Virus record (IMG/VR): IMGVR_UViG_3300032083_002760
Location: 1-35,135 of that record
Direction: 5' to 3' (one strand)
Length of the DNA: 35,135 bases
Origin: a virus
The notes under the pieces: model-generated
Told to the model about the DNA's origin: nothing
The model's database searches: none
The model's input: only the letters and a program-made list of their open reading frames with translations
Shown here: piece by piece, positions 1-35,135 of the stretch
How positions within the stretch are numbered: the first letter of the stretch is position 1
Layout of the letters: the number at the start of each line of letters is the position of its first letter
Translations under genes and position numbers: made by a program

Positions 1-2
1 TA

Positions 3-152
3 AGAAGTGTGAACATAAAAATTAACAAAGAAGGCGCAGAAACAATAACCCCCACAATTTCAACGGCAGGAATAGCAAATAGCCGGTTTAGGCTATTCGA
101 CGAAGTTAGAAACATTAATCAGCGCGTAGCCAATTTAGAAAAGAATTACTAA
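3..152 (+). CDS. 3' end of Gp37-like tail/baseplate protein (continues from 33966-35135)
   Basis: This open frame enters from the left edge and ends at a TAA at 150-152. It gives the last 49 residues of a protein, ending in a short helical tail (NQRVANLEKNY). Bases 1-8 are identical to bases 35128-35135. When these are overlapped, the frame of the gene starting at 33966 continues directly into this one (QDIVRS followed by VNIKINKEG). Joining the ends without overlap would instead place a TAA stop at the junction. I therefore read this as the C-terminus of the Gp37-like tail protein, total about 437 residues. The fragment has no domain that could be recognised alone. Confidence 0.75.
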   Translation, partial: RSVNIKINKEGAETITPTISTAGIANSRFRLFDEVRNINQRVANLEKNY

Positions 153-173
153 CTCCAGAAAGGAGTTTTTTTT

Positions 174-986
174 GTGCCTCCATTAATATCATACTTTCCT
201 TTTGATAGTGGTTTGGGTGAAAGTTCTCGGGAAAACCGCTGGCGCGCAATGATGACTTGGATGCGTACAACTGGAATATTAACCGCATCTCCAACACTAA
301 ATACAGTTGATGATGATAATTTTGTATCGCCGGGAACAGGCTTAGAAGTACAAATCGCGGTCGGTGACGCATGGGTACAAGGACACATGTTCCGTCATGC
401 GGATGACCCTTCGTACTTAGAAATACCCTATAACGACTCTGGCTCAACAAGATATGATCTTGTTACAATCCGCGCCGATTTTGAAGCAAACACAATTTTA
501 TATCATCTTATAGAAGATTCTATAATACCCATTCAAGATCAAGAGATTTGGGACTTGCCCCTAGCTATTATAACCGTAGAGGATCAAGCGACAGAGATTA
601 CTAGCGGAGATATAGAAGATGTAAGAGTGCGAAGCGTGCAAGGGGAGGCAGGTTCAAATGTGATCTCTGTTTCAATTAACGCAGAAACAGTTGACACTAA
701 TACCACAATTAACCCCAACGCCTATCGCTTATTCAATCTTACTGTAGAAGATGATTTAACAATTACTATTTCAGATTTTTCAAGCTCTTCAATCACTAGC
801 AAAGTAACTATTTACCTCATCCAAGACGGCACGGGCGGACACACGGTTACATTTTCCGGTAATGTTCTTTTCCCTGCTGGTATACAGCCAGCGAACACAC
901 AGAATGCAAACAGCATGGATATGTACGAATTTGAATGGAACGGAACAAATTGGATGTGTGTTAACAACACAAGTGATTATTCGTGA
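174..986 (+). CDS. Tail/baseplate receptor-binding protein A
   Basis: A 270-residue virion protein that starts at GTG 174 behind AAAGGAG. Its first roughly 150 residues (FDSGLGESS, RWRAMM, then PLAIITV and DVRVRSVQ) match by eye the N-terminus of the protein at 3117-4100, so this part is probably the shared anchor that docks on the baseplate. Residues about 165-265 form a different beta-rich C-terminal domain with the pattern QDGTGGHTVTF, then an FEWNGTNW end. That pattern is common at the tips of phage fibres and appendages. It lies directly after the Gp37-like gene and is the first of five proteins that probably form the host-recognition apparatus. No enzymatic motif is visible. Receptor binding is inferred from position and architecture. 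Confidence 0.6.
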   Translation: MPPLISYFPFDSGLGESSRENRWRAMMTWMRTTGILTASPTLNTVDDDNFVSPGTGLEVQIAVGDAWVQGHMFRHADDPSYLEIPYNDSGSTRYDLVTIRADFEANTILYHLIEDSIIPIQDQEIWDLPLAIITVEDQATEITSGDIEDVRVRSVQGEAGSNVISVSINAETVDTNTTINPNAYRLFNLTVEDDLTITISDFSSSSITSKVTIYLIQDGTGGHTVTFSGNVLFPAGIQPANTQNANSMDMYEFEWNGTNWMCVNNTSDYS

Positions 987-1678
987 TTATTACAACTTCC
1001 TTATACGCTGGATGGGAATTTGAAAACAATGCGGACGAAATGCGCGGCATGACAATAAACTCTGTAGGATCGGGCATCTCTTATACAAACGGAATTGTAG
1101 GTAGAGCAACTTCTTATACAATCACAAATGGCGGTATAAGTGCAGGAACTACTTCAGATTTTAAATTTTTTCAATCCACAGGAGTATTTACTATTTGTTG
1201 TTGGATGCGTTTAACAAACTATAGCGCAAACTTGCTTAAAGTAATGTGTTCTATGGGTGCTTTAAGCTCTTCCACGACCGGTATTGGCTTTATCTACGAC
1301 AACAGGCAGTTAGCAGGCGCAACGGGAGAATTCACTACGCGTTCAATTCGGGCAATGTGTGGAAAAAGCAGTGGGGCTATGGTCTTTGATTTTGCTTGTA
1401 AAAATGCGATCAACGACAACGATTGGCATCACGTTGCGGTAACTTCAGACCACACAACCAACGCGATTTACGTAGATGGCGTGGCACAGACATTAACTCT
1501 AAACAATACAAATACAACGACGAGTTTAGACGCAAGCGCAAACTTGGTTATTGGTTATCGCGCAACGAACAACGATTCGAAATTTGAAGGCGATTTATCT
1601 AATCTTTATTTTTTTAATACTATGCTCTCAGAGCAGAATATAAGAAGAATAATGCATACAATGCACCCATTTAATTAA
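983..1678 (+). CDS. LamG/concanavalin-like lectin-fold tail protein
   Basis: A 231-residue protein with the full signature of a LamG-type (concanavalin A-like) jelly roll: GWEFENNADEM near the N-terminus, FTICCWMRL around residue 70, NDNDWHHVAV around 150, YVDGVAQTL around 170, and LSNLYFFNTMLSEQNIRRI at the end. Such domains bind glycans and occur in many phage adhesins. The start is GTG at 983, overlapping the previous stop by four bases (GTGA), which points to translational coupling since no good ribosome site precedes it. The whole protein is one lectin domain, so it may bind to the preceding protein. A hydrolytic role is unlikely because no catalytic glutamate motif of the glucanases is seen. 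Confidence 0.7.
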   Translation: MIITTSLYAGWEFENNADEMRGMTINSVGSGISYTNGIVGRATSYTITNGGISAGTTSDFKFFQSTGVFTICCWMRLTNYSANLLKVMCSMGALSSSTTGIGFIYDNRQLAGATGEFTTRSIRAMCGKSSGAMVFDFACKNAINDNDWHHVAVTSDHTTNAIYVDGVAQTLTLNNTNTTTSLDASANLVIGYRATNNDSKFEGDLSNLYFFNTMLSEQNIRRIMHTMHPFN

Positions 1679-1699
1679 AAGTAAAAGGGGGATGTAAAC

Positions 1700-2299
1700 A
1701 TGAATAGTATAACGATTTATAGAACGCAAGGCGCAGATAATCTAGTAGTCGATAGCGGTGGAACATTAACGGTAAAAGAGGGCGGCACGTTATGCATGGA
1801 ACCCGGGTCAATTTTATGTAATAGCTTTCCTACTCCACCTACCACCTTGTCAGCTTGTAGGATTATGCGCGACACAGATATAACACTAACGCCCGATGTC
1901 GCGGAAAATATTCAGTTTAATACGTCTATATATGATTCTTCTAATATGCATTCTACTACTGAAAATAACGATAGAGTCTATATCCCAAAAGACGGACTAT
2001 ATAACATATCATTCAATGCAAGATTTATATGGGAAGAAGGTTCCGCTGGATTATTGACTTTTTCTGTCTATAAAAATAACGGGTCAAATAATACTATTTT
2101 TTTACAATGCGGCTCAACTTACACAATCGGAGTTAAGGATCACATCGCAAATGGGACAACTACGCAAGAATTTGAGGAGGGAGATTATATCTATGTTGAG
2201 GCATACCGGGGTTCCATTGCAACCGGAACACTAGTAATCTATTCTATTGCAGAATATAGCCCTCTTTTAACTGTTACTTATTTGGGAGTAACAGCATAG
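1700..2299 (+). CDS. Tail protein with C1q/TNF-like C-terminal domain
   Basis: A 199-residue protein starting at ATG 1700 after AAAGGGGG. Residues 1-45 are a small beta-helix-like head (TLTVKEGGTLCMEPGSI). Residues about 60-199 look like a C1q/TNF-type trimeric jelly roll: a FNTSIYD strand, YIPKDGLYNISFNARF, the EEGDYIYVEAY turn and a closing SPLLTVTYLG strand. This fold is used by phage fibre tips and by spore-surface proteins. The same closing strand motif is found at the end of the protein at 3117-4100. Likely a receptor-binding or fibre component. The assignment rests on pattern only. Confidence 0.6.
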   Translation: MNSITIYRTQGADNLVVDSGGTLTVKEGGTLCMEPGSILCNSFPTPPTTLSACRIMRDTDITLTPDVAENIQFNTSIYDSSNMHSTTENNDRVYIPKDGLYNISFNARFIWEEGSAGLLTFSVYKNNGSNNTIFLQCGSTYTIGVKDHIANGTTTQEFEEGDYIYVEAYRGSIATGTLVIYSIAEYSPLLTVTYLGVTA

Positions 2300-2351
2300 T
2301 CCACACACAAAAAAATCTTGCTTCATATTATATAATATGGAGGGGATAATT

Positions 2352-3053
2352 TTGCCTATAGACATGAATATTAGCGGCTTTAATGTAACAGGATGTGAAC
2401 AAGTTCCTTTGCTAGTGAATAGTTCTTCTATAGTCTCAAACGTTGACTTTTACACAGTTCCGGCAGGGAAAAGACTTTTTATAGATACAGTTAGTACTAA
2501 CCCTATGGAGTGGGTAACCAATTTTTATTTATCTATAAACGTGGCAGGTAATTACTATCAACTTCCCATTCGTGGTTTATCTCTTGTTTTTTACATCGCA
2601 GAGGCCGGGGAAACTTTAGCATATTCCACTACTTCTGCAGACCCTACAAACATTTGGGTTAGGGGAATTTTGTTCGACGATACAAATCCACTAAAAACAG
2701 TAAAAAATCTTTCTCTAACGGCTGGAGATAATACAATATATACAACCCCAGCTTCTACGAGTGCTTGCATATTAAAACTAAACCCTTTCTACACCACTCT
2801 TTCATTTAATAATCAAATAATTTTTATCGCAAATTTTTCGGGAGGAACGCGCCAATATCTTTCTCACGTAGTGCCTAACGGGTCTTCTCCTTCTAACTCG
2901 AACTTGATCGGAGAAACTTCTATTAAACATTCTTCAATGTACTTTATTATTAACAGTGCAACACTCAATCAAGGCGACTTTATCAATGTTAACTCATCGG
3001 CATCGGGAGGAACCCAATACGCTTGGGCAACTGTTTATGAGTTTCCATCTTAA
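2352..3053 (+). CDS. Tail-associated protein with two tandem jelly-roll-like repeats
   Basis: A protein of about 233 residues built of two similar beta-rich halves. The first has VDFYTVPAGKRLFI, FYLSINVAGNYYQL, then AGETLAYS and IWVRGILFD. The second has NTIYTTPASTSACIL, FIANFSGGTRQYL, then QGDFINVN and YAWATVYEF. The halves are probably an internal duplication. An ATG at 2337 is in frame, but it lies before the GGAGGGG ribosome site at 2339-2345. The TTG at 2352, six bases after that site, is the better start. A TATAAT sits at 2331 but I see no matching -35 box. The function is not recognised; position among tail adhesins suggests a virion surface protein. Confidence 0.55.
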   Translation: MPIDMNISGFNVTGCEQVPLLVNSSSIVSNVDFYTVPAGKRLFIDTVSTNPMEWVTNFYLSINVAGNYYQLPIRGLSLVFYIAEAGETLAYSTTSADPTNIWVRGILFDDTNPLKTVKNLSLTAGDNTIYTTPASTSACILKLNPFYTTLSFNNQIIFIANFSGGTRQYLSHVVPNGSSPSNSNLIGETSIKHSSMYFIINSATLNQGDFINVNSSASGGTQYAWATVYEFPS

Positions 3054-3067
3054 TATTTTTTCGCTCT

Positions 3068-3095
3068 AAACCCCTTAAATTTAAGGGGTTTTTTT
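3068..3095 (+). terminator. Rho-independent terminator after tail gene at 2352
   Basis: A perfect inverted repeat (AACCCCTTAAA and its complement TTTAAGGGGTT) is followed by a run of seven T. It lies 15 bases after the stop codon at 3053 and before the next gene, so it ends or tunes late transcription ahead of the last adhesin gene. Confidence 0.85.
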
Positions 3096-3116
3096 AATGG
3101 AAAAGGAGGCATATAA

Positions 3117-4100
3117 ATGTCCGTTACATTCGATTATTTCCCGTTCAATACAGGGCTGGGTGAAGACTCTTACGAGGATCGTTGGAGAGCTATTATTTCA
3201 ACGATGCGATCAAACGGAGTAGTAGTCGCAGGGCGTTTTATGTCCCAGCCAACCGGCGCGACCCCTAACGATTTATGCGTGTTCACAGATCCGGGTAACT
3301 TACGTGTCAGGGTGGGATATGGGACGGCGTTCATAAACGGACAAATGTTTCAAGCCATTACAAATAATGCAAGTCCCCAGTATACATTGTTAGATGTAGA
3401 GCCGAACCTTGGGGGGAGTCCTCGCACAGATTTAGTTGTAGCGCGTGCAAATTATGCAGAGTCAACAATAACATACCTCATACTTCTGGATACGAACGAA
3501 CCTGTTATAGATGCGAACACATACGACATTCCGCTCGCTCAGTTAACTGTACCCCCCTCAGCTACGGAAATAATACAAAGCAATATTTTAGATCGTCGCG
3601 TATCTTCCAACCAAGCTACATTTGCCCCAATGCTCATAGCTCGTCGAATTGTAGACCTAGCAATACCAGCAGGTTCAGGAGTTAACACAGACCCAACAAT
3701 AATACCATGGACAACGATCGAGCGCGGAAATATGTTTATGCGCGACCCAGACGACAACACAATAATCAACATAAAAGAAACTGGTGTTTACGATATAAAA
3801 TGTACCATAGCTTGGGACGGAACAATGGGCGATACTACACTTAGAAAAATAACGATTTTCAGAGAGTCTGAGGGGGTTACAACCTCTATATCTCAAGCAT
3901 CCGTTGTAACAAGCGGAATTAACACTGTTTCGGTGATATGCAACGCTACAAGGACAATAGAACTATCTCAATTTGATAAAATATACGTAGGTGCATACAA
4001 TTATAACCTCTCGAACGCTACCGAAATAATCTTCGAAGGGAACTACTCTCCCATTATTTCCGTAATAAAAATAGCGGATTCCGTGGGAATAGAAAACTAA
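3117..4100 (+). CDS. Tail/baseplate receptor-binding protein B (shared anchor, C1q-like tip)
   Basis: A 327-residue protein starting at ATG 3117 with AAAGGAGG eight bases upstream. Residues 1-165 repeat the anchor module of the protein at 174-986 (FNTGLGEDS, RWRAII, PLAQLTV, ILDRRVSSNQ). Residues about 175-325 are a different domain of C1q/TNF-like type (GVYDIKCTIAWDG, FDKIYVGAY, closing SPIISVIKI). This is a typical arrangement for phage receptor-binding proteins in which the tip is swapped while the dock is kept. It is the last late gene of the block and is followed by the promoter at 4146. It has its own terminator-proximal position after 3068-3095, so its level may differ from the upstream adhesins. 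Confidence 0.6.
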   Translation: MSVTFDYFPFNTGLGEDSYEDRWRAIISTMRSNGVVVAGRFMSQPTGATPNDLCVFTDPGNLRVRVGYGTAFINGQMFQAITNNASPQYTLLDVEPNLGGSPRTDLVVARANYAESTITYLILLDTNEPVIDANTYDIPLAQLTVPPSATEIIQSNILDRRVSSNQATFAPMLIARRIVDLAIPAGSGVNTDPTIIPWTTIERGNMFMRDPDDNTIINIKETGVYDIKCTIAWDGTMGDTTLRKITIFRESEGVTTSISQASVVTSGINTVSVICNATRTIELSQFDKIYVGAYNYNLSNATEIIFEGNYSPIISVIKIADSVGIEN

Positions 4101-4145
4101 AAAAATATTCTATAATTTATCCCACTCAAAAAAAAGAAAAAAATC

Positions 4146-4174
4146 TTGAATCTAAGTATGCATATGTGTATAAT
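4146..4174 (+). promoter_or_regulatory. Strong sigmaA-type promoter for a short noncoding transcript
   Basis: TTGAAT at 4146-4151 and TATAAT at 4169-4174 are separated by exactly 17 bases, with TG dinucleotides just before the -10 box. Transcription would begin near 4181 and there is no credible gene before the terminator at 4357-4389. Confidence 0.75.
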
Positions 4175-4187
4175 AGTAAACATTAAA

Positions 4188-4276
4188 AGCAAGATTTTAT
4201 ATGAACTAAATGGAATGTAAATTATGCATAATATATACATTCAAATTAGCAAGAATTTTATATGAACTAAATGGAA
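4188..4276 (+). repeat. Two direct repeats of 28-29 bp, 60 bp apart
   Basis: Copy 1 at 4188-4215 and copy 2 at 4248-4276 share the sequence AGCAAGA(A)TTTTATATGAA followed by CTAAATGGAA, with a single A inserted in the second copy. Only two copies exist, so this is not an iteron array or CRISPR. Both lie inside the candidate noncoding transcript. Confidence 0.85.
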
Positions 4277-4356
4277 CACAGGGTGTATTTAAATAAAGAT
4301 TGTTGCAAAAAAAAGCAACTTCTTATTTAAAAACTAGAATAGGAACATACGATGTG

Positions 4357-4389
4357 AAAAAAGAGGCCTTATATAAGGCCTCTTTTTTT
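4357..4389. terminator. Bidirectional rho-independent terminator
   Basis: The palindrome GAGGCCTTATATAAGGCCTC is flanked by A-run on the left and T-run on the right, so it works on both strands. It ends the candidate RNA from the left and backs up the end of the toxin-antitoxin operon from the right. Confidence 0.85.
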
Positions 4390-4403
4390 GTCCGTGTTAA
4401 TCG

Positions 4404-4431
4404 AAAATTAAAAGAGAGTCTATGGACTCTC
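4404..4431 (-). terminator. Terminator of the toxin-antitoxin operon
   Basis: On the minus strand GAGAGTC-CATA-GACTCTC is followed by TTTTAATTTT directly after the toxin stop codon at 4432. Confidence 0.7.
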
Positions 4432-4704
4432 CTACATTTTTCTATATTCTTTTCCTCTGTGAAATACAGATCGAATATGTATATATCTTTTATCCCAATC
4501 ATATTGAAATGTTACTCTAAAGTCTCCAACACGAATTCTATATATTTCCTCTTCGCACTCTAAACGTATAACTCCATCCGTTGGAAACCAACTTAATTTT
4601 TCTATAGCATCTTTTATTCTCTTTCTTGTTTTTGTGTCTTGTTTTTTTAAATACTTCTCTGCTTTTGAAGGTATATCTTGAACAAAGTACCTTGTTTTAT
4701 TCAT
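4432..4704 (-). CDS. RelE/ParE-family toxin (mRNA interferase-like)
   Basis: A 90-residue basic protein with the RelE/ParE toxin pattern: an N-terminal strand and helix rich in lysine (KAEKYLKKQDTKTRKRI), then RLECEEEIYRIRVGDFRVTF, and the closing IHIRSVFHRGKEYRK strand. Toxins of this family cut mRNA on the ribosome (RelE) or poison gyrase (ParE); the RGKEYR end is closer to the RelE/YoeB side, but this cannot be fixed by eye. The start overlaps the antitoxin stop by four bases (ATGA), the usual toxin-second order. On a plasmid-like prophage it would act as an addiction module against plasmid loss, and may also act in phage exclusion. Confidence 0.85.
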   Translation of the reverse strand: MNKTRYFVQDIPSKAEKYLKKQDTKTRKRIKDAIEKLSWFPTDGVIRLECEEEIYRIRVGDFRVTFQYDWDKRYIHIRSVFHRGKEYRKM

Positions 4705-4949
4705 TCCCCATCACGTTCTATACTTTTTTTTACATCTTCCCAAGATACTTTTTCTGTGCATTCCATTTGTTCTTTTTCTTCTTGCGATAGGTCATAAGAC
4801 TCTGTTTTGAGACTCTTTTTCCATTCGTGTATTTCTTCTTTATGCGTGGGAGGCTCCGCCCAAACCTCTATCATGCGTAGTACCCTTTCGATATAAGCCT
4901 CTGGGACATTATTAACAGCGTCAATCAATTGCTTCCTGTGAAAACTCAT
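4701..4949 (-). CDS. Antitoxin partner of the RelE/ParE toxin
   Basis: An acidic 82-residue protein directly upstream of the toxin. The start is taken at ATG 4949 because AGAGGTGAG sits six bases before it; an in-frame ATG at 4976 has no such site. The N-terminal 25 residues are helical (MSFHRKQLIDAVNNVPEAYIERVLRMI) and the C-terminal part is highly charged (EEKEQMECTEKVSWEDVKKSIERDGE), as in antitoxins whose disordered tail wraps the toxin. I cannot assign the DNA-binding fold. Function follows from gene order, overlap and size. Confidence 0.75.
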   Translation of the reverse strand: MSFHRKQLIDAVNNVPEAYIERVLRMIEVWAEPPTHKEEIHEWKKSLKTESYDLSQEEKEQMECTEKVSWEDVKKSIERDGE

Positions 4950-4972
4950 ATTTCTCACCTCTTGCACTTTTT

Positions 4973-5065
4973 TCACTCCCTTTTATATTTTCCATCCACT
5001 AAACATAAAATACTTCCCACTACTAAGCCCAACAATGCGCACCCAATAAGTATTATCCATGCCAT
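4973..5065 (-). CDS. Small single-span membrane protein (30 aa)
   Basis: Start ATG 5065, stop TGA at 4973-4975. The product starts MAWIILIGCALLGLVVG, one hydrophobic segment of about 20 residues, and ends with the charged tail DGKYKRE. A purine-rich AGGAGAGAGAG stretch lies before it, and it fits neatly between the HTH gene (stop 5067) and the antitoxin gene. A second, hydrophilic frame of similar length overlaps it but looks less gene-like. Function unknown; type I-like toxic peptides and phage membrane effectors have this size. Confidence 0.5.
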   Translation of the reverse strand: MAWIILIGCALLGLVVGSILCLVDGKYKRE

Positions 5066-5066
5066 G

Positions 5067-5240
5067 TCATTCGCTCTCTCTCTCCTTTTTAGGATTTGGC
5101 TGATCTCTTTCTATAAACCAGACGTTCCTGATGCGTATACATTTCAATTCTCCCCGTGCGCATAGTCTTCTTACCCAGCTCGAAGAAACACCCCAAATTT
5201 CTTGAGCCTCCAAAGACGACATATATTTATCAAAATCCAT
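5067..5240 (-). CDS. Small MerR/excisionase-type HTH DNA-binding protein
   Basis: 57 residues starting at ATG 5240 after a G-rich ribosome site at about 5248-5256. The sequence SSLEAQEIWGVSSSWVRRLCARGEL followed by KCIRIRNVWFIERDQ is the winged helix of MerR/excisionase-like proteins: a turn-helix with the WG.SS.WVRRLC recognition helix and a wing strand. Proteins of this kind act as excisionases, plasmid copy regulators or autorepressors. Its own promoter carries the palindrome at 5271-5288, so it is a good candidate for the protein that binds both copies of that palindrome. With no integrase in the genome, a pure excisionase role is unlikely. Confidence 0.7.
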   Translation of the reverse strand: MDFDKYMSSLEAQEIWGVSSSWVRRLCARGELKCIRIRNVWFIERDQPNPKKERESE

Positions 5241-5262
5241 ATAATAGCCCCCCCTAGGGGCT

Positions 5263-5288
5263 ATTATAGCAGTTCCGAACGCGGAAGT
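5263..5288 (-). promoter_or_regulatory. Promoter with operator copy 2 for the HTH/TA operon
   Basis: On the minus strand a TATAAT (5268-5263) is preceded by the palindrome-like site AGTTCCG-N4-CGGAAGT (5271-5288), which occupies the spacer and -35 position. No strong -35 box is seen. Between this promoter and the ATG at 5240 is an inverted repeat (AATAGCCCC/GGGGCTATT, about 5243-5266) that could act in the leader RNA. Confidence 0.6.
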
Positions 5289-5293
5289 GATCA

Positions 5294-5752
5294 TCACGTA
5301 AAAACCACTTCATTAAATCTCAGTTTGAAATTGGGATTCTTTTTTATGTATACATACTCTTTTTTTATCTCAATAATCTTACCGTTTTTGATTTTAAGGG
5401 GGCAATTGTTGCTAATACTATTTGTTTCTTCGTTGTAGTATTTCCTGTAATCACCGGGAATGGATATTAGATAATCGTCATTTTTTACACCTGTGACGGT
5501 ATACCCCTCATCATCGTCGTCTCGTATAAAAGAAATTTCTTTATCTTTTTCTAACGACCTAATAAATATTCTATCAACTTCTTGAAGTATATCGTCGTAT
5601 TGTTCTTCTTCAAAAAACTCTATATAGTCGTTTACTGCATCTTCCAAGCGCATACTAACTTCCTTGTCAGACAGCTCAATTATTAAATCCTCTTTAACTT
5701 CTTCTTTTAATTCTTTAACTAATTCTAAAGCAATTCTTCTCTCTAGATTCAT
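5294..5752 (-). CDS. Acidic protein of unknown function (152 aa)
   Basis: The start is taken at ATG 5752, seven bases after AAGGAGGG; the ATG two codons earlier is too close to that site. Residues 1-75 are very acidic and helical (VKELKEEVKEDLIIELSDKE, YIEFFEEEQYDDILQEV). The C-terminal half is beta-rich and lysine-containing (IISIPGDYRKYYNE-type stretch, KIKNGKIIEIKKEYVYIKK). I do not recognise the family. It is transcribed from the promoter with operator copy 1 and lies ahead of the HTH and toxin-antitoxin genes on the same strand, so it may share their control. Confidence 0.6.
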   Translation of the reverse strand: MNLERRIALELVKELKEEVKEDLIIELSDKEVSMRLEDAVNDYIEFFEEEQYDDILQEVDRIFIRSLEKDKEISFIRDDDDEGYTVTGVKNDDYLISIPGDYRKYYNEETNSISNNCPLKIKNGKIIEIKKEYVYIKKNPNFKLRFNEVVFT

Positions 5753-5783
5753 GTTCATACCCTCCTTTTTATCTTACAAACAT

Positions 5784-5812
5784 AGTGTATCACTTCCGGA
5801 AGCGGAAGTAAA
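5784..5812 (-). promoter_or_regulatory. Promoter with perfect operator copy 1
   Basis: Minus-strand -35 TTTACT (5812-5807) and -10 TACACT (5789-5784) are 17 bases apart. The perfect palindrome ACTTCCG-GAAG-CGGAAGT (5792-5809) fills the spacer, so bound protein would block RNA polymerase. The related site lies at 5271-5288. Confidence 0.7.
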
Positions 5813-5907
5813 TTAGAAAGTTTGTTCCCTCCCCCAATTAATAATGAATAATTTTCTAGGAATGCTTTAGTACCGCGGTTTTTCCTCCCCTCCCCTACTT
5901 TGCATAT

Positions 5908-5938
5908 TAAAAAAACAGCCCTCTGGGGGGCTATTTTT
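5908..5938 (-). terminator. Terminator of the par operon
   Basis: On the minus strand an AGCCC/GGGCT stem with extra C/G pairs is followed by seven T. It lies between the end of the gene at 5981-6346 and the promoter region at 5784-5812, closing the operon that starts with parM. The remaining bases between 5813 and 5980 show no gene. Confidence 0.75.
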
Positions 5939-5980
5939 GGAATGTACTTACACTAGGGGAATTCAATATTCAATCACTTT

Positions 5981-6346
5981 TCAAGCATTTATTTTTTTAA
6001 TTCGTATGTACGCCATTTGTACGGGATAGTACGTATCCTTTTCAATTATCCTTCCATCACGAGTGAATAATATATCCGTAGAGTAGCATTGATCAAGGTC
6101 ATTCACCCCCGTTAAATCTCTCCTAAAAAACCATTCTTCTAACTCGTTTTGCTTTTCAAGTATCTTTGTCTTTTTCACTCTGTGTACTTCGTATTCACCT
6201 TCTGAACAGTCGCATTTAAACTCTAACGACCCTATCTGAGGGAGTTCTAGAAGTATTTCTGACTCTTTTATTGTACGTTTACAATCGAGACATCTTACAT
6301 TCGCATCATGCAATATAACGGATTCTACCTCTTTAATTGCGCTCAT
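5981..6346 (-). CDS. Zinc-ribbon-like protein of unknown function (121 aa)
   Basis: Starts at ATG 6346 behind GGAGGAG. Residues 18-23 (RCLDCK) and 44-48 (KCDCS) give four cysteines as CxxC and CxC, a probable zinc site. Before it is a helix (SAIKEVESVILHDAN), after it a charged helix (HRVKKTKILEKQNELEEWFFRRDL) and a beta-rich end. It is the last gene of the parM-parR transcription unit, 39 bases after parR. It could be an accessory segregation or copy-control factor, but this is inference from position only. Confidence 0.6.
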   Translation of the reverse strand: MSAIKEVESVILHDANVRCLDCKRTIKESEILLELPQIGSLEFKCDCSEGEYEVHRVKKTKILEKQNELEEWFFRRDLTGVNDLDQCYSTDILFTRDGRIIEKDTYYPVQMAYIRIKKINA

Positions 6347-6384
6347 TTTTCAACACTCCTCCTCATCGAATCTTCTTTCATTTT

Positions 6385-6618
6385 TCAAAAATGAAATTTT
6401 ACTCCAGCATCTTTTATGGATGGCCTACTCTTATTTTCTTTTTTCTTTTCTTGTTTTTTGGGTTCAATATTCAATCCCTGCGACTTGTAATTTACCATTA
6501 GATATTTAATAAACGATGAAAATGAATTTACGTTGCAAGCATCTTCATATAATTCTTTTTCGATCGGATTATCAAGGTTAAATGCTACTCCCTTAATTTT
6601 TTGTTTAGACATAAGCAT
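6385..6618 (-). CDS. ParR-like centromere-binding protein (ribbon-helix-helix)
   Basis: 77 residues. The start ATG 6618 overlaps the parM end by 14 bases; an alternative ATG at 6612 is equally possible, with AGAGG upstream. The sequence IKGVAFNLDNPIEKELYEDA then FSSFIKYLMVNYK is the pattern of the small DNA-binding adaptors found with ParM in Gram-positive plasmids: a strand followed by two helices of a ribbon-helix-helix dimer. The basic tail (KKQEKKKENKSRPS) may reach the filament or DNA. In type II segregation systems ParR binds repeats (parC) and caps the growing ParM filament, pushing plasmid copies apart. Confidence 0.75.
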   Translation of the reverse strand: MLMSKQKIKGVAFNLDNPIEKELYEDACNVNSFSSFIKYLMVNYKSQGLNIEPKKQEKKKENKSRPSIKDAGVKFHF

Positions 6619-7513
6619 GAGCCTCTTCTAAGGTGTGAAAAAGCCCAATAACATTACCGTTCCGTGGGTCTTCCGGCACATATGCACGGGGGAATTTCTC
6701 TTTTATGTAAGGGTATACCACATGGGCAACACCTCCGAATATCTGTGTCAGGCAATCTGTATCCCAATCTAACTTACCAGATACATTTATGGCTGTCTTA
6801 GCGAGAGAAGAAGCCATTTTTTTTATCTCATTAACGTTAATTTGGTCATCATTTTTTTTGGAGAATCCAAATTGTTGTTTAGTTGTTTCCCACCCATTCC
6901 ATTCAGTACCTGATTTTGCGTTTACATAGGTAGGCTTGTTATAGAGATAAAAATCATAATAGGCAAAGTTTATTGTTTTAGCTCCAAAATCAAGAATTTG
7001 CGTATTCTCGTCGCGAGGATCTGACCAAAATGCCATAGCCCCCTCTTGAGCGATAAGTAATTTTTCATTTATTTTTATAGAGCATTCCCTAGTAGATGGC
7101 TCTTTTCTAGTCTGCTTAACGAGTTTGTACCTCACTTCATGTGTTCCTATAAGTAGCTTTTTTATTGCGTTTGTTTCTTCTTTAACTAACTTTTTAATTG
7201 GAACAATAACACCAAGATCAATATCGCTTTCGATCAGATCAGCATATATCACTGATGCGATCACTTGCACCTTTAGTATTTCATCTGCTTTTGATTCCCC
7301 AAAATTAGATCTATCCCTACCGCCGCCCTCTCGCTTGGCGAGGTTACCCACCCACCATTTCTTACCTTCAATCTCAATTTCTAAGTCACCCTCTAGCCAT
7401 ACTGGATTATTTTGATGAACGGCCTCCGCAACGGGACTAGGGAATGCCCCCATGAGCGTGCTAGATTTGTATTCTACTTCACTTCTACCTGCATCAACTG
7501 CCAAAAGTGTCAT
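6605..7513 (-). CDS. parM: ParM/StbA-type actin-like plasmid segregation ATPase
   Basis: 302 residues, start ATG 7513 with AAAGGAGATG nine bases upstream. Actin-fold landmarks are visible: the first phosphate loop LAVDAGRSE (residues 4-12), the second phosphate motif ILDFGAKTINF (about 173-183) with D175, and the adenosine motif IFGGVAHVV (about 258-266). The length is close to other ParM/Alp proteins. The protein polymerises with ATP into filaments that move plasmid copies to opposite cell halves. It is first in an operon with the ParR-like protein and is driven by the promoter at 7561-7589. Its presence on a phage genome indicates the prophage is kept as a low-copy plasmid. Confidence 0.85.
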   Translation of the reverse strand: MTLLAVDAGRSEVEYKSSTLMGAFPSPVAEAVHQNNPVWLEGDLEIEIEGKKWWVGNLAKREGGGRDRSNFGESKADEILKVQVIASVIYADLIESDIDLGVIVPIKKLVKEETNAIKKLLIGTHEVRYKLVKQTRKEPSTRECSIKINEKLLIAQEGAMAFWSDPRDENTQILDFGAKTINFAYYDFYLYNKPTYVNAKSGTEWNGWETTKQQFGFSKKNDDQINVNEIKKMASSLAKTAINVSGKLDWDTDCLTQIFGGVAHVVYPYIKEKFPRAYVPEDPRNGNVIGLFHTLEEAHAYV

Positions 7514-7560
7514 TTTCTACATCTCCTTTAATTTTATTATTTTATAATTATTAAAGTATT

Positions 7561-7589
7561 ATTATATTATTCGTCCAAAACCGTACCAA
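7561..7589 (-). promoter_or_regulatory. Promoter of the parMR operon
   Basis: On the minus strand TTGGTA (7589-7584) and TATAAT (7566-7561) are 17 bases apart, about 48 bases before the parM start. An inverted repeat (GTAC-AAATC / GATTT-GGTAC) spans about 7584-7609, overlapping the -35 box, and may be the ParR operator. Confidence 0.7.
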
Positions 7590-7690
7590 ATCCTCCTTTG
7601 ATTTGTACTTATTTTATTATTATTTAATTATTATTAAATATAGAGAAGGATATTTAGAAGGGTATACCGTATTTGATAACAGGGGAATAC
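7590..7690. other. AT-rich repeat tract, candidate centromere (parC)
   Basis: This 100-base stretch upstream of the par promoter has no gene. It contains TTATTATT-type repeats, two CCTTCT motifs 11 bases apart on the minus strand, and an inverted pair GGGTAT/ATACCC near 7659-7692. Centromeres of ParMR plasmids usually lie just here, upstream of parM. The repeats are not regular enough to be sure. Confidence 0.35.
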
Positions 7691-7692
7691 CC

Positions 7693-7726
7693 ATAAAAAA
7701 AGAAAAAACGCCCACCGGTGGGCGTT
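7693..7726 (-). terminator. Strong terminator read from the minus strand
   Basis: The 20-base palindrome AACGCCCACCGGTGGGCGTT at 7707-7726 is followed on the minus strand by TTTTTTCTTTTTTT. It separates the small transcript starting near 7803 from the par operon. Confidence 0.85.
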
Positions 7727-7803
7727 CTTCTGTTTATGTATTATGATTAGATTACTTTTGCGATTCGTCTACGTATATTGTTCGTTTATTTTCTACAACT
7801 CTC
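7700..7803 (-). ncRNA. Candidate small RNA between par and rep
   Basis: The promoter at 7839-7810 (TTGACA, 18 bases, TATAAT) would start a transcript near 7803 that runs into the strong terminator at 7726-7693. The resulting RNA of about 100 nt has no ATG and no open frame of note. It lies divergent to the rep promoter, so it is not antisense to the rep leader. It could act in trans on rep or par mRNA, or the transcription itself may matter at the origin. Confidence 0.5.
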
Positions 7804-7809
7804 GATATA

Positions 7810-7839
7810 ATTATAACAAATCTTCAAATTTGTTGTCAA
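7810..7839 (-). promoter_or_regulatory. Consensus minus-strand promoter divergent to rep
   Basis: TTGACA at 7839-7834 and TATAAT at 7815-7810 with an 18-base spacer, both perfect consensus boxes. The spacer and -35 overlap a site at 7821-7836 that matches 13 of 16 bases of the perfect palindrome in the immunity region at 10692-10707. Confidence 0.8.
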
Positions 7840-7867
7840 CTTTTACAATTTGTTGTCAACTTTCACA
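7828..7867 (+). repeat. Two tandem 20-bp repeats with repressor-like half sites
   Basis: Copies at 7828-7847 and 7848-7867 differ by one base. Each contains TTTGTTGT plus GTTGTCAAC. TTTGTTGT is exactly one half of the operator palindrome at 10692-10707. The repeats cover the -35 boxes of both divergent promoters. Confidence 0.75.
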
Positions 7868-7881
7868 AAATAATATATTAT
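7853..7881 (+). promoter_or_regulatory. Promoter of the replication initiator gene
   Basis: TTGTCA (7853-7858) and TATTAT (7876-7881) are 17 bases apart. The transcript would start near 7888 and carry a leader of about 170 bases before the rep ATG at 8060. The -35 box lies in the second 20-bp repeat, so a repressor bound there would stop rep expression. Confidence 0.7.
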
Positions 7882-7908
7882 GTTTATAGATACATAGAAA
7901 CAAAAAAA

Positions 7909-8032
7909 GATTAGCTCCATTACCTGGGCAGGTAAGCTAATCTACTACAAATTAAGATAGGGTTATTATAACATTAACTCTATGTGTTTTCAAGAGTTTA
8001 TATATATTAAACTTATGTAAAACCTGCCCAGG
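7909..8032 (+). promoter_or_regulatory. Structured rep leader with alternative hairpins
   Basis: A two-part hairpin lies at 7909-7942: outer stem GATTAGC/GCTAATC, inner stem TTACCT/AGGTAA with loop GGGC. Bases 8022-8032 (ACCTGCCCAGG) are the exact complement of 7923-7933, so the leader can instead form a long-range pair that ends 12 bases before the ribosome site at 8044-8050. A further small hairpin is at 7995-8013. Such alternatives suggest translational or attenuation control of rep. Confidence 0.45.
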
Positions 8033-8059
8033 GACTATTATTTGGGGAGGTTTTTATTC

Positions 8060-9208
8060 ATGGAAAAGTATTATCAATCAGAACTAGAAGTAAGGGCGCA
8101 AGCGGCTTATGATAATCGTTTTAATCACACACTACATTGCCACATCGACATTGCTGGAGATTTAGTTTCAGGAACATTATTAAGTCAAATACTATTCTGG
8201 TTTGCTCCTACCAAGGATGGGGGACGAAAAGTCAGAGTATATCAAAATGGACATTATTGGCTCGCTAAGGAAAGAACAGATTGGTATGAAGAGATTAGAA
8301 TATCTCCTAAACAATTTGACCTTGCTGTAAAAAAGCTGGAGAAACAGGGTCTTATCATAAAAGATATTTTCAAGTTTAATAATAAGACTACTATTCATGT
8401 ACGACCTAATTCGGAGGCTATAAGTCTTGAAATTGATAGGTGGAAATTAAATATTATGCATGAAATTGATCAAAAACAAAGCTCAGAATCCCCAACACAT
8501 ATGGGATTTACCGAAAGGTCAAATCTAGAATTACCGAAAGGGGAAATCCAGAATTACCGAAAGGTAAAATCTAGAATTACCCAAAGGGGTATTCCTTCTA
8601 TAACAGAGATAACAACAGAGAATACGACAGAGACAACAACAAGGCAAAAACATGTTGTTGTTGTTCAGGAGAAATTTGAATCTCTCTTTAAAAGCAAGCT
8701 GAACAAGAATCAACCCGAGGAATTAATCACCTTGGCAGATAAGCATGAGGTTGATGTGTTACAGAAAATAGAGAACACGCATGAGTATCACACGAAGGTA
8801 GAGCGTTGCAGGAGCATAATGGCTTCAATCAAGCGGGCTATAACACATGGGGATTGGGAGATTACTAGAGTAGACAAGAAACAATCTAACAAGAAACAAT
8901 CTAAACCCCTTCCCAAGGCTGTTCAAGCTCAGCTGGATAGCAAAAAGAACAAAGAACAAGAAGAGTACACACGCGAAGAGATTGTTGAAAAGAAGTCAAA
9001 GCTAGAAACATTAGTAAAAGAACAAATAGAAAATTATTACGATAGTGTAATAGAGCTTGAACAGCCCGAGACTTTAACAGATGAACAAAAAGAAGACCTC
9101 GAAGCGAGACTAGAGTATTGGAAAGAGAGACAAGAAATCTTAGGAGAGACACGAGATTCGAAAGAGGCTATCCAAGAAATTCTTTCACAACTAGCAACGG
9201 CGAATTAA
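8060..9208 (+). CDS. Replication initiation protein with origin inside its gene
   Basis: 382 residues, start ATG 8060 with GGGGAGG nine bases before. The N-terminal 125 residues (HIDIAGDLVSGTLLSQILFWF, NGHYWLAKERTDWYEE, KKLEKQGLIIKDIFKFNNKT) are a winged-helix domain typical of replication initiators of Bacillales phages and plasmids. A low-complexity linker (TEITTENTTETTTR) lies at about residues 178-195, coded just after the 23-bp iterons at 8507-8596, as in lambda O where the origin lies inside the initiator gene. The C-terminal half is charged and helical (QEKFESLF, KSLETLVKEQIENYY-like) and may contact the helicase or its loader. No loader gene is recognised nearby, so this protein may recruit DnaB itself. 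Confidence 0.7.
   Translation: MEKYYQSELEVRAQAAYDNRFNHTLHCHIDIAGDLVSGTLLSQILFWFAPTKDGGRKVRVYQNGHYWLAKERTDWYEEIRISPKQFDLAVKKLEKQGLIIKDIFKFNNKTTIHVRPNSEAISLEIDRWKLNIMHEIDQKQSSESPTHMGFTERSNLELPKGEIQNYRKVKSRITQRGIPSITEITTENTTETTTRQKHVVVVQEKFESLFKSKLNKNQPEELITLADKHEVDVLQKIENTHEYHTKVERCRSIMASIKRAITHGDWEITRVDKKQSNKKQSKPLPKAVQAQLDSKKNKEQEEYTREEIVEKKSKLETLVKEQIENYYDSVIELEQPETLTDEQKEDLEARLEYWKERQEILGETRDSKEAIQEILSQLATAN
8507..8596 (+). repeat. Replication origin iterons (four 23-bp tandem repeats)
   Basis: Units at 8507-8529, 8530-8552, 8553-8575 and a partial one at 8576-8596 share ATTACCGAAAGG plus AAATCYAGA. The 23-base length is not a multiple of three, so each copy is translated in a different frame. 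The next 70 bases are AT- and CA-rich with an inverted ACAACAACA/TGTTGTTGT pair, a plausible unwinding region. Initiator binding sites inside the initiator gene are well known in phages. Confidence 0.75.
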
Positions 9209-9434
9209 GATTACATAGTTAGATATAAATCGCCACTGTTAGACAAGCTTTTGAAATGCTCTCAGCTCGAGAAAAACGCCCCTTCCTGACTCAAAAAATA
9301 CAGTTTAATACTATGACAAGGGTAGGGGTAATAAAGTCTTTATATCGGGCAAAATATTAGGGCAAAAAATGAGAAAAAAAAATCCACTCATGAATACAAA
9401 AAAACAAATTTCTTTTATTACTTGGAGAGTAACT

Positions 9435-9854
9435 TCAGTAACCCACTTTATTTTTTTTGATCTTGTGAGATTTTTCTGGAAACATGACTTCTAACATGTT
9501 CATTATTTTTTTACGCTCTTCTGATGTGAGGGGATGTGAATTAAGATTAATATCGTCTCTGAATAAAATATACGTTAAATCTTTCTTAAAGTTTAACGGG
9601 TCTGTATCTTCCTGTTCTTCTTTTTTATAATATCCTGCTTTCTCTAATAATAGGAGAAAGTCTACACTTAGAGGGTTAGATAATTTGATAAGTACTTCCG
9701 CAGAAGGCACATCTCTTCTTCCGTTTTCTATATTTGCGATATACGGTTTTGACACTCCGGACGCTGTAGCAAGTTGGCTAAGGGTCAATCCCATTGTTTT
9801 TCTAAGTTGGCGCAAGAATCCCCCGAACTCTTTGCTCTGTTTTTTTATTTCCAT
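9435..9854 (-). CDS. XRE-family HTH repressor-like protein
   Basis: 139 residues, start ATG 9854 after GGGAGG. Residues 12-66 form an XRE/Cro-type helix-turn-helix (FLRQLRKTMGLTLSQLATAS, GVSKPYIANIENGRRDVPSA). The C-terminal 70 residues are charged (KKEEQEDTDPLNFKKDL, LTSEERKKIMNMLEVMF) and lack the LexA/CI-type peptidase motif, so inactivation by RecA-driven self-cleavage is unlikely. Its promoter carries two tandem 10-bp repeats. It may control rep, the small gene at 10064 or its own synthesis. The 226 bases between rep and this gene hold no clear gene or terminator. Confidence 0.8.
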   Translation of the reverse strand: MEIKKQSKEFGGFLRQLRKTMGLTLSQLATASGVSKPYIANIENGRRDVPSAEVLIKLSNPLSVDFLLLLEKAGYYKKEEQEDTDPLNFKKDLTYILFRDDINLNSHPLTSEERKKIMNMLEVMFPEKSHKIKKNKVGY

Positions 9855-9877
9855 ACGTTACTTCCTCCCTATATAAT

Positions 9878-9909
9878 ATTATACTCCGTTCGTATCCCAT
9901 CGTATCCCA
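9878..9909 (-). promoter_or_regulatory. Promoter with tandem 10-bp operator repeats
   Basis: A minus-strand TATAAT (9883-9878) is preceded by two perfect tandem copies of TGGGATACGA (9909-9900 and 9899-9890), which cover the spacer and -35 region. The -35 box itself is poor (GATACG), so this may be an activated or autoregulated promoter. Confidence 0.55.
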
Positions 9910-9972
9910 ATGGTTTTATCACCACATTAAAAAGAGTGAAAAATAAAAAAAACACAAAAAAATAAACAAATC

Positions 9973-10023
9973 TTGACATGATTCGATTTATCAGACTTGT
10001 TAATATTGTTTGTTAATATTAAG
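9973..10023 (+). promoter_or_regulatory. Divergent regulatory region with two TGTTAATATT repeats
   Basis: TTGACA at 9973-9978 lacks a well spaced -10 box. Downstream are two 10-bp direct repeats TGTTAATATT at 9998-10007 and 10011-10020, 13 bases apart. They precede the small gene at 10064 and may be operator sites. Confidence 0.4.
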
Positions 10024-10063
10024 ATTGTGAGACACCGGAATGAATATAAAAAGGGGTGTTTGC

Positions 10064-10228
10064 GTGAAATTTCGTCACTGCTGTTTAAAAGCTATTTTTA
10101 ATGTTGACCCCGATAAAAGAGAAATTGAAGAAATTTTTAAAGATGTTTTTAAAGAATACCCTGACTACAGTATATTTAAAGAAAAAATTATAAGTACAAT
10201 TGATTACTTTGGCTTACCCAAACGATGA
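10064..10228 (+). CDS. Small protein of unknown function, convergent with the repressor
   Basis: 54 residues from GTG 10064, which has AAGGGG seven bases upstream; an in-frame ATG at 10040 lies before that site. The product starts MKFRHCCLKAIFNVDPDKR and continues as acidic and lysine-rich helix (EIEEIFKDVFKEYPDY). Its 3' end overlaps the end of the opposite-strand repressor gene by 25 bases, so transcription of one could interfere with the other. I do not recognise a family. A small lysogeny or copy-control factor is possible. Confidence 0.55.
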   Translation: MKFRHCCLKAIFNVDPDKREIEEIFKDVFKEYPDYSIFKEKIISTIDYFGLPKR

Positions 10229-10599
10229 ATAGATTCTAACATATCATTTAAAAATTCTATTTGCATATTATTTAGCTCTACACCCTTATATGTAGGTCTT
10301 TGGAAGCGCATAACTTCTTGAAGATCTATTTTTTTATTTGTTTGCTTTTTTAATTCCTGAAGAGCGTACATATCTTTTTCACACATCTTTTCCTTCTCGT
10401 CTGTAAGCCCGAGTAAATAGTCCGCAGAACAATTAAAAAGCTCTACAATGTCCTTTAGTTTTTCTGATCCGGGCAAAATTTTATCTGTCTCATATCGTTG
10501 TAGTGATTGTTGTTGTAAACCTAGCTTGTTCGCCGCTTCGCGTTGGCTCCAGCCTCGTTCTTCTCTTAGATTTTGCAATCTCTTACCTAGTGTGTCCAT
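10204..10599 (-). CDS. CI-like phage repressor (XRE family)
   Basis: 131 residues, start ATG 10599 after AAGGGGATGAG. Residues 5-62 are an XRE helix-turn-helix (RLQNLREERGWSQREAANKL, then LQQQSLQRYETDKILPGSEK), followed by FNCSADYLLGLTDEKEK, a linker typical of Bacillus-type phage repressors. The C-terminal 60 residues have no peptidase motif. It is divergent from the Cro-like gene at 10770, with the palindromic operator at 10692-10707 between them, so it is the best candidate for the lysogeny repressor. The same site type at the rep promoter suggests it also restrains plasmid copy number. Confidence 0.8.
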   Translation of the reverse strand: MDTLGKRLQNLREERGWSQREAANKLGLQQQSLQRYETDKILPGSEKLKDIVELFNCSADYLLGLTDEKEKMCEKDMYALQELKKQTNKKIDLQEVMRFQRPTYKGVELNNMQIEFLNDMLESIHRLGKPK

Positions 10600-10682
10600 A
10601 TAGTCTCATCCCCTTGAAATACATTTTAGCTTTTCGAATGTAAATTTACGACAACTATTTTTGTAAAAAAACAAATATGTTA

Positions 10683-10712
10683 TTGACTTTAACAACAAAT
10701 TTGTTGTATTAT
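10683..10712 (+). promoter_or_regulatory. Early rightward promoter with perfect operator palindrome
   Basis: TTGACT (10683-10688) and TATTAT (10707-10712) are 18 bases apart. The perfect 16-base palindrome ACAACAAATTTGTTGT (10692-10707) lies in the spacer. Related sites occur at 7821-7836 and 7849-7856 at the rep promoter. Confidence 0.8.
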
Positions 10713-10769
10713 TTATTTAGACAACAGCGACACTGAACATTATAACCCAATAATCAAGTACCCGGGGTA

Positions 10770-10976
10770 ATGAAAATGAGAAGAACATACTTACAGAGCG
10801 AGCGAAGAAGTAAGCTACTTACACAAAGAGAGCTGGCAAAAATAATAGGAGTTTCAAAAAGTTCTATATCGATGATCGAAAACGGATCAATGGAACCAAG
10901 CTGGCAAGTAGCACAAAAATTAGAAGAGTTCTTTAAGATAACAGCAAGCGAACTTTTAAAAAAGGATGATAAATAA
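10770..10976 (+). CDS. Cro-like HTH regulator
   Basis: 68 residues starting at ATG 10770 (or the ATG two codons later, better spaced from the GGGG at 10763-10766). Nearly all of it is one helix-turn-helix domain: RRSKLLTQRELAKIIGVSKS, SSISMIENGSMEPSWQVAQK, then FFKITASELL. It is the first gene of the rightward early operon and faces the CI-like gene, as Cro does in lambda-like switches. It probably binds the same operator with a different preference. The stop overlaps the start of the next gene by one base. Confidence 0.8.
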   Translation: MKMRRTYLQSERRSKLLTQRELAKIIGVSKSSISMIENGSMEPSWQVAQKLEEFFKITASELLKKDDK

Positions 10977-11206
10977 TGAACCTAAAACGACAGTGGGTAA
11001 TGAAAATAGCACACTATAAGGCAAAAATAAACAAGCATCATCATAACACGTACAAAGAAGCGTTGTCCGTCTGGATGCTGGAATGCTGGAAAGTCGTAAA
11101 TGGGAAATCAGAAAATGCAGAGCTGGTCAAAAACTATATGGAATTCATGGCGCAAGATCAAAATTGGTTAGGTGAAATGTTTGCAAAAGCATCAAGAGCT
11201 TCTTAA
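10976..11206 (+). CDS. Early protein of unknown function (76 aa)
   Basis: Starts at ATG 10976, overlapping the Cro-like stop, and lies in the early operon. The product is basic at the N-terminus (MNLKRQWVMKIAHYKAKINK) and then helical with many aromatic residues (SVWMLECWKVV, NYMEFMAQDQNWLGEMF). No motif is recognised. A hairpin follows at 11218-11238. Confidence 0.55.
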   Translation: MNLKRQWVMKIAHYKAKINKHHHNTYKEALSVWMLECWKVVNGKSENAELVKNYMEFMAQDQNWLGEMFAKASRAS

Positions 11207-11217
11207 AAGCAAAACGC

Positions 11218-11238
11218 CTCGCATGTGGAATATGCGAG
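11218..11238 (+). other. Hairpin between early genes
   Basis: Perfect 7-bp stem CTCGCAT/ATGCGAG with a 7-base loop, in the 63-base gap before the ERF gene. It lacks a T-run on the plus strand, so it is more likely an mRNA processing or stability element than a terminator. Confidence 0.45.
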
Positions 11239-11269
11239 ACGAAAATAAAAAACAAGGGATGGAACTTTT

Positions 11270-11956
11270 ATGGAAATCAAGCAAAGTATAGCACAAGCAT
11301 ATGTTAAATTTCAATCAGAGTTAAAGCCAATAACAAAAACAAAAGAAGTTAAAGTCGGAAAATCATATTCATATACATATTGCGATATAAGCGAGATTGT
11401 AAAAGAGATTCAAGCACCACTAAAAAATAACGGTCTGGCATTTAGACAGATTATAGAGACAACTACTGAGATGATCAGCGTTAAAACAATACTTAGTCAT
11501 GAATCAGGAGAAACACTGGATTTTGGAACATTTTCACTTCCTGTAACAGACAAAGACCCACAAAAAATGGGAAGCCTGCTCAGCTACTGCAGAAGATACT
11601 CGTTAATGATGATAGGCATTACTGTTATAGATGAAGATATTGATGCTGTAGACACAAAAAATGATGAAGCGACTGTAAGCGAAATAAAAAGAAAAAGACA
11701 ATATAACAGTGTTACTAACTCTAAGGAGAATACTAGTTTGAGTAACAAACATGACGACGTTAGAGACAAGAAGCACGAAAACGCCAGAGCGGCAGTGATG
11801 ATTATGTGCAAAGAAAAAAATATATCGGATACAGAACGAAAAAAAATTATGTTTGAAAGAACGGGTAAATCTTCAACAAAAAACATGACAATCGATGAAA
11901 TGAAAGACATGTACTATTACATTCGCGAGCTGGAAAGGGATAGAAAAAATGCATAG
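11270..11956 (+). CDS. erf: ERF-family single-strand annealing recombinase
   Basis: 228 residues, start ATG 11270 after AAGGGATGG. Residues 1-125 have the ERF pattern: AYVKFQSELKPITKTKEV, SYSYTYCDISEIVKEIQAPL, KNNGLAFRQIIE, TILSHESGETL, then KMGSLLSYCRRYSLMMIGI. ERF proteins anneal complementary single strands and help recombination-dependent replication and genome circularisation. The C-terminal 90 residues are lysine-rich and poorly conserved (KRKRQYNSVTNSKENTS), ending in a helical domain. The neighbouring SSB and helicase genes fit a replication and recombination module. Confidence 0.85.
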   Translation: MEIKQSIAQAYVKFQSELKPITKTKEVKVGKSYSYTYCDISEIVKEIQAPLKNNGLAFRQIIETTTEMISVKTILSHESGETLDFGTFSLPVTDKDPQKMGSLLSYCRRYSLMMIGITVIDEDIDAVDTKNDEATVSEIKRKRQYNSVTNSKENTSLSNKHDDVRDKKHENARAAVMIMCKEKNISDTERKKIMFERTGKSSTKNMTIDEMKDMYYYIRELERDRKNA

Positions 11957-12113
11957 AGTCGTTATAGTGTTGTTCATAGTCGTAAACATTTTAAGCATCT
12001 TGCAGTTGAGAGTGTCGGTACAACATGTGAAAGCTGAAGAGGAGTATAGGTTCGTATACAAGGGTGTGGTTCAGGAGGACATGGGGGAATATATCCCCCC
12101 CAAAATAAATTAG
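11949..12113 (+). CDS. Small membrane-anchored protein (54 aa)
   Basis: Starts at ATG 11949, overlapping the ERF stop by eight bases, with AAAGGGAT eight bases upstream. The N-terminus MHRVVIVLFIVVNILSILQL is a single membrane segment or uncleaved signal. The rest is a short polar tail (VKAEEEYRFVYKGVVQED) ending in YIPPKIN. The function is unknown; its position within a replication operon is odd for a membrane peptide. Confidence 0.55.
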   Translation: MHRVVIVLFIVVNILSILQLRVSVQHVKAEEEYRFVYKGVVQEDMGEYIPPKIN

Positions 12114-12124
12114 AGGTGATTAAA

Positions 12125-12466
12125 ATGAACACATGTCAATTCTTAGGAACAGTTTACAAGACTGCAGAGTTAAAGCGAACGAATGAAGGGACAGCAGTTT
12201 ACTTGTTTACGCTAAAAGTACAGCGAGGAAGCGGAAAAGGCGAAGTATTTGTACCCGTTCGCGCATGGGGTAATATTGCAGAAAACACAATAGAACACAT
12301 AAAAGAAGGAAATAAGTTGCATGTTACAGCTTACTATCACGCTTACACAATCGAAAAGGACGGAGAAAAAAAGTACAGGCATAACTTTAATGCACAATCG
12401 ATTGTTAACTTGTCTGAGAACATTAGAGAGCTAAACATAGACGAGCTTGACGACTTATTTAAGTAG
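12125..12466 (+). CDS. ssb: Single-stranded DNA-binding protein
   Basis: 113 residues from ATG 12125, six bases after GAGGTGAT; a GTG at 12116 is part of that ribosome site and is rejected. The OB-fold pattern is clear: MNTCQFLGTVYKTAELKRT, then AVYLFTLKVQRGS, FVPVRAWGNIAENT, IKEGNKLHVTAYYHAY, and FNAQSIVNL. The tail is acidic (ELNIDELDDLFK), like the C-terminal hook of SSB that recruits replication proteins. It protects single strands for ERF and the DnaB-type helicase encoded on either side. Confidence 0.85.
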   Translation: MNTCQFLGTVYKTAELKRTNEGTAVYLFTLKVQRGSGKGEVFVPVRAWGNIAENTIEHIKEGNKLHVTAYYHAYTIEKDGEKKYRHNFNAQSIVNLSENIRELNIDELDDLFK

Positions 12467-12484
12467 TCCAAGGGGCGGATGAAA

Positions 12485-13714
12485 ATGTTTTGTGTAGAAA
12501 AAGTAGCAGAAGCTGAGAGATACCTTCTTGGATGCGTGTTTATAGATAATAACGTTATGTTAGAAATATCTACATTGAGCGAAAATGATTTTTCTATATA
12601 TTATTACAGAAAAATGTTTAAAGAGATGCTGAATCTGTGGGAAGAAGATAAAGAGATAACTCCCCTTTATTTTGACAGTGATCTTGCATTCAATTTAATA
12701 AGTAGCGTTACTACAATACATAGCGTTAAACACTATGTAGAAGTTGTGCGCAGAAATGCTATAAGAAACAGAGCGATTGAAGTAGCGGAGAGAATAAAAA
12801 ATTTTTGTAACAGTACAGAAGTAGAAGAAGAAGAGAGCTATTATAGCGAGATTGATAACATAATCGATGGACTAAGAAGCGAGAAAAAGGGCGGACTTAT
12901 TACAACGCAAGAAATGAAAATAAAATACATGAAACATCTTGAACAGCCGGTTGAAAAGATAGAAACGGGATTCAAAAGATTCGACGAGTGGTGCGGCGGA
13001 CTTGGAAGGGAATGGCTGTACATAATGGCCGCGCGTCCATCGACTGGAAAGACAGCCAAAATGCTCCAGATGGCACTGCACATGGCTGTACATGGACAAG
13101 TACTCTTGTTCTCCCAAGAGATGAAAGCAACTTCGCTCTATAGCCGCATGCTCGCAAATCTAACGGGTATATCCCTGTCTAAAATACGTAGAAAAGAGCT
13201 TAATCAAAAAGAGATTGATGATATAAAGATTAATTTAAATGCGCTGGAAGAGATCTACTTACACATAGGTGACAAGGGTAGTTATAGTGCTACAGAAATA
13301 CGAAATGAAGCGAGAATAAACAAAAAAAAGTTCGGCAAGTTAAGCGGAATATTTATAGACTACTTAGGAATTATGGATATACAACATAAATCAAACAAGA
13401 CATATGCGCAAGCTGTAGGAGAAGTGAGCAAAAAAATGAAATCTCTTGCGCTTGAAATAGATTGTCCGGTTATTCTTTTGTGTCAACTCAATCGAGAGAG
13501 CGAAAAAACAGAAAAACCTATGCTGAGCCATTTGCGCGATAGCGGAAGCATTGAACAAGATGCAGACATTGTAGAGATGCTTTGGAGAGACACACAAGAA
13601 ATCGATGGAGATAAAATAATAAACTCGAGCATTGTGAAAGGTCGCGACACAGGTGTCAATGAGTTTAAATATAGATTTGAAGCACAAAAACAAAAATTTA
13701 CAGATTGGAGATGA
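12485..13714 (+). CDS. dnaB: DnaB-type replicative helicase
   Basis: 409 residues from ATG 12485, six bases after AGGGGCGG; the ATG at 12479 directly abuts that site. An N-terminal helical domain (AEAERYLLGCVFID) is followed by a RecA-fold motor: Walker A ARPSTGKT at about 183-190, the SQEM motif at 210-213, Walker B IFIDYLG at about 289-295, LLCQLNRESE, and SGSIEQDAD. DnaB forms a hexamer that unwinds the fork. The protein is shorter than cellular DnaB (about 450), as is usual for phage forms. Its gene follows ssb by 18 bases. Confidence 0.9.
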   Translation: MFCVEKVAEAERYLLGCVFIDNNVMLEISTLSENDFSIYYYRKMFKEMLNLWEEDKEITPLYFDSDLAFNLISSVTTIHSVKHYVEVVRRNAIRNRAIEVAERIKNFCNSTEVEEEESYYSEIDNIIDGLRSEKKGGLITTQEMKIKYMKHLEQPVEKIETGFKRFDEWCGGLGREWLYIMAARPSTGKTAKMLQMALHMAVHGQVLLFSQEMKATSLYSRMLANLTGISLSKIRRKELNQKEIDDIKINLNALEEIYLHIGDKGSYSATEIRNEARINKKKFGKLSGIFIDYLGIMDIQHKSNKTYAQAVGEVSKKMKSLALEIDCPVILLCQLNRESEKTEKPMLSHLRDSGSIEQDADIVEMLWRDTQEIDGDKIINSSIVKGRDTGVNEFKYRFEAQKQKFTDWR

Positions 13715-13718
13715 CAAA

Positions 13719-14201
13719 ATGAACAGCTACGAAGAAGTGAAGAGGAATCTAATCGAATATCTTAAAAATGAGATTAAAAATGAAATTAAAAACGAGATTA
13801 AAAAAGATATTGAAGAAAAACAAAAAAAAGAGATCACTCTTGGGGAACGAATACGGGAACTAAGAAACGAAAGAGCATTGAGCCAAGAAAACTTAGCAAA
13901 AAAACTAGGAAGATCTGGAACGTGTGTATCTAAGTGGGAGATGGGAACCAACATCCCTAATTACCCCTCTTTACTAAGAATTGCATATTTTTTTAACATT
14001 ACTATTGATCAACTCTGCGAGGGAACGAATTATAATTACGAGGAAAAAAAGAATAAAAATTCTCGAATATACGACGCAGGGACAAAGTTATCCAGAAGCG
14101 AGCTAGAAAGAATTGAAAAAGTGTGTCAGAAAAGGGGTCTTACAAAATCGAAAGTTATACGAGATTTAATAAACGCTTATGCACATGAAGAGGTGATCTA
14201 A
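13719..14201 (+). CDS. XRE and ribbon-helix-helix fusion regulator with N-terminal repeat helix
   Basis: 160 residues from ATG 13719, behind GGAGATGA; the helicase stop lies four bases upstream. Three parts are visible. Residues 8-38 are a charged helix made of repeated NEIK units, coded by four 12-bp repeats at 13764-13811. Residues about 40-95 are an XRE helix-turn-helix (RELRNERALSQENLAKKLGR, SGTCVSKWEMGTNIPNYPSL). Residues about 120-158 look like a ribbon-helix-helix (AGTKLSRSELERIEKVCQKR, GLTKSKVIRDLINAY). Two DNA-binding folds in one small protein are unusual. A role in partition, origin control or repression is possible; which one is unknown. Confidence 0.65.
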   Translation: MNSYEEVKRNLIEYLKNEIKNEIKNEIKKDIEEKQKKEITLGERIRELRNERALSQENLAKKLGRSGTCVSKWEMGTNIPNYPSLLRIAYFFNITIDQLCEGTNYNYEEKKNKNSRIYDAGTKLSRSELERIEKVCQKRGLTKSKVIRDLINAYAHEEVI

Positions 14202-14455
14202 TGACTTTATGGGAGTACTATAACAACAAAGCAAGAAACGGGGAGTACGACAATGAACCAGCATTAGAAATCGTTCCACATGTTTCTTTAAGGGGACAAC
14301 GGGTATCCATGGGATGGACTCAAAGGGAATTGGCTAAAGCTTTAGGAGTAGCTGAATCATTTATATACAAGATCGAAGAGGGTAAGTATGTTCCCAATAT
14401 TTTAGCTAAAAAAAGGGTTATAAACTGGATCTCTGACGTGACTCAGTGTGGGTAG
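14201..14455 (+). CDS. XRE-family HTH protein (84 aa)
   Basis: Start ATG 14201 overlaps the previous stop (TAATG), with GAGGTGAT upstream. The N-terminal 30 residues (MTLWEYYNNKARNGEYDNEP) are followed by an XRE domain: HVSLRGQRVSMGWTQRELAK, ALGVAESFIYKIEEGKYVPN. Small regulators of this type often sit in phage early operons. The C-terminus ends soon after the domain, and the gene overlaps the nuclease gene start by eight bases. Confidence 0.7.
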   Translation: MTLWEYYNNKARNGEYDNEPALEIVPHVSLRGQRVSMGWTQRELAKALGVAESFIYKIEEGKYVPNILAKKRVINWISDVTQCG

Positions 14456-14756
14456 ATCGCAAAAACAAAAGGGCGATCGTTTTGAGCGTTGGTTTGCAAA
14501 AAAGATTGGTGGTGAACGAGTGCCACTTTCGGGAGCATTGGGCGGCAAGTACGTTGGTGACGTAACAGGGCTTAACCTGACTTGGGAATGCAAGTCTAGA
14601 AAAGATGCGTTTAAAACGTATTATAAGTGGCTTGAAAAAGTTGATGCACTAGTTATAAAATCCGATCGGCAAGAGGCGTTAGTCGTTATACCCCTTCAAA
14701 AATTCCTAGAGGGGTGGTCTAGTGCAAAACAACAGAGAAGTAATAAAAACAGTTGA
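14448..14756 (+). CDS. PDDEXK-type Holliday junction resolvase-like nuclease
   Basis: 102 residues from GTG 14448, overlapping the previous gene. The sequence KQKGDRFERWFAKKIGGERV, PLSGALGGKYVGDVTG, LTWECKSRKDAF shows the PDDEXK core: a glutamate in the first helix (E13), an aspartate in GDV (about 38) and the ECK motif (about 47-49). This is the layout of Hjc-type resolvases and related phage nucleases that cut branched DNA before packaging. Position after recombination genes and before the late regulator fits. Cleavage specificity cannot be read from sequence. Confidence 0.75.
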   Translation: MGRSQKQKGDRFERWFAKKIGGERVPLSGALGGKYVGDVTGLNLTWECKSRKDAFKTYYKWLEKVDALVIKSDRQEALVVIPLQKFLEGWSSAKQQRSNKNS

Positions 14757-15126
14757 AAAACATTTGTATGGATACCACGACCTCAAGAAAAAAATTGCGG
14801 ACAGGAAACTAGATATGATACTGTCCGCACCAGCACAGCAGGAAATTAGAAATAAACAACCCTCTGACCCAACGGGTAGGATTGTTCTAAGAATGAGCGC
14901 AGATCACAAATTAGATCGATGGATGAAGATTATTCTAGCTGTAGATATTTCACTTGTAAGTGTTGAATATGAAAAGCGTAAAGTTATAGAGTACAAGTAT
15001 TTTATGCATCCCGATGAAACATGGGAGAATGTAGCAGATTTGCATTATGTAGATGTGCGCACACTAAGAAATTGGAAGAGTTATCTGGTACATGATATCG
15101 CAACACGACTGGGGTATTACTATTAA
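14722..15126 (+). CDS. ArpU/RinA-type late transcription activator 1
   Basis: 134 residues from GTG 14722 behind GAGGGGTGG, overlapping the nuclease gene by 35 bases. The N-terminal helix (VEKHLYGYHDLKKKIADRKL) and C-terminal helix-turn-helix (WENVADLHYVDVRTLRNWKS, then LVHDIATRLGYYY) match the ArpU/RinA group, which switches on virion genes in phages of Firmicutes. It lies directly before the terminase block. A second protein of the group at 22418-22819 lies before the head-tail block, with the related ending WINVADIHNIGKSTLYQWRS. Confidence 0.75.
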   Translation: MQNNREVIKTVEKHLYGYHDLKKKIADRKLDMILSAPAQQEIRNKQPSDPTGRIVLRMSADHKLDRWMKIILAVDISLVSVEYEKRKVIEYKYFMHPDETWENVADLHYVDVRTLRNWKSYLVHDIATRLGYYY

Positions 15127-15165
15127 AAATTCACTATTCTAAATATGTAGAACTTTTTTCCGCTT

Positions 15166-15194
15166 TTGACAAAAAAAACGTGTTAAAATGGTAG
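15166..15194 (+). promoter_or_regulatory. Possible late promoter before the terminase block
   Basis: TTGACA at 15166-15171 is perfect. The element 17 bases later is TGGTAG, a poor -10 box, as expected for a promoter that needs an activator such as the upstream ArpU/RinA-type protein. The assignment is tentative. Confidence 0.4.
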
Positions 15195-15216
15195 TGGGTA
15201 AAATTATAGCCTCTTG

Positions 15217-15243
15217 GGAGCCTTGCAAAAGGTTCCATTTTTT
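15217..15243 (+). terminator. Hairpin with T-run ahead of terS
   Basis: Stem GGAGCCTT/AAGGTTCC with the stable loop GCAA is followed by ATTTTTTAT. It closes the early operon. If the promoter at 15166 is used, it would also act as an attenuator in the late leader. A similar hairpin follows the second ArpU-type gene at 22913-22933. Confidence 0.65.
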
Positions 15244-15284
15244 ATGCAAAAAATAGATGTCTAAAAAAAAGGAGAGTACCCAAA

Positions 15285-15761
15285 ATGCGCGTTCCTATTG
15301 AGAAGTGGGCTACTCAAGAGAATTTGGAAGTGCTTGAAGGATGGGGCAGAAGGGGTCTAACGTTCGGTCAAATAGCTGAGAACATGGGAGTAAGCATAGG
15401 AACGCTTACGAACTGGAGAAAAAAGAACGATGATATCCGCAAAGCTCTCGAGGCGACAAAAGAAATTGCAGATTTGCATGTAGAAAATGCGATGTTTAAA
15501 AGCGCATGCGGATTTTACTATAAAGAACAAGTAGTAACAAATAAGGGTGAGATTGTTTGGATTCAAAAATTTGAGAAGCCGAACACGACAGCGCAAATAT
15601 TTTATCTAAAGAATCGCATGCCCGGCATCTGGACAGACAGACGAGAATTAAAGCACGAGGCAAAAATAGAGAATGTAGAATATATAGCGCGCTGGGGGAA
15701 AGACGATGTATCAGACGGAGAACAGCAAATTCATAAAGACAACGATGATATGCAGAAATGA
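15285..15761 (+). CDS. terS: Terminase small subunit
   Basis: 158 residues from ATG 15285 after AAAGGAGAG. Residues 1-50 hold a helix-turn-helix (LEGWGRRGLTFGQIAENMGV, SIGTLTNWRKKND), followed by a long helix (KALEATKEIADLHVENAMFK) that would form the oligomer core, and a charged tail. This is a standard small terminase layout: the protein recognises the phage DNA and recruits the large subunit. The 3' end overlaps the first ATP-grasp gene by 56 bases, and the large subunit is 1.4 kb further on instead of adjacent. Confidence 0.8.
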   Translation: MRVPIEKWATQENLEVLEGWGRRGLTFGQIAENMGVSIGTLTNWRKKNDDIRKALEATKEIADLHVENAMFKSACGFYYKEQVVTNKGEIVWIQKFEKPNTTAQIFYLKNRMPGIWTDRRELKHEAKIENVEYIARWGKDDVSDGEQQIHKDNDDMQK

Positions 15762-16443
15762 GTATATTAAAGATAAATATATGCCCGAATTTGATTTGTA
15801 CTCTAAGCAAAGTGTGTTAAACATGCTTTACGACTATGGAACAGTATTTATTAAGCCAGACGAGTCGACAGGGAATAGGGGAGTCATTAGACTCCGTCTG
15901 GTAGAAAATGGTAAAATTGAATTAATGGATTCGTACGGGAAAGTTAAAGAAATTGACGAAAGCACACTACCTGAGTGGTCGCAAACAAGATACTTTGTAC
16001 AAGAAGCAATAGATTCGATCGGATACGATGGGCGCAGTGTAGAAGTTAGAGTGTACTTACAGCGTATGCAAAGCACTTGGGAAGTACGCGCAATAATACC
16101 AAAGATCGCGCCAGACGCTGAAAAATTTTCAAGTGTCTCCTATCGGGGCGGTACTACATTGCCCTTTGTCGACGTGTTCGGGGACGAATCAGAAGAATTA
16201 GAAAGAGAGCTTAAAAACGCTTGCTTACTTATGTCGGATGAGTTAACAAAACACATAACAGGTCTTAGAGAACTAGGGTTTGATATGGGCGTAGATAAAC
16301 ATTACAATACACGCTATATCGAAGTGAACACAAGGCCAGCGCTGGGCGCGGTACGGTTAACTAAGAACATGGTCTTGTACGAAACAATTAACCAGTATAA
16401 GCAGATTTTGCAGAAGATAGACACGGAGGAGGTTAAATTTTAG
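15706..16443 (+). CDS. YheC/YheD-type ATP-grasp protein, copy 1
   Basis: 245 residues. The start at ATG 15706, inside terS, is supported by the GGGGG seven bases upstream and by alignment of its first residues (MYQTENSKFIKT) with those of copy 2 (MFQTCLNKFMKT). Visible ATP-grasp landmarks: VFIKPDESTGNRGVIRL with the nucleotide-binding lysine about 50, YFVQEAID at 96-103, DGRSVEVRVYLQ at 108-119, the glycine pair YRGG at 146-149, and ELGFDMGVD then YIEVNTRP with metal ligands E206 and N208. The pattern is that of YheC/YheD proteins, known from spore-forming Bacillales. Such enzymes join a carboxylate to an amine through an acyl phosphate. The substrate is unknown. D of the usual GRxxDxR motif is replaced by E. 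Confidence 0.75.
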   Translation: MYQTENSKFIKTTMICRNEYIKDKYMPEFDLYSKQSVLNMLYDYGTVFIKPDESTGNRGVIRLRLVENGKIELMDSYGKVKEIDESTLPEWSQTRYFVQEAIDSIGYDGRSVEVRVYLQRMQSTWEVRAIIPKIAPDAEKFSSVSYRGGTTLPFVDVFGDESEELERELKNACLLMSDELTKHITGLRELGFDMGVDKHYNTRYIEVNTRPALGAVRLTKNMVLYETINQYKQILQKIDTEEVKF

Positions 16444-17198
16444 TGTTCCAAACGTGCCTAAACAAGTTTATGAAGACTAGTGTTATTAACGCCAATCCCA
16501 ATCTACGTAAGCATGTTCCCGAGTTTTGTATGTACAATCGCCGCAACGCTATGTACATGCTTGAGAAACATGTGAGCGTATTTGTAAAACCAAACGAGGG
16601 CGCGAGAGGCTTTGGAATAGTGCGTTTAAGAAAAAGGGATGAACAAGTTATTGAGTGCATCGACCATCGCGGAAATGTTAAGTATACGAATTATTCACAG
16701 CTTCCTGAATGGTCTCAAGATAAATATATAATTCAAGAAGCTATAGATATACCGTGCATCGATGGACGGGTTTGGGATATTCGCATACATCTTCAAAAAT
16801 TAAACGACACATGGGAAATAATGGGAAATATTTCTAAGCTTGGCGAAGAGGGAAAGGTTGTTACAAACAACGCTCACGGCGGTAAATCTATAGACACTGA
16901 AGAATTATTAAGTAGAGTTATAGAAGATAAAAGTACGATCTCACACACTATTTTTATGTTAGATACACTCTCTGCAGAGATTGCGTATACGCTAGAAGTA
17001 GAGTATGCAGGTATACGAGAGCTTGGGATTGATCTCGCGTTAGATAAAAATAATAACATTTGGATAATAGAAGCTAATACTAACCCACCGTCTATATTGT
17101 TCAAGAATATAGAGTTTGCATGCAAAGCAATAGACCGAAATAAAAAATATTTGCGCGCAAATGTTGAAACACAAAATTTTTCTTTCGAGGCACTATGA
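16443..17198 (+). CDS. YheC/YheD-type ATP-grasp protein, copy 2
   Basis: 251 residues from GTG 16443, overlapping the copy 1 stop by one base, with GGAGGAGG about 11 bases upstream. It keeps the canonical motifs: VFVKPNEGARGFGIVRL (lysine about 49), YIIQEAID, DGRVWDIRIHLQK with D112 and R114, NNAHGG at 142-147, ELGIDLALD and WIIEANTNPP with E210 and N212. Copies share LPEWSQ, QEAID, TWE and the metal site and look roughly one third identical, so they are old tandem paralogs. The stop overlaps the terL start (ATGA). All active-site positions are present, so it is probably an active ligase; whether the two form a heterodimer is open. Confidence 0.8.
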   Translation: MFQTCLNKFMKTSVINANPNLRKHVPEFCMYNRRNAMYMLEKHVSVFVKPNEGARGFGIVRLRKRDEQVIECIDHRGNVKYTNYSQLPEWSQDKYIIQEAIDIPCIDGRVWDIRIHLQKLNDTWEIMGNISKLGEEGKVVTNNAHGGKSIDTEELLSRVIEDKSTISHTIFMLDTLSAEIAYTLEVEYAGIRELGIDLALDKNNNIWIIEANTNPPSILFKNIEFACKAIDRNKKYLRANVETQNFSFEAL

Positions 17199-18421
17199 AA
17201 GCGAACATAGATCTATATACGCCCCACGCTGGACAAATAAAGATTCATAACGCTATAGAAAAAACACGCTTTGTTGTGGCTACGTGTGGGAGAAGATTTG
17301 GGAAGACACTAGCATGCACAAACGAAATTGTTAGAAATGCGTGGATAAATCCGCGGAGTTCATCCCTCTGGTGCGCTCCCACGTACGATCAAAGCAAACT
17401 AGCTTTTCAGGTAATAACAAGTAATATATCAGGGGCTATACATAGCGCAACGCGAAGCCCAATGGATATTACATTTAAAAACGGGAGCGTGACACAGTTT
17501 AGAAGCACAGAAAAGTACGATAACCTTCGTGGGCGCGGCGTTGATCTGCTTATTTTAGACGAGGCGGCAATGGTGAACGGAAGCGCGTGGAGTGAATCTT
17601 TAAGACCAATGCTGTCAGACAGAAACGGAAAAGCCGTCATTGTATCAACCCCGAAGGGGAGAAACTGGTTTTTCCAACTTTGGAGCCGTGGGCAAGATCC
17701 AGAATTTCCTAATTACGCTTCTTTTAAGTTTCCTACGTCTGCAAATCCGCTTATACCTCAAGAAGAAATCGAAGAAGCGCGTCGGACGCTTCCGAGTGAC
17801 GTTTTTCAGCAAGAATACGAAGCAGAGTTCTTGGAAAGTGCTGGGCAAGTTTTTCGAAATGTTACAAATTGCGTGAGGGATCATCTACATGAAAAATCAA
17901 CGCCGCTCCCCCAGTCTAGGTTTATAGCTGGCTGGGACATCGCGAAGACGACGGATTTTAGTTGCATAGTGATTATGGACAGAAATACAAAAGAAGTGGT
18001 GTACTTCGATAGATTTAGAAGAATTGACTATACATTACAAGTTAAGCGCGTAGCGAGTTTAGCGCAAAAATTCAACAAAGCGCGCGTAGTAATGGACTCC
18101 ACAGGAGCAGGCGATCCCGTATTAGAGCAGATGCAACGCGCCGGGGTAAACGTAGAGGGTATTACGTTTACAAACAGTTCAAAACAAAATTTAATTGAGA
18201 ATCTTTCTGTTATGTTAGAGAAAGAAGAAATAACTTACCCAAAGATTGAAGTACTGATAAATGAGTTAATGAGTTTTGAGTACGATATGACACGCGCTGG
18301 AAACATACGTTATCAAGCACCGCAAGGGATGCATGATGATTGTGTTATTGCATTATCGCTAGCCTGCTGGGGAATAAAACACTCTACTACACCCAGAGCG
18401 AGAATGATACGCTGGAATTAA
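17195..18421 (+). CDS. terL: Terminase large subunit
   Basis: 408 residues, start ATG 17195 overlapping the copy 2 ATP-grasp stop. ATPase motifs: Walker A CGRRFGKT at 31-38, Walker B LLILDEAA at about 118-125, coupling motif VSTPKG at 150-155. Nuclease motifs of the RNase H-like domain: GWDIAKTTDF (D248), VVMDSTGAGD (D301) and GMHDDCVIALSLA near 385-397. The protein pumps DNA into the prohead and cuts it. Length and motifs are complete. Confidence 0.93.
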   Translation: MKANIDLYTPHAGQIKIHNAIEKTRFVVATCGRRFGKTLACTNEIVRNAWINPRSSSLWCAPTYDQSKLAFQVITSNISGAIHSATRSPMDITFKNGSVTQFRSTEKYDNLRGRGVDLLILDEAAMVNGSAWSESLRPMLSDRNGKAVIVSTPKGRNWFFQLWSRGQDPEFPNYASFKFPTSANPLIPQEEIEEARRTLPSDVFQQEYEAEFLESAGQVFRNVTNCVRDHLHEKSTPLPQSRFIAGWDIAKTTDFSCIVIMDRNTKEVVYFDRFRRIDYTLQVKRVASLAQKFNKARVVMDSTGAGDPVLEQMQRAGVNVEGITFTNSSKQNLIENLSVMLEKEEITYPKIEVLINELMSFEYDMTRAGNIRYQAPQGMHDDCVIALSLACWGIKHSTTPRARMIRWN

Positions 18422-18441
18422 ATATCAGGGGGCAATATTAT

Positions 18442-18696
18442 ATGTCTAGCTTAAAAGAGTATTTCACACTAGATAAAAAAGAAGAGTTGAAGCACAAGAA
18501 AGAACTAACAATACAGATGCTAGAAAGTGCGCTAGAGCATATTAAGAAAGATAATATTTATGTGTACAATATGCGCTGTAACGAAGAAACGAAGACACAC
18601 CTTGATCTACGAGGAAAAAGTACTGTATATGAACATAATTTTTCTTTCTATTCATGTGATCCCGAAAAAAATGAAGCGATGATAACAAAGGAATAG
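18442..18696 (+). CDS. Small protein of unknown function (84 aa)
   Basis: Start ATG 18442, nine bases after AGGGGGC and 21 bases after terL. Residues 1-40 are a charged helix (LKEYFTLDKKEELKHKKELT, then IQMLESALEHIKKDN). The C-terminal part (IYVYNMRCNEETKTH, STVYEHNFSFYSCD) is beta-like and shows weak resemblance to the end of the protein at 19794-20228. No known domain. It opens the small-gene island between terminase and portal. Confidence 0.55.
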   Translation: MSSLKEYFTLDKKEELKHKKELTIQMLESALEHIKKDNIYVYNMRCNEETKTHLDLRGKSTVYEHNFSFYSCDPEKNEAMITKE

Positions 18697-18707
18697 GGGG
18701 TAATTGC

Positions 18708-18848
18708 ATGGACGAAAATAATCCGTTTCGGGTTTTGCTTGGGTACATTATAGCGTGCGTTGTTGTGTTCGGGTCTCTGGGTTGTGCATTTGCGTTAATT
18801 GTGTGGATTATAAAAAGCTTCTGGAATGCTCTTAATACCATCCTTTAA
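18708..18848 (+). CDS. Small membrane protein (46 aa)
   Basis: Start ATG 18708 after AGGGGGTAATTGC. The product is MDENNPFRVLLGYIIACVVV, then FGSLGCAFALIVWIIKSFW: a short polar head and one long or two short membrane segments. Size and topology would fit a holin-like or anti-receptor peptide, but there is no endolysin next to it. Function unknown. Confidence 0.55.
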   Translation: MDENNPFRVLLGYIIACVVVFGSLGCAFALIVWIIKSFWNALNTIL

Positions 18849-18866
18849 ATACATAGGGGGCTTAAC

Positions 18867-19358
18867 ATGAAGAATTTTCTTAATCTTTTCGGCAAGTTAT
18901 TTTCTTCCGAAAAAGAGAGAGTAATAGAAGATAAAAAAGAGAGAGTAATAATAGAAGATAAAAAAGAAGCGGTTGAAGTAAAAGAGGAATGTGTTGAAAA
19001 TCAAATAGAACAAAATTTATATAAGATATTAGATACACTCCGTCCCTACGTCGGCTTTAAATTTAACACAGAAGATAGAATATATGAGATCGCTTACCAG
19101 TATCAGCAATTTAGCTATTACGATAATACAATATGTGTCAAAGTATGCGATTTAGAAGACGAGGAAATAGGACTAATTAAAAGCAGGTACATTTATTATT
19201 CTATGTATGAAGAGTACAAAAAATTTTTAGGACACTATCCAGAGATGTTGTCCTTTTTTGCGGAAGAACAAAAAATAATGAATGAAGAGTTATTAAAAAT
19301 AACATCAGATAGGTTGACACTCCACACGGATTCATCCGTGGGATTCTCGAGTAGTTAG
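18867..19358 (+). pseudogene. Small-island gene whose 3' end is replaced by an inserted element
   Basis: 163 codons from ATG 18867 after GGGGGC. The N-terminus MKNFLNLFGKLFSSEKERV is followed by two near-identical runs of ERVIxEDKKE, then a globular part (LYKILDTLRPYVGFKFN, YQYQQFSYYDNTICVKVCDL). From residue 150 on, the last 14 residues (LTLHTDSSVGFSSS) are coded by the element at 19314-19765. Removing the element restores the frame to end INLKKAAI-stop at 19790-19792, two bases before the next ATG. The native protein therefore lost nine residues and gained 14; it may still work. Confidence 0.6.
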
Positions 19359-19540
19359 CGTTCTCAGGCCATTTCTGTTTCGAACAACTCTCGAGTTAAG
19401 GGCGGTGTCATCAGCCCGTCCCATGCAGTTAGAAATGTACCCACATGGGCGGTGTACCTGTTACCAGTACACTAGATTGTTTTACGCAGTCAATGCAACC
19501 TCGTACTATACTTCCGAGGAGAGACCTACACAGTAGGATG
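19295..19540 (-). ncRNA. Omega-RNA-like guide RNA region of the element
   Basis: The right-hand part of the element on the minus strand resembles the omega-RNA of TnpB elements: conserved-looking stems ACAGGTACACCGCCC and GATGACACCGCCC, the terminal hairpin and GTGTCAA end. In such RNAs the guide is the flanking DNA right after the element, here starting CCTATCTGATGTTATTTT (19313 downward). The 5' boundary given is approximate. A TnpB protein would have to come from elsewhere. Confidence 0.45.
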
Positions 19541-19765
19541 AGCACAGCTCATATGATGATTCTACCAAAAGATAGTTGCTCTTACCACCTCCTTTTCGGA
19601 GGTGCTGATCAACGCCGACTTTCATCCCACCCTTGAAAGAGTTGGGCTTTCACTCGGCGATGTTCTGTAATGATAGTAAGCGAAGCACTGACGGAGTCTG
19701 ATATGCAATCCTTTAAGAATCAGCGCATGAGGGTTATTAACAAAGTGGAGGAATGACCCTACGCA
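19314..19765 (-). mobile_element. ORF-less IS200/IS605-type element (452 bp)
   Basis: The right end (minus strand) shows the classic TnpB-element ending: CTCGAGAATCCCACGG, a hairpin CACGGA-TGAA-TCCGTG (19340-19325), GGAGTGTCAA. The left end has a 9-bp hairpin AGGGTCATT/AATAACCCT (19760-19730). TTTAT lies directly outside the left end (19770-19766) and no target duplication is present, as expected for these single-strand transposons. Inside there is no transposase or TnpB frame, but many stable hairpins. I read it as a nonautonomous relative that is moved in trans. The fit of the flanking gene after removal supports the boundaries. Exact ends could be off by one or two bases. Confidence 0.7.
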
Positions 19766-19793
19766 ATAAATTTAAAAAAGGCGGCTATATAAA

Positions 19794-20228
19794 ATGGAAA
19801 AATTTATGAGCGAAGAGAAAATGAAACAATCAGAGGAAGACAAAAAGTTCATTTCGAAATTATTGCTTGAATTCAAAAAAGATTTGGAAAAAAATGAAGG
19901 GGTAGTGAGTTGTGTATATTTTAACCTTATAAAAGAAGAAAATGAGGGAAATTATACCCGGAAAGGAAAATTTAAATTCGAGAAATATAAACATGAACTG
20001 ATTTTTGATATAGTGCGCTCTTTGTCAGATAATCAAAATGAATTGGATGAAGATTATAGAAAAGAAGCTCTTGGGGGCGTGGAAAAGATACTATTACATT
20101 TAAAAAGAGAAGATGTTTTGTATGCCTGCGGTGAGGAGATGCGCTATGGAATGCACGAAGAGCAAAGCATACACCGCAACACTATAACAAAAAAATATAA
20201 TTTCGAGGTGCATACTGCTAAAAAGTAG
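19794..20228 (+). CDS. Acidic/charged protein of unknown function (144 aa)
   Basis: Start ATG 19794 with AAGGCGG ten bases upstream; an ATG at 19806 is an alternative. Highly charged helix at the N-terminus (SEEKMKQSEEDKKFISKLLL, EFKKDLEKNEG) followed by a beta-rich middle and the end HLKREDVLYACGEEMRYGMH, KKYNFEVHTAKK. The C-terminal region weakly resembles that of 18442-18696, so the two may be distant paralogs. No function assigned. Confidence 0.6.
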   Translation: MEKFMSEEKMKQSEEDKKFISKLLLEFKKDLEKNEGVVSCVYFNLIKEENEGNYTRKGKFKFEKYKHELIFDIVRSLSDNQNELDEDYRKEALGGVEKILLHLKREDVLYACGEEMRYGMHEEQSIHRNTITKKYNFEVHTAKK

Positions 20229-20240
20229 AGGGTGAGTATA

Positions 20241-20300
20241 ATGGTATGGTTTATACTGGGAGTAATCCTAGGCTGGGCATGCGGCCGTATATTGAGGTGA
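20241..20300 (+). CDS. Tiny membrane peptide (19 aa)
   Basis: ATG 20241 follows GAGGGTGAG. The product MVWFILGVILGWACGRILR is one hydrophobic helix with a basic end. The stop codon is part of the ribosome site (GAGGTGA) of the next gene. The strong ribosome site and snug fit argue for translation, the size argues for caution. Confidence 0.4.
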   Translation: MVWFILGVILGWACGRILR

Positions 20301-20304
20301 TCTT

Positions 20305-20658
20305 ATGCAATTTAAAGACAGGGTTAAAGAACTTAGACGAAGCAGAGGATGGAGTCAACAGGATTTTGCGTCTAAAATAGGAATAGGTCAATCTGGAGTG
20401 GCCGGTTACGAATCGGGTAGAAAAATAGCTTCGCCCGACAATCTTATTAAAATCTCAAAATTATTTGGGGTATCTTTAGATTATCTATTGGGCGTAAGTG
20501 ATGAAAAGATAGTCTACCATTCTGGCGGACAGATAAAAGATCCTGATTTGATTCATCTAACTAACTTAGTACGTCCTAAATTAAATGGGATTTCCGTCAC
20601 AGACGATCAATGGAAGATGATTACAACGTTTTTGGAAATGGTGGCAAAGAATTTATAA
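20305..20658 (+). CDS. XRE-family HTH repressor-like protein in the island
   Basis: 117 residues from ATG 20305 after GAGGTGAT. Residues 3-60 are an XRE domain of the Bacillus repressor type (RVKELRRSRGWSQQDFASKI, GIGQSGVAGYESGRKIASPD, FGVSLDYLLGVSDEK). The C-terminal part (LIHLTNLVRPKLNGISVTDD, then QWKMITTFLEMVAKNL) has no peptidase motif. It resembles the CI-like protein in layout. A third repressor-like gene among plus-strand small genes suggests this island came from another mobile element or has its own control circuit. Confidence 0.75.
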   Translation: MQFKDRVKELRRSRGWSQQDFASKIGIGQSGVAGYESGRKIASPDNLIKISKLFGVSLDYLLGVSDEKIVYHSGGQIKDPDLIHLTNLVRPKLNGISVTDDQWKMITTFLEMVAKNL

Positions 20659-20683
20659 GATAGAGGCAAGGAGAGGTGAGCGT

Positions 20684-20914
20684 ATGGAAGAACTAAAAAT
20701 TCTGGGCGTAGCTATTTTATTTGTAATCACGTTTTTCGCGGGACGATGGTTGGGCTATGAAGAAGGGTGCAAAGATAACAAGTATAAATTTATGCTTCAC
20801 ACATTTATGGAGGGGTTAGAAGCATGTTCGATAGAAGATGAAGATAAGAGAAAAGAAGCGATGAAAGAAGTTGAAGAAAAATGTAAGAATCCATATGCAT
20901 TTATGAAGAGGTGA
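20684..20914 (+). CDS. Small protein with N-terminal membrane anchor (76 aa)
   Basis: ATG 20684 after GGAGAGGTGAGCG. Residues 5-22 (KILGVAILFVITFFAGRW) are a membrane segment, followed by a charged helix (SIEDEDKRKEAMKEVEEKCK). It ends with AGG TGA, the stop being part of the following ribosome site. Unknown function. Confidence 0.55.
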   Translation: MEELKILGVAILFVITFFAGRWLGYEEGCKDNKYKFMLHTFMEGLEACSIEDEDKRKEAMKEVEEKCKNPYAFMKR

Positions 20915-20918
20915 TTGG

Positions 20919-21098
20919 GTGACACTAGAAATAGTCTTAATGTGCGTTCTGATAGGAATCGGAGTCGCATTACTGCCGCAGCTATTAAAAGTTTTAATCG
21001 GAATAGTAGCAGGTGTACTGGGATGTATTCTACTCTGTGTATTGTTTATAATGGCGGTAAGCGTAAATATATGGAGAAGAGTTTCTTTAAAGAGGTGA
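20919..21098 (+). CDS. Hydrophobic membrane protein (59 aa)
   Basis: GTG 20919 is preceded by GAGGTGATTGG. The product MTLEIVLMCVLIGIGVALLP, QLLKVLIGIVAGVLGCILLC, VLFIMAVSVNIWRRV has two to three membrane segments. The stop again lies in the AGAGGTGAG ribosome site of the next gene. An overlapping frame gives a basic polar product and is rejected. Holin-like by topology only. Confidence 0.55.
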   Translation: MTLEIVLMCVLIGIGVALLPQLLKVLIGIVAGVLGCILLCVLFIMAVSVNIWRRVSLKR

Positions 21099-21102
21099 GC
21101 GG

Positions 21103-21285
21103 ATGTATCCTCCGATACAACAAAAAGATATCTACATAATAATGAGAAGCATCGATCGAATTGGAAACGATACGGATACGCCATGCGCTCAATTAAGGTA
21201 CGGGAGTAAATGGATTAAATACTTTCTGGGCATACCATATGAAGAGAATATAAAATTGTTGAAGCGCGTATATGGTGAGAGGTGA
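21103..21285 (+). CDS. Small protein of unknown function (60 aa)
   Basis: ATG 21103 directly follows AAAGAGGTGAGCGG. The product contains IYIIMRSIDRIGNDTD, QLRYGSKWIKYFLGIPYEEN and ends KRVYGER. No motif recognised. It belongs to the chain of short genes joined by nearly identical ribosome sites. Confidence 0.5.
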   Translation: MYPPIQQKDIYIIMRSIDRIGNDTDTPCAQLRYGSKWIKYFLGIPYEENIKLLKRVYGER

Positions 21286-21289
21286 GCGG

Positions 21290-21520
21290 ATGGAATTAAA
21301 GATATATATATTTGCAGATAATCATGATAGAGAGTTTCACGAAAAAGTTCACGCTGTAATTGCTTATACAGAAGAAGAGGCTAAAAAGATTTTAGAGTCT
21401 ATGAGCTACAAGGGTCTATCACTACTGGGAACTCAAAATATTGAGCGACGTTTAATAATATCCGCTCCATTTCTAAGTAGAACAATTTTCACATGTACAC
21501 ACCCATGTTGGGAGAGGTGA
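21290..21520 (+). CDS. Small protein of unknown function (76 aa)
   Basis: ATG 21290 after GAGAGGTGAGCGG. The product MELKIYIFADNHDREFHEKV, HAVIAYTEEEAKKILESMSY has a beta-alpha layout and resembles small phage proteins that carry a GTEEEAKK-type helix. It ends in ...CTHPCWER. Function unknown. Confidence 0.5.
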   Translation: MELKIYIFADNHDREFHEKVHAVIAYTEEEAKKILESMSYKGLSLLGTQNIERRLIISAPFLSRTIFTCTHPCWER

Positions 21521-21524
21521 GCGG

Positions 21525-21845
21525 GTGGAATCGAAAAACGAAAAAGCAGAGAGATACTTAATACAAAATCTTTTTAAATCTGTCGTTCCCAATCAACATG
21601 TAGAAAAGTTATACGAAATGATGGGCATTCTAGCGGATATGGGGATCGAAGTAAAAATAACGAATCATGTTCCCGACGCATCTAAAATGCAAATCTCGTT
21701 GCAATTGTGGATTGACGAAAAAATAGAATATGAACAAGTGCTCAAAGGTGATATGACAGAAACATACTTTTTCTTTCAGCATTGCAAGAACAAGATACTA
21801 GATCTATTAGCGATGGCTATTTATACAGAAAAAAAAACGGCGTAA
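21525..21845 (+). CDS. Small protein of unknown function (106 aa)
   Basis: GTG 21525 after GAGAGGTGAGCGG. Alpha-helical N-terminus (SKNEKAERYLIQNLFKSVVP, QHVEKLYEMMGILADMGIEV) and a mixed C-terminus (DMTETYFFFQHCKNKILDLL). No recognised domain. It is the last member of the ribosome-site-linked chain. Confidence 0.55.
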   Translation: MESKNEKAERYLIQNLFKSVVPNQHVEKLYEMMGILADMGIEVKITNHVPDASKMQISLQLWIDEKIEYEQVLKGDMTETYFFFQHCKNKILDLLAMAIYTEKKTA

Positions 21846-21915
21846 TAGGACGAATAGGATCAATAACGTAACGTTACAAAATAATTGTTTTGTTACTACA
21901 CGAGGAGGTTATTAA

Positions 21916-22032
21916 ATGCTCGAGAAAAACGTTCCTGACTGGTTAATGGCAACAAGTATATTGCTCATATCCGTTGGTATATCAGCGTTTTTAATCGCCG
22001 GAGCATATAGGATGTTTACGGGTAATTGGTAG
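21916..22032 (+). CDS. Small membrane protein (38 aa)
   Basis: ATG 21916 after GAGGAGG. MLEKNVPDWLMATSILLISV, GISAFLIAGAYRMF gives one membrane segment. A GTAACGTTAC palindrome lies upstream at about 21869-21878. Function unknown. Confidence 0.5.
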   Translation: MLEKNVPDWLMATSILLISVGISAFLIAGAYRMFTGNW

Positions 22033-22225
22033 TCATTAAGTTGTAATTAGTACTACCACCATACTCACAAACAAGGTAATATCCAATACTTAGAATAATA
22101 AATACTATTCTACACCACGACAAATAGCACTAATACTACATTTAAATACTAGCATTCACAAAAAGCAATCAAAAATTATACATATTATAAATGATTCCAT
22201 ATTATAGTAATCCTACTAAATTGAA
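22033..22225 (+). other. Gene-free, G-poor stretch of about 190 bp
   Basis: No frame with a ribosome site is seen. The plus strand is very poor in G and carries many TACTA/ACTAC motifs. Its composition differs from both flanks. Confidence 0.5.
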
Positions 22226-22366
22226 ATGAGGTGGTGGCGGATTATCGAAGATGAAATGGAATTCGTATCACATCACGAGTTGAGCGACGAAGCAAAGAAA
22301 GTAATTGAGGATTCACGAAAAGAACTTATCGAATACATTATTGAAGAATACACGAAAGATTATTAA
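22226..22366 (+). CDS. Small acidic protein (46 aa)
   Basis: Open from ATG 22226, but the only ribosome site (GAGGTGGTGGCGG) lies after that codon and directly before an in-frame ATT at 22241; the next ATG is at 22256. The start is therefore uncertain. The product is helical and acidic (EFVSHHELSDEAKKVIEDSR, KELIEYIIEEYTKDY). It is followed by a terminator. Confidence 0.45.
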   Translation: MRWWRIIEDEMEFVSHHELSDEAKKVIEDSRKELIEYIIEEYTKDY

Positions 22367-22371
22367 AAAAG

Positions 22372-22398
22372 GCACACCCAACAGGGTTGCTTTTTTTT
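22372..22398 (+). terminator. Terminator at the end of the small-gene island
   Basis: Stem GCACACCC/GGGTTGC with loop AACA is followed by eight T. It separates the island from the second late regulator. Confidence 0.75.
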
Positions 22399-22417
22399 AT
22401 TGGAGGGGATGGGAAAG

Positions 22418-22819
22418 GTGAAGCTACGTAAAAACACATTCAAGTACATTGAACAGGAGATCTATAGTTATTACGAGACTAGAAAGCGCGCGGAAGAAAT
22501 AACCCTTGATATTGCTTACTCCACACCACCCCAACATGAAATTCGCTCCACAGATATAAGTGATCCCACATTTGTCACAGCACACATTTTAGCTACGCAT
22601 AAAGAAAGACTACGTATGATCGATACAGTTGAAGCCATCCACGAATCAATATCGTCATTAGATCCTGAAGTCTACGATGTTCTTAATGATAAGTATTGGA
22701 CAAGACCGTATCTATCATGGATAAATGTAGCTGATATTCATAATATTGGAAAGTCTACATTGTATCAATGGAGATCCCATTTTGTAAAAAGTGTGGCAAT
22801 GAGATTGGGAATGTCATGA
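22418..22819 (+). CDS. ArpU/RinA-type late transcription activator 2
   Basis: About 133 residues. GTG 22418 is nine bases after GGAGGGG; TTG 22400 and ATG 22409 lie before or next to it. N-terminal helix (NTFKYIEQEIYSYYETRKRA), a middle with AYSTPPQHEIRSTDISDPT similar to the SAPAQQEIRNKQPSDPT of activator 1, and a C-terminal helix-turn-helix (WINVADIHNIGKSTLYQWRS, HFVKSVAMRLGMS). It stands before the portal block and probably drives head and tail genes. Possible target sites just downstream are two ATCCGGAA repeats (22822-22840) and the palindrome GATATTGTGATATC (22860-22873). Confidence 0.75.
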   Translation: MKLRKNTFKYIEQEIYSYYETRKRAEEITLDIAYSTPPQHEIRSTDISDPTFVTAHILATHKERLRMIDTVEAIHESISSLDPEVYDVLNDKYWTRPYLSWINVADIHNIGKSTLYQWRSHFVKSVAMRLGMS

Positions 22820-22912
22820 ACATCCGGAAGAAATCCGGAAAATCAACGCATATATACATGATATTGTGATATCGTGCGAGAAGTGTATGCTTTTTCCTTG
22901 CTAGTTAAAATA

Positions 22913-22933
22913 AGCCTTCGGGGCTAATTTTTT
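22913..22933 (+). terminator. Short hairpin with T-run after activator 2
   Basis: AGCC-TTCGG-GGCT followed by AATTTTTTAT. The stem is short but the position, between an ArpU-type gene and the structural block it may control, mirrors 15217-15243. Confidence 0.5.
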
Positions 22934-22955
22934 ATATAAAAATGGAGATGATCAG

Positions 22956-23168
22956 ATGGACTTCATTAATACTATTAATTGGGAAAATGTGTTGTATGCG
23001 ATATTCACCCTTTTGGCGGCAAGTGGTGTTACATTCAGCTGGCTCAAGAAGATGTGCCAGAAGATTGAATCTACTAATTTACGTGTGGAAGAACACAGGG
23101 ACGAGATACGCGAGATTGTGGCTGAAATGAGAAAGGTGATTGAAAACAATAAGGGGGCTAAGCAATGA
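22956..23168 (+). CDS. Small membrane protein with coiled coil, holin- or XhlA-like in layout
   Basis: 70 residues from ATG 22956 after GGAGATGA. Residues 10-28 (VLYAIFTLLAASGVTFSWL) are a membrane segment, followed by a charged coiled-coil helix (RVEEHRDEIREIVAEMRKVI). Layout resembles small phage membrane proteins that assist holins, though XhlA has the membrane part at the other end. It is the first gene of the head block and the best single candidate for a lysis factor, but the evidence is weak. Confidence 0.45.
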   Translation: MDFINTINWENVLYAIFTLLAASGVTFSWLKKMCQKIESTNLRVEEHRDEIREIVAEMRKVIENNKGAKQ

Positions 23169-23329
23169 CGCGCGTTAAGTTTATTGCCCCTTTTTTGTAT
23201 GCGGATACAGTAAACACGGTTGACTATGTAATAAAAGTCGATCGCGGCATTGGCATTATGGATGGTTATCTAAATGACGATCTAGCGCAAGAGCTGATTG
23301 GGTTGGGATTAGCGCAAGAAGTCGAATAA
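23165..23329 (+). CDS. Small head-module protein (54 aa)
   Basis: ATG 23165 overlaps the previous stop by four bases (ATGA). The product MTRVKFIAPFLYADTVNTVD then DDLAQELIGLGLAQEVE matches by eye the family of short phage proteins with a V-KF start and an end in which a helix LAxxLIxxGLA follows. The gene at 27668-27862 has the same layout, so the two are probably paralogs. The role is likely structural and minor. Confidence 0.55.
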   Translation: MTRVKFIAPFLYADTVNTVDYVIKVDRGIGIMDGYLNDDLAQELIGLGLAQEVE

Positions 23330-23399
23330 ATTTAGGGGGGTGATTTAAATTGTAGTAGTAGAGAATTTAAAAAACATAGCCCGAAAATGGTGGGGGCAA

Positions 23400-25301
23400 A
23401 TGCCGTGGCGGATGGCGGCTTTTGGCGGTAGTGGCAGTATACAAGCTACACAATACAGATATGATCTAATGTCTAATATGGCCTACGGTGGAAACCCTAT
23501 TGCGTATCGCTGTATAAACATGATTGCCTCCTCGGTCGCCTCAGTACCTTATAAGCTCTTTGAGCGACTAGCGGACGGAACGGAAGTGGAAGTAGAAGAA
23601 GCCCCCGTTTTAGAGTTACTTAAAAAACCAAACCCCTTTACCGCGAAACAAGATTTTTTCCACAACGCTATATCCTACCTGCAAATTTCTGGAAACACTT
23701 TTATACACCGTGTAGGCGCAGATAATCGCCCCCCCACTGAGCTTTATACATTAAATCCCCAGTATATTACAATAATCCCGGGTTCGAGATACGAAGAATA
23801 TATAAAGTATTACACGTATGGAAATAGCAGAGAAAACGAACAAATAGAACCCGAATACATTTGTCATCTCAAGCTTTTTAATCCCGTGGATAACTATTAT
23901 GGAATGTCCCCGGGACTCCCGGCAATTCGGAGCATTCAACAATCAAATTCAGCTATGACTTGGAATGTTTCTCTACTAAAAAATAATGCCAAGCCCTCCG
24001 GCGTGTTGTCTCCCAAAAAGCCAATTTCAGACGATCAATTTGACGAGCTTCATCAAGATCTGAGTGAGAATTTCACAGGCGAATTTAACGCTGGAAATGT
24101 AATGGTCACGAATGACGTAGAATGGCAACGTATGTCCCTTACGCCGTCGGAAATGGATTGGCTAAAAGGTATGGTACATGCTGAAAAGCTGATTGCTGTA
24201 TCTTGGGGCGTAGACCCCGTTTTGATTGGCGATTCTCAAAACCGGACATACCAGACTTTTAAGGATGCGCAAAAGTCTTTTTATTTTGATACGGTAATTC
24301 CTCTTTTATATAAAATTCAAGATTATTTCCTTAACGGCTGGTTATTGCCCCTGTTCCCTAATACGCAAAATATGTTTTTTAGATACGATTTAGATGAAAT
24401 TGACGCGATTACAGAAGATAGAAACCTCGTGTATGAGCGTGTGCGCGGTGCATTAAAAGATAAGCTTTTAACTGTAAACGAGGCGCGCGATGCGATTGGC
24501 TATGGAGAGATATTAGAAAGCGAAGCGGAAACGGAAGATGAAACAGAACAAGAAGAGATTGAGGTAGAAGAGCAAAAAGAGAAAGCAGAAAGCCAATATG
24601 TACAATCGGTCGAAAGATTAAGAAAAAAGTGGGATATCGTAACGCGAGTACAAGTTTCTAACTTATTCGATAAAGAAAAAACAAATGTGATAAGGGCTGT
24701 TGCTGATTCTACAAAAGAAGAAGCACTATACAACGCTCTTAATGCAATCAACATAGATGACTGGAGAGACTTGTATAAAAAGATATACTCAAGCGTTATG
24801 CAAGATTTCGGAGAAAAAACGGTACGCGATTACAAAAAGCAGGAAGATGAGGACATTTTCGGAAATGAAAAATATGCTGTACTTGTATTTATAGAAGAAA
24901 CGATAAAGGGAAGAACAAAAGAAGTAACAGACACAACAAAAAATAGACTCACTGAAATAATCCTCGGGGCAATCGCTTCGGGGATTTTAGATATAGAGAA
25001 AGCAATTGAAGAGTTGTACAAACACGATACGCCTATACGTTCGCGAGCAATTGCACAAACCGAGGTAATAACAGCCGGAAACGCAAGCACACGTTTCGCC
25101 GCCAAGGCGATAAACCAGGATCTAAAAAAGGAATGGGTTGCGATTATGGACGATCGTACAAGAATAACACATCGCAACGCGCATGGAGAAATAAGAAACA
25201 TGAACGAAAAATATTCAAATGGTTTGATGTATCCGGGAGACCCACTAGGTCGCCCGGAAGAAACAATAAATTGCCGATGCGTAGAGGTTTACCACTTGTA
25301 A
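23400..25301 (+). CDS. Portal protein fused to a MuF-like minor head domain
   Basis: 633 residues from ATG 23400. The frame is open back to ATT 23349, which stands six bases after the strong GGGGGGTGAT site, so the true start may be that rare codon and add 17 residues. Residues 1-370 are an HK97-type portal (NPIAYRCINMIASSVASVPY, NTFIHRVG, NAKPSGVLSP, WGVDPVLIGDSQNRTYQTFK). An acidic linker with EETEDETEQEEIEVEEQ follows. The last 110 residues show the MuF pattern (AIAQTEVITAGNASTRFAAK, DDRTRITHRNAHGE, MYPGDPLGRPEETINCRCVE). MuF proteins sit inside the head near the portal and may enter the host. Fusion with the portal guarantees equal copy number. Confidence 0.9.
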   Translation: MPWRMAAFGGSGSIQATQYRYDLMSNMAYGGNPIAYRCINMIASSVASVPYKLFERLADGTEVEVEEAPVLELLKKPNPFTAKQDFFHNAISYLQISGNTFIHRVGADNRPPTELYTLNPQYITIIPGSRYEEYIKYYTYGNSRENEQIEPEYICHLKLFNPVDNYYGMSPGLPAIRSIQQSNSAMTWNVSLLKNNAKPSGVLSPKKPISDDQFDELHQDLSENFTGEFNAGNVMVTNDVEWQRMSLTPSEMDWLKGMVHAEKLIAVSWGVDPVLIGDSQNRTYQTFKDAQKSFYFDTVIPLLYKIQDYFLNGWLLPLFPNTQNMFFRYDLDEIDAITEDRNLVYERVRGALKDKLLTVNEARDAIGYGEILESEAETEDETEQEEIEVEEQKEKAESQYVQSVERLRKKWDIVTRVQVSNLFDKEKTNVIRAVADSTKEEALYNALNAINIDDWRDLYKKIYSSVMQDFGEKTVRDYKKQEDEDIFGNEKYAVLVFIEETIKGRTKEVTDTTKNRLTEIILGAIASGILDIEKAIEELYKHDTPIRSRAIAQTEVITAGNASTRFAAKAINQDLKKEWVAIMDDRTRITHRNAHGEIRNMNEKYSNGLMYPGDPLGRPEETINCRCVEVYHL

Positions 25302-25317
25302 ATATGGGGGTGATTAT

Positions 25318-26004
25318 GTGTTAGAAACAAAAGATTATGTTTTTAAAATGGAAAATTACGATGATGAAATAGGCACATTTTCGGGGTATGCATCTACAAA
25401 AAGTAGAGATATGGCAGGAGAGATTATAAAGCCGAACGCCTATAAGAAGACATTGCAAGAAAATCCCGAGGTACCTATTTTGTATTGGCATGATCCTCAA
25501 AGACCCGTAGGTATATCTAGGAAAATGATCGTGGACAATAAGGGGCTTTACACAGAAGGTCAAATCGATTTGAACACGGAACTCGGCCGCATGGTTTACT
25601 CTGGCATGAAAAATGGATATTTAGACAGTCTCAGCGTGGGACTGCGCGTTATAAATAGAGATAAAAAAGAACGAAATGTAATTACTGAAGCACAACTAAA
25701 AGAGTATTCCATCATAACCAAAGGGTATCAAGCAAATAAAGACAGTTTTGTACAACGTGTAAAGCAAGAAGAAATAGATATAGAACGCATTGTACGAAAC
25801 TTAATGGAAGAACATCCACTTATATCTGAGATGAATTTAAAAATGAATAGATTGGAAGAACTGTTGGCCGAGCCGCTGGATAGCACTCGGCCTTTGTTGT
25901 GCCCAGAGCCGGGTAATCCCACTTTCGGCACTAAGCAAGAAGACGCACACACAGCGCAGATTTTAGATGTTATTCGTAATTTCAAAAATGAGCTAACGAG
26001 GTGA
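25318..26004 (+). CDS. Prohead protease (HK97 family)
   Basis: 228 residues from GTG 25318. The serine protease pattern is visible: SGYASTKSRDMAGEII, VPILYWHDPQRPVG with H58, LDSLSVGLR with S106, and EYSIITKGYQANKD. It matures the capsid by cutting the scaffold part of the major capsid protein. The C-terminal 70 residues are helical and may serve as a scaffold-like tail. Its stop lies four bases before the capsid gene. Confidence 0.88.
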   Translation: MLETKDYVFKMENYDDEIGTFSGYASTKSRDMAGEIIKPNAYKKTLQENPEVPILYWHDPQRPVGISRKMIVDNKGLYTEGQIDLNTELGRMVYSGMKNGYLDSLSVGLRVINRDKKERNVITEAQLKEYSIITKGYQANKDSFVQRVKQEEIDIERIVRNLMEEHPLISEMNLKMNRLEELLAEPLDSTRPLLCPEPGNPTFGTKQEDAHTAQILDVIRNFKNELTR

Positions 26005-26008
26005 TCTA

Positions 26009-27190
26009 ATGTCTTATCAGCAAAATGCGGTAGTACTCGATGAAATACGTAGTCTGCATACGAAGTTTATAGAAACAAACACACAGAAAAATGAAGAGAT
26101 AACAAAGCTTGGGCATGAAGTAGCGACAACAAGAGAACAGTTAAATAGAATGCATACAGACATTGAAGATTTAAATAAAAAGTTTATTGTTCGTCCCAAA
26201 ATCGTAGACAAAGTTGAATCCGAGCATGAGCAAGCGTATAAATCGTATTTGCGCGGTGACGAATTAACAATTAAGGCTGTGTCTGGAAACGAGACAATAG
26301 ACCCACAGGGCGGTTATTTTATACCTGTCGAGCGAGCATCTTGGATTCAAGAATCACTGGTGCAATGGAGTCCCATACGGCGTTACGCTCGCATCCAGAA
26401 GGTTTCCGGTAAAGACTTCGCTATTCCCGTCCAATACGGCGAGGATGAGGGGGGTCTTTTTCAAACCGGATGGACTGCAGACCGTGGCCCAGTTCCACAA
26501 ACGGACGTAGGCCTAATCCGCCTAGAGACGATCCCCACCAATGACATGTATTGCTTAGCTTTAGCTACTCAAGACATGCTGAACGACGTAGCGTTCAACT
26601 ATGAAGCGTACATGGATCGTAACGTTGCTAAATCGTTTGCGAAAAGAGAAGGTAGAGCTAATATACTCGGTTCAGGTGTCGGCGAACCCCAAGGTCTTTT
26701 GACTAGACAAGGCGTTAGAACGGTACTAAGTGGCGTAAACGGCTCTATAGGGGATTCTCCAAACATCCTCATTGATCTTTATTACACACTCCCCGATTAC
26801 TACGCTAGATACGGAACTTGGTTAATGCATAGATCTACTATCCGCCAAATCCGCGAATTCATCGACGGAAATGGGCAATATTTGTGGACTCCTAATTTTG
26901 GGAATACAGCCGCTACCGAAGCACCATCCTTGATTTTAGGTCGACCTTATGCGGAGTGCATTGACATGCCGGCCGCTAACCCTGTCACAGGATTGTTCGA
27001 AACTGGGGCGCAACCAATTATTTTTGGGAACATTGAGGAAGCGTATACTATTGTGGATCGAGAAAATCTAACCGTATTACGCGACCCCTACAGCGCAAAA
27101 CCTTATGTGACTTTCTACATGCGCTCTCGCGTGGGTGGTCAGGTTATCTTGCCAGAAGCTATGGTTAAGCTTGAATGTAGCGAAGCTTAG
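26009..27190 (+). CDS. Major capsid protein (HK97 fold)
   Basis: 393 residues from ATG 26009 after GAGGTGATCTA. Residues 1-85 are a coiled-coil delta domain (SLHTKFIETNTQKNEEITKL) that acts as built-in scaffold and is probably removed by the protease. The shell domain follows: DPQGGYFIPVERASWIQESL, SPIRRYARIQKVSGKDFAIP, then MLNDVAFNYEAYMDRNVAKS, ILGSGVGEPQGLL and YVTFYMRSRVGGQVI. Length and order are standard. No separate scaffolding gene is present. Confidence 0.92.
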   Translation: MSYQQNAVVLDEIRSLHTKFIETNTQKNEEITKLGHEVATTREQLNRMHTDIEDLNKKFIVRPKIVDKVESEHEQAYKSYLRGDELTIKAVSGNETIDPQGGYFIPVERASWIQESLVQWSPIRRYARIQKVSGKDFAIPVQYGEDEGGLFQTGWTADRGPVPQTDVGLIRLETIPTNDMYCLALATQDMLNDVAFNYEAYMDRNVAKSFAKREGRANILGSGVGEPQGLLTRQGVRTVLSGVNGSIGDSPNILIDLYYTLPDYYARYGTWLMHRSTIRQIREFIDGNGQYLWTPNFGNTAATEAPSLILGRPYAECIDMPAANPVTGLFETGAQPIIFGNIEEAYTIVDRENLTVLRDPYSAKPYVTFYMRSRVGGQVILPEAMVKLECSEA

Positions 27191-27212
27191 AAAAAAAAGG
27201 AGGTATAAAAAA

Positions 27213-27671
27213 ATGGCATCATGCGATCTTTATAACAATATAAATCCCGTTATTGCGATACCAATGGAACTTTACAGCGACGACGGAAAAACCGACGGAA
27301 AAGTAATAAACATGCAAGGATATGAAAGTGTTGTTTTTACCATTATAACGGGGGAGAATCCTGTTACGGACGGAGACTTCACCTTTGAATTGTTAGAAGC
27401 AGATTTGGATGAAGAAACAAACACCCCCGGATCTTATACCCCTGTTGACCCCGACAACATCCAAGGTGCTTTTCCTGAAGTACACGGAACCGAATCAGAC
27501 TTAGATCGAACGTATAAGGTCGGTTATGTTGGTAACAAACAGTTCTTACAACTTGTTATGAATGCGGAAAATACTGATGTTGGCTTAATAATTTGCGTAA
27601 TCGCTGTACAAGGACACCCTCGCCATGCCCCCACTCCTGAACAACCCACATTAGTTCCTGTGCCTGCATGA
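27213..27671 (+). CDS. Capsid decoration or head-associated protein
   Basis: 152 residues from ATG 27213 after AAAGGAGG. The sequence PMELYSDDGKTDGKVINMQG, YESVVFTIITGE, YKVGYVGNKQFLQLVMNAEN and the end VQGHPRHAPTPEQ fits a phage protein family found right after the major capsid gene, with a GYxGxKxx and GHPRHAP signature. It probably sits on the capsid surface. The name decoration protein is inferred from context. Confidence 0.65.
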   Translation: MASCDLYNNINPVIAIPMELYSDDGKTDGKVINMQGYESVVFTIITGENPVTDGDFTFELLEADLDEETNTPGSYTPVDPDNIQGAFPEVHGTESDLDRTYKVGYVGNKQFLQLVMNAENTDVGLIICVIAVQGHPRHAPTPEQPTLVPVPA

Positions 27672-27862
27672 CAAGAGTTAGAATGATGTTTGATGCAATA
27701 GAGCGTAGCGAGAATAATAACTTTATTCTCTACGAAGCAGGCACGTCGTACGACGTGCCTAACTTTATTGCGGAATCTCTTTTAAATTCAGGAATGGCAT
27801 ACACCGACAAAGCTATTATGGGGCGCGCTGAGGTGATAAAAGATGCCAAAGATAATTATTGA
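27668..27862 (+). CDS. Small head-module protein (64 aa)
   Basis: ATG 27668 overlaps the previous stop (ATGA). The product MTRVRMMFDAIERSENNNFI, GTSYDVPNFIAESLLNSGMA shows the same layout as the 54-residue protein at 23165. The 3' end overlaps the next gene by 20 bases. A minor structural role is likely. Confidence 0.55.
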   Translation: MTRVRMMFDAIERSENNNFILYEAGTSYDVPNFIAESLLNSGMAYTDKAIMGRAEVIKDAKDNY

Positions 27863-28430
27863 GGAACCACTCACTCTACCCGTTTCGGTTGAAGAAGCAA
27901 AAATACATTCTCGTATAACTACAAGCAATGTAGATAATGATGCATCAATTGAATCGATGTTATATTCTGCAACAAAACAAGCAGAAAACTATACATGCAG
28001 AGCGTTTATAACACAAAAATGGAAGCTGGAAACACAAAAAATATGGCCTTATTTAAAAATTCCGCGACCGCCATTACAGCCAGACACGGTAGAAAATGTA
28101 GTTTTTCGCGATTCTATGGGTGTAGAAACGCCAATTGATCCAGATACGTACTACGTGGATCACATTCAGCAACCAGCCATACTAACATTCAAGACGGGTC
28201 AATACCCCTTTCCTTTCTCAAGTTTTAACTGGGGATGGGGAAGCCCGGCTTCTAACGTTATAATACTGGAATTTACCGCAGGGTACGGAGATGACCCGGA
28301 AGACGTTCCTTGGCAAATAAAACAGGGAATCCTCAATATTTTTGGATTTCTGTATGAAAATAGAGAGTCACAAATGATGGCGTGCGGAGCATTCGACATA
28401 CTAAACCCATACAGGGTGATGTACCTATGA
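27843..28430 (+). CDS. Head-tail connector (gp6-like adaptor)
   Basis: 195 residues from ATG 27843 after GAGGTGATA. The pattern VSVEEAKIHSRITTSNVDND, IESMLYSATKQAENYTCRAF, then FTAGYGDDPEDVPWQIKQGI, LNIFGFLYENRES is that of HK97 gp6-like adaptors, which bind under the portal in a ring. Position in the cluster is right. Confidence 0.85.
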   Translation: MPKIIIEEPLTLPVSVEEAKIHSRITTSNVDNDASIESMLYSATKQAENYTCRAFITQKWKLETQKIWPYLKIPRPPLQPDTVENVVFRDSMGVETPIDPDTYYVDHIQQPAILTFKTGQYPFPFSSFNWGWGSPASNVIILEFTAGYGDDPEDVPWQIKQGILNIFGFLYENRESQMMACGAFDILNPYRVMYL

Positions 28431-28768
28431 AGCCCATAAAAGCAGGACAATTAAGAGACTTAGTTACTATACAAAAGCCCGTCTATTCCGAAGACGGGGG
28501 CGGAGGAAGCCCTACGAACTGGGAGACTGTCGGGACTGCATGGGCGAGAGTGAGAACTATTCCAGCATCCAGTTTTGGGAATATAGAACAGTTTGAAATG
28601 GGACAACTAAGATATGTGCAACACTTTAATGTGCAACTAAGATTTGATATAGAAATAGAAAACGAGTGGCAATTACTCTACAGAGAAAAAAAATTACGTG
28701 TTATATCTGTGGTAAACGTAGATGTTATGGACTGGACAACAGAGTTATATTGTCGGGAAGGGGGCTAA
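28427..28768 (+). CDS. Head closure protein (SPP1 gp16-like stopper)
   Basis: 113 residues from ATG 28427, overlapping the previous stop. The sequence KAGQLRDLVTIQKPVYSEDG, WARVRTIPASSFGN, then FDIEIENEWQLLYREKKLRV, ISVVNVD is typical for the phage head-tail joining/stopper family. It closes the head exit after packaging and links the tail. Confidence 0.83.
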   Translation: MKPIKAGQLRDLVTIQKPVYSEDGGGGSPTNWETVGTAWARVRTIPASSFGNIEQFEMGQLRYVQHFNVQLRFDIEIENEWQLLYREKKLRVISVVNVDVMDWTTELYCREGG

Positions 28769-28769
28769 T

Positions 28770-29210
28770 ATGGACATAAAAGTAGAAGGGCTTAACAATT
28801 TACGAAATGCGTTTGAACAGTACGCGCGCGATAACAAAGCCGGTCTTTTAAACATTGTCGCTTCTGCTTCTACTTCTATAGAGTCCAAAGCACGCCAAAA
28901 CGCCCCACGAGACTTAGGCAAGTTAAAAAGTCAGATTAACCATGTTGTTATAGAAAAAAAGGACAAGATAGAGGGACGAATAAGAAGTGATGCTTCTTAT
29001 TCTCTATTTGTAGAAGAGAAAACAAAGCCTCATTGGACATCTCAGAAAAATTTGATAGGCTGGGCGAGAAGAAAGGGTATACCTGTTCGTTTAGTGCAAA
29101 AAAGCATAGCTGAGAAAGGGACACAAGCACAACCCTTTATGGCTCCTGCCGCAAAAGCTATATTCCCCAAGACAATAAGAGAAGTAGCGATAGAATTGAG
29201 GAAAACATGA
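28770..29210 (+). CDS. HK97 gp10-like tail completion protein
   Basis: 146 residues from ATG 28770 after GGGGGC; a frame extension back to 28722 overlaps the stopper gene and has no ribosome site. The pattern VEGLNNLRNAFEQYA, SIESKARQNAPRDLGKLKSQ, SYSLFVEEKTKPH and QPFMAPAAKAIFP is the HK97 gp10 family, a neck or tail completion component. Confidence 0.83.
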   Translation: MDIKVEGLNNLRNAFEQYARDNKAGLLNIVASASTSIESKARQNAPRDLGKLKSQINHVVIEKKDKIEGRIRSDASYSLFVEEKTKPHWTSQKNLIGWARRKGIPVRLVQKSIAEKGTQAQPFMAPAAKAIFPKTIREVAIELRKT

Positions 29211-29653
29211 GCAATAACACAGGAAGTCCGTTATGGGCAGTACAAAAAAAAATAAAGGAAGTTCTTACAGAAGACCCTGTCCTAATGAGCAAAGTGGAAG
29301 GGGTCTTTAACTTTGTAAGACCAAACACAGAAGTGCCCTATGTTCAGCTCGCACAATTTACATCATCCCAGTGGGGGGCATACCACCCTTACGGGCGTTT
29401 AGTTGTAGCAACAATAAACGTTTGGAGCCGATATCTTGGATTCAAGAGCGCGGAAGATATCGGAAATGATGTCATACGCCTGTTGGTCTGGCAGGATCTT
29501 CCCCTAGATTACCCGTGGAGCAACGACAGCTCATTACTCGATACAGATTCGATTAACAACGAATCGGATGGAATAACAAGAATGTATCAGATGAACTTAA
29601 AATTTTTCGTAATGATGGATGAAAACTATGTACCACCAGAGCCAGAACTATAA
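29207..29653 (+). CDS. Tail terminator/completion protein
   Basis: 148 residues from ATG 29207, overlapping the previous stop by four bases. The sequence PLWAVQKKIKEVLTEDPVLM, VPYVQLAQFTSSQWGAYHPY, INVWSRYLGFKSAEDIGNDV fits the tail terminator group (DUF3168-like). It caps the tail tube at the head side. Gene order supports this. Confidence 0.78.
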   Translation: MSNNTGSPLWAVQKKIKEVLTEDPVLMSKVEGVFNFVRPNTEVPYVQLAQFTSSQWGAYHPYGRLVVATINVWSRYLGFKSAEDIGNDVIRLLVWQDLPLDYPWSNDSSLLDTDSINNESDGITRMYQMNLKFFVMMDENYVPPEPEL

Positions 29654-29669
29654 AAAAGGAGTGATATAA

Positions 29670-30146
29670 ATGGCTTCTCTGGGTTTTCGTGGTCAAATTT
29701 ATGTAGGGATTCCTGATGGTACGCCGCCCGATCTTACATGGTATTCGATCGGGCAAACTTCGAACGGAACAATAACATGGGACGGCGAAGAGGTAGATAC
29801 TACGAGTTACGACACAAACGGATGGAAAACAAGCATGCGAGGGCTACGAGGGTGGGAAATATCTCTCGAGTCTTTTTATTTGGAGGACAATATAGGTCAA
29901 AATGCTATACAAGACATGTTTTTTAATAGTACAGACGACTTAACATATATGTTCCGCTTTGTTCCAAACCGAAAAAATCAGCCTATCGTTAACCCAACAT
30001 GGGAAGAGATGATCTACTTTGAGGGTTTGGGCTACTCTATGGGAAGTGAATTAAACCCTGCATTAGATGGGGCAATAGTTATATCTACTACTATAAAGGG
30101 AACAGATGAACTTAACAAAGTTGTACCTGAAGAATCGGAGGCGTAA
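29670..30146 (+). CDS. Major tail tube protein
   Basis: 158 residues from ATG 29670 after AAAGGAGTGAT. The pattern GFRGQIYVGIPDGTPPDLTW, TTSYDTNGWKTSMRGLRGWE, SLESFYLEDN is that of the TP901-1-type tail tube proteins. It forms the stacked rings of the long flexible tail. It is followed by the two-frame chaperone genes, as expected. Confidence 0.85.
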   Translation: MASLGFRGQIYVGIPDGTPPDLTWYSIGQTSNGTITWDGEEVDTTSYDTNGWKTSMRGLRGWEISLESFYLEDNIGQNAIQDMFFNSTDDLTYMFRFVPNRKNQPIVNPTWEEMIYFEGLGYSMGSELNPALDGAIVISTTIKGTDELNKVVPEESEA

Positions 30147-30148
30147 AA

Positions 30149-30487
30149 ATGGCAAGAGAAGTAGAAATAATTCTAGATAAGCCACGTAAGTTTAAACTTT
30201 CATTTAAAGCCTATCGCCAAATCGAAAAAGTTACAGGGAATACTCTTAAACAGATTCAAGATAATCCTGAATTGGGCGAAAATATGGATACCACGTTGGC
30301 TATGATCTGGGCTGGTTTATTACATGCATACCCAGACATAACTTTGGAAGAAGTAGAAGACATATTAGACAATATGTCTATGCAAGAAATAGAAGCACAG
30401 CTACAAAAAGCACTACAAGAAACATTTGAAGACATGGAAACGACGGGAAAGACCCGGAGTCCGAAGGCTGGGAATGGAAAGAAATAA
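30149..30487 (+). CDS. Tail assembly chaperone, short form (gpG-like)
   Basis: 112 residues from ATG 30149 after GGAGGCG. The protein (FKLSFKAYRQIEKVTGNTLK, then AMIWAGLLHAYPDITLEEVE) is of the helical tail chaperone type that coats the tape measure. The last codons run through a slippery sequence at 30445-30451 where a part of the ribosomes shift into the next frame. Confidence 0.83.
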   Translation: MAREVEIILDKPRKFKLSFKAYRQIEKVTGNTLKQIQDNPELGENMDTTLAMIWAGLLHAYPDITLEEVEDILDNMSMQEIEAQLQKALQETFEDMETTGKTRSPKAGNGKK

Positions 30488-30507
30488 AAAAAATAGCCTT
30501 CGGACTC
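30445..30507 (+). promoter_or_regulatory. Programmed -1 frameshift signal
   Basis: GGGAAAG at 30445-30451 is read as G GGA AAG in the zero frame, the same heptamer used in lambda G-GT. Five bases later begins a perfect 13-bp stem (GAGTCCGAAGGCT at 30457-30469 with its complement at 30495-30507) around a 25-base loop that contains the zero-frame stop. Spacing and stem are ideal for frameshifting. Confidence 0.9.
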
Positions 30508-30888
30508 TTAGAATTGAACCATGACGAATTCTGGTCGTTGTCTATCCCAGAATTTAGAGAATTATGCGACGGATATGAACTTAGATTACAGAAACAACGC
30601 GAGTTAGTCGCATGGCAAACGCTTCATATTCGCAACGCGGTTGAAGGAAAAAGAAAAACTACTTTCAAGCAACTCATGAATACATTCAAGGAACCGGTAG
30701 ACACCGACGAGCAATTAGAGCGTCTTAGTAACATTTTTGCAGAAAGGAGGAAGCGAGAACTTGGGAACAACGACAGTAGCAACCCTTTTGGTGAAAATTG
30801 GGGTAAAAGTGACGGAACTAAACAAAGGATTATCAGAAGCAGAAAAGAAAGTTTCTGGATTCAAGGGAACGCTAGAAAAACACGGTAA
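30451..30888 (+). CDS. Tail assembly chaperone extension (gpT-like, made by -1 frameshift)
   Basis: This frame has no good start of its own before the ATG at 30514. It is open from 30430, so a -1 shift at 30451 extends the short chaperone by 145 residues to a fusion of about 246. Sequence after the shift: DPESEGWEWKEIKKIAFGLL, ELNHDEFWSLSIPEFRELCD, then a lysine- and arginine-rich helix. The long form links the tail tube protein to the tape measure in other siphophages. It overlaps the tape measure start. Confidence 0.8.
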   Translation, partial: DPESEGWEWKEIKKIAFGLLELNHDEFWSLSIPEFRELCDGYELRLQKQRELVAWQTLHIRNAVEGKRKTTFKQLMNTFKEPVDTDEQLERLSNIFAERRKRELGNNDSSNPFGENWGKSDGTKQRIIRSRKESFWIQGNARKTR

Positions 30889-33073
30889 AAAAGCCGCGCT
30901 TGTGTTCGGTGGCATGAGTGCGGCAATAACAGCAGGATTATCTAAAAGTATTTCTTCCGCGTCCGAGTTTCAAAGTGAGTTAGTATCTTTGGGAAATTTA
31001 GCGAATGTAACGGGAAAAGAATTAAACGCGCTTGGAAGAGATGCAATGAAGATGGGCGCGGACATGGGAATATCTTCTAAAGAAGTCGTACACGGCCTTG
31101 GAGAAATGAAAAAGATTGGGTACGAGACAGCCGAAGCAATGAAAATACTACCACACATTATGAAACTCGCAAAAGTGCGCGGAGTAGAGTTTTCTAGCGT
31201 TCTGCAACTGACCGAGAGTGCTATGTCTGTTTTCAAATTAAGTGCTTCCGACACGCAAAGAGTTACAGACGCTTTTAACAAAACGATGAAGACAGGTCTG
31301 GTTAAACTAGATGATTTGAAGCAGGGTTTTAAATATGCCGCTCCAGCCGCAAAAGCGGCCGGTTTGACGGTAGAAGACCTAAGCGCGGCAATTGGAATAC
31401 TGGCTACGAATGGAACTAAGGGATCTAGCGCAGGTACCACTCTACGCATGGCTTTAGGCCGCCTTGCGTCCGATAACAAAAATGTAAAAACAAGTCTAGA
31501 TCAACTAGGCATATCGATAACAAACGAATATGGAAAAATGAAACCCTTCTCACAGATCGTGGAAGAGCTAGGCGGCGCGCTGGGGAAAATGAGTGATAAA
31601 CAGCGTCTAAGCACCGCAAACATGTTATTTGGAACCGAGGCCGCGTCTGGAATGCTTAAAATATTGTCGCAGGGACAAGGAAAATTTACTGCTTACGCTA
31701 AGTCTATAGAAGACTCTTCCGGAAGTGTAAATAAAGATTTTCAGAACGTGATGAAGACGCATAAAGAAGTAATGAATCGCCTTAAAGTAAACACAGAGAA
31801 TGCTGGAATCTCGATCGGAAATGCTCTTATCCCAGCTCTTGACGGAGTAGCCAACGCGGTAAATAAGATTGCAGAAGCATTTAACAGATTGTCGCCAGAA
31901 ACGCAGGGTTTTATTTCTAAAACCCTTGCCGCAGTTGCTTCATTTCTCGCTTTTATGACCGGTGTTTCTTTAGCAAGTAAAGCAATATCGGGGCTAGCTT
32001 CTGCATTACAAGTACTGGGCGGATTCTTTAAAGTATTATGGAGCGGCGTAATGTTTGTGGCTCAAGCATTCAGAGTATTAACTGTGGCGATGCTTGCAAA
32101 CCCTATCGCGCTAATAATCGCCGGGGTAGTTGCTTTGGTAGCATTATTTATTTACTTCTGGAACACATCCGAGGGATTCCGAAACTTTTTTATAGGCATG
32201 TGGGAAGGAATTAAAACATTTTTTGCTGGTATTCCTCCATTTTTTCAATCCGTTTGGGATAGTATAACCTCGGCACTTTCGGCAGTAGGTACATTTTTCG
32301 AGGATATCTGGAATGGGATAACGGAGGGTGTAAGATCTGCTTTAGAGTGGCTATATGATCATAATATATATGTAAAAGCACTGGTTGATAAAATTGTAGA
32401 GTTATTCACTGATCTAAAAACAAGCATATCATCGATCTGGGAGAGCATAAAAACATTTTTTTCTAAAACATGGAACTGGATAAAGTCCACGGCATCAACC
32501 ATATGGAATGCCGTTATAACCGCCATTTCTGTACCGTTAAACACAATTTGGAATGCAGTAAAAAGCGCATGGGAAAAGATAAAGAGTGCAACTTCTACAG
32601 CGTTTAACGCTGTTAAAAATACCGTCTCTAACATCTGGAAAAACATCTCGGATACGCTCGGGGGTCTTGCTAAAAAAGCATTTAATTGGGGATCAAATAT
32701 GATAACTATGTTTGTGGATGGAGTAAAAAAGAAAGCGGCCGCAGTGGGCAAAGCGATCGCTGGCGTTGCTAAAAGTATATCTTATTCGCTTGGGTTTCGG
32801 TCACCTCCGGAAGGGGGGGTATTGTCAGATTCTAATAAGTGGATGCCGAATATGATGGACATGTTCGTAAAGGGCATCGATGCAGGGATACCCAAGCTAG
32901 AATCCTCCATTATGAATGCATCCGCCTCTATTGCCCTCGTTGGTGCTGGTGGAAATATAACAGATACGAGAAATACAACTGTAAATGTATACCCCCAGAA
33001 CGCAAACATGACCGCGCGTGACTTAGCACGCGAAATGGATAGACAGAGATGGTTAAACGGTGGGGTGTTCTGA
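30761..33073 (+). CDS. Tape measure protein
   Basis: 770 residues from TTG 30761, ten bases after AAAGGAGG. The N-terminal third matches the TP901-type minor tail domain (ATLLVKIGVKVTELNKGLSE, MGADMGISSKEVVHGLGEMK, FKYAAPAAKAAGLTVEDLSA, FGTEAASGMLKIL). About residues 385-475 hold several membrane-like helices (LAAVASFLAFMTGVSLASKA, PIALIIAGVVALVALFIYFW). The following part is rich in repeated tryptophan helices (IWNAVITAISVPLNTIWNAV). It ends with SYSLGFRSPPEGGVLSDSNK, a conserved tape measure tail. Length sets tail length; about 770 residues predict a tail near 115 nm by the usual rule. No lysozyme or peptidase domain is seen. Confidence 0.9.
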   Translation: MGTTTVATLLVKIGVKVTELNKGLSEAEKKVSGFKGTLEKHGKKAALVFGGMSAAITAGLSKSISSASEFQSELVSLGNLANVTGKELNALGRDAMKMGADMGISSKEVVHGLGEMKKIGYETAEAMKILPHIMKLAKVRGVEFSSVLQLTESAMSVFKLSASDTQRVTDAFNKTMKTGLVKLDDLKQGFKYAAPAAKAAGLTVEDLSAAIGILATNGTKGSSAGTTLRMALGRLASDNKNVKTSLDQLGISITNEYGKMKPFSQIVEELGGALGKMSDKQRLSTANMLFGTEAASGMLKILSQGQGKFTAYAKSIEDSSGSVNKDFQNVMKTHKEVMNRLKVNTENAGISIGNALIPALDGVANAVNKIAEAFNRLSPETQGFISKTLAAVASFLAFMTGVSLASKAISGLASALQVLGGFFKVLWSGVMFVAQAFRVLTVAMLANPIALIIAGVVALVALFIYFWNTSEGFRNFFIGMWEGIKTFFAGIPPFFQSVWDSITSALSAVGTFFEDIWNGITEGVRSALEWLYDHNIYVKALVDKIVELFTDLKTSISSIWESIKTFFSKTWNWIKSTASTIWNAVITAISVPLNTIWNAVKSAWEKIKSATSTAFNAVKNTVSNIWKNISDTLGGLAKKAFNWGSNMITMFVDGVKKKAAAVGKAIAGVAKSISYSLGFRSPPEGGVLSDSNKWMPNMMDMFVKGIDAGIPKLESSIMNASASIALVGAGGNITDTRNTTVNVYPQNANMTARDLAREMDRQRWLNGGVF

Positions 33074-33966
33074 TGTCCATAAAATTCGAATGGGTAGAGC
33101 CCATAAGAGAAACCGTCTGGAACCTTTCTTTACCTCCGTTTTTTAGTGTGCGTTACCGGTCGTTTCTTGGTGGATCAGCACCGCCATTCTCTGCCGTAAC
33201 CGAAGAATTACCACTAACGCCCGGATCTTATCTGAAGTATGTCAACACCGGATCGCGCCAATTGGACTTAACTATGTTAGTGCGCGCCCCTAACGACATT
33301 GCATTATGGAATCTTCTTACAGTGCTTCCGCGAATATTTGACCCTATTAAGACCACCCCTGAGGGGAATTTGGTTCTTGGAAAACTACGTGTTACGATTC
33401 CGAATGGCATAACGAGAGAAGTTTTATGCATCTGCTCAAGCGGATTTAAAATAAACGAAGATTCTTTGTTGCCCAACGCTGTAGAAGCTACATTAACTTT
33501 TTTTGCACCCAATCCTTATTTTAGATCTCTTAATAGCAAAAACTTCGGAGGCACGATAATAGGTAATTCTCCCAAGTGGTTTCCCATTTTCCCCCTCGTT
33601 CTTGGTTCATCCGCAAACACAGCAGAATTAACAATACAAAACGATGGGGAAACAGACGCATACCCTACGTGGATCGTTCGCGGAACAGGGGTAAACCCAG
33701 TGCTTAAAAATATGGAAACTGGAAAAGTATTGGACTTGTCGGCGAATGGTGGAGTTATTTTAAATGCTGGGCAGAGCATCACAATAAACACAGAGAACAG
33801 AACAATACGCCGCGGAAACGTGAATCTTATCCCACGCATGACACTAGAATCCTCCTTTTGGCCACTTGTTCCCGGTTCTAACCGAGTACAAATAACTATG
33901 GATGGAATAGACGCTAACTCCTCCGTTTCTGGACAATTCGTCGAAGGATTTTTAGGGGTGCTGTGA
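33073..33966 (+). CDS. Distal tail protein (Dit-like)
   Basis: 297 residues from ATG 33073, overlapping the tape measure stop (TGATG), behind GGTGGGG. The pattern SAVTEELPLTPGSYLKYVNT, GSRQLDLTMLVRAPND, LTVLPRIFDP, ATLTFFAPNPYFRSLN is that of the siphophage Dit family. The C-terminal half carries a further beta domain (TIQNDGETDAYPTWIVRGTG, LDLSANGGVILNAGQSITIN). Dit forms the hub at the tail end and anchors the adhesin proteins. Confidence 0.88.
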   Translation: MSIKFEWVEPIRETVWNLSLPPFFSVRYRSFLGGSAPPFSAVTEELPLTPGSYLKYVNTGSRQLDLTMLVRAPNDIALWNLLTVLPRIFDPIKTTPEGNLVLGKLRVTIPNGITREVLCICSSGFKINEDSLLPNAVEATLTFFAPNPYFRSLNSKNFGGTIIGNSPKWFPIFPLVLGSSANTAELTIQNDGETDAYPTWIVRGTGVNPVLKNMETGKVLDLSANGGVILNAGQSITINTENRTIRRGNVNLIPRMTLESSFWPLVPGSNRVQITMDGIDANSSVSGQFVEGFLGVL

Positions 33967-35135
33967 TGCAAAATCCACAATATGAAATATACGTTAGAGA
34001 TAGAAACTTACGAAGAATAGCAGTAATAGAAAACTTTTCAGAACTGGAAATGAATATAAATTACAACGATGTCGGCGGATGGATAATAAAGATGGCGGAT
34101 GGAACACGAGATGCCGAAATTATGAAAGCGGTTGCAAACGATGCACAAAATAGAGGGTATGGCGGTATCGTTGTAGTTAAAAATGGAGAAATATTTTTCT
34201 CTGGCTCGATCGGAGGAATTGAAGCAACTGGAAATTTTGCAGGAGCAAATGACATAAAAGACATCACTTTTTTTGGAGCAGACGACACTAGTTACTTAGC
34301 TATGCGACAATGCTACTCTAGGTGTCAAAACCCAGCACCTCCGCCCGAATTTACCACATGGTATATCGCCCCTTCCAACACGAGTGCCGTTCCAAATCCG
34401 GGATGGGGGAATGATACATACCCGAATGCCGGATTGGAGCCAGCCGAGGACGTTATACTGCATTATGTAAACGTAAATGCAGGAGAAGAAGCGGCAAACG
34501 GAACGGGAGGCGTTCAAGGTACTGTAGACAGGCGGATACTAAAACTATATACAGGAAATAACGCAGGCGGCCGCGGAATCCCGGTTAAATATACGACAAG
34601 GTACGATGGGCTTTTAGACACAGTAAAACAGCTCGCAACCGTAGGGGAATTAGGATTTAACATCGTGTATGGAGAGCAGTTCCTAGGCGGACAACACAAA
34701 TCTATTTTAGATTTTAGAATATACGTACCACAAGACCGCACATCTACCGTTATTTTCTCGCATGGTTTTCGCAATCTAGGTGGATATAGATATAAAGCAG
34801 AAAGACCAAATACAAATTTTGTCGTTGTTGGTGGTCAGGGTGTAGGGACACAAAGAACGTTTATGCACCGCGGAGATGATTTCACATTTGCGCCTAATGC
34901 CGGAACACAACCCCAATGGGGGTTAAGAGAAAATTTTCTAGACCGGAGAGACACCGACAACATTGACGAGTTATTGAACGCCATGGATTATGAACTAATA
35001 GAAAACACAGAAACTATAGAATTTGAAGTTAAAGCATTAGATATAGAACCGACAAGATACGGCATAGATTACACACTGGGAGACAAGGTAAGTGTTGTGC
35101 TGGACGGAAGAGTTTATCAAGACATTGTAAGAAGT
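33966..35135 (+). CDS. Gp37-like tail/baseplate hub protein, 5' part
   Basis: ATG 33966 overlaps the Dit stop by one base. 390 residues to the window edge, continuing into 9-152 if the ends are joined, total about 437. The sequence YEIYVRDRNLRRIAVIENFS, ELEMNINYNDVGGWIIKM, then GIPVKYTTRYDGLLDTVKQL, ATVGELGFNIVYGEQ and ENTETIEFEVKALDIEPTRY, GIDYTLGDKVSVVLDGRVYQ fits the siphovirus ReqiPepy6 Gp37-like group, a Tal-like baseplate hub. No peptidoglycan hydrolase domain follows. Confidence 0.8.
   Translation, partial: MQNPQYEIYVRDRNLRRIAVIENFSELEMNINYNDVGGWIIKMADGTRDAEIMKAVANDAQNRGYGGIVVVKNGEIFFSGSIGGIEATGNFAGANDIKDITFFGADDTSYLAMRQCYSRCQNPAPPPEFTTWYIAPSNTSAVPNPGWGNDTYPNAGLEPAEDVILHYVNVNAGEEAANGTGGVQGTVDRRILKLYTGNNAGGRGIPVKYTTRYDGLLDTVKQLATVGELGFNIVYGEQFLGGQHKSILDFRIYVPQDRTSTVIFSHGFRNLGGYRYKAERPNTNFVVVGGQGVGTQRTFMHRGDDFTFAPNAGTQPQWGLRENFLDRRDTDNIDELLNAMDYELIENTETIEFEVKALDIEPTRYGIDYTLGDKVSVVLDGRVYQDIVRS

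Follow-up and report, generated by a model that had tools for sequence, protein, structure and literature searches.

Two paralogous ATP-grasp genes of the YheC/YheD type (YheCD) lie in tandem between the terminase small-subunit (terS) and large-subunit (terL) genes of IMG/VR virus record IMGVR_UViG_3300032083_002760, of which the whole stretch analysed, 35,135 nucleotides, is here called the window. The arrangement is real and unusual, and none of the other phages searched has it. The best overall explanation, held tentatively and at slightly less than an even chance, is that short-form YheCD ligases were duplicated and inserted at a junction between terminase modules, copy 2 acting as the catalytic enzyme and copy 1 as its partner. 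The features of the region are as follows.

14722-15126, plus strand: ArpU-type transcription regulator, copy A (phrog_36, E=1.1e-12; also phrog_248)
15217-15236, plus strand: terminator-like hairpin with T-run between ArpU-A and terS (scan; 8 pairs, loop of 4)
15285-15761, plus strand: terS, terminase small subunit (phrog_309, E=2.4e-39 over residues 6-144)
15706-16443, plus strand: ATP-grasp copy 1, YheCD short clade, 245 aa (PF14398, residue census, tree)
16443-17198, plus strand: ATP-grasp copy 2, YheCD short clade, 251 aa, GTG start (PF14398, residue census)
17195-18421, plus strand: terL, terminase large subunit, P74-26-like Terminase_6 (PF03237, 1.8e-17; PF17289, 4.8e-14)

The coordinates, lengths and overlaps given for the pair in an initial annotation proved exact on re-checking, and the translational linkage that it claimed is borne out: terS and copy 1 overlap by 56 nt, copy 1 and copy 2 by 1 nt (TAGTG), and copy 2 and terL by 4 nt (ATGA). 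The N-termini of the two copies are alignable from residue 1 (M[FY]QT...KF.KT..I..N), which independently supports both start codons and, through them, the 56-nt overlap with terS. A ribosome-binding-like sequence lies upstream of every start (GGGGGAAAG, GGAGGAGG and CGAGG). When the region was shuffled, stop-free runs reached at most 186 codons (mean 67), and the finding of twin genes is not due to chance. The terL product contains both the Terminase_6N and Terminase_6C domains (Pfam). No promoter belonging to the pair itself was identified, its genes being buried inside the terS-terL overlaps, and an Rfam search of the window gave no match. The best reading is that the pair is co-translated with terminase as one coupled unit, and the co-expression proposed earlier is supported as an interpretation.

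Membership in the YheC/YheD-type ATP-grasp family, also proposed initially, rests on matches to the PF14398 profile (ATPgrasp_YheCD). Copy 1 scores 105.5 bits (E = 3.5e-30, profile positions 26-233 of 255) and copy 2 scores 166.3 bits (E = 1e-48, positions 8-236 of 255), both above the curated Pfam cut-off of 26.8 bits. The copies are 35% identical to one another (E about 3e-44) and are sisters in the tree described below, in agreement with the earlier description of tandem paralogues. Copy 2 also gave weak profile matches to RimK, MptN and TTL models. Among PADLOC defence models copy 2 had no match, and copy 1 had one of 13 bits (E 0.006), which is at chance level.

Catalytic residues were assessed in a census against nine non-viral relatives from Paenibacillus and Priestia plasmids, whose alignment has 18 invariant columns. 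Overall identity of the phage pair to these relatives is only about 18-28% (18-26% for copy 1), and copy 2 nonetheless retains all 18 invariant residues. Copy 1 retains 14 of the 18, including the lysine of the KP motif, Q, R, both aspartates and the E-x-N motif. The nucleotide lysine is K50 in copy 1 and K49 in copy 2, the aspartates are D193 and D197 (D197 and D201 in copy 2), and the E-x-N residues are E206/N208 and E210/N212, respectively. The changes in copy 1 include two in the ATP loop, where KPNEGARGFGI of copy 2 is intact and the corresponding KPDESTGNRGV of copy 1 has diverged (G53 to S and G56 to N in copy 2 numbering). The other two are D112 to E and W207 to R, which are E113 and R203 in copy 1's own numbering. 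Thus the lysine, the E-x-N site and the D-to-E replacement in copy 1 stand as initially annotated, and the asymmetry between the copies is real, but it is larger than described: the loss from copy 1 of two invariant ATP-loop glycines and the invariant tryptophan had been missed. Judged by these substitutions, the handling of ATP by copy 1 has probably changed. Retention of 14 of 18 residues at 18-26% identity is nevertheless strong, so that copy 1 does not resemble a decayed gene.

Both phage proteins consist of the ATP-grasp core alone and begin at the core. In the family alignment, full-length YheC/YheD-type members (about 340-480 aa) carry about 100-200 additional N-terminal residues, and the absence of this region from both copies is a further feature overlooked at first. 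AlphaFold models of the copies are weak (mean pLDDT 55 for copy 1 and 63 for copy 2) because they rest on a four-sequence alignment. With these low-confidence models, structural neighbours from Foldseek and VIA are nearly all ATP-grasp proteins, matched over residues of about 25-214, with Z up to 10.5 and 9.7. The neighbours of the weak models comprise TTLL11, TTLL6, TTL, Ddl (D-Ala-D-Ala ligases), LysX/ArgX, RimK and carbamoyl phosphate synthetase, and further matches to the same models are RizA and a Streptomyces ATP-grasp peptide ligase. A search with a profile of the family matched chains of TTL/TTLL6 polyglutamylase and of glutathione synthetase. An enzyme of this class is most naturally read as a carboxylate-amine ligase.

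In a maximum-likelihood tree of 21 rows, which has long branches and from which B. subtilis YheC/YheD were left out, copy 1 and copy 2 are sisters (support 99/97) nested in a short-form YheCD clade (97/94). This clade is made up of forms from Paenibacillus polymyxa and P. cellulosilyticus (plasmids) and a protein from a second virus, L062. On this sampling, a duplication inside the short clade appears to have produced the pair, independently of the long tandem copies of P. cellulosilyticus. Tandem YheCD genes also occur in cells: NZ_CP054613.1 has five consecutive copies at 154-160 kb. YheC/YheD enzymes are common among spore-forming Bacillales. Members of the PF14398 family were also found on plasmids of Staphylococcus and Azospirillum, neither of which forms spores.

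The pair is rare among phages. Searches by tblastn with both proteins against 50,697 phage records yielded nothing at 1e-5, and PHROGs holds no family for either copy. At an E of 10, the phage matches were confined to a Blautia/Faecalimonas tail gene (E 0.01) and chance matches. The Faecalimonas tail-gene match was rejected as a relative, the best Faecalimonas record having no PF14398 match. A peptide back-translation search of viral and genome contigs likewise found no close relatives of the pair. Two contigs that matched a DNA pattern for WSQ..Y..QEAI (L021 and L022) were rejected, since neither has an open frame that is pair-like by phmmer. The initial annotation had suggested checking for conserved placement between terS and terL, and such placement was not found: PF14398 is present in none of 15 TerL-related viral records. 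In 10 of the TerL-related records a terS-sized frame ends beside terL with no gene in the gap. In three annotated phages with the same terS family (RG-TP1, SMP and S-CoN_Ph27), terS and terL overlap or are at most 90 bases apart. The terS-terL gap is thus gene-free in 13 relatives, 10 by TerL and 3 by TerS.

The two terminase genes themselves have different affinities. This terS, of the phrog_309 type, is up to 51% identical to Streptococcus and Ruminococcus phage proteins, and this terL is 32-47% identical to proteins of Thermus phage P74-26 and environmental phages. The terL partners of phrog_309-type terS in three other phages showed no significant similarity to the window terL. As terS and terL have unrelated partners elsewhere, the ATP-grasp pair sits exactly at a junction of terminase modules. 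In an alignment with three relatives, conservation of terS extends to about residue 144, and the terS codons past about 140 lie inside the copy 1 overlap and form a lineage-specific tail. That conservation ends here, with the last codons read from the overlap, fits insertion at the 3' end of terS. The junction explains how the pair may have arrived, and it weakens the argument that position implies a role in packaging.

Other viral YheCD genes were sought with family motif patterns, which returned 18 and then 2 viral stretches, few of them true YheCD; the patterns demand exact matches, so that diverged members are missed. One true member, recovered again by a third, independent pattern, is a single short-clade YheCD of 252 aa from its ATG in L062 (IMGVR_UViG_3300001533_002449). 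There it forms a tight operon in the order RraA-like, QueC-like and YheCD, followed by a probable scaffold gene and a phrog_1357 capsid gene. No terminase neighbour was recognised on the contig. L062 resembles the window in having the short form in a late head region on the same strand, and differs in its single copy, its RraA-QueC-ATP-grasp operon and its capsid type (phrog_1357). The RraA-like and QueC-like neighbours suggest a biosynthetic context. The operon (L062:2878-4890) also adjoins the Avd and reverse transcriptase genes of a diversity-generating retroelement. Long-form YheCD proteins occur in L055 (a 360-residue frame) and in the 246-kb record to which L080 belongs (374 aa). YheCD enzymes thus turn up repeatedly, though rarely, in viruses, and each of the two short forms identified is located among head genes. 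In large viral contigs, the ATP-grasp proteins of L080 (5687-6808, minus strand), L046 and L059 have short leaders, MKFYSYNEFKLFEA, MKLFSFTQFVNE and MKLHTFNQFVNE, which we take to resemble the capsid-targeting leaders of T4; these leader-bearing proteins might be taken into the head and then injected.

In the preferred reading, a Paenibacillus-like short-form YheCD gene would have been acquired, duplicated and inserted at the terS/terL recombination junction. Copy 2, which very probably belongs to the ligase class, would bind Mg-ATP via K49, D197, D201, E210 and N212, phosphorylate a carboxylate and then permit attack by an amine to give an amide or peptide bond. Copy 1, with ATP and metal residues retained and the phosphate-binding loop altered, would most likely serve with copy 2 as a partner or second-specificity subunit; that the two form a heteromer is possible, at rather less than an even chance. 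An N-terminal domain helps substrate binding in Ddl/RimK-type enzymes, and since both phage proteins are without one, they probably act on a protein, on a peptide or on a polymer that a partner presents, and the modification would take place at the time of packaging-gene expression. The family, the residues, the gene order, the paralogy and the junction are shown; activity, partnership, timing and substrate are inferred. This scheme draws on the PF14398 matches, the 18 and 14 retained residues, the TTL/TTLL6-type profile and fold neighbours, the sister relation of the copies, the gene overlaps with their ribosome-binding-like sequences, and the second virus with a short YheCD directly upstream of scaffold and capsid. 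Against it stand the low confidence of the structure models, the L062 operon, which points to biosynthesis rather than virion modification, the mosaic-junction placement, which could make the pair accidental cargo, and the absence of close relatives that would show persistence under selection.

The target of such an enzyme divides the remaining explanations. One candidate, rather unlikely, is that the pair modifies a protein of the virion or of the packaging machinery (TerS, TerL, portal or capsid), for instance by attaching amino acids to a carboxylate as TTL-type or RimK-type protein ligases do. It would account for the tight coupling to terS and terL, for the TTL/TTLL similarity in profile and fold, and for the short-clade gene beside scaffold and capsid in L062, but the placement is not conserved in relatives, the junction is mosaic, and the L062 operon also includes RraA-like and QueC-like enzymes. 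A stronger version, in which the packaging operon specifies a ligase for peptides or amino acids, composed of two subunits and dedicated to the covalent tagging of terminase or a virion protein during packaging, is improbable; post-translational control by a ligase of this kind has, to our knowledge, not been described for phage DNA packaging. The pair could instead be a moron-like function directed at the host, in which ligation on envelope peptides or on a protein of the host would serve to exclude superinfection or to take over the cell, as the literature proposes for phage amidoligase/ATP-grasp sets. This is rather unlikely. A cell-wall-altering role has been suggested for phage accessory genes of the amidoligase, glutamine amidotransferase and ATP-grasp kinds (PMC10580990, PMC3890496), and Ddl-like structural matches and foreign origin in a Paenibacillus-like clade are in keeping with action on the host, but the scanned genes of the window include no partner of the amidotransferase or amidoligase type and no promoter of the pair's own was identified. 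Synthesis of a peptide or small molecule, whether by an amino-acid ligase, a graspetide-like double ligase or cofactor tailoring, is unlikely. The weak MptN and RimK-family profile matches, the structural matches to RizA and the Streptomyces peptide ligase, and the L062 operon all favor it, but no biosynthetic neighbours were recognised in the window. Tandem ligases do occur in graspetide clusters; the graspetide form was rejected, since a precursor peptide would not fit into the terS-terL interval.

Passive insertion of recent cargo at a mosaic junction, with no selected role, would suit the position of the pair between unrelated terS and terL modules and its absence from other phages, but duplicates that have diverged to 35% identity and still keep open frames and catalytic residues in both copies argue against drift, and this explanation is very unlikely. 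Least probable, and very unlikely, is action on spore-coat material such that a phage plasmid is carried into spores, which the initial annotation had raised. The yheC and yheD genes belong to the mother-cell sigma-E programme and are upregulated by SpoIIID (PMC517825), and in B. subtilis a shell of YheD encloses the forespore, its function having been left open in that work (PMC7911427). The phage forms, however, are core-only and show linkage to packaging genes rather than to expression governed by sporulation, the family extends to the plasmids of non-spore formers noted above, and apart from family membership nothing found ties the pair to spores.

The family is known; its form, number and place here are unusual. 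No report of YheC/YheD in a phage packaging operon was found in the open-access literature, most subscription journals lying outside the scope of that search. Cellular YheC/YheD proteins (PF14398; Paenibacillus plasmids CP097774.1 and NZ_CP054613.1) share with the pair the Pfam family, the catalytic residues and the occurrence of tandem copies, and the short cellular members are likewise core-only, whereas the phage genes stand between terS and terL and the ATP loop of copy 1 is degraded. Sets of ATP-grasp, amidoligase and glutamine amidotransferase genes in Luz24-like and OM43 phages (PMC3890496, PMC10580990) are also phage-borne amide-forming ligases, though not necessarily of the YheCD family. 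Those sets differ in that they occupy early regions or regions of DNA replication and are accompanied by amidotransferase and amidoligase partners. The R2K ATP-grasp peptide ligases of jumbo phages, for which a protein-modification role has been proposed (PMC4431377, PMC7824862), are again phage-borne ATP-grasp proteins and proposed protein modifiers, but they form a separate clade with scattered placement, and no tandem pair in packaging genes has been described among them. Among enzymes whose protein substrates are known, tubulin-tyrosine ligase and the TTLL glutamylases are the best neighbours by profile and by fold; they are eukaryotic and larger, and the similarity is remote only.

A phage that keeps a minimal, duplicated YheCD under its own putative late-gene control provides a compact and separable system in which to look for the substrate of YheC/YheD: the genes are few, their timing is defined and the masses of virion proteins can be measured. 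A packaging or virion target, if true, would reveal a further, new level at which phage assembly is controlled, and an envelope-peptide target would explain a host-modifying trait.

The timing of the block may be set by its surroundings. A second, paralogous ArpU gene at 22400-22819, before the portal/capsid block, is 34% identical to ArpU-A (E 2e-23), and another terminator-like hairpin (22913-22925) follows it before the portal block. The terS/ATP-grasp/terL block may be a separately switched late unit; hairpin numbers in the region are near the shuffle mean, so that this evidence is suggestive only.

Several other features of the window were observed. The gap from terL to portal (18422-23399) holds about 5 kb of small accessory genes, several encoding unknown proteins, with an HTH regulator at 20305-20658. 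Short repeated ribosome-binding-like stretches (AGAGGTGAGCG) occur at 20672, 21091, 21278 and 21513. An actin-like partition protein (6605-7513, minus strand; ALP_N 4.2e-10, phrog_691 3.6e-25), with weak relatives on Sporosarcina and Selenomonas plasmids, supports a phage-plasmid lifestyle. The tail-tip region includes a possible BclA-like C-terminal domain at 3117-4100 (BclA_C below cut-off, E 0.0088) and a laminin-G/lectin domain protein at 983-1678.
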